From contig JAJZZE010000015.1 in assembly GCA_021797735.1 (NCBI GenBank), positions 4,904 to 45,260 on the forward strand: DNA of 40,357 bases. The letters run 5' to 3'. Below are positions 1 to 40,357 of this stretch, piece by piece (the first letter of the stretch is position 1; the number at the start of each line of letters is the position of its first letter). The notes below the pieces were generated by a model. The model was not told where the DNA came from. It saw only the letters and a program-made list of their open reading frames with translations, and did not search any database. A program made the position numbers and the translations under genes. The DNA comes from Thermoplasmata archaeon. GTDB lineage: Archaea > Thermoplasmatota > Thermoplasmata > Thermoplasmatales > Thermoplasmataceae.

Positions 1-189
1 CCTTGCAATATGTTCATCGGTTTTATCCATTCTGGCTTCTAAAGCCTCTATATGTTCCTCTATCCTTGCAATATGTTCATCGGTTTTATCCATTCTGGCT
101 TCTAAAGCCTCTATATGTTCCTCTATCCTTGCAATATGTTCATCGGTTTTATCCATTCTGGCTTCTAAAGCCTCTATATGTTCCTCTAT
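1..189. repeat. Three perfect 63-bp tandem repeats
   Basis: Bases 1-63, 64-126 and 127-189 are identical 63-mers; the array may continue left of the window. The unit is a multiple of three, so copy-number change keeps the coiled-coil frame of the minus-strand gene. Perfect identity, including third codon positions, points to recent expansion or gene conversion, or to assembly difficulty at a contig end. Confidence 0.97.
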
Positions 190-369
190 CTTTGATACTG
201 CTTTATCGAAAAGTTTCATTAATTCACTAAGTTTTTTATTCAGGTCATTCACAGAATCCAGTATTAGTGTATCCATATCGGTGTCAAAATATGGCTTTAG
301 AACATTATAAAATTCCTTTCTCAGGGTTTCGTCATTTTTTATTGAATCAATGAAATCTCTAATCTCCAT
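1..369 (-). CDS. Coiled-coil protein with perfect 21-residue repeats (5' part, runs off the left edge)
   Basis: The frame starts at ATG 369-367 and stays open for 123 codons to the window edge. Residues 1 to about 55 form a mixed helical head (MEIRDFIDSIKNDETLRK...). After that come at least three identical 21-residue units containing IEEHIEALEARMDKTDEHIA. Twenty-one residues is exactly three heptads, with I, I, L, M and I at core spacing, so a long parallel coiled coil is likely. A TATA-like stretch at about 385-400 lies about 25 bases upstream and supports this leaderless start. Archaeal proteins of this shape often carry a C-terminal PD-(D/E)XK nuclease-like domain (DUF3782-type), but the C-terminus is outside the window, so function stays open. 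Confidence 0.8.
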   Translation of the reverse strand, partial: MEIRDFIDSIKNDETLRKEFYNVLKPYFDTDMDTLILDSVNDLNKKLSELMKLFDKAVSKIEEHIEALEARMDKTDEHIARIEEHIEALEARMDKTDEHIARIEEHIEALEARMDKTDEHIAR

Positions 370-531
370 TGCTATTAATAATATGAATTATTATATAACC
401 GTTTCTGCATTTATTCTTATAGTTCTTGCATCTACTGGAAAAAGAATGCATTGCATATAATTTCTGCAGAATATAATGAATCACAGAGATTCTCTCTTTT
501 TCAGAGGAAATTGCCAGATGCTCCCAATACA

Positions 532-1275
532 CTAATCCATGGGTTCCCATATTTTTATGAGTTCATGAAATGATACAATCTCGGTAATGTCGATATCATC
601 AGGTTTATCTCTTCCAGAATTGTTAAACCATACGGGGGCAATTCCAGAATTTATTGCACCTTTCATATCACTGGAAATAGAATTCCCGATCATAATAACG
701 TCTTCGGGTGCAACGTTGAGGGTATTCATAGCCCTCTCAAAAAGTAAATTATTTGGTTTCATTTCTTCTGCATTTCTCGGTGCCAGCATTATATCAACAT
801 ATCTATATAGCTTAAGCCGTGCCATTGTCCTGAATTGCATCTGCAGATTGCCGTTTGAAATTATAGCCACGGGTATTTTCATTCTGTTGCACAGTTTCAA
901 AACATCTCCTGCACCATCTATTAGTCTTCTCTCCTCCCAGAAAGCCTGCCAGAAAGCAGTGGTAAATTGCACTATATTATCCTTATTATAGGAACCGTAC
1001 TCTCCTATTACCTTTATAATCCTCATTTTAGCATCATCCGCGTACGAAATCCCTGTTTTAAATATCTCTTCATAATTAAATAACTTCCTGAAATTTTCTT
1101 CTAATTCTTCCACAGTTACATTATCTAATTCTGGAACGATTTTTTTCATAGATTTAAAACCAGCACGTACAGCTTCCCGGTATTTTACCAGTGTATCGTC
1201 CATATCAAAAAACATTGCATGTATATCACTTATATGTGGAATTGGTACCATATTTTTATATTCTTCCCTATCCAT
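532..1275 (-). CDS. HAD-superfamily hydrolase (phosphatase-like, YjjG/class IA type)
   Basis: The 247-residue protein has the HAD motifs in order. Motif I is FFDMDDTLV, with nucleophile Asp24 and acid/base Asp26. Motif II is IISNGN. The motif III lysine is in KPNNLLFERA, and motif IV is MIGNSISSDMKGA with its acidic pair. A helical cap between motifs I and II fits subclass IA, whose members dephosphorylate small phosphorylated metabolites; the substrate cannot be told. The ATG at 1275 is used here, but Met9 (1251) is a possible start. The AT-rich region upstream is shared divergently with the ECF transporter promoter. Confidence 0.88.
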   Translation of the reverse strand: MDREEYKNMVPIPHISDIHAMFFDMDDTLVKYREAVRAGFKSMKKIVPELDNVTVEELEENFRKLFNYEEIFKTGISYADDAKMRIIKVIGEYGSYNKDNIVQFTTAFWQAFWEERRLIDGAGDVLKLCNRMKIPVAIISNGNLQMQFRTMARLKLYRYVDIMLAPRNAEEMKPNNLLFERAMNTLNVAPEDVIMIGNSISSDMKGAINSGIAPVWFNNSGRDKPDDIDITEIVSFHELIKIWEPMD

Positions 1276-1383
1276 ATATAATAAAGATAATATTATTTAT
1301 TAATTTTGCATATATATACTATATTGTAATATATATTGATAAATAATGTAATATATACTATTGGTATAAAATATATATATGGT

Positions 1384-2211
1384 ATGCTGAATATTGATAT
1401 GATAAAAATGGGTTTTAATGGAATAGCGGGAAATTTAAGTGAACCGGGAATAATACCCTGGCCTATAGTGGCTATATATTTTGCACTGGCCAGTTTATTT
1501 TTATTCTATATAGCGAGAAAAAATGGAAGTTTGTCAAGGTTTAAGACTGTGGATTATGTGTATGTTGGAATTGGTGCCGCTTTCATGATTGTGTGGAACT
1601 TTTTTGTAGGTCCATTTCTGGATAAATTTGTTCCTTCCGGAGCAGCTTCATTCATTGGTTTTGGATCACTTGGACAGTTCGTCATACTTCTGATTGTGAT
1701 AGGTGTGGTAAGAAAGGTTGGCGTAGGAATGCTTGGATGGGCAATTTACGATATACTGGCAGATATATATTCATATGGGTTTGGAGGAGAGCCTATTTAC
1801 CTGATTTACAAGATGTTTGCATTTGGAATTATTATGGATCTCTGGATCGCAGCTACCAGGGGAAAACCGTTTGGCATCGGTTCTGGAAAAACATCAAATG
1901 CAACAGATGCTGGAGCTAAAGCACCGGCGGGATCATCGGGCTTTGTATCGGCATCAGGGGCATCGGCTGGAATCGGGTCTTTTCTCTCAAAACCAAAGGT
2001 AATACCGGTAATAGCCGGAATAGTTATGGGAATACCATATGCCATTGCAGGCCCATTATTCTTTACCGGCTTCTTTGCTCCATTGCTTTACGGTGGTATA
2101 GTTGACTGGCAGGCAATTATATTCGGCATGTATGCATCACTTCCATCCTTCCTAATATTTGGCATCATTGGGTCATTCATAGCTGCCAGAGTTTCGAAGG
2201 TGCTGGGATGA
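1384..2211 (+). CDS. ECF transporter S component, YkoE-like membrane protein
   Basis: This is an integral membrane protein of about 275 residues with roughly six hydrophobic segments. It stands first in an operon with a fused double ECF ATPase and an EcfT. S proteins bind the vitamin or metal in the membrane and hand it to the shared energising module. The layout S-(A-A')-T is that of YkoE-YkoD-YkoC, so hydroxymethylpyrimidine or thiamin is the best substrate guess; this is inference. Residues about 160-204 form a Gly/Ala/Ser-rich loop between two membrane blocks, unusual for compact S proteins. Starts: TTG 1336, ATG 1384 and ATG 1399 are all in frame. ATG 1384 is chosen because AT-rich TATA-like sequence lies around 1355-1378, but 1399 is nearly as good. 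The stop overlaps the next start as ATGA. Confidence 0.72.
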   Translation: MLNIDMIKMGFNGIAGNLSEPGIIPWPIVAIYFALASLFLFYIARKNGSLSRFKTVDYVYVGIGAAFMIVWNFFVGPFLDKFVPSGAASFIGFGSLGQFVILLIVIGVVRKVGVGMLGWAIYDILADIYSYGFGGEPIYLIYKMFAFGIIMDLWIAATRGKPFGIGSGKTSNATDAGAKAPAGSSGFVSASGASAGIGSFLSKPKVIPVIAGIVMGIPYAIAGPLFFTGFFAPLLYGGIVDWQAIIFGMYASLPSFLIFGIIGSFIAARVSKVLG

Positions 2212-3803
2212 GCAAAGCAATAGAGATTAATAATATAGAATTCGCATACCTGGGAAGTAGTGATAAATCATTATCAATCCAGGAATTTTCAGTGGAGGAG
2301 GGGGAAAGTGTACTTATAACGGGGCTTTCTGGATCAGGAAAATCCACATTTATACAGTGTATTAATGGCATAATACCACACATTATTGACGGCACCTTTG
2401 CTGGAAGTGTGAAGATATTTGGAACTGACACAAAAGAAATGAAGGTGCCAGAAATTTCAAGGACCGTTGGCACATTGCTTCAGGATCCTGAGAGGCAGGT
2501 GATAAATTATACTGTTGAGGAGGAGGTAGCCTTTGCACCGGAGAACTTCAATATACCTGCAGCTGAGATAAAGGAAATGGTAAACAATGCAATATCATCG
2601 GTTGGCATAGATCACCTTAAGGGAAAGGAAACATTAAAACTTTCAGGTGGAGAACTGCAACGCGTTGCACTGGCATCGGTTCTGACAATGGATCCAAGGA
2701 TATTAATTCTGGATGAGCCAACATCAAATATTGACCCTGAAGGTACAAACCAGATCTTTGAATTTCTCAGGAAAGAGGTGGGAAAAAGGACACTTCTGGT
2801 GGTGGAGCATAAGGTTGAGCGTGTGCTGCCATTTATCGATAGGGTTGTTGTATTTGATCAGGGAAAAATAGTAGTTGATGATAAAAAGGAAAACATTCTA
2901 AATGATGTTACCCTGCTTGAAAAACTCGGCATAGAAATACCAGAGAATATGTTTCTTGCCAAAAAAATGGGATTGGAGAGCTATGATATTGAAACGGTAT
3001 CCCAGTATATCTATGAGAACAAAATTGCCTTAAAAATGCCCGAACGGAAAAAGGGGGGTGAGCTTTCACTACGCACATCAGGAAACGTAAAGTATGACAC
3101 TGGATTTGATCTAAATTTTAACCTTGAATTTAAGAGTGGAACTATTACTGCTATTGTTGGAAAGAATGGATCTGGCAAGAGCACGTTATTTAAGGGATTA
3201 ATCGGCTGGCTGGATGATATGCACCAGGCAGTTTCAGATGTCAAAATTGAAACACCAGAGAAGGTGATTAAGGACAATAATATAGCAGAACGTGGCAAGA
3301 TTATCGGATATCTTCCCCAGAGCTTTGACCTGATGTTAATAAACAGGACTGTTAAACGTGAATTACATTATTCAAGACGTGTGCGTGGAAACAGCAATTC
3401 AGATTCTGACATTGAAAGAATAACAAAACTCTTTACGCTTGAAAAATACATGGATACTGATCCACTTATGTTAAGCCAGGGGCAGAGAAGAAGGGTTGCT
3501 ATGGCAGCAACAATTGCCGGTGGCCCAAAAATAATTCTAATGGATGAGCCAACATCGGGTCAGGATTATTACCATAAAAAGAATCTTGGAGATGAGATTG
3601 GCCTTCTTAAACAGATGGGGTACACGATAATTATGGTTTCACATGATATGAGATTTGCATTCCATTATGCAGATAGGATGGTGGTTCTGGACAGTGGAAA
3701 AATAGTGGCTGATGGCACACCTGAGGAGGTTTTTGACAGTAGCGAGGTTTATGGTTTGCTGCCACCGGCTGAATTTAGTTTAAGGAGGGGTATAATTGTA
3801 TAG
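2208..3803 (+). CDS. ECF transporter fused double ATP-binding protein (EcfA-EcfA', YkoD-like)
   Basis: The 531-residue cytoplasmic ATPase has two complete ABC domains in one chain. The N-terminal domain shows Walker A GLSGSGKST, signature LSGGELQR and Walker B ILILDEPTSN. The C-terminal domain shows Walker A VGKNGSGKST, signature LSQGQRRR and Walker B IILMDEPTSG, followed by the switch His in MVSHDMRF. Both sites look catalytically intact. Fusion of the two ECF ATPases is known in YkoD and many archaeal CbiO-type proteins. It overlaps the S component by 4 bases and the T component by 8, so the three genes are almost certainly co-transcribed. Confidence 0.93.
   Translation: MSKAIEINNIEFAYLGSSDKSLSIQEFSVEEGESVLITGLSGSGKSTFIQCINGIIPHIIDGTFAGSVKIFGTDTKEMKVPEISRTVGTLLQDPERQVINYTVEEEVAFAPENFNIPAAEIKEMVNNAISSVGIDHLKGKETLKLSGGELQRVALASVLTMDPRILILDEPTSNIDPEGTNQIFEFLRKEVGKRTLLVVEHKVERVLPFIDRVVVFDQGKIVVDDKKENILNDVTLLEKLGIEIPENMFLAKKMGLESYDIETVSQYIYENKIALKMPERKKGGELSLRTSGNVKYDTGFDLNFNLEFKSGTITAIVGKNGSGKSTLFKGLIGWLDDMHQAVSDVKIETPEKVIKDNNIAERGKIIGYLPQSFDLMLINRTVKRELHYSRRVRGNSNSDSDIERITKLFTLEKYMDTDPLMLSQGQRRRVAMAATIAGGPKIILMDEPTSGQDYYHKKNLGDEIGLLKQMGYTIIMVSHDMRFAFHYADRMVVLDSGKIVADGTPEEVFDSSEVYGLLPPAEFSLRRGIIV
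3783..3798 (+). promoter_or_regulatory. Strong internal Shine-Dalgarno before a TTG start (ecfT)
   Basis: AGGAGGGG lies 7 bases before the TTG start codon. It sits inside the upstream ATPase frame and decides the start of the T component; the two genes overlap by 8 bases. Confidence 0.75.
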
Positions 3804-4752
3804 TTTACTTGATACGTTCATCAGCTGGTTTGTACTGATATTTGGGGTTGGAGCCCCACTGTATGTCATTTTTAAGGCAATAGGATTCAATGGATTTAGA
3901 GAGATAACCGTATACAGTAAATATAATACATTTCTCTACAGGGTTAATCCTGCAATAAAAATTGTTTTTGCAGTTGTGATAATGATGGTGGTCACCACAA
4001 CAATATGGTGGATTGGTGCAATTCTTACCGTTGCCGTTTTGAGCCTGTATATAACCCTGGAACATGGAAAAAGGAAGCTGTACATTGGATCCTTATTCAT
4101 AATGTCCACACTTGTAGGATCCCTCTGGGGATACGCACCATTTGTAACATATTCAACACTCAGTGTAGTCTTCCCACACTTCACACCTGATGTTATCTGG
4201 ACATGGCCTTCCTATTTTGCTATTATGGGATATCAACATGTTCTCACACTGCAGGCACTCAAATATTCATTTCAGATATCCTTTAGATCCACAGCCATAA
4301 TGGCATCAGCCCTGTTACTAGTTATGACAAACACACCCTCACAGATCCTCAGAACACTACACAGATTCCATATCCCTGACCCAATACTATTTTCCATAAT
4401 GGTTGCAATGAGGACTGTTTCCTTTGTACTTGAATATCTCAATGAATCCATAAAAATACAGATGATGAGGGGACTTGGATCAAAGCACAGCAAGTACCTG
4501 AAGCCCATATTTTTCTTCATTGCTGCAATGCAGGGGCTGGTACCTACAATAATACATATTATGCGTGGTGGCAAGGATACTGGCATATCTGCAGATACCC
4601 GGGGTTTCAGGGCTACAAAAAAAAGGAGCTATGTTGAGTCAGTTCCAATAAACCGCCTGGACTACTACGTGCTGGCAATTGTAGTTGTCCTGATCGTAAT
4701 GGATGTGGCAATAAATATAATGGGATTTGGAAGGACAATACCATATAATTAA
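3796..4752 (+). CDS. ECF transporter transmembrane T component (EcfT, YkoC-like)
   Basis: This 318-residue membrane protein has several hydrophobic segments and two Arg-Gly motifs near the C-terminus, in QMMRGLGSK and SADTRGFRAT. These match the two coupling-helix motifs of EcfT that dock on the ATPases. It completes the S-(A-A')-T importer. The start is a TTG at 3796 inside the end of the ATPase gene. It is preceded by a strong AGGAGG-type Shine-Dalgarno at 3783-3788, and no in-frame ATG is better placed. Confidence 0.9.
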   Translation: MYSLLDTFISWFVLIFGVGAPLYVIFKAIGFNGFREITVYSKYNTFLYRVNPAIKIVFAVVIMMVVTTTIWWIGAILTVAVLSLYITLEHGKRKLYIGSLFIMSTLVGSLWGYAPFVTYSTLSVVFPHFTPDVIWTWPSYFAIMGYQHVLTLQALKYSFQISFRSTAIMASALLLVMTNTPSQILRTLHRFHIPDPILFSIMVAMRTVSFVLEYLNESIKIQMMRGLGSKHSKYLKPIFFFIAAMQGLVPTIIHIMRGGKDTGISADTRGFRATKKRSYVESVPINRLDYYVLAIVVVLIVMDVAINIMGFGRTIPYN

Positions 4753-5452
4753 AAAAAATATTGTTTTACTCTGTTATTTATTTTTATACTATTTTTAGAC
4801 CTTAGTCCGTTCCAGCCATTTAAAATTACAGTTCATATTATTCTGCAATATCTTCTTTTACTTTTCTCCTTTATTATATTTCTACCGGATATATATGAAA
4901 TATTTTCGGTACAGATTCGGGATAACATAGAAAAATTAATAATGTTTTGAAGGTGAATATAAATAAAAAATCTATAAAAGATTTAGAAGATGAATAATAC
5001 AGAAAAACATGCTGCAAAGACATATAATGTAAACTAAAATAGTGAGCTCAATGATTGTGGTTTAGAATACAATAAAAATGATAAATTCATAACGTGTGTT
5101 AATGGAATGCATTTTATGAATTCTCATAAATTGTTGCCCCAAAAAAATGTGTGCTGAAACTACAGGAAACACTGTAAGATTCAATGAGTTTGTATGGTGT
5201 GGAAATAAGGCATCCTAACTATGAATACAGGATGTATGCAATAAATTCTATAAGTAGTACAGTATGAGTAAAATACCTTCCTATACGCTTCACTAATGAA
5301 ATAAATCTTTCCCCTATTAATATTAAACTCTGTAATGATGTACAAATGCCCATATAAGGCCGGGAAAATATATACAGCTATCAGAAGAAATATCATATAT
5401 GGTTCAGGTATTTGCAGGCATAATTACGACTAAAATAGGATAGTGATTATAA
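4753..5452. other. 700-bp AT-rich stretch with no convincing gene
   Basis: The T-rich bases just after 4760 could terminate the ECF operon. Open frames are short and unlike any family I recognise. Around 5184-5400 one plus-strand frame (MSLYGVEIRHPNYEYRMY...) reads in a coding-like way but is broken by two stops, so it may be a decayed gene. No RNA gene or repeat array was seen. Confidence 0.5.
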
Positions 5453-5590
5453 ATGGTATTTGACAGAATATCAATGGAAATTATACGAAAGTTTCAATGG
5501 CCCAATGGAGAAGATTACAGCTATATAAATAGGCCACCGGTATACCATATAGCAAAAGAACTGGAGGTACATCCGTTTGTTGGCATATAC
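5453..5590 (+). pseudogene. Truncated winged-helix/HTH regulator (N-terminal fragment)
   Basis: The first 40 or so residues (FDRISMEIIRKFQW...VYHIAKELEVHPF) look like the start of an archaeal HTH regulator that reads as helix, loop, then a VYHIAKEL recognition region. After about 5580 the frame changes character into a Cys/Leu-rich tail and stops at 5650. The following DNA is coding in another frame for an unrelated surface protein. I read this as a 5' gene fragment joined to foreign 3' sequence by deletion. The family is not identified. Confidence 0.55.
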
Positions 5591-6169
5591 CAATTATTCT
5601 TATTATGCATCAAATGCATCAAAAAAGGTATCGTCGTATGTGCAGTTTAATGTTACATCTACTGGTTCCAGTGGGAATTTTGCCATGGATACTACCACAG
5701 GCTCAGATACCATTTTTACGGCAGAGTTTTCAATGCAACATTTAACAGTCCAGGAAACTTCCCCGCCCTCAATACTACCGGCATATCACAGTTGAATGCT
5801 GGCAAGATCCCGTCATCGTTCACATCATCAGGATTTTCTGGTGCAAAGCTTAAGAAAGATGTTGGGATTTCCACTCCAGCAGGGACATTCATTGCCGATG
5901 AGATATACGGTGCCAATAAAACCGAGAACCTTTCTTATTCAGTATTTATTGATACAACCTCCGGTATTATAGCCGGATACCATTTAAAAATTAATATACC
6001 ATGTACACCAGGTAGTGGCACTACCAGCATATACACGAATTTAACCCACACAGATATCCCCATGGGAAGTGGTGGCAATGCCTATATCTGGATTATAGTT
6101 GCTGGAGTAATTCTGGCATCAGTAATAGCTGTTGTATGGATTGTTTTCATAAGAAAGAGGAAAAAGTAA
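5571..6169 (+). pseudogene. Frameshifted remnant of a membrane-anchored surface protein
   Basis: Frame one gives an Asn/Ser/Thr-rich extracellular-type sequence (AYTNYSYYASNAS...TTTGSDTIF). At the T5 run at 5713-5717 the reading moves to a second frame, which continues smoothly (YGRVFNATFNSPGNF...) to a C-terminal membrane helix of about 22 residues and a basic RKRKK tail ending at 6169. Restoring one T joins the two parts, so a single-base loss is the likely lesion. No start or signal peptide remains because the 5' end abuts the HTH fragment. The intact ancestor would be a cell-surface protein anchored by its C-terminus. Confidence 0.6.
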
Positions 6170-6286
6170 TGCCTATACGGAGAACTATGATAAAAAATAT
6201 TTCTGTATAAATAATTATTTTTTTACAGTAAGATTAATCAGATATTTCTTAGCACAGCATAATATGCCTTACTAATGGATGTTATT

Positions 6287-7108
6287 CTATTTTTGCCCAT
6301 CTATATTGCTTTGTATACTTACTGGTTTCTTTTTAGCAACAAATAGCTCGAATAAATACAATTTTCTGATTTTGCCATTAAATTCTGAATCAATAAGTGT
6401 GGATATGCAATCAAGCAACTGATCCCGTTTACTTTTTCCCATAGATAAAATATCCGAATATGTGCTCAGAAGTCTCCGGTATTCTGAAGATGTATACGAT
6501 ATCTCCAGCTGATATGTGCCGGAAAATATTGTTTCGAAATAATTCTGGGTCTCCCTTTCCCATCTTTTCGGATGCACCTCAGGAATTTCTGGAAGCCTGT
6601 AATCTGGCGATGTACCACTGCGCCATCTGAGATAACAGTCCTGGGACTCAGTGAAAAATTTCCTGTCACCTCCCATTGCGTGATGTGTGTCTATAATGGC
6701 AAGAATGCCATCTTTTTTGAGTACTTCCTTTACCTTTTGAACCCTGAGCTCAGGATCTATCCATTTGAATGATGTTGCAAAAATGACAGCATCATATACC
6801 TGCTTCAGTACAATTTTCTCAAAGTTTCCTTCTATAATCTCTATTTCCGGAAATTCAGAAAACTTAATTTTTGCCACATCCACGAGATTTTTACCCATTT
6901 CCACCGCAGTTACTGAAAGCTTCCTGTCTGCAAGGCTCCTGGTAAGCTGCCCTGTTCCCATGCCAACCTCCAGTATCTTAGAACTGTCATCAAGGTGTGC
7001 AACGTGTATAAGATCGTCTATAAGGCTGGAAGGATATGTGGGACGTGATCTGTTATATTCAGAAGCATTTCTGTCAAATTCTGGGTTTTCTTTTTTCGAA
7101 TCGACCAT
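6287..7108 (-). CDS. Class I SAM-dependent methyltransferase
   Basis: This 273-residue protein has a Rossmann-type methyltransferase core. SAM motif I is ILEVGMGTGQLTRSL at about residues 44-58. It is followed by an acidic residue at the end of strand 2 (VTAVEMG) and a motif IV-like AVIFATSFKWI. It resembles UbiE/Methyltransf_11 small-molecule enzymes, but the substrate cannot be assigned. A role in quinone or lipid methylation is only a guess. It stands alone on the minus strand with its own AT-rich upstream region. Confidence 0.85.
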   Translation of the reverse strand: MVDSKKENPEFDRNASEYNRSRPTYPSSLIDDLIHVAHLDDSSKILEVGMGTGQLTRSLADRKLSVTAVEMGKNLVDVAKIKFSEFPEIEIIEGNFEKIVLKQVYDAVIFATSFKWIDPELRVQKVKEVLKKDGILAIIDTHHAMGGDRKFFTESQDCYLRWRSGTSPDYRLPEIPEVHPKRWERETQNYFETIFSGTYQLEISYTSSEYRRLLSTYSDILSMGKSKRDQLLDCISTLIDSEFNGKIRKLYLFELFVAKKKPVSIQSNIDGQK

Positions 7109-7292
7109 TTTTTTACCCTCTACATATTTTCTCTGGCATTCTCTTCCCCTGTTATATTTGACCTGCCTACCATAAATATACCTGTTGATTAAAAGACCTT
7201 CCCCCGATTCCCATTATATAAATTACTATTTCTTTTTATATATATTCCTCCATTATTAAACTATCTAACTCTAACTGGATCCGTAACAGAGA

Positions 7293-8408
7293 TCAATTTC
7301 CTATAAGGAAATGGTTGGCCATAGAAATTATATCATTATCACTATATATCTTATTGCTATTTTTTATCTCATTCAGTATATATGATATTCCATCATCATC
7401 AATTTTCAGGTTTAGTTTGTTCAATTTTTCTATTAATGCGTGCTTTCCAGAGTATTTATCTATGGTAAAATTTCTTTTTATCCCGAATATTTCCGGACTC
7501 ATAAATTCATATGTTTCCGGATTATTGATTATGCCATTTACATGTACACCTGATTTGTGTATGAATGCATTATCACCTGTTACCGGCTCATTTAATGGCA
7601 TTTTTACATTGCTGTATTTCTCAACAATCCCGGATAGAGTCCTCAGTGAACCTAAATTTACCACATCTAAATTATAATGGTATTTTAAGAGTGTTCCGAG
7701 TACCTGTGTCGGTGTTATCCCGACCCTCTCACCTAAGCCATTTACCGTTGTGTGTATTATGGTTGCACCAGATTCAAACGCGGTTAAACTATTGGCAACC
7801 GCCATGCCCAGATCATTATGCCCGTGAAAATCATATTCCGCATTTTTTATATCGTTTATGTTGTTAAATATATACCTGGTTTTTTCTGGAGTAAGTATAC
7901 CCAGGGTATCCGCTATAGATATTCTATCCGCACCTGCTGAGATAGCCGTTTTTATTACATCTCTCAAAAAATTTATATCGGTTCTTGATGCATCTTCAGC
8001 CGTAAACCTTACTTTTATTCCATATGATCTTGCATAATGTATTGAATTATATATAATATTCAATGCCTCTTCCCTACTTTTGTGTGTTTTATGCCTTAAA
8101 TGCAGGTCGCTTATGCCATAGAATATCGCTATCCTGTCAACATTCAACGATGCCGCAACATCAATATCGGAATTTACAGCCCTGCTATGTGCAACAATTT
8201 CCGATTTAATTATACCTGAATTTTTTAATTCAACTATATCCTTTATTGAATTGAGTATATCATCCGATACAACCGGATGGCCTGTCTCTATCATAGCTAT
8301 ATTCGCATCGGAGAGTAACCTGGCAATTTTAACCCTCTGTTCCCGGCTGAATAAAACTCCCGGGGTCTGTTCGCCCTCCCTTAATGTTGAGTCCAGTATA
8401 CCTATCAT
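7293..8408 (-). CDS. Homocitrate synthase-type enzyme (HMGL-like/IPMS superfamily)
   Basis: The 371-residue TIM-barrel acyltransferase condenses acetyl-CoA with a 2-oxo acid. The catalytic start DSTLREGEQTPG and the metal motif FHGHNDLGMAVAN are present. It lacks the C-terminal regulatory domain of leucine-feedback isopropylmalate synthases. The stretch GLGERVGITP is the form typical of homocitrate synthases (GIGERNGITP) rather than the GERAGN form of LeuA/CimA. The likely role is therefore 2-oxoglutarate to homocitrate, the first step of alpha-aminoadipate lysine synthesis. The lysine genes are not adjacent, so AksA- or citramalate-type activity cannot be excluded. Confidence 0.82.
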   Translation of the reverse strand: MIGILDSTLREGEQTPGVLFSREQRVKIARLLSDANIAMIETGHPVVSDDILNSIKDIVELKNSGIIKSEIVAHSRAVNSDIDVAASLNVDRIAIFYGISDLHLRHKTHKSREEALNIIYNSIHYARSYGIKVRFTAEDASRTDINFLRDVIKTAISAGADRISIADTLGILTPEKTRYIFNNINDIKNAEYDFHGHNDLGMAVANSLTAFESGATIIHTTVNGLGERVGITPTQVLGTLLKYHYNLDVVNLGSLRTLSGIVEKYSNVKMPLNEPVTGDNAFIHKSGVHVNGIINNPETYEFMSPEIFGIKRNFTIDKYSGKHALIEKLNKLNLKIDDDGISYILNEIKNSNKIYSDNDIISMANHFLIGN

Positions 8409-8507
8409 TGATATCCACAGTATATTCTTTTTTCATAAATAAAAGTTTCGTATTATTTTTACTAAATTCGTATAACATGCTCAAAATCGCAAAAATCATT
8501 TATGTAA

Positions 8508-8523
8508 AACACATTAACGTGTT
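8508..8523. promoter_or_regulatory. Palindrome directly before the sugar kinase start
   Basis: AACAC(A)TTAA(C)GTGTT is a 16-base dyad with 7 of 8 pairs matching, ending at the base before ATG 8524. A TATA-like CATTTATG lies about 25 bases upstream of the ATG. In a leaderless gene this site would overlap the transcription start and could be a repressor operator. This is inference. Confidence 0.4.
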
Positions 8524-9483
8524 ATGATACTGGCAGTTGATGGTGGCGGTACAAAAACTCTTGCGGTTGTAATAGATGAAAAGAAATTAGTGGTTAAGGG
8601 CATTGGTGTGACGGGTCCAAGCAATGTACGGAGCGTTACAGCAATAACATCAAGGAAAAATATTTTAAAGGCTATCAAAAAGGCAAAGGCCATGGCCGGG
8701 GTTAAAAAAATTGATAGATCAATATATGGCATAGCTGGCTATGGCGATTCAAAATACCATACGGAAGAACTGAATTCAATAATAACCTCCATAAATGAAA
8801 ATGCAGTAATAACAAATGATGGCGAGGCTGCCGTATATCTTATAACCCTTGGCAACGATGGCATTGTTACAGCAATAGGTACCGGATCCGTGGGTGCATA
8901 CATAAAGGAGGGAAAGATCAACAGAATAGGTGGCTGGAGTTATTTAACTGATGATATCGCATCCGGATACTGGATAACACGTAAGGCCCTTGAATTCTGT
9001 GAGAAAAGTTATGATAGGCTAATCGGTGATACAGTCCTAATAAATGAATTTGAGGATTATTTTAAATTACCATTAAGGGATCTTGTATCCAATCTGGAAG
9101 ACCACTTTGATAAGAGATTGATGGCGTCTCTTGCCATAATAGTAAATGATGCAGCGAACAATGGGGACCTTATAGCTAAAGAGGTTTTAAGGCTGGCATA
9201 TGAGGAAATTAAAATGATGATAGATGGCATGAGAAAAAACTTTGATAATGATGTAATAACCGGATCCGTTGGTGGTGTAATGCAATCAGAAATTATCAGA
9301 AATTATTTAATGGAAAAATTTAAGGGTATAAAAATATTTTATGGTTACCATGTAGCCGTAGGAAATGCCATGAAATTACTGAATATAAATGATTTTAATA
9401 CACGGGATAAATTAATAAATGAATTTAACGGCAAGATCAGTGAATTATCACGGGATGAAAGGGATATATTATTTATAAAATAA
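8524..9483 (+). CDS. BadF/BadG/BcrA/BcrD-type sugar kinase (N-acetylglucosamine kinase or KDG kinase-like)
   Basis: This 319-residue ASKHA ATPase has phosphate-1 motif VDGGGTKT at residues 5-12, phosphate-2 region AIGTGSVGAYI, the typical GGWSYLTDDIASGYWI segment, and an adenosine-type GSVGGVMQS near the C-terminus. Members phosphorylate sugars such as N-acetylglucosamine, glucose or 2-keto-3-deoxygluconate. From memory, a Thermoplasma KDG kinase belongs to an unusual sugar kinase class of this kind, which would fit the Entner-Doudoroff metabolism of these archaea. Specificity cannot be read from the sequence. It is monocistronic, and its stop directly abuts an inverted repeat before padR. 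Confidence 0.82.
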   Translation: MILAVDGGGTKTLAVVIDEKKLVVKGIGVTGPSNVRSVTAITSRKNILKAIKKAKAMAGVKKIDRSIYGIAGYGDSKYHTEELNSIITSINENAVITNDGEAAVYLITLGNDGIVTAIGTGSVGAYIKEGKINRIGGWSYLTDDIASGYWITRKALEFCEKSYDRLIGDTVLINEFEDYFKLPLRDLVSNLEDHFDKRLMASLAIIVNDAANNGDLIAKEVLRLAYEEIKMMIDGMRKNFDNDVITGSVGGVMQSEIIRNYLMEKFKGIKIFYGYHVAVGNAMKLLNINDFNTRDKLINEFNGKISELSRDERDILFIK

Positions 9484-9509
9484 TATATCTTTTTTAACAA
9501 AAGATATAT
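9483..9509. repeat. Perfect 11-bp inverted repeat between kinase and padR
   Basis: Arms ATATATCTTTT (9483-9493) and AAAAGATATAT (9499-9509) are perfectly complementary around a TTAAC spacer. It could end kinase transcription, be part of the padR control region, or both. Confidence 0.6.
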
Positions 9510-9532
9510 CTAAATACTGAAAAGATATTTAG
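9510..9532. promoter_or_regulatory. padR promoter with candidate operator dyad
   Basis: CTAAATA (9510-9516) and TATTTAG (9526-9532) form a perfect 7-bp dyad around nine bases. The left arm contains a TATA-like TAAATA 23-28 bases before ATG 9539. A bound regulator would block TBP or the leaderless transcript start. This suits the autoregulation known for PadR repressors; the actual ligand and protein are inference. Confidence 0.5.
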
Positions 9533-9538
9533 TTAATT

Positions 9539-9955
9539 ATGAATTTCCATTTATCTGATATGCTTATACTGGAGCAATTACACAGTGGCCAGAAAAAACC
9601 ATATGCGATAATAAAGGGCATAGTGAGCAAATTTAACTTTGATTATAAACCAAGCACCGGCATGATATATCCCTCATTGAAAAGATTATTATCTAATTAT
9701 TACATTAAAAAGTCAGATCGTGGGTATGAAATAACTGATAGGGGTAAAGAATATTTCAATGACAATTATAATGATTACAGTAAAATGGTCTCAAATTTTA
9801 TTTATAATAAAATATTTTTCAAAAATTTAAGAAAGGCTATAAAAAATTTATTCCATGCAATACGTAATGCAGATAAGGATTATATAGAGGCTAACCAGGA
9901 AAATGTAATTAATAAAATAAATAAAATTGCAGAAGAAATACGTGGGGATGAGTAG
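9539..9955 (+). CDS. PadR-family transcriptional regulator
   Basis: This 138-residue protein has an N-terminal winged helix: LSDMLILEQLHSG..YAIIKGI, then STGMIYPSLKRLLSNYYI, then a wing GYEITDRGKEYF. The spacing is that of PadR regulators. The C-terminal half is Lys/Asn-rich helix that would form the dimer arm. Its stop codon directly touches the ATG of the ABC ATPase, so it heads an operon with a two-component exporter, the usual PadR context for efflux pumps. It is likely autoregulated through the dyads just upstream. Confidence 0.88.
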   Translation: MNFHLSDMLILEQLHSGQKKPYAIIKGIVSKFNFDYKPSTGMIYPSLKRLLSNYYIKKSDRGYEITDRGKEYFNDNYNDYSKMVSNFIYNKIFFKNLRKAIKNLFHAIRNADKDYIEANQENVINKINKIAEEIRGDE

Positions 9956-10936
9956 ATGGATAACAGTATAGAAATAGAAAATTTAACAAAGATATATAGC
10001 GGCAGGGTAACAGCTGTGGATAATGTAAGCCTAAAAATCGGCAGGGGCATGATTTATGGCCTGCTGGGACAGAACGGGGCGGGCAAATCAACACTGATAA
10101 AGATACTTACGGGTGTGCTGAAATCAACTTCTGGTACGGCAAGAATAGCAGGCAATGACCTGAATAAGGATTCATTAAAGATTAGAAGGATCACTGGAGT
10201 TGTTCCACAGGATTTAACCACGGATGGAGATCTAAGCGGCAGGGAAAACCTGAAGCTTGTAGCCGAACTGTATGATATACCAAAAAAGGAGGCAGAGGAA
10301 AGGATAGAGGTTTTATTAAAGATGGTAGATCTGTATGATGTAAGGAACAGGCATGCCAGTGCCTATTCCGGAGGTATGAGAAAGAGGCTGGAACTTGTAT
10401 GCGGCTTAGTAAACACCCCGGAGGTTCTGTTTCTGGATGAGCCAACACTGGGGTTAGATGTAACAACAAGGGAGAACCTGTGGAGTTATATAAGATCGAT
10501 TCAGAAAGAGTTTAAAATTACGATAATACTTACAACACATTATCTTGATGAGGTTGATTCCCTGGCCGATGAATTATCGATAATAGACCATGGAAAGATA
10601 ATTATATCAGGTACATCAGAGGAATTAAAAAAGAGCCTGAACGGTGATATAATAACCCTAAAACTGAAAAATGATGATGAAATCAATAAAATTGGGGAAT
10701 TCAAAAATGCAACAGAAATAAAATTGATGGAAAATAAGGAAATACGTATGAAAGTCAGTAATTCCGATGAAATTTTACCGGTATTAATGAAATATTTATC
10801 CGATAATTCAATTTCACCTGAATCGATAAATATAAGAAAACCATCACTGGATGAGGTATTTATAGAGTATACTGGAAGAAATATAAATGCCGAGCAGGAA
10901 AATAAGGATTATGCAAAATTTATGAGGGCGAGATAA
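9956..10936 (+). CDS. ABC transporter ATP-binding protein (DrrA-like exporter)
   Basis: This 326-residue ABC ATPase shows Walker A GLLGQNGAGKSTLI, Q-loop VVPQDLT, signature YSGGMRKRLEL, Walker B VLFLDEPTLGLD and switch His in LTTHYLDE. A C-terminal extension of about 90 residues, ending with the motif PSLDEVFIEYTG, is typical of the DrrA/CcmA-like drug and lipid exporters. It lies between the PadR regulator and the ABC-2 permease with no gaps, so the three act as one unit. Substrate is unknown. Confidence 0.93.
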   Translation: MDNSIEIENLTKIYSGRVTAVDNVSLKIGRGMIYGLLGQNGAGKSTLIKILTGVLKSTSGTARIAGNDLNKDSLKIRRITGVVPQDLTTDGDLSGRENLKLVAELYDIPKKEAEERIEVLLKMVDLYDVRNRHASAYSGGMRKRLELVCGLVNTPEVLFLDEPTLGLDVTTRENLWSYIRSIQKEFKITIILTTHYLDEVDSLADELSIIDHGKIIISGTSEELKKSLNGDIITLKLKNDDEINKIGEFKNATEIKLMENKEIRMKVSNSDEILPVLMKYLSDNSISPESINIRKPSLDEVFIEYTGRNINAEQENKDYAKFMRAR

Positions 10937-11740
10937 ATGGGCGGACTGATACCCCTAACAGTAAGGGATTTAAAAAGATGGTACCGTAATCCGGTATCTG
11001 CAGTAGTGGGTGTAATACAGCCAATATTCTGGATTGTTTTATTCGGCAGTGCATTTGATATTGCAAAATTTGCTGGGGCTAATACCTCGGCAATATTTGA
11101 GGGTGCACCAGATTATATTACATATTTAATGGGTGGCATATTAACAATTATCGGTTTATTCACCGGAATGTTCTCCGGCATTAATATAATATGGGACCGC
11201 CGTCTTGGTATACTTCAGAGATTCCTGATGGCACCTATAAACCGGGCTTCAATAGTATTCTCAAGGATATTATCATCTGTTGTTAGAATATTTATCCAGG
11301 TTGCAATACTGTTTGGAATTGCCTTTGTCATGCCCAACGGTTTAAAAATAGTAAATGGAATCAGCATACTGGATGTTGTAATATTAATATCTGCAGTACT
11401 GATGATATCATTCATATTTTCCTCATTATTCAGTATAATTGCAGTAAGAACAACAAAAATGGAAACGGTATTCGGAATCGTCAATTTAATAAATCTACCA
11501 TTGATGTTTGCAAGCTATGCAATGTTTCCGCCCGATTTAATGGCAACGTGGTTAAGCAATGTTGCAAAATACAATCCCGTATCATGGTCGTCCCAGTCCA
11601 TAAGAATGGTACTGATCCATGGATCTTTAACCTCTTCAGAGGCACATACAGTTTTAATATACATGCTTGGGCTACTTGCATTAAGTGTGTTTATGCTGGT
11701 AATGACATATATTGTATCAAATAAGGAAATAAGGGAATAA
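10937..11740 (+). CDS. ABC-2 type transporter permease
   Basis: This 267-residue membrane protein has about six hydrophobic segments and starts with a short cytoplasmic amphipathic stretch (LTVRDLKRWYRNPVSAVVG). It contains the ABC-2 family region around INIIWDRRLGILQRFLMAPI. It is the partner of the preceding DrrA-like ATPase and starts at the ATG immediately after that gene's stop. Export of a hydrophobic compound is likely; its identity cannot be told. Confidence 0.92.
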   Translation: MGGLIPLTVRDLKRWYRNPVSAVVGVIQPIFWIVLFGSAFDIAKFAGANTSAIFEGAPDYITYLMGGILTIIGLFTGMFSGINIIWDRRLGILQRFLMAPINRASIVFSRILSSVVRIFIQVAILFGIAFVMPNGLKIVNGISILDVVILISAVLMISFIFSSLFSIIAVRTTKMETVFGIVNLINLPLMFASYAMFPPDLMATWLSNVAKYNPVSWSSQSIRMVLIHGSLTSSEAHTVLIYMLGLLALSVFMLVMTYIVSNKEIRE

Positions 11741-11742
11741 AT

Positions 11743-12420
11743 TTAGGATATAAGTGTTCCATCACATTTACTGTTATATAAAATATTTTTATATTCATCT
11801 AAATTTAATCCGTTAACAACAAATATTTTAATTTTAGATCTTTTTGCTATTGTCAGTGCTGTTATGTCCATAAATGTATTTGTTCCAGCCCCCTTTGAAT
11901 TTTGAATGGACAGTTCTATGGCATCATTGTATGATAATCTATCAAATTTTTTTGCGTTTTTATCGGCTCTTGGATCACCGGAGTAAACACCGTCAACAGA
12001 TGTTGCGTTTATGAGTATGCTGGCACCAATTCTCTCGGCAAGTAAGGTTGAAACGGTATCTGTGGTATGACCAGGTTCTGTACCGCCCATTATTACATAT
12101 CTGTAGTTATGGACCATCTCCGCTGCATCATTAATTGTTGTCGGTATTTTTGAGTTAACATCGTCAAAAAACGTTGTCAACGCCAGGGCATTAATCCTTG
12201 TGGCGTTTATGCCGATTTCATCCAGTATATTATCATTCACATTATATTTCTTTAAATCTGATATATACGTTCTTGCAAGTTTGCCACCACCCACAACTAT
12301 GCCGAATTTATCATATGATTTGATATCGCCCATTGCGACTGAAAAAGATTCCATTAATTCAAGATTCAATCTATCGGTTGAGATTATTGAACCACCTAAA
12401 GATATTACAACACTCTTCAT
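11743..12420 (-). CDS. pyrH: UMP kinase (archaeal type)
   Basis: This 225-residue amino-acid-kinase-fold enzyme phosphorylates UMP to UDP with ATP in pyrimidine nucleotide synthesis. Visible motifs are the N-terminal phosphate loop [41 protein letters not shown] for UMP and nucleotide binding, and [11 protein letters not shown]. Length and motif spacing fit archaeal UMP kinases. The start is separated by only 42 bases from the divergent prf1, and its stop lies 2 bases past the convergent permease stop. Confidence 0.94.
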
Positions 12421-12462
12421 TAATTTTCATTAAGGTTAAATATTATTATAAAATTTTCTATC
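12421..12462. promoter_or_regulatory. Compact divergent promoter of pyrH and prf1
   Basis: The 42-bp spacer holds one AT-rich block (12435-12452) that provides a TATA-like element about 25 bases from each start. Both transcripts would be leaderless, and TBP binding for the two directions would compete or be shared. Confidence 0.5.
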
Positions 12463-13701
12463 ATGGACGATGGAGATTATAAAAGGTATGAATTTAAAAA
12501 AGCAATGGAAGAACTTTCAAAATTAACAGGTAGAGGTACTGAATTAATATCATTATATATACCACCAGATAAGCAGATATCCGATGTTGTTCAGTATCTG
12601 AGGGATGAATTCTCAACATCCTCAAATATAAAGTCAAAATCAACAAGGAAAAATGTTCTGGCTGCAATAGAATCGATAATGTCACGGTTAAAGTATTACA
12701 AACAGCCACCGGAGCACGGACTTGTGTTTTTTGTAGGCCATATAGCAACGCGAGGTGATCAGACGGAGATGTATACAAAGATAATAGAGCCACCACAGCC
12801 AATACAGACATTTTTATACAAATGCGATTCAAATTTTCATTTAGAACAGTTAACTGACCAGTTAAGGGAAAAGGAAGTATATGGTTTAATAGTGATAGAC
12901 AGGAAAGAAGCTACAGTAGGGTTCTTAAAGGGTACAAAAATTGAGGTTGCAGACTATGAATATTCTCTGGTGCCAAGCAAACATCACCAGGGCGGGCAGT
13001 CATCGCGAAGGTTCGAGAGGCTAATAGAAAACAAGGCAAATGAATTTTATAAGAAAATGGGTGAAATATCAAATACAACATTTTTACCGGTAATAAAGGA
13101 TGTGACTGCAATATTTCTGGGTGGGCCCGGTGCTACCAAGGAATATTTTCTAAACGGCAATTATTTAAGGGATGAGGTCAAGGCAAAAATCAAGGATCTC
13201 TTCGATATAGGTTATACCGACGAATCCGGCCTGCACGAACTTGTTGAAAAGGCATCGGAATCCATCAAGGGTATGAGGATATCAAAGGAGAAAGATATAA
13301 TCAATAGATTTCTCGGGGAAATTAAAAAATCCGATGGTGGCCTTGGGGTTTATGGAGAAAATGCAATATTAAATGCACTGAAAATGAAAAATCTTGAACT
13401 GTTAATAGTCTCTGATAGTATAAGAAAGATAAAATACTTTTACCGATGTCCCGTATGCAGTGCCGAAAAAACATTTACAAATGAACCTGAAGACCAGCCA
13501 TTATGCGACGAAGATAATACACCCATGGATTTCGAGAGGGAGGATGATTTTATTGAGGATTTATATAAAATGTCTGAAGATTCCGGAACAAAGGTTGAGC
13601 TGGTATCAGAGGATAGCGATGAGGGGCGTCTGTTAAAAACTGCCTTCGGGGGACTGGCCGGTATACTGAGATATATACCAGAAAACCAGATAAATATATA
13701 A
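12463..13701 (+). CDS. prf1: Peptide chain release factor aRF1
   Basis: This 412-residue archaeal release factor reads all three stop codons and triggers peptidyl-tRNA hydrolysis. It has the stop-recognition motif in [11 protein letters not shown], the catalytic GGQ in [13 protein letters not shown], and a C-terminal domain with a zinc-ribbon-like pair [17 protein letters not shown]. Length is normal for the family. It is divergent from pyrH. Confidence 0.97.
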
Positions 13702-13840
13702 ATTAATTAATTCTATTATTCCACTCCGGATTAATTTGCTTCATTATAAAAATAGGAGAAAAGCAAGTATTCCAACGGAACCAGAAAATATAATGTGCTA
13801 TGTAACCATATTTACATAACCGTTATGCAATTTAAAAATA

Positions 13841-14464
13841 TTATATCTTATTTTCAAGATAATATGATACAACCTTTTTCAGGCTACGCCTAAGTATATC
13901 AGATAATGCCGGTACTGATATATTGATCGACCCTGCAAATTCTGTCAGAGATATTTCCCTATCACTATCAAAATAGCCGCTTTCATATAATTTTAATAAT
14001 ATATCCTTTTCATGATCGGTTAATTCATGAGTTTTGTTTGAAGAAATATCATATATGTAATATTTCAGTCCGGAAGCCTTAAGTGTATCTTTCAATTTAT
14101 TTAATACAGAATAATTGGGTAGCAATAAATTATAAACAACAGTATGGCCATTTATTGTTCTACTGCTCAGTATGGAAGCATCTATTGAATCGATAATTGA
14201 GCACCCACTGCAACAGTATGTCTTTGCCCATATTACATTGTTCCCGGATTTGTGTATATCCTGTGATATCTTCTTAATATTATCCATTACCTCATAGATG
14301 TTTGTATTATTACCAAAAGTGAGCTTATGTGTTGTGGTCTTCTCATCAATTTTCAACCTTTCAATTTTTGTATCCACATAATTTTTTGAAATATAACTGG
14401 TTATGTCACAATCATACCTTTCTATTCTGACGCTTAATTTTATTTCACTTTTATTTTTCACCAT
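13841..14464 (-). CDS. HTH_10 (bacterio-opsin-activator-type) regulator with a CCxxC motif
   Basis: The C-terminal ~55 residues (LTDHEKDILLKLYESGYFDSDREISL..LSDILRRSLKKVVSYYL) match the HTH_10 domain of archaeal Bat-like regulators. The N-terminal 140 residues are a sensor-like region with Cys84, Cys85 and Cys88 in TYCCSGCSI, plus Cys19. That arrangement could bind metal or Fe-S, or respond to redox state. It is divergent from cydA, with a perfect palindrome between the two genes, so control of the oxidase by oxygen, metal or redox is a reasonable inference. No N-terminal domain family is recognised. Confidence 0.8.
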   Translation of the reverse strand: MVKNKSEIKLSVRIERYDCDITSYISKNYVDTKIERLKIDEKTTTHKLTFGNNTNIYEVMDNIKKISQDIHKSGNNVIWAKTYCCSGCSIIDSIDASILSSRTINGHTVVYNLLLPNYSVLNKLKDTLKASGLKYYIYDISSNKTHELTDHEKDILLKLYESGYFDSDREISLTEFAGSINISVPALSDILRRSLKKVVSYYLENKI

Positions 14465-14516
14465 GTGTAAATAATGTTAATGCTTAAAACTTTTTATATT
14501 TAAACATAACACCTTA

Positions 14517-14540
14517 TATATTAACGTTACCGTTAATATA
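14517..14540. promoter_or_regulatory. Perfect palindrome over the cydAB promoter
   Basis: TATATTAACG (14517-14526) and CGTTAATATA (14531-14540) are exactly complementary around TTAC. The right arm contains a TATA-like TTAATATA about 29-36 bases before ATG 14569, so a dimeric regulator here would compete with TBP. The divergent HTH_10 gene is the obvious candidate to bind it. This is inference. Confidence 0.6.
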
Positions 14541-14568
14541 CAGTAAATTTATGATAACATGATATAAA

Positions 14569-16011
14569 ATGTCAATAACATATCCAAACTGGGATGCAAG
14601 TATATTTGCATATACCGTTTCAGCACATATATTAATAGTAACGTTGACACTCGGCCTTGCCTTGCTGATACTGATTTCTGAATTCATTGGCCTTAAATAC
14701 AAAAATAAATACTATGAGGCTCTGGCACATAAAATGTCCATAGCGCTGGTAATCAATTTTGCTATAGGAACAGCATCGGGAATATTTATGGCTGTCAAAT
14801 TAATGCTATTCTGGCCAAATTTTATGGCAATGGTGGGAGATGTAGCTATGGGGGCTTTCTATGCCGAGGTATTTGCCTTTCTGGTTGAATCAATAGCCCT
14901 AATGGTATATGTATATTTCTGGGACAATTTCAAAAACAGGTGGTACCACTGGCTGGTTTCGTGGGGAGTTTTAATAGGAACAGGCGGATCTGCCGCGTTG
15001 ATAGTTGATGTCAATGCATGGATGAATACTCCCACCGGATCGTTCAATATACCCTATTACTTAGAAACGGGTAAAATTATAGACGTTAATCCCCTGGCTG
15101 TTTTCTGGGAACCATCCACCGGTGCACAGCTGTTCCACATGTACGCTGCTGAATATTTGGCCGGTTCCATGATGGTTTTAATATATTTAGCATACAAATA
15201 CATGAAAACAAACAACGTCGATGCAAGGAAGATGTATAAGGCAGGAATAGGCATATTATCAATAGTGGCGATCTTTGATATAATTATAACGGGTATAGCC
15301 GGTTCGGTAGAGGCAACCACATTACTGGCTGTAGAGCCTTTAAAATATGCAGATATAGAACAGGACATGTATCCTGCAACACACGGTGTTGCCGAGCATG
15401 TCTTTGGTATACTGGTCAATGGAAAACCGGCATACTATCTTAACATACCGGGTTTACAATCATTGCTGGCATATCCAACAACGTTCGGAAAGGGCCCTAT
15501 ACCTGGACTAAGCACATATCCGGCAAGTGACTGGGCTCCATCTGTAGTCCATGACCTCTTTGATTTAATGGTTGGTTTCGGTACATTGATTGGCTTATAC
15601 TGGTTATATGTGGTTGTGCAGTATTTCAGGAAGAAGGACCCGTTAAACCAGAAATTAACATTATACGGGATGATGTTCTTCGGTGTTATTGCCGTTATTA
15701 CTATGGAACTTGGGTGGTGGACAGCCGAGGTCAGCAGGGTTCCATTTATAGTTAAATCACCGGTACCGGGAGGGTTAATAGTAAATGGCACACATTACTA
15801 CGGTGTCATGACAATTACGGATGCGGCGTCGTATTCGCCTATTATATGGCCACTCGGAATATTGATAATCATATTCTATATAATATTAATACCGTTGATG
15901 TTCTATTATATGGCAGGAGTGTTAAAGGATGAAACTGATGAAGAAATGCAGAAGGCCGAAGAAGAAGTAAATAATGGAGGGGCAACAGGAATGAAGGCAG
16001 GTATGAGGTGA
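14569..16011 (+). CDS. cydA: Cytochrome bd quinol oxidase subunit I
   Basis: This 480-residue membrane protein carries the haems and oxidises quinol with oxygen. Residues corresponding to the E. coli haem ligands and nearby acids are visible: His20, His190 (LFHMYAAEYLAGS), Met334 (FDLMVGFGTL), and Glu100 and Glu107 in GAFYAEVFAFLVES. The usual GWxxxEvGRQPW segment is changed to GWWTAEVSRVPF. The quinol (Q) loop is short. It is co-transcribed with a divergent subunit II and opposite a redox-type regulator. Confidence 0.94.
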   Translation: MSITYPNWDASIFAYTVSAHILIVTLTLGLALLILISEFIGLKYKNKYYEALAHKMSIALVINFAIGTASGIFMAVKLMLFWPNFMAMVGDVAMGAFYAEVFAFLVESIALMVYVYFWDNFKNRWYHWLVSWGVLIGTGGSAALIVDVNAWMNTPTGSFNIPYYLETGKIIDVNPLAVFWEPSTGAQLFHMYAAEYLAGSMMVLIYLAYKYMKTNNVDARKMYKAGIGILSIVAIFDIIITGIAGSVEATTLLAVEPLKYADIEQDMYPATHGVAEHVFGILVNGKPAYYLNIPGLQSLLAYPTTFGKGPIPGLSTYPASDWAPSVVHDLFDLMVGFGTLIGLYWLYVVVQYFRKKDPLNQKLTLYGMMFFGVIAVITMELGWWTAEVSRVPFIVKSPVPGGLIVNGTHYYGVMTITDAASYSPIIWPLGILIIIFYIILIPLMFYYMAGVLKDETDEEMQKAEEEVNNGGATGMKAGMR

Positions 16012-16016
16012 TTAAA

Positions 16017-17018
16017 ATGAGCAATTTCTTTTTTTATGCAGATACGTATGTTATAAAGCTGGTACTAGCAACTATGGTGGTTTTCCTTGGATCAGAATTC
16101 ATGGCTATATTTCCGATATTTACAAACTTTGAAAAGAATGGGGAAAACGTGAAAAGGCACATAGTGCCAATATGGGAAATCACAGGCACCGTCGTGGTAT
16201 ACTTCGTCGTGGAACTTGAATTAATATATTCATACCTGGTACCTGTTGCATCGTATTTATTCATACCGTTAATCGGGGCATTCATATTATTACTGATATT
16301 GCGCAATGTTGCCATTATATATGCGGAGTTTCTATGGAAGCACAAAAAGTACCATGCAATAAGCAACAGCAATTTATATAAGGGGTATTCAGTAGCCACA
16401 TTTATTATGATGATCCTGTTCATAACCGGGGTTTTATCGCTGATGTATGGAAAGGGCATACACCTGTCACCAGCAGTGTATATGGATTACATGCCATTAC
16501 TGTCCACATATAATTACTGGTTATTCTTACTGGGTACACTGTTCATAACATACGGATTGTCAACAGTATTTTACAGAACCATTAATATAAAATCATACAT
16601 ACCGCTGGTAACTGTTATAGCAGGGTTAATATTGAGCACTGCCGGGCTGGCTAAAATAGCAATCATAGATAGGGTGCCATCATCGGATTTATACCTGCTG
16701 ATAATACCGGCAATATTAACCATACTGATTCCGGTGCTGTATATGAACAAAAAAACCACAAATCTGGCGTCATATAAACCATTTTTCTTTGTTTTAATGG
16801 TTTTTGCTGTATTTACAATAGAGGTACCTGTAATGTATATAGCCGGTGGGGCTTTTCCAGTATCGGCATTTCAATCAGCACCTTCAATGCTCGCATTTAA
16901 CTTCTATATGAGCATACTCGGTGGGATTATATTCCTGTTATTCATGGCAATGTATGCATATGTATACTCGAATAATCCTGTAAAATCGGGAACCAGTGAT
17001 AAAAAATCACATAATTAA
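16017..17018 (+). CDS. cydB: Cytochrome bd oxidase subunit II, divergent archaeal type
   Basis: This membrane protein of about 333 residues has eight or nine hydrophobic segments and follows cydA directly. It is weakly CydB-like: the DGFDLG start motif of bacterial CydB is absent, but an equivalent of the PvWegNEvW region may be seen in RHIVPIWEITGTVVVYFVVELE. Position and topology argue for the small, haem-free partner of CydA. An in-frame GTG at 16008 overlaps the cydA stop. ATG 16017 is preferred because AGGTGA lies 7 bases before it. Confidence 0.8.
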   Translation: MSNFFFYADTYVIKLVLATMVVFLGSEFMAIFPIFTNFEKNGENVKRHIVPIWEITGTVVVYFVVELELIYSYLVPVASYLFIPLIGAFILLLILRNVAIIYAEFLWKHKKYHAISNSNLYKGYSVATFIMMILFITGVLSLMYGKGIHLSPAVYMDYMPLLSTYNYWLFLLGTLFITYGLSTVFYRTINIKSYIPLVTVIAGLILSTAGLAKIAIIDRVPSSDLYLLIIPAILTILIPVLYMNKKTTNLASYKPFFFVLMVFAVFTIEVPVMYIAGGAFPVSAFQSAPSMLAFNFYMSILGGIIFLLFMAMYAYVYSNNPVKSGTSDKKSHN

Positions 17019-17036
17019 TTTTTTTTATTTTTTAAT
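17016..17036 (+). terminator. T-rich terminator after cydB
   Basis: An 8-T run, A, then a 6-T run follow the cydB stop codon at once. Oligo-T tracts are sufficient for archaeal termination, with no hairpin needed. Confidence 0.5.
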
Positions 17037-17306
17037 ATTTGCTTATCCGTGTTATGACATCCTCATCATTTACCCCATAATCAGGGCTTACCATTAATTC
17101 TATCTTTCTTGATAAAAATTTTCATGAATGTTCATTATAAAAGATAGTGGCCTACCAGTGGTAGCTAATGAGAAGCAGAGAAATAAAAAATATAGCATTT
17201 TGAATGATTACAGAAACTAAAACATCTCATTGAAAATGTCCATATTTGAGTGGGCAGATCAATGATAAGTATAAGCCATTCAGGATGCACTTGGTTTTGA
17301 ATCAAC

Positions 17307-17714
17307 TCATTTTCTTGCCTCAATCTCCAATAATTCCAGGTATTCATTTACCTCTGGCAGCGATTCTACCGCCACTCTCTTTAAAATTGACATGTCTGTC
17401 CTGTGAGAGAACATATAGCCAGCATCGTTTCTATATTTCAATAGCAACTGGAACGTTTCCAATATTTCATCCAGCGACTCTTCCAGTTTTTTATTAAATT
17501 TCAATGACCCTGCCCTTAGTTTAAAAATTGGTATTACATCGTGTATCTTAGGATATTCAATCTCAAACTTTAGAAATATTGATTTTAAGCCTATCTCCAG
17601 TGCCATTTCAAGGGAGTATACGCATGTATCATAGTTACCATCGTCATAAGCATCGGTTGCTGTTTTATACCATCTCTTAGCATTATTTACTGCATTCACT
17701 GCTTCATTTTCCAT
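17307..17714 (-). CDS. HEPN-domain protein (MNT/HEPN pair)
   Basis: This 135-residue all-helical protein has the HEPN layout: AVNNAKRWYKTATDAYDDGNYDTCVYSLEMAL at the start, then IHDVIPIF and a long C-terminal helix. Toxin HEPN proteins usually carry RX4-6H for RNA cleavage. Here the nearest candidate, YRNDAGYMFSH, has eight residues between Arg and His, so catalysis is uncertain. It overlaps the upstream nucleotidyltransferase gene by 19 bases, which marks an MNT/HEPN toxin-antitoxin-like operon in which the transferase modifies or neutralises the HEPN partner. Confidence 0.8.
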   Translation of the reverse strand: MENEAVNAVNNAKRWYKTATDAYDDGNYDTCVYSLEMALEIGLKSIFLKFEIEYPKIHDVIPIFKLRAGSLKFNKKLEESLDEILETFQLLLKYRNDAGYMFSHRTDMSILKRVAVESLPEVNEYLELLEIEARK

Positions 17715-18289
17715 GTTAGTTCCACCCCCGCAGCGGTAAATTTTCTTGTATGCTTTATTTTATTAATATCCACCATAAATTTTGTCACGGTATCTCCTTT
17801 TTCATAAAGTATTATACCATAATCTGCAAAATCGAAATAAATTGACCTAAATGAGGTCAGGTCACTCAGCGATAGTACAAAGGGGCTGAACCGGTAATAT
17901 TTTCCTTTTTTTACAAACTCTATTTCCACTGGCAGTATTTTTTTTCTTATTTCCCAAAGTTTTTTAGAGTATTCATATGTGTCCTGATCCACTATTACCA
18001 GCATATCTACATCACTTATATTATTATAATTTCCTTTTGCAACGGAGCCAAATAATACCACTCCTGCGACTCTATCATCTTTTAATAATATGTCTTTCAG
18101 TTTATTTATATAATCGATTAATTCTTTCTCAAGATTGAGCACCAACACGGAACGACGTAGCATCAGATCTATTAGCGTACTAAAGCTTTCCTGCGATGCA
18201 TAAATTTTATTAAAGTTTTTTTTGGCTATGTTCAATTTATCGTATTCTTCTTCGGTTATCATAATAGATCTATAACCAGGACTTACCAT
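17696..18289 (-). CDS. MNT nucleotidyltransferase with an N-terminal VapB-like extension
   Basis: Residues about 75-95 hold the minimal nucleotidyltransferase signature GSVAKGNYNNISDVDML (GSx10DxD). The domain continues to about residue 190. Residues 10-50 (MITEEEYDKLNIAKK, then QESFSTLIDLMLRR) resemble the ribbon-helix-helix DNA-binding start of archaeal VapB antitoxins (UPF0330-like), which is unusual in front of an MNT domain. Met10 (18262) is an equally good start, and the fusion would remain. It is upstream of and overlapping the HEPN gene. The upstream direct repeats could be its own operator. Confidence 0.8.
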   Translation of the reverse strand: MVSPGYRSIMITEEEYDKLNIAKKNFNKIYASQESFSTLIDLMLRRSVLVLNLEKELIDYINKLKDILLKDDRVAGVVLFGSVAKGNYNNISDVDMLVIVDQDTYEYSKKLWEIRKKILPVEIEFVKKGKYYRFSPFVLSLSDLTSFRSIYFDFADYGIILYEKGDTVTKFMVDINKIKHTRKFTAAGVELTWKMKQ

Positions 18290-18315
18290 ATTTATCTTAT
18301 ACTATTTATCTTATA
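18290..18315. promoter_or_regulatory. Direct repeats at the MNT/HEPN promoter
   Basis: ATTTATCTTATA occurs at 18290-18301 and again at 18304-18315, 14 bases apart. The pair lies on the minus-strand TATA region directly upstream of the MNT start. Helical phasing is poor for one face, but a ribbon-helix-helix array could bind. This is inference. Confidence 0.4.
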
Positions 18316-18461
18316 TAAATATTATGCATTATACTATGACGATTATTGGCTATCATAAAAATTCCATGGTAAAACTGGATATAAGGTCAGGATATAATTT
18401 ACAGAGAAGCGTATATAATCGCTTTTAATAAATAATAAATATTACTAATGCATAATTCTCC

Positions 18462-19457
18462 GTGAACCCATTTATACTGTTCTTCAAAAAATTCAGGAAA
18501 TTTTCAAGAAACCATATAATGAAGGCTTCATTGCTTGCAGTATCAGTAATTGTATATTCAGTATTCAGTGAATATTATATTGAAAATACAGTACCATCAA
18601 GCGGCATACATAATCTATTTACGAGTTTATGGTGGACAATGCAGACAATCACAACAGTAGGTTATGGGGATACACCGGTTTACGGTTTTTATGGCAGAGC
18701 CAATGGTATAATTATCATGGTACTGGGAATAGGTTCTCTGGGTTACCTGATGGCCGCATTAACCAGTGTATTAATTGACATAAGGCTGGCATCAAGGCTG
18801 GGTGATAAAATGGCAGTGGAAAAGAAACATGTAATTTTATGCAATTATAATGAGACAACAAGAAAGGTTCTTGAAAAAATAAAGGGTGAGGGCATTGATA
18901 TAGTGATTTTAAATGATAGTGAAATTAAAGAAACCCCTGAGTTTACATTCATCAAGGGAAATTTTTTAAGGGAAAATGATTTAATAAAATCCGGTATTAA
19001 TAAGGCATCGTCTATTATTTTGTTTTCCAGGGATACCGGTGAAAAGTATTCACTGGCACTGGATGCGGAAACAATACTGGCGGCAATGGTTGTAAGGAAA
19101 CTAAATAAAAACGTACGGATAATTGGTGAGATATTAAATCCTGATAGCAGGGAACATGCGGTAAATTATATGGATGATATAATCATAAAGGGTGATGTTT
19201 CCTCGATGTTAATTTATTCCTCAATTATGATTCCGGGAATACCGGAGTTTATCAATGAATTATTATCGACAAAGAGCATTATTGAGGAGGGGATAAATGA
19301 TAATTACCGGAATATGACATATACACAGTTTATATCCGAAATGGAAAAAAATAGTAAAATAGTTCTGGGTTTCAGGGAAAATGATAAAATATATTTAAGG
19401 AAAAATAGTGATGAAAAAATAGATGTGGAAAGTTATATATTTATAAAATCTTACTGA
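18462..19457 (+). CDS. MthK-like potassium channel with RCK domain
   Basis: This 331-residue protein has a two-helix K+ channel pore: TM1 at about 20-40, pore helix and selectivity filter TVGYGD at about 66-71, TM2 with a glycine hinge [10 protein letters not shown] cytoplasmic RCK domain follows ([20 protein letters not shown]) and a TrkA_C-type tail. It resembles MthK and Thermoplasma channels of this class, gated by Ca2+ or another ligand binding the RCK ring. Start is a GTG: the only nearby ATG is out of frame, and TTTAATAAATA at 18424-18434 gives a TATA box at the right distance. The 3' end overlaps the convergent vat gene by 7 bases. Confidence 0.88.
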
Positions 19458-21685
19458 TATAAACCCAGATCTTCCGTCTTTTTCCTCTGGGCTATATCAT
19501 GTCCCATTGTCACTGCAAGGTCACTGTAGAATTTTATCACGTTTTTATCAATCGATGGCCTTATTGTTGTCATTGCCTTTAGAAAATCATCCTGGCTAAC
19601 CTCAGTTGCATCCGGGTTGGACCTGTACGCCATCATTCCTGCCTCCCTGCAGAGGTTTTCAAGATCTGCGCCGGCATAACCCTCGGTCTTCCTTGCAATT
19701 TCCTTTAAATCTGTCTTCTTTGCAAGTGGCATTTTCTTTGTGTGGACTTCCAGTATTTTTAATCTACCCTCCTCATCTGGCGGTGGTATGTACATGATTT
19801 TATCAAATCTGCCAGCCCTTAGCAGTGCCGGATCGATTATATCAGGCCTGTTGGTGGCGGCTATTACAACAACGCCGTTTAAGACCTCAATGCCATCCAT
19901 TGATGTTAATAACTGATTCACAATTCTCTCGGTTACGCCGGAATCCATAGATGCCCCCCTTCTAGGTGCGATTGAATCTATTTCATCCATGAATATTATT
20001 GCTGGTGAAACCTGCTTTGCCTTTTTGAATATCTCCCTTACGGCCTTTTCACTTTCTCCAACCCACTTCGAGAGAACTTCTGGACCCTTTACGGATATAA
20101 AATTTGCATTGCTCTCATTGGCAACTGCCTTTGCCAGCAGGGTTTTACCGGTTCCAGGTGGTCCATATAATAGAAACCCCTTCGGTGACCTTATTCCAAG
20201 CCTTGTAAATACACCCGGATTCAGTAATGGTAACTCAACAGCCTCCTTTAATTCGGATTTAACACTTTCGAGTCCACCTATATCACTCCATTTTATATTG
20301 GGTACCTCAACGGTTACCTCCCTTAAACTGCTTGGCTCTATGGTCTTTAATGCCTCCATGAAGTCATCTTCTGTTACCGTCATTTTTTCCAGGACTTCTG
20401 TAGGTATGGGTTTATCAAGGTCTATTTCAGGTAAATACCTTCTCAGGGCATTCATCGCGGATTCCCTTGTTAATGCGGCCATATCAGCCCCAACAAAACC
20501 ATATGTTAAATCCGCCATTCTTGAGAAGAACTGGTCACGTGCGTCCTCATCCATACCCAGGGGCATACCTCTTGTATGTATTGCTAATATCTCTATTCTA
20601 CCCTTCTTATCGGGTACACCTATAGTTATTTCCCTGTCAAATCTACCTGGCCTTCTCAACGCAGGGTCAACAGCATCCAGTCTATTTGTTGCACCTATTA
20701 CTATTACATGGCCGCGGTCCTTTAGGCCGTCCATCAGGGTTAATAACTGTGCAACAACCCTTCTTTCCACTTCACCCTGGACATCCTCCCTCTTCGGTGC
20801 GATTGAATCTATTTCATCTATAAATATAATTGAAGGTTCAGATTCATCCGCCTTCTGAAAGATCTCCCTCAACTTCTGCTCACTCTGGCCGTAATATTTG
20901 CTCATTATTTCCGGTCCATTGATTGCGTAGAAATTTGCACCACTTTCATTGGCAACTGCCTTTGCTATTAAGGTTTTACCGGTTCCTGGAGGACCATTTA
21001 ATAAAACACCCTTTGGTGGTGTTATTCCAAGCCTCTCAAACAGTTCCGGGTGTTTCAATGGTAATTCAATGATTTCCCTGATTCTTCCTAATTGTTCCGA
21101 TAATCCACCAATATCCTCGTAACTTACCCTTGTTACCTCTTCGAGAACCTCGGATGCGGGTTCCTCCCTGATTTCCACCACGGTTGCATCGCCGACCTCT
21201 ACAGGTACCTTACTGGGAACCGTTTTTATAACCTTGAATAATAATCCCGTATGTCCTGCAAGTGTTAATCCCGGAACACTGATGCTGTCCTGTTCTATTA
21301 ATGGCCTTCTGATTAGGGCTTTCTGAACAAAGTCATCGATGCCCTCACCGAACCTCAATCTCTGGTCCTTCCTTATTATGGGTGCCAGAACTACCTTCTT
21401 TGCCTCTTCAACCTCAACCTTTTTTACCTTAACCTTATCACCTATGGATGCACCACAATTATTTCTCATTACACTGTCTATTCTGACAATATCCTTATTT
21501 TCATCCTCGGGCCTTGCCCTGAAAACCCTGCCAACCGTGGCCCTTACCTTTTCTATGGAAACAACATCACCGATCTCAACATCCAGATCAAGTCTTGATA
21601 TTTCATCCAGTCGTACTCTGGCCATTCCAGGGTCAGTGGCATTTGCTTCGGCTACCCTGAGGGTTATACCATCATTGGCTTTCAT
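19451..21685 (-). CDS. vat: VAT, CDC48/p97-family AAA ATPase
   Basis: This 744-residue hexameric unfoldase feeds proteins to the proteasome. It has an N-terminal domain with [22 protein letters not shown] and a double-psi barrel region. Two AAA domains follow, each with GPPGTGKT, a Walker B-type DEIDSIAP, and an Arg-finger region (GRFDREI and GRFDKIM). Length and start match Thermoplasma VAT. The open frame extends 87 bases upstream to 21772, but those residues (Cys/Tyr-rich) do not belong to the family. ATG 21685 has a TATA-like TTTAAAATA at about 21708-21716, so it is chosen. Confidence 0.96.
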
Positions 21686-22060
21686 ATACCTATATTTACA
21701 AAATACTATTTTAAAATATTGGTATTTGTATAGCTTCATCAGGCATTTACTCAAAACCCACGAAACAACCATTTTCCGAATATTGTTACTGTGCCAGATG
21801 AATGATTAAACAACATTCTGATAAATATGAAAACATTATCTGTTGATACATTCCATATTAGTAAATTACTGGATTTGCAACTATTTATGCTGGAATTACT
21901 TATGAAAATTATTCAGATTAAAATAACTTAAATAAATTTTCTCTGACTATGTATAATACTGGTTTTCATGAACATTGAAACGAAGCTATACAGATACAAA
22001 TATTGTTTAACGGAAAAAAGGTAATTTATAAATATAATTCAGCTTCTATGGATTTTTAGT
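21686..22060. other. 375-bp intergenic region between vat and exonuclease III
   Basis: It contains the vat promoter near 21708-21716. A short plus-strand frame from 21969 (MNIETKLYRYKYCLTEKR) is too small to call. No RNA gene, repeat or known motif was seen. Confidence 0.4.
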
Positions 22061-22816
22061 TCATTTTAATATCAATTCCAGCGGTGCATGGTCGGATCCC
22101 CTGATATTTTCCAGTATTACAGAGTCCTTTACATTGTTGATAAGGTCACCGGTTACAACAAAATAATCTATTCTCCAGCCGATATTCTTTTCCCTGGCAT
22201 TGAATCTGTACGACCACCATGAATAATGATTTGGGTCCTTATGGAAATATCTGTATGTATCGATATATCCGTGGCTTAATATATCCGTCATCGAATTCCT
22301 TTCTTCTATAGTAAAGCCCGCATTATGTTCATTGCCCTTTGGCCTTGCTATATCGATTTCCTCATGTGCAACATTGAAATCCCCTGTGATGACCAGTGGT
22401 TTTTCCCTTCTGAGTTTTTCAGTGTATTCCAGAAATTTTTTATTAAAATCCAGTTTAAAATCCAGCCTGGTCAGTCCACGCTGTGAATTCGGGAAATATG
22501 CATTGATTGCATAAAAATCCTTAAATTCCAGTAACTGTACCCTGCCCTCTGAGTCATATGTTTGATCACCGATGCCCTCAATATACTCATCCACATCAAT
22601 TTTTGATAATGCCATGGTTCCACTGTATCCCTTTTTATCTGCGGAATTTAAATATATTTTATAATTTAAATGATGCAGCTCCTCGGGTATGGTTAATTTG
22701 TCAACCTTAACCTCCTGAAATAAAATTATATCGGGGTCTTCATTTTTTAAAAAATCTATAATTCCGTTTTTAACAGCAGCTCTCAATCCATTAACGTTCC
22801 AGGATAAAATTTTCAT
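22061..22816 (-). CDS. xthA: Exodeoxyribonuclease III / AP endonuclease
   Basis: This 251-residue endonuclease/exonuclease/phosphatase-fold enzyme is for base excision repair. Motifs are WNVNGLRAA, ILFQEVKVD with the metal Glu, GYSGTMALSK, TGDFNVAHEEIDIARP with catalytic Asp and Asn, and GSDHAPL with the final Asp-His. All catalytic residues are in place and the length is normal. It cuts at abasic sites and removes blocked 3' ends, important for DNA under hot acid conditions. Confidence 0.94.
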   Translation of the reverse strand: MKILSWNVNGLRAAVKNGIIDFLKNEDPDIILFQEVKVDKLTIPEELHHLNYKIYLNSADKKGYSGTMALSKIDVDEYIEGIGDQTYDSEGRVQLLEFKDFYAINAYFPNSQRGLTRLDFKLDFNKKFLEYTEKLRREKPLVITGDFNVAHEEIDIARPKGNEHNAGFTIEERNSMTDILSHGYIDTYRYFHKDPNHYSWWSYRFNAREKNIGWRIDYFVVTGDLINNVKDSVILENIRGSDHAPLELILK

Positions 22817-22849
22817 AAACTCTAATAATTATACTGTATAAAAATTATA

Positions 22850-24376
22850 TTATTTTCTGCCATAACCTGCACCACCTGGTGTTTCTATTATAACCTCATC
22901 ATTTTCATCGAGCATGTATGAAAACTTGCTTTTCATCTTCATTTTCTTTTTGTTCTTTACAATGTAGAGTTTCCCGGTTCTGGCATCTTCACCACCATGT
23001 AATCCCCACGGAGGTATAATAAAACGATCAGCTATTACAGATATATCTGTTTCATTTAAGACCCTAAAAGATCTTATTACACCATCACCACCATGGTATT
23101 TTCCGCTGCCATAACTGTTTTTCCTGAGATTATATTCCGTGAAAAATAATGGATATTCCTTTTCCGCAATTTCTACAGGTGTATTCAATGTATTTGTCAT
23201 ATTGCTGTGTATTCCTGATTCACCATTGGAATTATACCGGGCACCATTGCCGCCGCCGATAGTTTCATAGTATGACCAGTATTTATCACCGTATTTTCCA
23301 CCCAGCATAATATTCATCATGGTTCCGGATGATGCTGCAGGTATATAATCCAGAAATTCACTTAAAGCCTTTAGGGTAACATCCGCCATTCTCTGGGTAG
23401 TTTCAACATTACCACCGGATACTGGATAATTTTTTTCAGGATTCAGTAATGATTTATACGGTGCCTTCACATCAATAATAGAGTAAAAACCATCATTGGT
23501 AGGTATATCTATATTCATGGCACTTCTAATTGAATATGCCACTGCTGAGAATGTTACGCCCTCAACTGCATTTACAGGGTATTCTATTTCCCCATGTGTG
23601 CCATCGAAATCTGCGGTAATGCCATTATTATCTATTTTCAGTGCTATGTTTATATTGATTTTTTCATTATCCTTCTCTAAATAATCCACGGCATGGTAAA
23701 CACCCTTTTTCCATGATTTCACCAGTGATAATGATAATTCCTTTGAATGCTTTAGCAGTAAATCCCATGAATTTAATATTTCATTTTCACCGTATTTATT
23801 AATTAATTCCTTAATACGGCTGATTCCCATTTTATTTGCAGCCTGCTGTGCATTTAAATCCCCGTATGCCGTTTCCGGGTCCTTGAAGTTCGATAAGATA
23901 ATTTTAACGATATCACCGGTTATTATAACGGGAGGTATTATTAAACCCTCCTGGTATAAATTCCTTGCATTTGGGTTGAGGCTACCAAATACTGGGCCGC
24001 CAACATCAACGTTGTGTGCCTTGTTGATAACGTAACAGAATATTTCATTATTATTATAAACAGGTGCTATAATTGTAACATCGTTTAAATGCGTCCCTGA
24101 AATATAGGGATCGTTAGTAATTAACATCTGGTCTTCCTTTAATATTATATTATTTTTTGACATATATTCAATAATGTTCCTTGAACCGACCTTAAATGAC
24201 CCTAAATGTACCGGTATATGTTCGGCCTGTGCTATAATTTTTCCATTTTTATCAAGAACAGCACAGCTATGGTCCATTCTCTCACGTATATTCGGTGATA
24301 TTGCCGACCTTTTCAGTGCAACACCCATCTCCTCAGCTATAAATTGTGTGGCTTTTCCAATGATTTCCCAGCTCAT
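22850..24376 (-). CDS. hyuB: Hydantoinase B / oxoprolinase-family subunit
   Basis: This 508-residue protein is of the hydantoinase B/oxoprolinase family. Typical segments are the start [24 protein letters not shown], then ITNDPYISGTHLNDVT and the C-terminal GGHGVIRSF-like region (GKYHGGDGVIRSF) with TPGGAGYGRK at the end. With HyuA it opens cyclic amide rings (hydantoin or 5-oxoproline) using ATP. The start ATG overlaps the hyuA stop by 4 bases. Substrate is not decided by sequence alone. Confidence 0.92.
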   Translation of the reverse strand: MSWEIIGKATQFIAEEMGVALKRSAISPNIRERMDHSCAVLDKNGKIIAQAEHIPVHLGSFKVGSRNIIEYMSKNNIILKEDQMLITNDPYISGTHLNDVTIIAPVYNNNEIFCYVINKAHNVDVGGPVFGSLNPNARNLYQEGLIIPPVIITGDIVKIILSNFKDPETAYGDLNAQQAANKMGISRIKELINKYGENEILNSWDLLLKHSKELSLSLVKSWKKGVYHAVDYLEKDNEKININIALKIDNNGITADFDGTHGEIEYPVNAVEGVTFSAVAYSIRSAMNIDIPTNDGFYSIIDVKAPYKSLLNPEKNYPVSGGNVETTQRMADVTLKALSEFLDYIPAASSGTMMNIMLGGKYGDKYWSYYETIGGGNGARYNSNGESGIHSNMTNTLNTPVEIAEKEYPLFFTEYNLRKNSYGSGKYHGGDGVIRSFRVLNETDISVIADRFIIPPWGLHGGEDARTGKLYIVKNKKKMKMKSKFSYMLDENDEVIIETPGGAGYGRK

Positions 24377-26334
24377 AATCTCACCCCTTTAATCTCATTA
24401 TATTTGCCCTTATGTACTTTCCAGTGTTCTGGAATAAACGTGCTTGACCCTTCCTCCTCAATAATGGCAGGACCTGCAATTTCATAATTTTCCCTTAAAT
24501 TATTTCTATTATAAACATCTATATTTACCCATGAACCTTCAATATATACATTCCTTTTATAATATTCAGAATTTCCATGCTGTTTCTGGAATATATCAGG
24601 TTTAATTCTATTCTCAACAGCAAAAGCCCGTATTGTAAGTATTTCCACTTCTCTATCCATGGTGAATCCGAATGTCCTGTAATGCGTATCTATGAAGGAA
24701 TTTATTATTTCATTTTTATCCGGGTTACTGACTATAATTGTCAGTTCAGACCCCTGGCCCCTGTAACGGCAATCAGCATATCTTATAAACTCTGGACTTT
24801 TTAATTTATTTTTTAATTTATTTTCAAGTTCTCTAAAATCCCTTTCAATATCTTCTGGGTAGGATTTTCTCGCCTCATATTTCATATCGGAATATATTAA
24901 TCCCAGGGCACTGAAAACTCCCGGCTCAGGTGGTATAATTACGTTTTTTATATTTAATTCGTCGGCAACCCTCATTGCATGCTGCGGACCTGCTCCACCA
25001 AAGCCGAATAGTGTGAACTCTGCGGGATCTAAACCACGCTCTACCGTTACAAGTCTAATTGCCCTGGCCATTTCAAGGTTTGCCAGTTTTATTGCCGATT
25101 CGGCAACTTCGTATGGGTCTCCGAGTTTTGATATGGCCTTCAGTGATAGGTCTTTTCTTAATTTGAAATCTGAACCGGACATTTTATCATTGATTATACC
25201 AAGAATTAGATTCGAATCGGTAAGTGTCGGCATTTTTCCACCCCTGTTGTATGCTACCGGCCCTGGATCGGAACCTGCACTCATTGGACCAATATTAAGT
25301 GATCCTGCTTCATCCTTCCATATAATGGTACCGCCACCGGAAGAGACCTCTGATAGATCTATGAATGGAAATCTTACAGGGTATCCTGAACCCTTTACAA
25401 GTCTTCCATGATGTGATGACCCGCCAACCTCATATTCTGAAGTTATCTCGATATTACCATTTATCACTGTTCCCGCTTTTGATGTGGTCCCACCCATATC
25501 AAAGCTAATAACATTATTAATTCCCAGAATTTTAGAGAATTCACCTGTGGCTATTACCCCGGCAGCCGGACCAGATTCTATAATATTTACTGGTTTTTGA
25601 ATGGATTCGTCAGAAAATATTAATCCACCAGCATTTGACATTATTTTTATATCTGGATCACCAAAATTTTTCAATGCGTTTTTAAGGTTTAATATATAAT
25701 TTGATGTTACCGGAGATAATATAGAATTCACAACAGTTGTAGATGTCCTTTCATATTCTCTTGGTTCTGGAGAGATATCATAGGATATTGAAATATTATC
25801 AAAGTACTTAGATAAATATTTTTTAACATTAATTTCATTTTCAGGATTTTTATATGAATGTAAAAAAGATATGGCTATAGATTTTACATTGTTTTTTAAT
25901 AAAGAATCCTTAATTTTTCTCAGTTCATCGTTATTAATGTTTTTTATGATATTTCCATAAACATCTGCTCTTTCATGGACTCCGTATCTCAAATTTTTAG
26001 GTACCAGTATTTTTGGTCTGTGGAAATTCAAATTGTATAACTCCGGCCTATTCTGTCTACCAATTTCTATTACGTCCTCAAAGCCTTTCGTTGTTAACAG
26101 TGAAGTTTTAGGCAATTCAAGACCATACTGACCGAGTAAGGAATTGGTTGCTATAGTAGTTGCATGCAGGAACTCATCTATTTTTTTATCACCTAAATAT
26201 TTTTTTAACCCATTTAACACCCCTTCCTCAGGATTTTTCGGTGTCGTTGGTACCTTATAATAATTTATTCCTACCTCATCAATAATAATTATATCAGTGA
26301 ATGTCCCTCCAATATCTATAGAAACTGTAATCAT
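24373..26334 (-). CDS. hyuA: Hydantoinase A / oxoprolinase-family ATPase subunit
   Basis: This 653-residue ASKHA-type subunit has the phosphate-binding start [12 protein letters not shown], later [11 protein letters not shown], and [10 protein letters not shown] followed by [14 protein letters not shown]. It is the energising partner of HyuB in the hydantoinase/5-oxoprolinase/acetone carboxylase superfamily. Order A-B with a 4-base overlap is typical. A TATA-like element at about 26351-26362 supports ATG 26334. The divergent MFS transporter may bring in the substrate, which for a peptide-using acidophile may be 5-oxoproline. That link is inference. Confidence 0.93.
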
Positions 26335-26657
26335 AAAATTGGATGTAATGTTATATTATTAATTTTGTTATGGAAACTTTGAATTTTTTTTGTTATTATT
26401 TCGGGCTCCTATACCGGGAGTTAATACATTCCTTTACTGTTAGATCGATATAATTCTATTTCTTTTGCTACTAATTTTCTCTACATACACAGTAAGATAG
26501 TACTGTGTTATTCCTGGGATTTTACAAATCATTTGCTATGGATATAAAAATATGGACTGTTCAGGTAATATTTATACTGAAAACAGCCAGAACATACGTT
26601 ATAAAATATTTCATTTTTAAGTAATTAATTTTATATGCATCAGAGAGTTAACCGTTT
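26335..26657. other. Divergent control region between hyuA and MFS gene
   Basis: This 323-bp AT-rich spacer has TATA-like elements near both starts (26351-26362 for hyuA, about 26631-26636 for the transporter). No gene or obvious operator dyad was seen. Confidence 0.4.
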
Positions 26658-27920
26658 ATGAGTGAAAAAACAGATGTAATAGCAGCCTCAATGATAGGGA
26701 CTATTATAGAATGGTACGGTATTTTTATTTTTTCTTCAGGCGCAATATATATTTCAAATGCATTTTATCCATTTGTTAACCCGGCAATTTCTATTTTATT
26801 AACATTATTAACATTTGCCTTGGGTTTTGTGACAAGGCCTCTGGGTGCATTCGTTTTTGGTCATTTTGGTGATAGGATAGGTAGAAAAAAGGTTTTATTA
26901 TTAACATTGCTGATTTCAGGAATTTCAACGGGATTAACGGGATTGATCCCTAGTGAAGCTTCAATAGGATATCTTGCAGTGGTGTTACTGATTGCATTAA
27001 GATTAATCCTTGGTTTTGGTTTAGGTGGAGAATGGGGTGGGGCCATGCTTCTAACACTGGAAACATTCAAAAAGAAACGTGGTTTTTACTCTTCTTTCGT
27101 TCAGTCCACTGTTGGGATAGGCCTCTTAGTAGGAATTGCAATTTTTATACCCTTAGTATATTATTTACCCAGATCAGTTATGTATTCAATGGGATGGAGA
27201 ATACCATTTTTAGCAAGTTTTGTTATAGTTATTATAGGTGTATTCATAAGATTAAAGGTAAAGGAGACGCCTGTATTTGAAGAAGAAAAAAGCAAAAATA
27301 AAATATTGGCATCACCCGAAAAGGAACTGTTTAAAAAACATTACAAAAAAATTATTGTTGGTACCTTACTGGCAGGTTCATCCGGCAATTTCTTCTATTT
27401 CGCAATAGCGTTATTACCGGTGCTATTTGAATTGAAAAATGTAATCACTGTTTTTGACGCATTGATAGGCACTGCAATTTTTGGTATACTGGATATAATA
27501 TTCGTATTTATTGGTGGGCAAATATCAGATACCATGGGAAGAAGGAAAATACTTGCACTTGCAAATATACTTGCACTAATAATTTTATTCCCATCCATAT
27601 ATTTGTTGGGATTTACATACTTCGTAATATTTTTATCGATATTTGCCATCGCCCATGGCTTAAGCTATTCCCCATTAGGTGCAATGATATCCGAGATATT
27701 CCCAACAAATGTTAGGTATTCAGGAAATTCCGCTTCATATCAATATGGTAATTCCTTCATAGGTGGTCCTGCACCATATGTTTCGGATTTCCTGGGTAGC
27801 ATTTATTACTTCCTATTTCCGGTATTTACGTTAATATTTATATTACTCGCACTGGGTGTAATTTCCATTACCAAGGAAACAAAAGATGTGTCATTGGAAA
27901 CCGTAAATTACGATTATTAA
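26658..27920 (+). CDS. MFS transporter, metabolite:H+ symporter type
   Basis: This 420-residue protein has about twelve membrane helices. The start GTIIEWYGIFIFSSGAIYIS, loop 2-3 motif GHFGDRIGRKK and GFGLGGEWGGAMLL are hallmarks of the metabolite:H+ symporter group (ProP/ShiA-like). A steep proton gradient in an acidophile would drive uptake of organic acids, betaines or amino-acid derivatives. Adjacent hyuAB on the other strand hints at 5-oxoproline or hydantoin as substrate. No residue here proves it. Confidence 0.9.
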   Translation: MSEKTDVIAASMIGTIIEWYGIFIFSSGAIYISNAFYPFVNPAISILLTLLTFALGFVTRPLGAFVFGHFGDRIGRKKVLLLTLLISGISTGLTGLIPSEASIGYLAVVLLIALRLILGFGLGGEWGGAMLLTLETFKKKRGFYSSFVQSTVGIGLLVGIAIFIPLVYYLPRSVMYSMGWRIPFLASFVIVIIGVFIRLKVKETPVFEEEKSKNKILASPEKELFKKHYKKIIVGTLLAGSSGNFFYFAIALLPVLFELKNVITVFDALIGTAIFGILDIIFVFIGGQISDTMGRRKILALANILALIILFPSIYLLGFTYFVIFLSIFAIAHGLSYSPLGAMISEIFPTNVRYSGNSASYQYGNSFIGGPAPYVSDFLGSIYYFLFPVFTLIFILLALGVISITKETKDVSLETVNYDY

Positions 27921-28182
27921 AAATATTATATTTTATATTATAATAAATTCCACGCAGGGATTGAAATAAAAAAATTAAATAAATATTTTTATACAGTTTA
28001 TATACATAGAGCTTTCTCTAAAACCCATATTTGACTCTTTGAAGTTTGATATACCTTTTATACTTCTGTACACGTGTTTTATTTGTGAACCGGTTAATTA
28101 CTGACCCCCTAGTAGAACATTTATTCATATTACCGCAACCAAAAGTCCGGATCATATCACAAGATAAGGTTGCTGGTAGATA

Positions 28183-29019
28183 TTATGGAACTAAAAAAAT
28201 GCTTATTATTAAAAGCAACGTACTTAAAACCTGAATTCCAACAATCTGATTTGTTTTCCCTGAGATATCTACCGGATTTTTATCCAGCTTTAAAACGTGG
28301 TATATCGATAGTAACAGTGCCGGCAGTAGCAATAAAAAAAGGTATATGTCGTATACCTGGATTATAAAACCTGATAACAGCATAACAGAATATATAAGCT
28401 TAAAATGCCTGACACGTATGCCATGCGGATTATCCTCGGGTATATGGTGCAGAAATCTAATAGCCGAGGCAAGAAGTCCAAATAACACGGATATACTTAC
28501 TATTAAAAATGAAATTTTGAGATTCAAAACTATGGCGTATCCCATAACTATAAAGGGACCGAACGAGAAAAATGTAGAAATCTCTCCAAGTCCACGTGAA
28601 TCAAGTTTAAACGGTGGTATAACATAAATCAGTGATAAAAATACCGCCACAACACCCATTAAAATCAGTATATATTTTCCTGTTATATATATTAAAAATA
28701 ATCCAGATACCATACCCAGAAAAAATGAAATGATAAATAAACGTTTCAGTGTTTCCGGTTTTTTGTCCATCCTGTATATCAGATATGGGCCAACTGGGAA
28801 TAACGTATCCCCGTTTTCTAATCCAAGACCATTATTATAATCATAAAAATCCATGGAAAGATTTAATGCTAACTGTATCATAATAACAGTAAACAGGATA
28901 AGTAAAAAATATGGCAAATGTGTATGGTTTGAATACAGAAATAAATATATTACCGGAGCCATGGATGTGAAATACAGTGGAATTTTTAATCCCTTCAATA
29001 AATCATAAAAATATGACAT
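28183..29019 (-). CDS. UbiA-family prenyltransferase, divergent
   Basis: This 278-residue membrane protein has about eight hydrophobic segments and reads like MenA-type UbiA enzymes (NLSMDFYDYNNGLG near residue 53, SRGLGEISTFFSFGP near 141). Asp57 and Asp60 of the first Asp motif are present, but the later acidic residue is lost. The second motif, normally NNxRDxxxDxxxGK, is replaced by HHIPEDNPHGI (191-201). It may act on an unusual acceptor or be catalytically weak. It is divergent from a second UbiA protein fused to a split barrel. A quinone tail-attachment role is likely but not proven. Confidence 0.8.
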   Translation of the reverse strand: MSYFYDLLKGLKIPLYFTSMAPVIYLFLYSNHTHLPYFLLILFTVIMIQLALNLSMDFYDYNNGLGLENGDTLFPVGPYLIYRMDKKPETLKRLFIISFFLGMVSGLFLIYITGKYILILMGVVAVFLSLIYVIPPFKLDSRGLGEISTFFSFGPFIVMGYAIVLNLKISFLIVSISVLFGLLASAIRFLHHIPEDNPHGIRVRHFKLIYSVMLLSGFIIQVYDIYLFLLLLPALLLSIYHVLKLDKNPVDISGKTNQIVGIQVLSTLLLIISIFLVP

Positions 29020-29108
29020 ATTATACGATATGATTATAATATTTAATTTTAATCAGAATATTTATTTCGCAGGTCAAAAATTAAATATAGATATGTTAAT
29101 ACCACTCT

Positions 29109-30353
29109 ATGGATAAAAATCTGATAAAATATCTTAAAAAGAGTAAAAATATCAGAATAACAAATGATAATACAGTATGCTATTTTGCACTATTTAACGG
29201 TATAATATTTTTATCTGGGAATGAATATGACAACATCACTTTTAATATAAATTACAGGGATAAAACTATTGGAGGCAGTGGAAAGGCCATTAAACTCGGC
29301 AGTGCATTTGAGTTAAATATTGAGAGATCCAGAATACTGTATAAAAGCCCCATGGCCGCAAAACTTCTATCTGGAAATATGTATATTTATAGAATAGAAT
29401 TAAAATATATTGAAATGGGAAATTATCATATATCCGTAGATCCGGGGGATTTAAATGAAAAACAGCATTTTATTTTACGCTCAATAAGACCGTGGAGCTT
29501 TCAACAGAGTGCTGTTGCCGTAATTCTGGGTGCAGTCCTGGCATTCCATATAAATTTATTTTATCTGATAATTTCCATAGTAGCAGTACTTATGGCTCAG
29601 AGTTCATTTAATATATTAAATGGCTATTTCGATTATAAATCTGGCAATGATACAGTAACATCTATGACAGCTACCAGAATTTTTGTTGATAAAATTATCA
29701 GTAAAAAAGCAGCCATTGCTATGGCATTAATCCTGCTGCTTTTACCGTCTATAGTAGGTATTTATCTGTCTATTATAAATCACATTATTTTCATATTTCT
29801 CATTGCCGGAATACTTTCTGGAATATTATACAGCCTTCCCAGATATGGCTTTAAAAAACATGCACTCGGGGACCTGTCGGTTTTCATTATATGGGGCCCG
29901 GGAATATTCCTTGGCAGCTATACCCTGCAGGGCGGGGTTATAAATGTTCCAGTGGTTTTAATATCATTTTCGGTCGGAATATTAACGGCCAATATCCTGA
30001 ATGGTAACAACTGGAGGGATGCCAAAAATGATACTGAAAGCGGGATTAAAACCGTATCATCCATATTAAATGATACATCTTCTAAATTTTATTACATTAT
30101 TCTTTTATGGGTACCGTATATTACCATAATTATGGCATATTTAATTTCCACCATATTTTATCCGGTTCTTGCAGTACTTATCAGTATACCGCTTGCAATC
30201 AGGATTTCAGAGAAAATAATTAAAAATAAAAACAGGTATATAGATATTCTTGATATGATTACAGCAAGATTTACATTATCGTTTTTCCTGCCTGCAATTT
30301 TATTTTCATTATTAATATATTATTATACTGGAATGTTATCGTTAAATCTATAA
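29109..30353 (+). CDS. Fusion of FMN-binding split barrel (PNPOx-like) and UbiA prenyltransferase
   Basis: Residues 1 to about 115 resemble the free split-barrel protein encoded just downstream: both start MD..(I)..LxK, share a GIIF core strand, and have a later GxGxxxxLG. Residues about 125-414 are a UbiA membrane domain of eight or so helices. Motif I is SFNILNGYFDYKSGNDT (first usual Asp is Gly172), and motif II is intact (N300, N301, R303, D304, D308, G312, K314, T315). This matches MenA-type enzymes. The UbiA half should prenylate an aromatic acceptor in the membrane. The cytoplasmic N-domain could bind flavin, F420 or the acceptor. Confidence 0.82.
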   Translation: MDKNLIKYLKKSKNIRITNDNTVCYFALFNGIIFLSGNEYDNITFNINYRDKTIGGSGKAIKLGSAFELNIERSRILYKSPMAAKLLSGNMYIYRIELKYIEMGNYHISVDPGDLNEKQHFILRSIRPWSFQQSAVAVILGAVLAFHINLFYLIISIVAVLMAQSSFNILNGYFDYKSGNDTVTSMTATRIFVDKIISKKAAIAMALILLLLPSIVGIYLSIINHIIFIFLIAGILSGILYSLPRYGFKKHALGDLSVFIIWGPGIFLGSYTLQGGVINVPVVLISFSVGILTANILNGNNWRDAKNDTESGIKTVSSILNDTSSKFYYIILLWVPYITIIMAYLISTIFYPVLAVLISIPLAIRISEKIIKNKNRYIDILDMITARFTLSFFLPAILFSLLIYYYTGMLSLNL

Positions 30354-30383
30354 AGTTTATATAAGCAGTATAAATTTTCATGT

Positions 30384-30803
30384 ATGGATAACGATATATT
30401 AAATTTTTTAAGGAAGCAGAGAACTATGATACTATCAACCGATGGCATTAAAATATGGTCAACAAAGGTTTATTATTCACTTTATTCCGGCATTATATTT
30501 TTTATAGAAAAAACTGGGTTAACGCTGTCAAACATTGAAAAAAATAATTATATTGCATACGAAATTGATAATAATGACCTTTCCATAATTGTTCAGGGAA
30601 ATGGCAGGGTAGAAATTTTAGGTCTGCCAGTAGACCACACATCAGAGAGAGATGTACTGATAAATAAAAATCCTGAGGATAGAAGATTTGTAGACCATGT
30701 TTACATAGCGAGATTAATACCGGTGCAGATGAATGTAACCGATTTACGTAACGGTTTGAAAAAATATCAGGAAACTATTAATACAGACGAACTTGCGGAG
30801 TAG
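30384..30803 (+). CDS. Free pyridoxamine-phosphate-oxidase-like split-barrel protein
   Basis: This 139-residue protein resembles PNPOx/FMN-binding split barrels, with N-terminal helix ILNFLRKQRTMIL, central strands YYSLYSGIIFFIE and NIEKNNYIAYEI, and an IIVQGNGRVEIL strand. Its start resembles the N-domain of the preceding UbiA fusion, so the two may be paralogues that pair as the usual split-barrel dimer. It follows 30 bases after that gene and is probably co-expressed. The cofactor cannot be told from sequence. Confidence 0.75.
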   Translation: MDNDILNFLRKQRTMILSTDGIKIWSTKVYYSLYSGIIFFIEKTGLTLSNIEKNNYIAYEIDNNDLSIIVQGNGRVEILGLPVDHTSERDVLINKNPEDRRFVDHVYIARLIPVQMNVTDLRNGLKKYQETINTDELAE

Positions 30804-30827
30804 GTGTTTTTATAAATATAAATTTAT

Positions 30828-30974
30828 TTAATCAAGGATACATGGAGCCTTCATGATATCAGAACCTCCCCTGAGCATTATGAATGCTGTTTCAGGCATT
30901 CCATCCAGGGCTAAAAAATATACAGCTTTATGTGCATCCTTAATTTTGAATTCCTTATATACAATATAATTGAA
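30828..30974 (-). pseudogene. C-terminal remnant of an unrecognised gene
   Basis: A 48-codon frame (with FKIKDAHKAVYFLALDG and ETAFIMLRGGSDIMK) reads like a protein C-terminus and ends at TAA 30828-30830. It has no start codon that would make a sensible protein and is preceded by a stop at 30975-30977. I take it as the decayed 3' end of a gene that lay upstream of the usp gene's tail. Family not recognised. Confidence 0.4.
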
Positions 30975-30994
30975 TTACCCGGCATTGCATGGAT

Positions 30995-31432
30995 TTATGG
31001 TTTTGGTGGTACAACAGCAACAGGTATCTCCGCATGGGCCACTATAACTGAGCTAACAGATCCGAGTATCAACTTGGTGAAAGCGTGTAGTTTTCTTGTA
31101 CCGGAAACTATCAGATCAACATCCTCCTCTTCAGCGGTATCTAGAATAACCTTTGCAATTGGGGTTCCTGAAGTATTCATTTTCATAATCTGGTATTGTA
31201 CATTTTCCTTATCAACAACTCTTTTTGCTTTTCTAAGTATTTCACCGGCTGTTTTGTCCTGTGCCCTGTATACAGATGCCGGTATATATGGTTCGTAGCT
31301 TGCACTTATTCCTCCAATAGGAGGTATAACGTATACGATATAATATTTATCAACAGCACACTTCAACTTCATTGCAAATTTTAAAGCCTCTTTTGCCCCA
31401 TCAGAGGCATCATATGCAATTAAAACATTCAT
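30995..31432 (-). CDS. Universal stress protein (UspA family)
   Basis: This 145-residue protein has the Usp fold: start MNVLIAYDASDGAKEALKFA and the nucleotide-binding end VDLIVSGTRKLHAFTKLILGSVSSVIVAHA (G-2x-G-9x-G type, with SGTRK replacing the more usual GSRG). It is probably an ATP-binding stress or signalling protein. It stands alone, and its role is unknown. Confidence 0.9.
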   Translation of the reverse strand: MNVLIAYDASDGAKEALKFAMKLKCAVDKYYIVYVIPPIGGISASYEPYIPASVYRAQDKTAGEILRKAKRVVDKENVQYQIMKMNTSGTPIAKVILDTAEEEDVDLIVSGTRKLHAFTKLILGSVSSVIVAHAEIPVAVVPPKP

Positions 31433-31830
31433 AAATAATAAATATGTTAAAACATTTAAACATTTTTATTTAAACCATATGGGATATCCGGAATTCTGTC
31501 AAACAACGATTCCCATTATTTACCTTTTATCTCTGGACACCGTATATTAGAAAGCTTTTCTGGTTATCACTGTGGGGTAATTATATTATTAGTCACTGCC
31601 ATGATACGGTAAAATAAGGATAACGGAACCATATTCAGAAATATGGAGCAATGGCTATACAGTAGCCAGTAGTGCTAACACCCATTCTCTAATCTTAAAA
31701 TTATTGGGATGCCAGAGATCCAGAAAATGAGGAGTGCTGGATGTGAATTTACATTATAACATTTTATTTTTTTACTAATGTTGAGATAGAAAAAAATTTA
31801 TATATTAAAATTGTTGGTCTATTGATAAAG
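31433..31830. other. 398-bp intergenic region before the sulfur operon
   Basis: The last 35 bases hold the operon promoter. The rest has only short, broken frames on both strands and may be gene debris. No tRNA or repeat was found. Confidence 0.4.
31798..31806 (+). promoter_or_regulatory. TATA-like box of the sulfur operon
   Basis: TTATATATTAAAA begins about 33 bases before ATG 31831 and puts a leaderless transcript start at or close to that ATG. Confidence 0.5.
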
Positions 31831-32244
31831 ATGCCGAAAACAATGTCAATAGTCCTTGCCTCTGGGACAATGGATAAAATAATGGCCGCAGGCGTGATAA
31901 CCTCTGGAGCTGTTGCAGATGGCGTTGATGTTAATATTTTTGTGACTTTCTGGGGGCTGCTCAAATTCAGGAAGAATGATAACAGTATTAGCAAGTTGAG
32001 TTACGATGGATCAGAGATGAGTGATCTCATTATGAGGAAAATGTCTGAAAAGCACATTCAGGGTGGAATAGAAATGTTAAGAACTGCAAAAGAGGTAGGA
32101 AATGTTCATGTTTATGGCTGTGCTCTGATGTCGGATGTATTGGATATTAAGAAGGATGATTTAGACCCTATTGTGGAGGATATCATTGGTGTGAGTCAGT
32201 TCGTATCCATGACTGAGGATTCGTATAACACGCTGTTCATATAA
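31831..32244 (+). CDS. DsrE/DsrF/DrsH-like (DsrE2) sulfur-carrier protein
   Basis: This 137-residue protein of the DrsE_2 type starts with MPKTMSIVLASGTMDKIMAAGV. It has a likely persulfide-carrying Cys97 in VYGCALMSDVLDIKKDDL, the usual DsrE2 active-site neighbourhood. It should accept sulfane sulfur and pass it to TusA. It heads the operon DsrE2-TusA-SQR-DUF1641. A TTG at 31822 is in frame, but ATG 31831 fits the TATA box better. Confidence 0.85.
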   Translation: MPKTMSIVLASGTMDKIMAAGVITSGAVADGVDVNIFVTFWGLLKFRKNDNSISKLSYDGSEMSDLIMRKMSEKHIQGGIEMLRTAKEVGNVHVYGCALMSDVLDIKKDDLDPIVEDIIGVSQFVSMTEDSYNTLFI

Positions 32245-32255
32245 GGTGATAAGAG

Positions 32256-32492
32256 ATGGATGTCAAAGCAGATCATATTATAGACGCAAGGAATAGTTAC
32301 TGCCCGGGGCCACTTATGGAGATGATAAAAGCATATAAGCAGGCAAAGGTTGGTGAGGTAATATCGATTTACTCTACGGATGTGGGCACAAAGAAGGATG
32401 CTCCCGCGTGGATACAGAAATCAGGGCAGGAGCTCATAGGTGTATTCGACAGAGATGGATATTATGAGATAGTTATGAGGAAGGTAAAATAA
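32256..32492 (+). CDS. tusA: TusA/SirA-type sulfur carrier
   Basis: This 78-residue protein has the family motif around Cys16 ([14 protein letters not shown]), matching the CPxP sulfur-transfer site, then [19 protein letters not shown]. It passes persulfide sulfur between partners such as DsrE2 and oxidising enzymes. A clear AAGGTGAT Shine-Dalgarno at 32243-32250 precedes the ATG, 11 bases after the dsrE2 stop. Confidence 0.9.
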
Positions 32493-32493
32493 A

Positions 32494-33630
32494 ATGCCAG
32501 CAAGGGTCCTGATACTTGGTGACGGTGACGCTGGAACAATAATGGCAAACAAGCTAAGATTTCACACCAGCAGGAAGGACGTGGAAATAACCGTGGTAGG
32601 AAATTCAAAGAACCATTATTTTAAACCAGATGGTGTACACATATCATTCAACATGCTGGATTACAAGAAGAGTGTTAAACCCACAGAATTTCTTTTTAAT
32701 TATGGTGTAAATTATATAGCTGATACAGTTACAGCGATTGATGTAGCAAACCATAGCGTTAAAACTGCTGGTGGAAAGAATATGAATTATGATTACCTGA
32801 TAATAGCAACTGGCGATAGATTCACACCTGAAGATATTCCTGGATATTCTGAGAGTGCCAGGCATTTCTACAATCTGGACCATGCACTGGAGCTTCAGAA
32901 GGAACTGAAGGCATTCAAAGGTGGAAAAATTGTTATAGGCCAGGCAAGCATACCGATAATGTGCCCACCTGCACCATATGAATTTACATTCCTGCTGGAT
33001 GAATACCTGAACTTCCACGGTCTCAGGGATAAAACTGAAATACATTATGTTTATCCGATTAACAGTGTCTTCACCATACCAAATGTGGCTGATTACATTT
33101 CTAAGAAGATGGAAGAGCGTGGCATAATTACTCACACACTTTTTAACGTGGATTCTATTGACCCGAAAAATAAGAAAGTCCAGTCACTGGAGGGTGAAAG
33201 TGTAGACTACGATCTTCTTGTCATGATACCACCACACAGGGGGCAGAAGGTTATTTCTGATTCTGGACTTGCAGATGATGGTGGTTACATAAATGTGGAT
33301 AAAAACAGGTTAAACTATAAGGATTATGATAATGTATTTGCTGTGGGTGATGCAACGAATTTACCGGTATCCAAGGCAGGGGCAACAGCACATTTTGAAT
33401 CACAGTACCTGTCGAATAAGATTGCAGCAGATACGTCTGGAAATGTATATAATGAGTTATATGAAGGGGACGTTGCCTGTACAACAGTAACCGGTTATGA
33501 GAAAGGTATTACACTATTCTTCAATTATAATAAGCCTCCACGGGCTAACTTCGACAGTAAATTCGATTACTTCCTGAAATGGCAATCTGCAGATACGTTC
33601 TTCAGCAGCATGGTCAGGGGAATAGCATAG
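32494..33630 (+). CDS. Sulfide:quinone oxidoreductase-like flavoprotein
   Basis: This 378-residue FAD enzyme of the SQR family starts with the dinucleotide fold ARVLILGDGDAGTIMANKL, then YDYLIIATG and the FAD-ribityl AVGDATNLPVSKAGATAHFESQ. Two cysteines fit the SQR active site, Cys157 in PIMCPPAPYEF and Cys329 in EGDVACTTVTGY. They are the only cysteines, so the third one of Acidianus-type SQR is missing. It would move electrons from sulfide or a carrier-bound persulfide to quinone at the inner membrane face. Its gene is one base after the tusA stop. Confidence 0.88.
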   Translation: MPARVLILGDGDAGTIMANKLRFHTSRKDVEITVVGNSKNHYFKPDGVHISFNMLDYKKSVKPTEFLFNYGVNYIADTVTAIDVANHSVKTAGGKNMNYDYLIIATGDRFTPEDIPGYSESARHFYNLDHALELQKELKAFKGGKIVIGQASIPIMCPPAPYEFTFLLDEYLNFHGLRDKTEIHYVYPINSVFTIPNVADYISKKMEERGIITHTLFNVDSIDPKNKKVQSLEGESVDYDLLVMIPPHRGQKVISDSGLADDGGYINVDKNRLNYKDYDNVFAVGDATNLPVSKAGATAHFESQYLSNKIAADTSGNVYNELYEGDVACTTVTGYEKGITLFFNYNKPPRANFDSKFDYFLKWQSADTFFSSMVRGIA

Positions 33631-33639
33631 GTGGTAATA

Positions 33640-34131
33640 ATGGATGAAAAAAAGAGCCATGATGATGTTAAAGGAGAAAAAAATCAGGACAATATGGATA
33701 CTTTGCTGGATATGATTGTAGAAAACAGTGATACGGTAATCGCTTTCATGGATATTCTTACAAAAATGAAGGAAGCGGGAGCGATAGATATTCTCATGGA
33801 TGTGGCAAAGGATTACACACCCACAGATGTGGAATTTTTGGCTAAATTCTTTACTGAGAAGGAGCTTATGGAAGCGGTTATGAAAGTTGGAAACAGCATG
33901 ATGGGTATTCTCTATGGCCTGGGTGAGGAACGTACATCGGATCTACTGAAGGCCATATCATTTAACCTTCCTGGAATAACAGATGGCTTTGTTGATGGAG
34001 TCAAGAACCCAAGGCAGCTATCTATGCTTAAACTCCTGTCCCTGCTTAAGGACCCGGATATATCGGCATTCATAACTGGATTAATAAATGCGTTGAGAGT
34101 GGTTGTTTCTTCAACAAAGAAGGTACAGTAA
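33640..34131 (+). CDS. DUF1641 protein of the SQR operon
   Basis: This helical protein of about 163 residues matches the DUF1641 type: repeated Leu/Met helices, with GLGEERTSDLLKAI, then NPRQLSMLKLLSLLKDPDI near the end. DUF1641 genes are commonly next to SQR-like flavoproteins, and the product may help hold the enzyme at the membrane or link it to the carrier proteins. GTG 33631 is in frame, but ATG 33640 has AGGTGG six or so bases ahead and is preferred. Confidence 0.85.
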   Translation: MDEKKSHDDVKGEKNQDNMDTLLDMIVENSDTVIAFMDILTKMKEAGAIDILMDVAKDYTPTDVEFLAKFFTEKELMEAVMKVGNSMMGILYGLGEERTSDLLKAISFNLPGITDGFVDGVKNPRQLSMLKLLSLLKDPDISAFITGLINALRVVVSSTKKVQ

Positions 34132-34205
34132 TATTTCATGAACTACACGAAAAGGGCATTATCAAAATTCTATACTGCCCGGTTATGATTAAGGACACTG
34201 ATATT

Positions 34206-35267
34206 TCAATTTTTATTCGATAATTCATAGCTCATTTTTGATAGCCTTTTTGATATCGCACCATAGTATTGATTTCCTTTTAAAATTTCATCATAAAATT
34301 CTATGGTTTTATCATAATCATATTTGTTTACGGGTTTAGGTACACCGTCCTTTCCACCAAGGCAGAATGAATATTTAACAGGATCCGTAAACGATGGTTT
34401 ATCACCGTAAATCAATTCCGCTATATACGAAAGTGATCTTACCGTTGATTTTTTTAACCCCTTAACATTCAACAGTTCATTGAAATTATCCGGATTATAT
34501 TCGTATAAATCCCTCATCTGGTTCCAGTCTATTTTATAATTTAAATTCAGTACCGGCAAATTTTCCATGTAATTATCAAGAGATTTCTGCTTGCTGTATT
34601 TTAATGGATTGTCCTTAATCACGTCAATTATATCCCTTTTATTATCCTCACTTTTTGATGTTGATAGATCCATAATACCATTATTTTCATATCCAGATAT
34701 CCCATTTCTGCCGTCATTTAAAAAATTTTTATTATTTTTGATCCAGTGATACCTTCTTGCCAGACCATAATTTTTGTTCATTCCCTGGTTAATTATTGAA
34801 TAATTGCCATTATAATCCATGATGATGAACTGCATGTATAAATCAAAATTGTCCTGCAGGAATTTTTCATCGGTTTTTGCCATTAATTTTGCATCAGTTT
34901 TTATTCTGTTTACCGTTTTCTCATCAATATTTCCATTATTTATTACTTCATTGAATTCATTTTTAATATCATTGAGATGTCTACCCTTGCCACCTATTAT
35001 TCTAATATCATCATTTTTATTGGCATATTCCTTCAATGCACCTAATGTTGCTGTGGTTGTTCCTGATGAATTCCAGTCGAATCCTATGGCCAAGGAAAAT
35101 GAGTGGAACCAGAATGGATCTGATAATTTTTTAATAAAAAAACCGGTATCATAATTTTTGATGATTATATCCGATATAATTCCACCGAGTTTTACCATCC
35201 TTTTATAGAGATATTCTGGTGGATGGCCATAATGCAATGGCATTATTGATATTCCCTTATTTTCCAC
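34206..35267 (-). CDS. DUF763 family protein
   Basis: This 353-residue protein has the DUF763 hallmarks: MPLHYGHPPEYLYKRMVKLG at the start, SDPFWFHSFSLAIGFDWNSSGTTTATLGALK after that, then FCLGGKDGVPKPV near the C-terminus. The C-terminal NFNELLNVKGLKKSTVRSL looks like a helix-hairpin-helix DNA-binding element. The family occurs across archaea and some bacteria and its function is not established; a link to nucleic acids is inferred from the hairpin. A TATA-like TATATATT at about 35290 supports this start. Confidence 0.85.
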   Translation of the reverse strand: MENKGISIMPLHYGHPPEYLYKRMVKLGGIISDIIIKNYDTGFFIKKLSDPFWFHSFSLAIGFDWNSSGTTTATLGALKEYANKNDDIRIIGGKGRHLNDIKNEFNEVINNGNIDEKTVNRIKTDAKLMAKTDEKFLQDNFDLYMQFIIMDYNGNYSIINQGMNKNYGLARRYHWIKNNKNFLNDGRNGISGYENNGIMDLSTSKSEDNKRDIIDVIKDNPLKYSKQKSLDNYMENLPVLNLNYKIDWNQMRDLYEYNPDNFNELLNVKGLKKSTVRSLSYIAELIYGDKPSFTDPVKYSFCLGGKDGVPKPVNKYDYDKTIEFYDEILKGNQYYGAISKRLSKMSYELSNKN

Positions 35268-35318
35268 AGTATATGATTGATTAACTGCTATATATTACTT
35301 TTTATCACCTATTTTATA

Positions 35319-36758
35319 TTATAACCATTTCATTGACCTTTTTACGGCCTCACCCCAGCGATTATAAATGTTATATCTGGTATTTTCATCAATTGATGGA
35401 TAAAATATACGGTCATATTTCCAGAAATTTTTTATATCCTGAAAATCCCACAGATCAGATTTTATTCCTGAAAGATAATAAATTCCAGTAGAGGTATTTT
35501 CTATATTCCCGGATCTTAATATCCTGATTCCTGATATATCTGCCTGAAACTGCATTAGATGATCATTTTTTGAACCACCACCATCGGTTTTAATCTCGTT
35601 AACCTTTAATATTTTTTTAATCTCGTTTATAACATCTGCAGTCTGAAAACCTATAGACCTTATTCCTGATGCAAATATATCCTCCGGCCCGGTTTCCCGT
35701 GTTATGCCTATAATAAGTCCCCTCGCATGGTCATCCCAGTATGGAGATCCCAGACCACTGAAGGCGGGAACAAAAAAAACATCATTTTTGTAATCATAGA
35801 TGTTGAAATTTTCAATATTTTTTATTTTTATTACATTGTTTAACCACTCAAAAACAGATCCAGAATTCATAATGCTTCCCTCGAGTGCATAGTAAACATC
35901 ATTCCTGGATATTGAATAACCCAGTGTGCTTATTAATTTATCGGATTTTTTAATTTCATTTCCGGTGTTTGCCATTATAAATGCGCCGGTCCCATATGTA
36001 TTCTTAATATCTCCAGTATTAACATTCTGCCCAAGCATGGATGCGTTCTGATCACCCATTATGGCATTTACCGGTATTGATTTTCCAGTAAATTTTATGT
36101 CGGTATAACCGAAGTTATAACCCGATGGATAAACATCCGGCAGTATATTTTCTGGTATTTTAAACAGATTAAGTAAATCATAATCCCAGTTAAGGGTATG
36201 TATATTGAAAAGCATGGTTCTGGATGCATTTGTATAATCCGTTGCATGTATTTTTCCACCGGTCAGTTTCCAGAGGATCCATGAATCTACTGTTCCGGCA
36301 AGTAAATCACCGGTATTTTCTGTATTTTTTATCCTGTTTAGAATCCATAATATCTTCGGCAGGCTGAAATATGCATCCGGTATTAATCCAGTTTTATCCT
36401 TAATTATATCAAAATATTCCCTGAATTTATTCAGATCATTTTCCCTTCTATCCTGCCATGATATTATGTTATACACGGGTTTCCCGGTTCTTTTATTCCA
36501 TAATACTGTTGACTCCCTCTGATTTGTAATTCCTATTGATATGATTGATTTAACATCAATATCTGCAATGGATATAGCATCTTTCATTGATTTTATTACG
36601 GATTCCCATAGTTTATCTGGCAACTGTTCCACCCATCCATTCTCAGGATATACCTGATTTAGTTTACACCTGGACATACCGGCAATGTTTCCACCGGTAT
36701 CGTATATAATGGATCTGGTACTTGTTGTTCCCTGGTCAATCGTTAAAATATATTCCAT
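35319..36758 (-). CDS. glpK: Glycerol kinase
   Basis: This FGGY-family kinase of about 479 residues phosphorylates glycerol to glycerol-3-phosphate. It has YILTIDQGTTSTRSIIYD at the start, TNQRESTVLWNKRTGKP, SWQDRR, YGTGAFIMANTG, and GGSKNDHLMQFQADI near the C-terminus. The enzyme allows glycerol use; the glycerol may come from lipids in the biofilm. Three in-frame ATGs exist (36773, 36764, 36758). 36758 is chosen because the family starts at that point and a TATA-like TTTATAAATTATAA lies about 24 bases upstream. Confidence 0.94.
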   Translation of the reverse strand: MEYILTIDQGTTSTRSIIYDTGGNIAGMSRCKLNQVYPENGWVEQLPDKLWESVIKSMKDAISIADIDVKSIISIGITNQRESTVLWNKRTGKPVYNIISWQDRRENDLNKFREYFDIIKDKTGLIPDAYFSLPKILWILNRIKNTENTGDLLAGTVDSWILWKLTGGKIHATDYTNASRTMLFNIHTLNWDYDLLNLFKIPENILPDVYPSGYNFGYTDIKFTGKSIPVNAIMGDQNASMLGQNVNTGDIKNTYGTGAFIMANTGNEIKKSDKLISTLGYSISRNDVYYALEGSIMNSGSVFEWLNNVIKIKNIENFNIYDYKNDVFFVPAFSGLGSPYWDDHARGLIIGITRETGPEDIFASGIRSIGFQTADVINEIKKILKVNEIKTDGGGSKNDHLMQFQADISGIRILRSGNIENTSTGIYYLSGIKSDLWDFQDIKNFWKYDRIFYPSIDENTRYNIYNRWGEAVKRSMKWL

Positions 36759-36983
36759 GCACATATAACCCATTATAATTTATAAATGTGTTTTTTATTC
36801 AGGACGGGATAATTCTGCATATATTCCATCAATTATGCCATAGATGTATAATGTAAAAAAACAGAGGTATGTGGAAGATATCAATAATAATTGAAACTGG
36901 TCAAAATATACATGAAAATAGACTTTATATTATTTATCTCTGGTTTCATAATAGACTTTAATATTTTATAGTAATTATGTGAT

Positions 36984-37211
36984 ATGATAATAACATTATT
37001 AACAATGTACGGTTCTATTGTGCTGGCGGTGATGATGATTTTTTATATAATGGAATCGAGATCGTATAAATATACATTATTGTTTGCAATTGCATGTTTT
37101 TTCTCATCCTCATATGGTTTTTTATCTGGTGTTTATCCATTTGGTGTAATTGAATTTATCTGGGGAATTTTTGCATTAAATCGCTTCAGGAATAACCTGT
37201 TAAAAAAATAA
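36984..37211 (+). CDS. Small membrane protein of unknown function
   Basis: This 75-residue protein has two or three hydrophobic helices and the sequence YGFLSGVYPFGVIEFIWGIFALNRFR at the end. That pattern is seen in small membrane proteins of many archaea and bacteria, but I cannot name the family. A TATA-like ATATTTTATA at 36961-36970 sits about 20 bases upstream of ATG, which supports expression. Its neighbours, glpK and pckG, give no clear lead. Confidence 0.6.
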   Translation: MIITLLTMYGSIVLAVMMIFYIMESRSYKYTLLFAIACFFSSSYGFLSGVYPFGVIEFIWGIFALNRFRNNLLKK

Positions 37212-37521
37212 TACTTATGGTATTTGTGCTTTGATGTTATTTAGTATATTCATTTCTCTGTAATCTTTTAATTCAACGATGGCCAGTATGGTTTAAGTTT
37301 CTATTAACCCTGTTAACCGCCTGTAACAGTATCTACTGTTTAACGTTTCATCTATATAATCGAAATTGGGAAGATGTATGTATATTTTAGTATTTAATCT
37401 TTTACCTTTAAAATTGAATAAATTAACCACAATTTTAATTATTTTATAAATAATGACAATATACTTTATATATTCCTGAAATCATGGAAGACTTAAATAC
37501 CCTAACTAAAATACATTTAAT
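37212..37521. other. 310-bp intergenic region before pckG
   Basis: CTTAAATAC at about 37493-37501 gives a TATA-like box for pckG, 21-29 bases before its start. The rest is AT-rich with no frame of note. Confidence 0.4.
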
Positions 37522-39327
37522 ATGATTAATACGGATGGTAATATACCGACAGATAGAGATAGACGGCAGAATTTAAAAATGCCACTATTTGAGAATAAAC
37601 CGGAATTAAATGACCCACTGTATAATTTTATGAAAATACTCAGACCGGATAATATAATATTTGTGGATAACCCGGATTTTTATGAAACAGAACTCACAGA
37701 GAACATGTTGAAAACAGGAGAATTAATAGAATTAAATAATAATTACTACAGGAATTCATACCTCTACAGGAGTAATCCAGATGATGTTGCAAGAACCGAA
37801 AAGGATACATATATATCCAGCAGGGAGGAAAAGAATGCAGGTGCAACCAACAACTGGATGGAACCTTCAGAATTAAAATCCAGGATTTTAAAGCTAATTG
37901 ATGGATCAATGACTGGAAAAAACATGTACATTGTACCATTTATTTTGGGACCGGCGAATTCAAAATATAGTGAAGCAGGTATTCAAATTACGGACAACCA
38001 GTATGTTGTACTCAACCTGATGAAAATATCCCTGGTTGGAATAGAGGCTATAAGGAGAATAGAAAAAGAGGGCAAATTTGTACTGGCAGTGCATGTTACC
38101 GGTAACCTGGATAAAAACAACAGGTATATAGCACATTTCACCGATGAAGATTTAATTATAAGCGTTAATACAGCATATGGCGGTAATGCCCTTCTGACAA
38201 AAAAGGGATATGCCCTGAGGATAGCCAGTGTACATGCAAGGGACAATAGCAGAATGGCAGAACATATGATGGCACTTGAAATTACATCACCTGCTGGACA
38301 GAAATATGGCATATCTGGAGCATTTCCAAGTGCCAGTGGAAAAACTAACCTATCAATGATACGCATTCCTGAAGACATGCCCGGATGGAATACACAGTTG
38401 TTGAGCGATGACATTATCTGGATGCATATTAATAATAATTCACTCTATGCTATTAACCCGGAATATGGATTTTTTGGTGTTGCTCCGGGTACAAACAGTA
38501 AAACAAACCCAAATGCAATGAAAGCCTTTAACCGCGATACAGTTTTCACCAATACAGCATTAACAGAAGATAGAAAACCATGGTGGTATTCACTTGACAA
38601 TTCAGTGGATAAGGTCTACGGCTGGCGTGGAAATCTAACCGACGATTTAAAAAATGCGGCACATCCTAATTCACGTTTTACAACACCGGTAAAGAATTAT
38701 CCGTATCTTTCTGATAAATTTTATGATAGTGATGGCTTAAAAATTGATGCGATACTATTTGGCGGCAGGCGCAGTGATCTCATACCACTGGTCAGGGAGG
38801 CAAAAACCTGGGCTCAGGGAGTTCTCTTTGGGGCAATGATAAGGGCAGAGACTACAGCGGCCACAACAGGCAGGGTAGGTATATTGAGAAATGATCCGAT
38901 GGCCATGATCCCGTTCTGCGGATATAATATGGGCGATTACTTTAAACACTGGCTGGATATGGGCAAATTAGTAAAAAACAGACCCAGAATTTTCTATGTG
39001 AACTGGTTCAGAAGGGATTCGGATGGAAACTTTATGTGGCCGGGTTTCAGTGAAAATTTCAGGGTTATAAAATGGATTACAGAACGCTTAGATGGACAGA
39101 CAAATGCGCTGGAAACACCTGTTGGGTACGTACCTGATATCAGTACTTTCCCTGCTGGAAAAGTGGATACGGATACACTGGAAAAATTATTTAAAATTGA
39201 CTACAGCGGATGGTTAAACGAACTTAATGAACTGATACCCTTCTTTACCCGTATTGGAAGCCAGTTTCCGGATGAACTCTGGAGGGAATTTTACGACATG
39301 AAAGGGGAAATAGAAAAACATCTCTAA
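37522..39327 (+). CDS. pckG: GTP-dependent phosphoenolpyruvate carboxykinase
   Basis: This 601-residue enzyme converts oxaloacetate and GTP to phosphoenolpyruvate, the entry to gluconeogenesis. Visible are the nucleotide P-loop region GAFPSASGKTN, the substrate stretch DDIIWMHIN, FFGVAPGTNSKTNPNA, and the guanine-pocket region FFKHWLD-like NMGDYFKHWLDMG. The signature FPSACGKTN normally carries a reactive Cys (Cys288 in rat). Here that residue is Ser272, so the enzyme should resist thiol damage. Length is normal for the GTP class. Confidence 0.95.
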   Translation: MINTDGNIPTDRDRRQNLKMPLFENKPELNDPLYNFMKILRPDNIIFVDNPDFYETELTENMLKTGELIELNNNYYRNSYLYRSNPDDVARTEKDTYISSREEKNAGATNNWMEPSELKSRILKLIDGSMTGKNMYIVPFILGPANSKYSEAGIQITDNQYVVLNLMKISLVGIEAIRRIEKEGKFVLAVHVTGNLDKNNRYIAHFTDEDLIISVNTAYGGNALLTKKGYALRIASVHARDNSRMAEHMMALEITSPAGQKYGISGAFPSASGKTNLSMIRIPEDMPGWNTQLLSDDIIWMHINNNSLYAINPEYGFFGVAPGTNSKTNPNAMKAFNRDTVFTNTALTEDRKPWWYSLDNSVDKVYGWRGNLTDDLKNAAHPNSRFTTPVKNYPYLSDKFYDSDGLKIDAILFGGRRSDLIPLVREAKTWAQGVLFGAMIRAETTAATTGRVGILRNDPMAMIPFCGYNMGDYFKHWLDMGKLVKNRPRIFYVNWFRRDSDGNFMWPGFSENFRVIKWITERLDGQTNALETPVGYVPDISTFPAGKVDTDTLEKLFKIDYSGWLNELNELIPFFTRIGSQFPDELWREFYDMKGEIEKHL

Positions 39328-39739
39328 ATTATATATTTTATTTCAACCTGAATGTGGAAGAGGTCAATGAAAAATGGAGTGATTAAAAAAATAGAGGAAA
39401 AGTATATAAATCTGGCAATTCATAACCTTTGCTCTGTGTATTGGAGTTTTTTATACCGTTTGCAGTTGAACTTATCTTCGTGGTGTTTTATCACCTGTGA
39501 AGGACAGGAATTAAAAAAATACAACATGGTTTGAAATTTGTTTGGATTTTCCGCATTGAGAATACTTGCCATAATTATATCTATATTTTATAAATAATAA
39601 GATGTTTCACTAATTCTGTAATTTTCTGGATTTTGATAAATATATCATAAAATGAACCATATGTGGGTCATTTTTGCCAAAAAGTGAACCACATAAAGTG
39701 ACACTTTTAAATAAAGGGTTGCAATATAAATATAGGAAT
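39328..39739. other. Gene-poor spacer with likely gene debris
   Basis: Hydrophobic frames at 39430-39500 (FFIPFAVELIFVVFYHL in one, interrupted) may be the last trace of a membrane protein. No intact gene can be supported. The end holds the dyads of the next entry. Confidence 0.4.
39652..39710. promoter_or_regulatory. Dyad-rich control region before the AAA remnant
   Basis: The near-palindrome TGAACCATATGTGGGTCA and the related GTGAACCACATAAAGTGACAC lie in series. ATGTGGGTCATTTTT and AAAAAGTGAACCACAT can also pair as a hairpin around GCC. They precede a TATA-like TTTTAAATAAA (39706-39716) located about 27 bases from ATG 39740. A repressor site is possible. Confidence 0.4.
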
Positions 39740-39871
39740 ATGGAGATTTCCAAAACAAAGCTTATAGAAATCTTAAGTGATTATAATTTCTGGGGGACGT
39801 ACAGCAAAGACCTGAAAGAAAGGACAAAATATGAATTACGGCTTATAGATGATCTAAGGCATTGTGAATAA
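39740..39871 (+). pseudogene. Truncated archaeal AAA ATPase (DUF4143-type), N-terminal fragment
   Basis: Forty-three residues, MEISKTKLIEILSDYNFWGT then RTKYELRLIDDL, resemble the start of archaeal AAA ATPases that have a DUF4143 domain. There a helix and NFW motif come directly before the Walker A strand. The frame stops at 39871, before any Walker A. The ISAzo13 transposase begins 38 bases later, so insertion of the element probably cut the gene. The rest should lie beyond the right edge if the insertion is simple. Confidence 0.5.
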
Positions 39872-39888
39872 ATAGCATTTCTATTTAT
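39868..39888. repeat. 8-bp inverted repeat before the transposase
   Basis: ATAAATAG (39868-39875) and CTATTTAT (39881-39888) are perfectly complementary around CATTT. It overlaps the TATA-like region of the transposase gene and may lie at or near the left end of the element. Confidence 0.5.
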
Positions 39889-39909
39889 ACAAGTATTGCT
39901 TATTCATAT

Positions 39910-40357
39910 ATGGCTGAAGTAAAAGGGATCAATGAGATGGTACTCAAGACAAGAGAGAAATATCTCAGAGTTTCAGAATCTCTCGATGAACTGTCACGAA
40001 GGTTATGGGCGGCTAATGAAAGTCTGTCTATAGGTTATGGTGGAATAGAAATCGTTGCAAGGGCAACCGGGTTGTCCAGGCCAACAATTAGCAAGGGTAT
40101 TTCAGACATAACCGAGAAGAAATACCCTAAAGGAAGAAAACGTAAGGAAGGTGGAGGTAGAAAGGATCTTGCCATAAAGAACCCCGATATTGCAACAAAG
40201 TTGAAAGAAATCATAGAACCTGTTGAATCTGGGAATCCCGTATCATCAGTGAGGTGGATTAGCAGGAGTGTGCGTCATCTTGAATCTGATATGAAGGAAT
40301 TGGGATATCAAATAAGTTATGGGAAGATTGATCATATGCTTCATGACATGGGATACA
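39910..40357 (+). CDS. ISAzo13-family transposase, 5' part (runs off the right edge)
   Basis: The frame opens at ATG 39910 and stays open for 149 codons to the end of the window. It has the N-terminal pattern of ISAzo13/Rhodopirellula-type transposases: RRLWAANESLSIGYGGIEIV, ATGLSRPTISKGISDI as a helix-turn-helix, GRKRKEGGGRK, VSSVRWISRSVRHL and GYQISYGKIDHML. The catalytic DDE core is beyond the window. A TATA-like CTATTTATA at 39881-39889 lies about 25 bases upstream. The full protein is usually about 400 residues. Confidence 0.87.
   Translation, partial: MAEVKGINEMVLKTREKYLRVSESLDELSRRLWAANESLSIGYGGIEIVARATGLSRPTISKGISDITEKKYPKGRKRKEGGGRKDLAIKNPDIATKLKEIIEPVESGNPVSSVRWISRSVRHLESDMKELGYQISYGKIDHMLHDMGY

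Follow-up and report, generated by a model that had tools for sequence, protein, structure and literature searches.

A conserved dyad next to a perfect palindrome in the cydA promoter region is the more likely operator of an HTH_10 regulator in Ferroplasma

Organization of the regulator–cydA locus

The analyzed stretch of DNA (the window, 40,357 nucleotides) comes from a Ferroplasma genome and contains a gene for an HTH_10 transcription regulator and, divergently oriented, the cydA gene of a cytochrome bd quinol oxidase. The two genes are separated by a spacer of 104 bp with a GC content of 19%. The features of the locus are as follows.

13841–14464, minus strand: HTH_10 transcription regulator, 207 aa (PF04967, E-value 2.4e-12), with C19, C84, C85 and C88 before the HTH domain
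14495–14504, minus strand: TATA-like element of the divergent HTH_10 gene, TTTAAATATA, at -40 to -31 (pattern match only)
14511–14527, no strand: candidate conserved operator ACCTTATATATTAACGT, composed of the core CCTTA (14512–14516), a 5-bp gap and TAACG (14522–14526)
14517–14540, no strand: perfect palindrome TATATTAACG-TTAC-CGTTAATATA, 10 pairs with a 4-base loop, present in one of eight Ferroplasma spacers
14533–14540, plus strand: TATA-like element of cydA, TTAATATA, at -36 from the cydA start (pattern match)
14569–16011, plus strand: cydA, cytochrome bd quinol oxidase subunit I (PF01654, 8.7e-83; PDB 5doq chain A, 1.6e-46)
16008–17018, plus strand: presumed cydB frame, named by its position after cydA

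CydA is an ordinary member of its family with 5doq as the best solved relative. The locus differs from other cytochrome bd oxidase operons in the frame downstream of cydA, which scored above the cut-off of no Pfam or NCBIfam model; its assignment as cydB is inferred from position.

The HTH_10 domain of the regulator scored 46.9 bits, above the Pfam gathering score of 23.1. A Pfam search extending to E = 1 returned no other domain, and a PAS or GAF sensor domain was not detected. In NCBIfam the regulator gave only a weak match to SSO5209_fam, far below the cut-off (18.4 of 140 bits). Residues C19, H46, C85 and C88 are invariant in all 19 aligned regulators and could serve in redox or metal sensing. 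A structural model of the regulator (mean pLDDT 84, pTM 0.59) comprises, by our own reading of the secondary structure, two β-α-β-β-α-β units followed by the HTH. In the model, the region before the HTH with the four invariant residues may form a metal or redox site. Among the best 50 solved folds we found no convincing relative of this model: the best E-values (3ki9, 9.2e-5) came with r.m.s.d. values of 12–13, and Thermoplasma Ta1207 (PDB-entry 5m86) superimposed with a TMq of 0.45 and an r.m.s.d. of 4.5. A profile search of solved sequences yielded nothing below E = 0.11. Nine HTH_10 proteins were found in the genome. On contig C50, which carries a second cydA gene, no HTH_10 gene was found.

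The palindrome and its chance level

Direct reading and a repeat search agree that the arms at 14517–14526 and 14531–14540 are 100% complementary around TTAC. The 10+4+10 palindrome described in the sequence-only reading is thus real, and it does lie between cydA and the divergent regulator gene, as had been stated. It is, however, only moderately improbable, since perfect dyads come up more readily than one would guess in a spacer of such low GC content. When the spacer was shuffled 20,000 times with its dinucleotides preserved, 2.1% of the shuffled sequences had perfect arms of length 10 or greater, loops of 0–10 being allowed. Requiring two or more G-C pairs lowered the frequency to 0.4%, and requiring a loop of 4 as well lowered it to 0.05%; the G-C-pair and loop conditions were chosen after the site was seen. 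Perfect arms of at least 10 occur at three places in the window (9463–9489, 9483–9509 and 14517–14540). Counting loop variants these amount to 6 entries, as compared with 0–4 entries per shuffle in 20 whole-window shuffles. The region 9463–9509 holds two neighboring perfect dyads (12+3+12 and 11+5+11), located at and just past the end of the gene at 8524–9483 and ahead of a PadR-like gene.

An overlap with the TATA-like element had also been claimed. The right arm of the palindrome indeed ends in TTAATATA. A position of -36 is unusual in the window: the most common position is -28 (6 of 24 window genes with a spacer of at least 50 bp), and -36 was observed at cydA only. The overlap is nevertheless plausible, because the second cydA gene of the genome carries its element, TTTATATA, likewise at -36. 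In six relatives the sequence TAAATAC is found at -33/-34.

The sequence-only reading had proposed to look for the palindrome in front of cyd genes and in related genomes, and had named a failure to find it conserved in close relatives with both genes as grounds for abandoning it. Among the ten members of the genus that were searched, eight (including the window genome and F. acidarmanus Fer1, NC_021592.1) have the regulator and cydA as a divergent pair. G062 was left out of the spacer comparison because its cydA lies at a contig end; in G065 the single cydA match belonged to the other type and the regulator was not strongly matched. The palindrome is present in one of the eight spacers, i.e. 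it is absent from all seven apart from that of the window, which rules it out as a conserved operator. Its form ATTAACG-n4-CGTTAAT was found in 2 of 77 family genomes, this one and G094, where the copy sits within an open frame of 398 aa. Within the window genome TTAACG-n4-CGTTAA occurs exactly at one place and within one mismatch at 10 places, compared to 30 for a reversed control, so that a repeated genomic motif was likewise rejected. Three of the nine one-mismatch places were inspected; two lie within open frames and one outside. Upstream of the other eight HTH_10 genes of the genome the palindrome is never matched more closely than with four mismatches.

A conserved dyad in Ferroplasma spacers

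A different dyad, ACCTnA-n4-TnAGGT, is present in exact form in six of the eight Ferroplasma spacers (e.g. TACCTTACATATAAGGTA; TACCTGATATATAAGGTA in F. acidarmanus Fer1). In these six relatives it starts 57–58 bp before cydA, covers approximately positions -58 to -42 relative to the cydA start and precedes the TATA-like element. The two spacers lacking the exact n4 dyad, those of the window and of G063, carry a form with a 5-bp gap, with one mismatch and none, respectively. In G063, whose gene pair is the most similar one among the relatives, the half-sites are perfect and lie 5 bp apart, as in the window (ACCTTAATATGTTAGGT). A pattern that was widened so that the window sequence fits, ACCT-n8/9-A[C/G]GT, starts at -57, -58 or -59 from the cydA ATG in all eight genomes. 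It is followed by a TATA-like element at -36 to -33, identified by pattern in seven genomes and by eye in G063. The 16 regions inspected upstream of second copies of cydA or of other cydA genes contained no ACC-n6..14-GGT. The motif was first spotted in the Ferroplasma spacers that are themselves counted here, and these related genomes are not independent.

By the measure of a phylogenetic footprint, which asks for a dyad that recurs at a fixed location in related genomes with both genes, ACCTnA-n4-TnAGGT qualifies as a predicted site and the palindrome does not. Of the earlier claim that the spacer harbors a true operator, the part that stands is the presence of a conserved, operator-like dyad; its identification with the perfect palindrome is not supported.

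Compared with the family core CCTnA-n4-TnAGG, the window site ACCTTATATATTAACGT has one additional base and one deviating base: it matches the n5 form with one mismatch and the n4 consensus with two. A site within one mismatch (n4 or n5) occurred with a frequency of 0.0004 at five start positions around this place and of 0.0094 anywhere in the window spacer upon shuffling of the latter; the n5 form was accepted after the window site had been seen and is supported by two genomes. The candidate operator and the palindrome share 11 bases, the left arm of the palindrome being made up of the five gap bases together with the right half-site TAACG. The conserved motif that overlaps the left half of the palindrome is the more likely docking site of the neighboring regulator.

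The core motif upstream of regulators in other genera

For a comparison across genera we took one regulator match each from 63 of the 80 genomes with a match. The exact core CCTnA-n4-TnAGG is present in 15 of the 63 regions (150 bp) upstream of these orthologous regulators, compared to 0.16 in shuffles, and these sites are spread over six genera. Within one mismatch the numbers are 29 of 63 and 2.75, which leaves 34 regions devoid of such an n4 site. Gaps of 0–3 and 5–9 gave zero or one exact site each. Within one mismatch other gaps exceed the shuffles somewhat, the largest count being 9 of 63 for gap 9 (2.30 in shuffles). The 16-bp form within one mismatch was found in 13 of 63 regions of 250 bp, and the reversed motif in none of them.

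Across whole genomes the 16-bp motif in its exact form shows no enrichment (4 copies here and 4 for the reversed control; congeners often lie below the control), so the signal is positional. The other eight HTH_10 genes found in the genome have no site within one mismatch in the 180 bp upstream. Among the matches listed, the frames across the spacer from the regulator differ between genera as judged by eye, which points to the regulator rather than cydA as the constant partner of the motif.

The recognition helix of the window regulator starts with SVP, as do those of G063 and of G102/G103. The sites of G102/G103 are exact n4 sites, and a switch in specificity of the window regulator is not favored for this reason.

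Proposed mechanism and alternative explanations

Based on these comparisons we propose, with somewhat better than even confidence, that the HTH_10 protein, bound to the conserved dyad as a dimer, activates cydAB, and that the palindrome is not the conserved site of the regulator. In Ferroplasma the divergently transcribed regulator gene and cydA would share a promoter region, in which an HTH_10 dimer is predicted to bind ACCTnA-n4-TnAGGT just upstream of the TATA box. The bound dimer would stimulate cydAB in the manner of the activators Bat, DmsR and NarO, and by analogy with these the position of the dyad suits activation. The protein probably also adjusts the expression of its own gene, and its conserved cysteines may sense the redox state or a metal. 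In the window genome the degenerate site at 14511–14527 would take the role of the operator. The perfect palindrome would then arise because the right half of this operator, TTAACG, happens to mirror the run-in to the TATA-like element (CGTTAATATA). Such a chance mirroring of a degenerate operator and a TATA element is the simplest account, and the palindrome is most likely a lineage-specific coincidence and at most an accessory site. The mismatch and the extra base of the window site still leave room for a decay of control or for a real additional site that covers the TATA element.

The latter would correspond to a newly evolved, working operator of this species, bound by the divergent regulator or by another of the nine HTH_10 proteins and blocking the TATA box. 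The perfect pairing of the dyad within so short a spacer (reached by 0.4% of shuffles when two G-C pairs are demanded), the two identical TAACG half-sites and the overlap with a likely TATA element argue for it. We nevertheless regard it as unlikely in view of the absence from all seven relatives with the pair, the single exact occurrence in the genome (with one-mismatch places below the reversed control) and the lack of anything closer than four mismatches upstream of the other HTH_10 genes. Moreover, the half-sites of the palindrome, TAACG..CGTTA, point the opposite way from those of CCTnA..TnAGG, and the same dimer geometry would therefore not fit. Only slightly less doubtful is a scenario in which neither site works here: the cassette was moved or acquired, its operator decayed, cydA is expressed constitutively and the palindrome is a chance dyad of AT-rich DNA. 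In favor of this are the degenerate window operator and the occurrence of perfect arms of at least 10 in 2.1% of shuffles; G065 lacks the pair between nearly identical flanks, and the cassette is placed differently from that of G063. On the other hand, the frame and the HTH of the regulator are intact, and the left half ACCTTA of the operator has been kept together with its position. An RNA or DNA hairpin (terminator or cruciform) would explain the perfect complementarity. We consider it very improbable, as the stem has two G-C pairs, no terminator-like site was found in 14400–14650 and a TATA element at -36 would place the palindrome ahead of the point at which cydA transcription is expected to begin.

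Relation to known regulators

Bat has an HTH_10 domain and, in addition, a PAS/GAF sensor domain. The upstream activating sequence (UAS) of the bop gene has the consensus ACCcnactagTTnG, which fits the register of ACCTnAnnnnTnAGG. The Bat-type HTH is common to the Bat/bop system of Halobacterium salinarum and the window regulator; the latter differs in that no PAS/GAF domain was found and in its likely target (a bd oxidase instead of bacterio-opsin). A UAS has been reported 5' of bop in H. salinarum, and DmsR is described as a Bat-type activator (PMC1447603). Bat is likewise described as an activator (PMC3184054). NarO (Haloferax volcanii) and DmsR (Halobacterium) are presented in PMC11218638 as Bat-type activators of respiratory genes devoid of PAS/GAF domains, and the window regulator therefore resembles them rather than Bat. 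They differ from it in their targets, which are genes of anaerobic respiration. In the accessible portions of the open-licence literature we found no operator described for these Thermoplasmatales HTH_10 proteins. A search with PF01036, aimed at the haloarchaeal bop promoter, gave nothing in any genome searched.

It is conceivable, and we put this forward tentatively, that Bat-type HTH_10 regulators from Thermoplasmatales to haloarchaea recognize a common DNA code, CCTnA-n4-TnAGG, placed ahead of the TATA box. If true, sequence could be used to assign targets to this little-studied class of regulators in archaea. For the locus itself, the address of the regulatory site is corrected by a few bases. 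A testable candidate binding motif is gained for a subfamily of Thermoplasmatales HTH_10 regulators, one of which would, by inference, control a terminal oxidase in Ferroplasma acidarmanus.

Probable mobility of the cassette

The left flank, up to 13745, and the right flank, from 18364 on, are approximately 97–98% identical to G065, which contains mostly unrelated DNA between them. In the window the intervening segment (13746–18363) comprises the regulator–cydAB genes and a nucleotidyltransferase/HEPN pair (17307–18289). The corresponding slot in G065 holds, as judged by eye, small frames resembling a toxin–antitoxin pair and a transposase fragment. In G063 it holds other DNA as well, and the gene pair is found on another contig. 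The window cassette includes 137 bp that match contig C39 of its own genome (2168–2303) at 90.5%, and C39:2214–3909 matches DNA adjoining the pair in G063. Since it carries DNA matching the surroundings of the G063 pair, the cassette has probably been moved or transferred. A region of G065 (C10:85000–89500) matches the surroundings of the G063 pair and contains only scraps of window positions 13779–13854 and 17006–17113. These correspond to the far ends of the regulator and cydB frames, and the regulator–cydA pair appears to have been deleted there.
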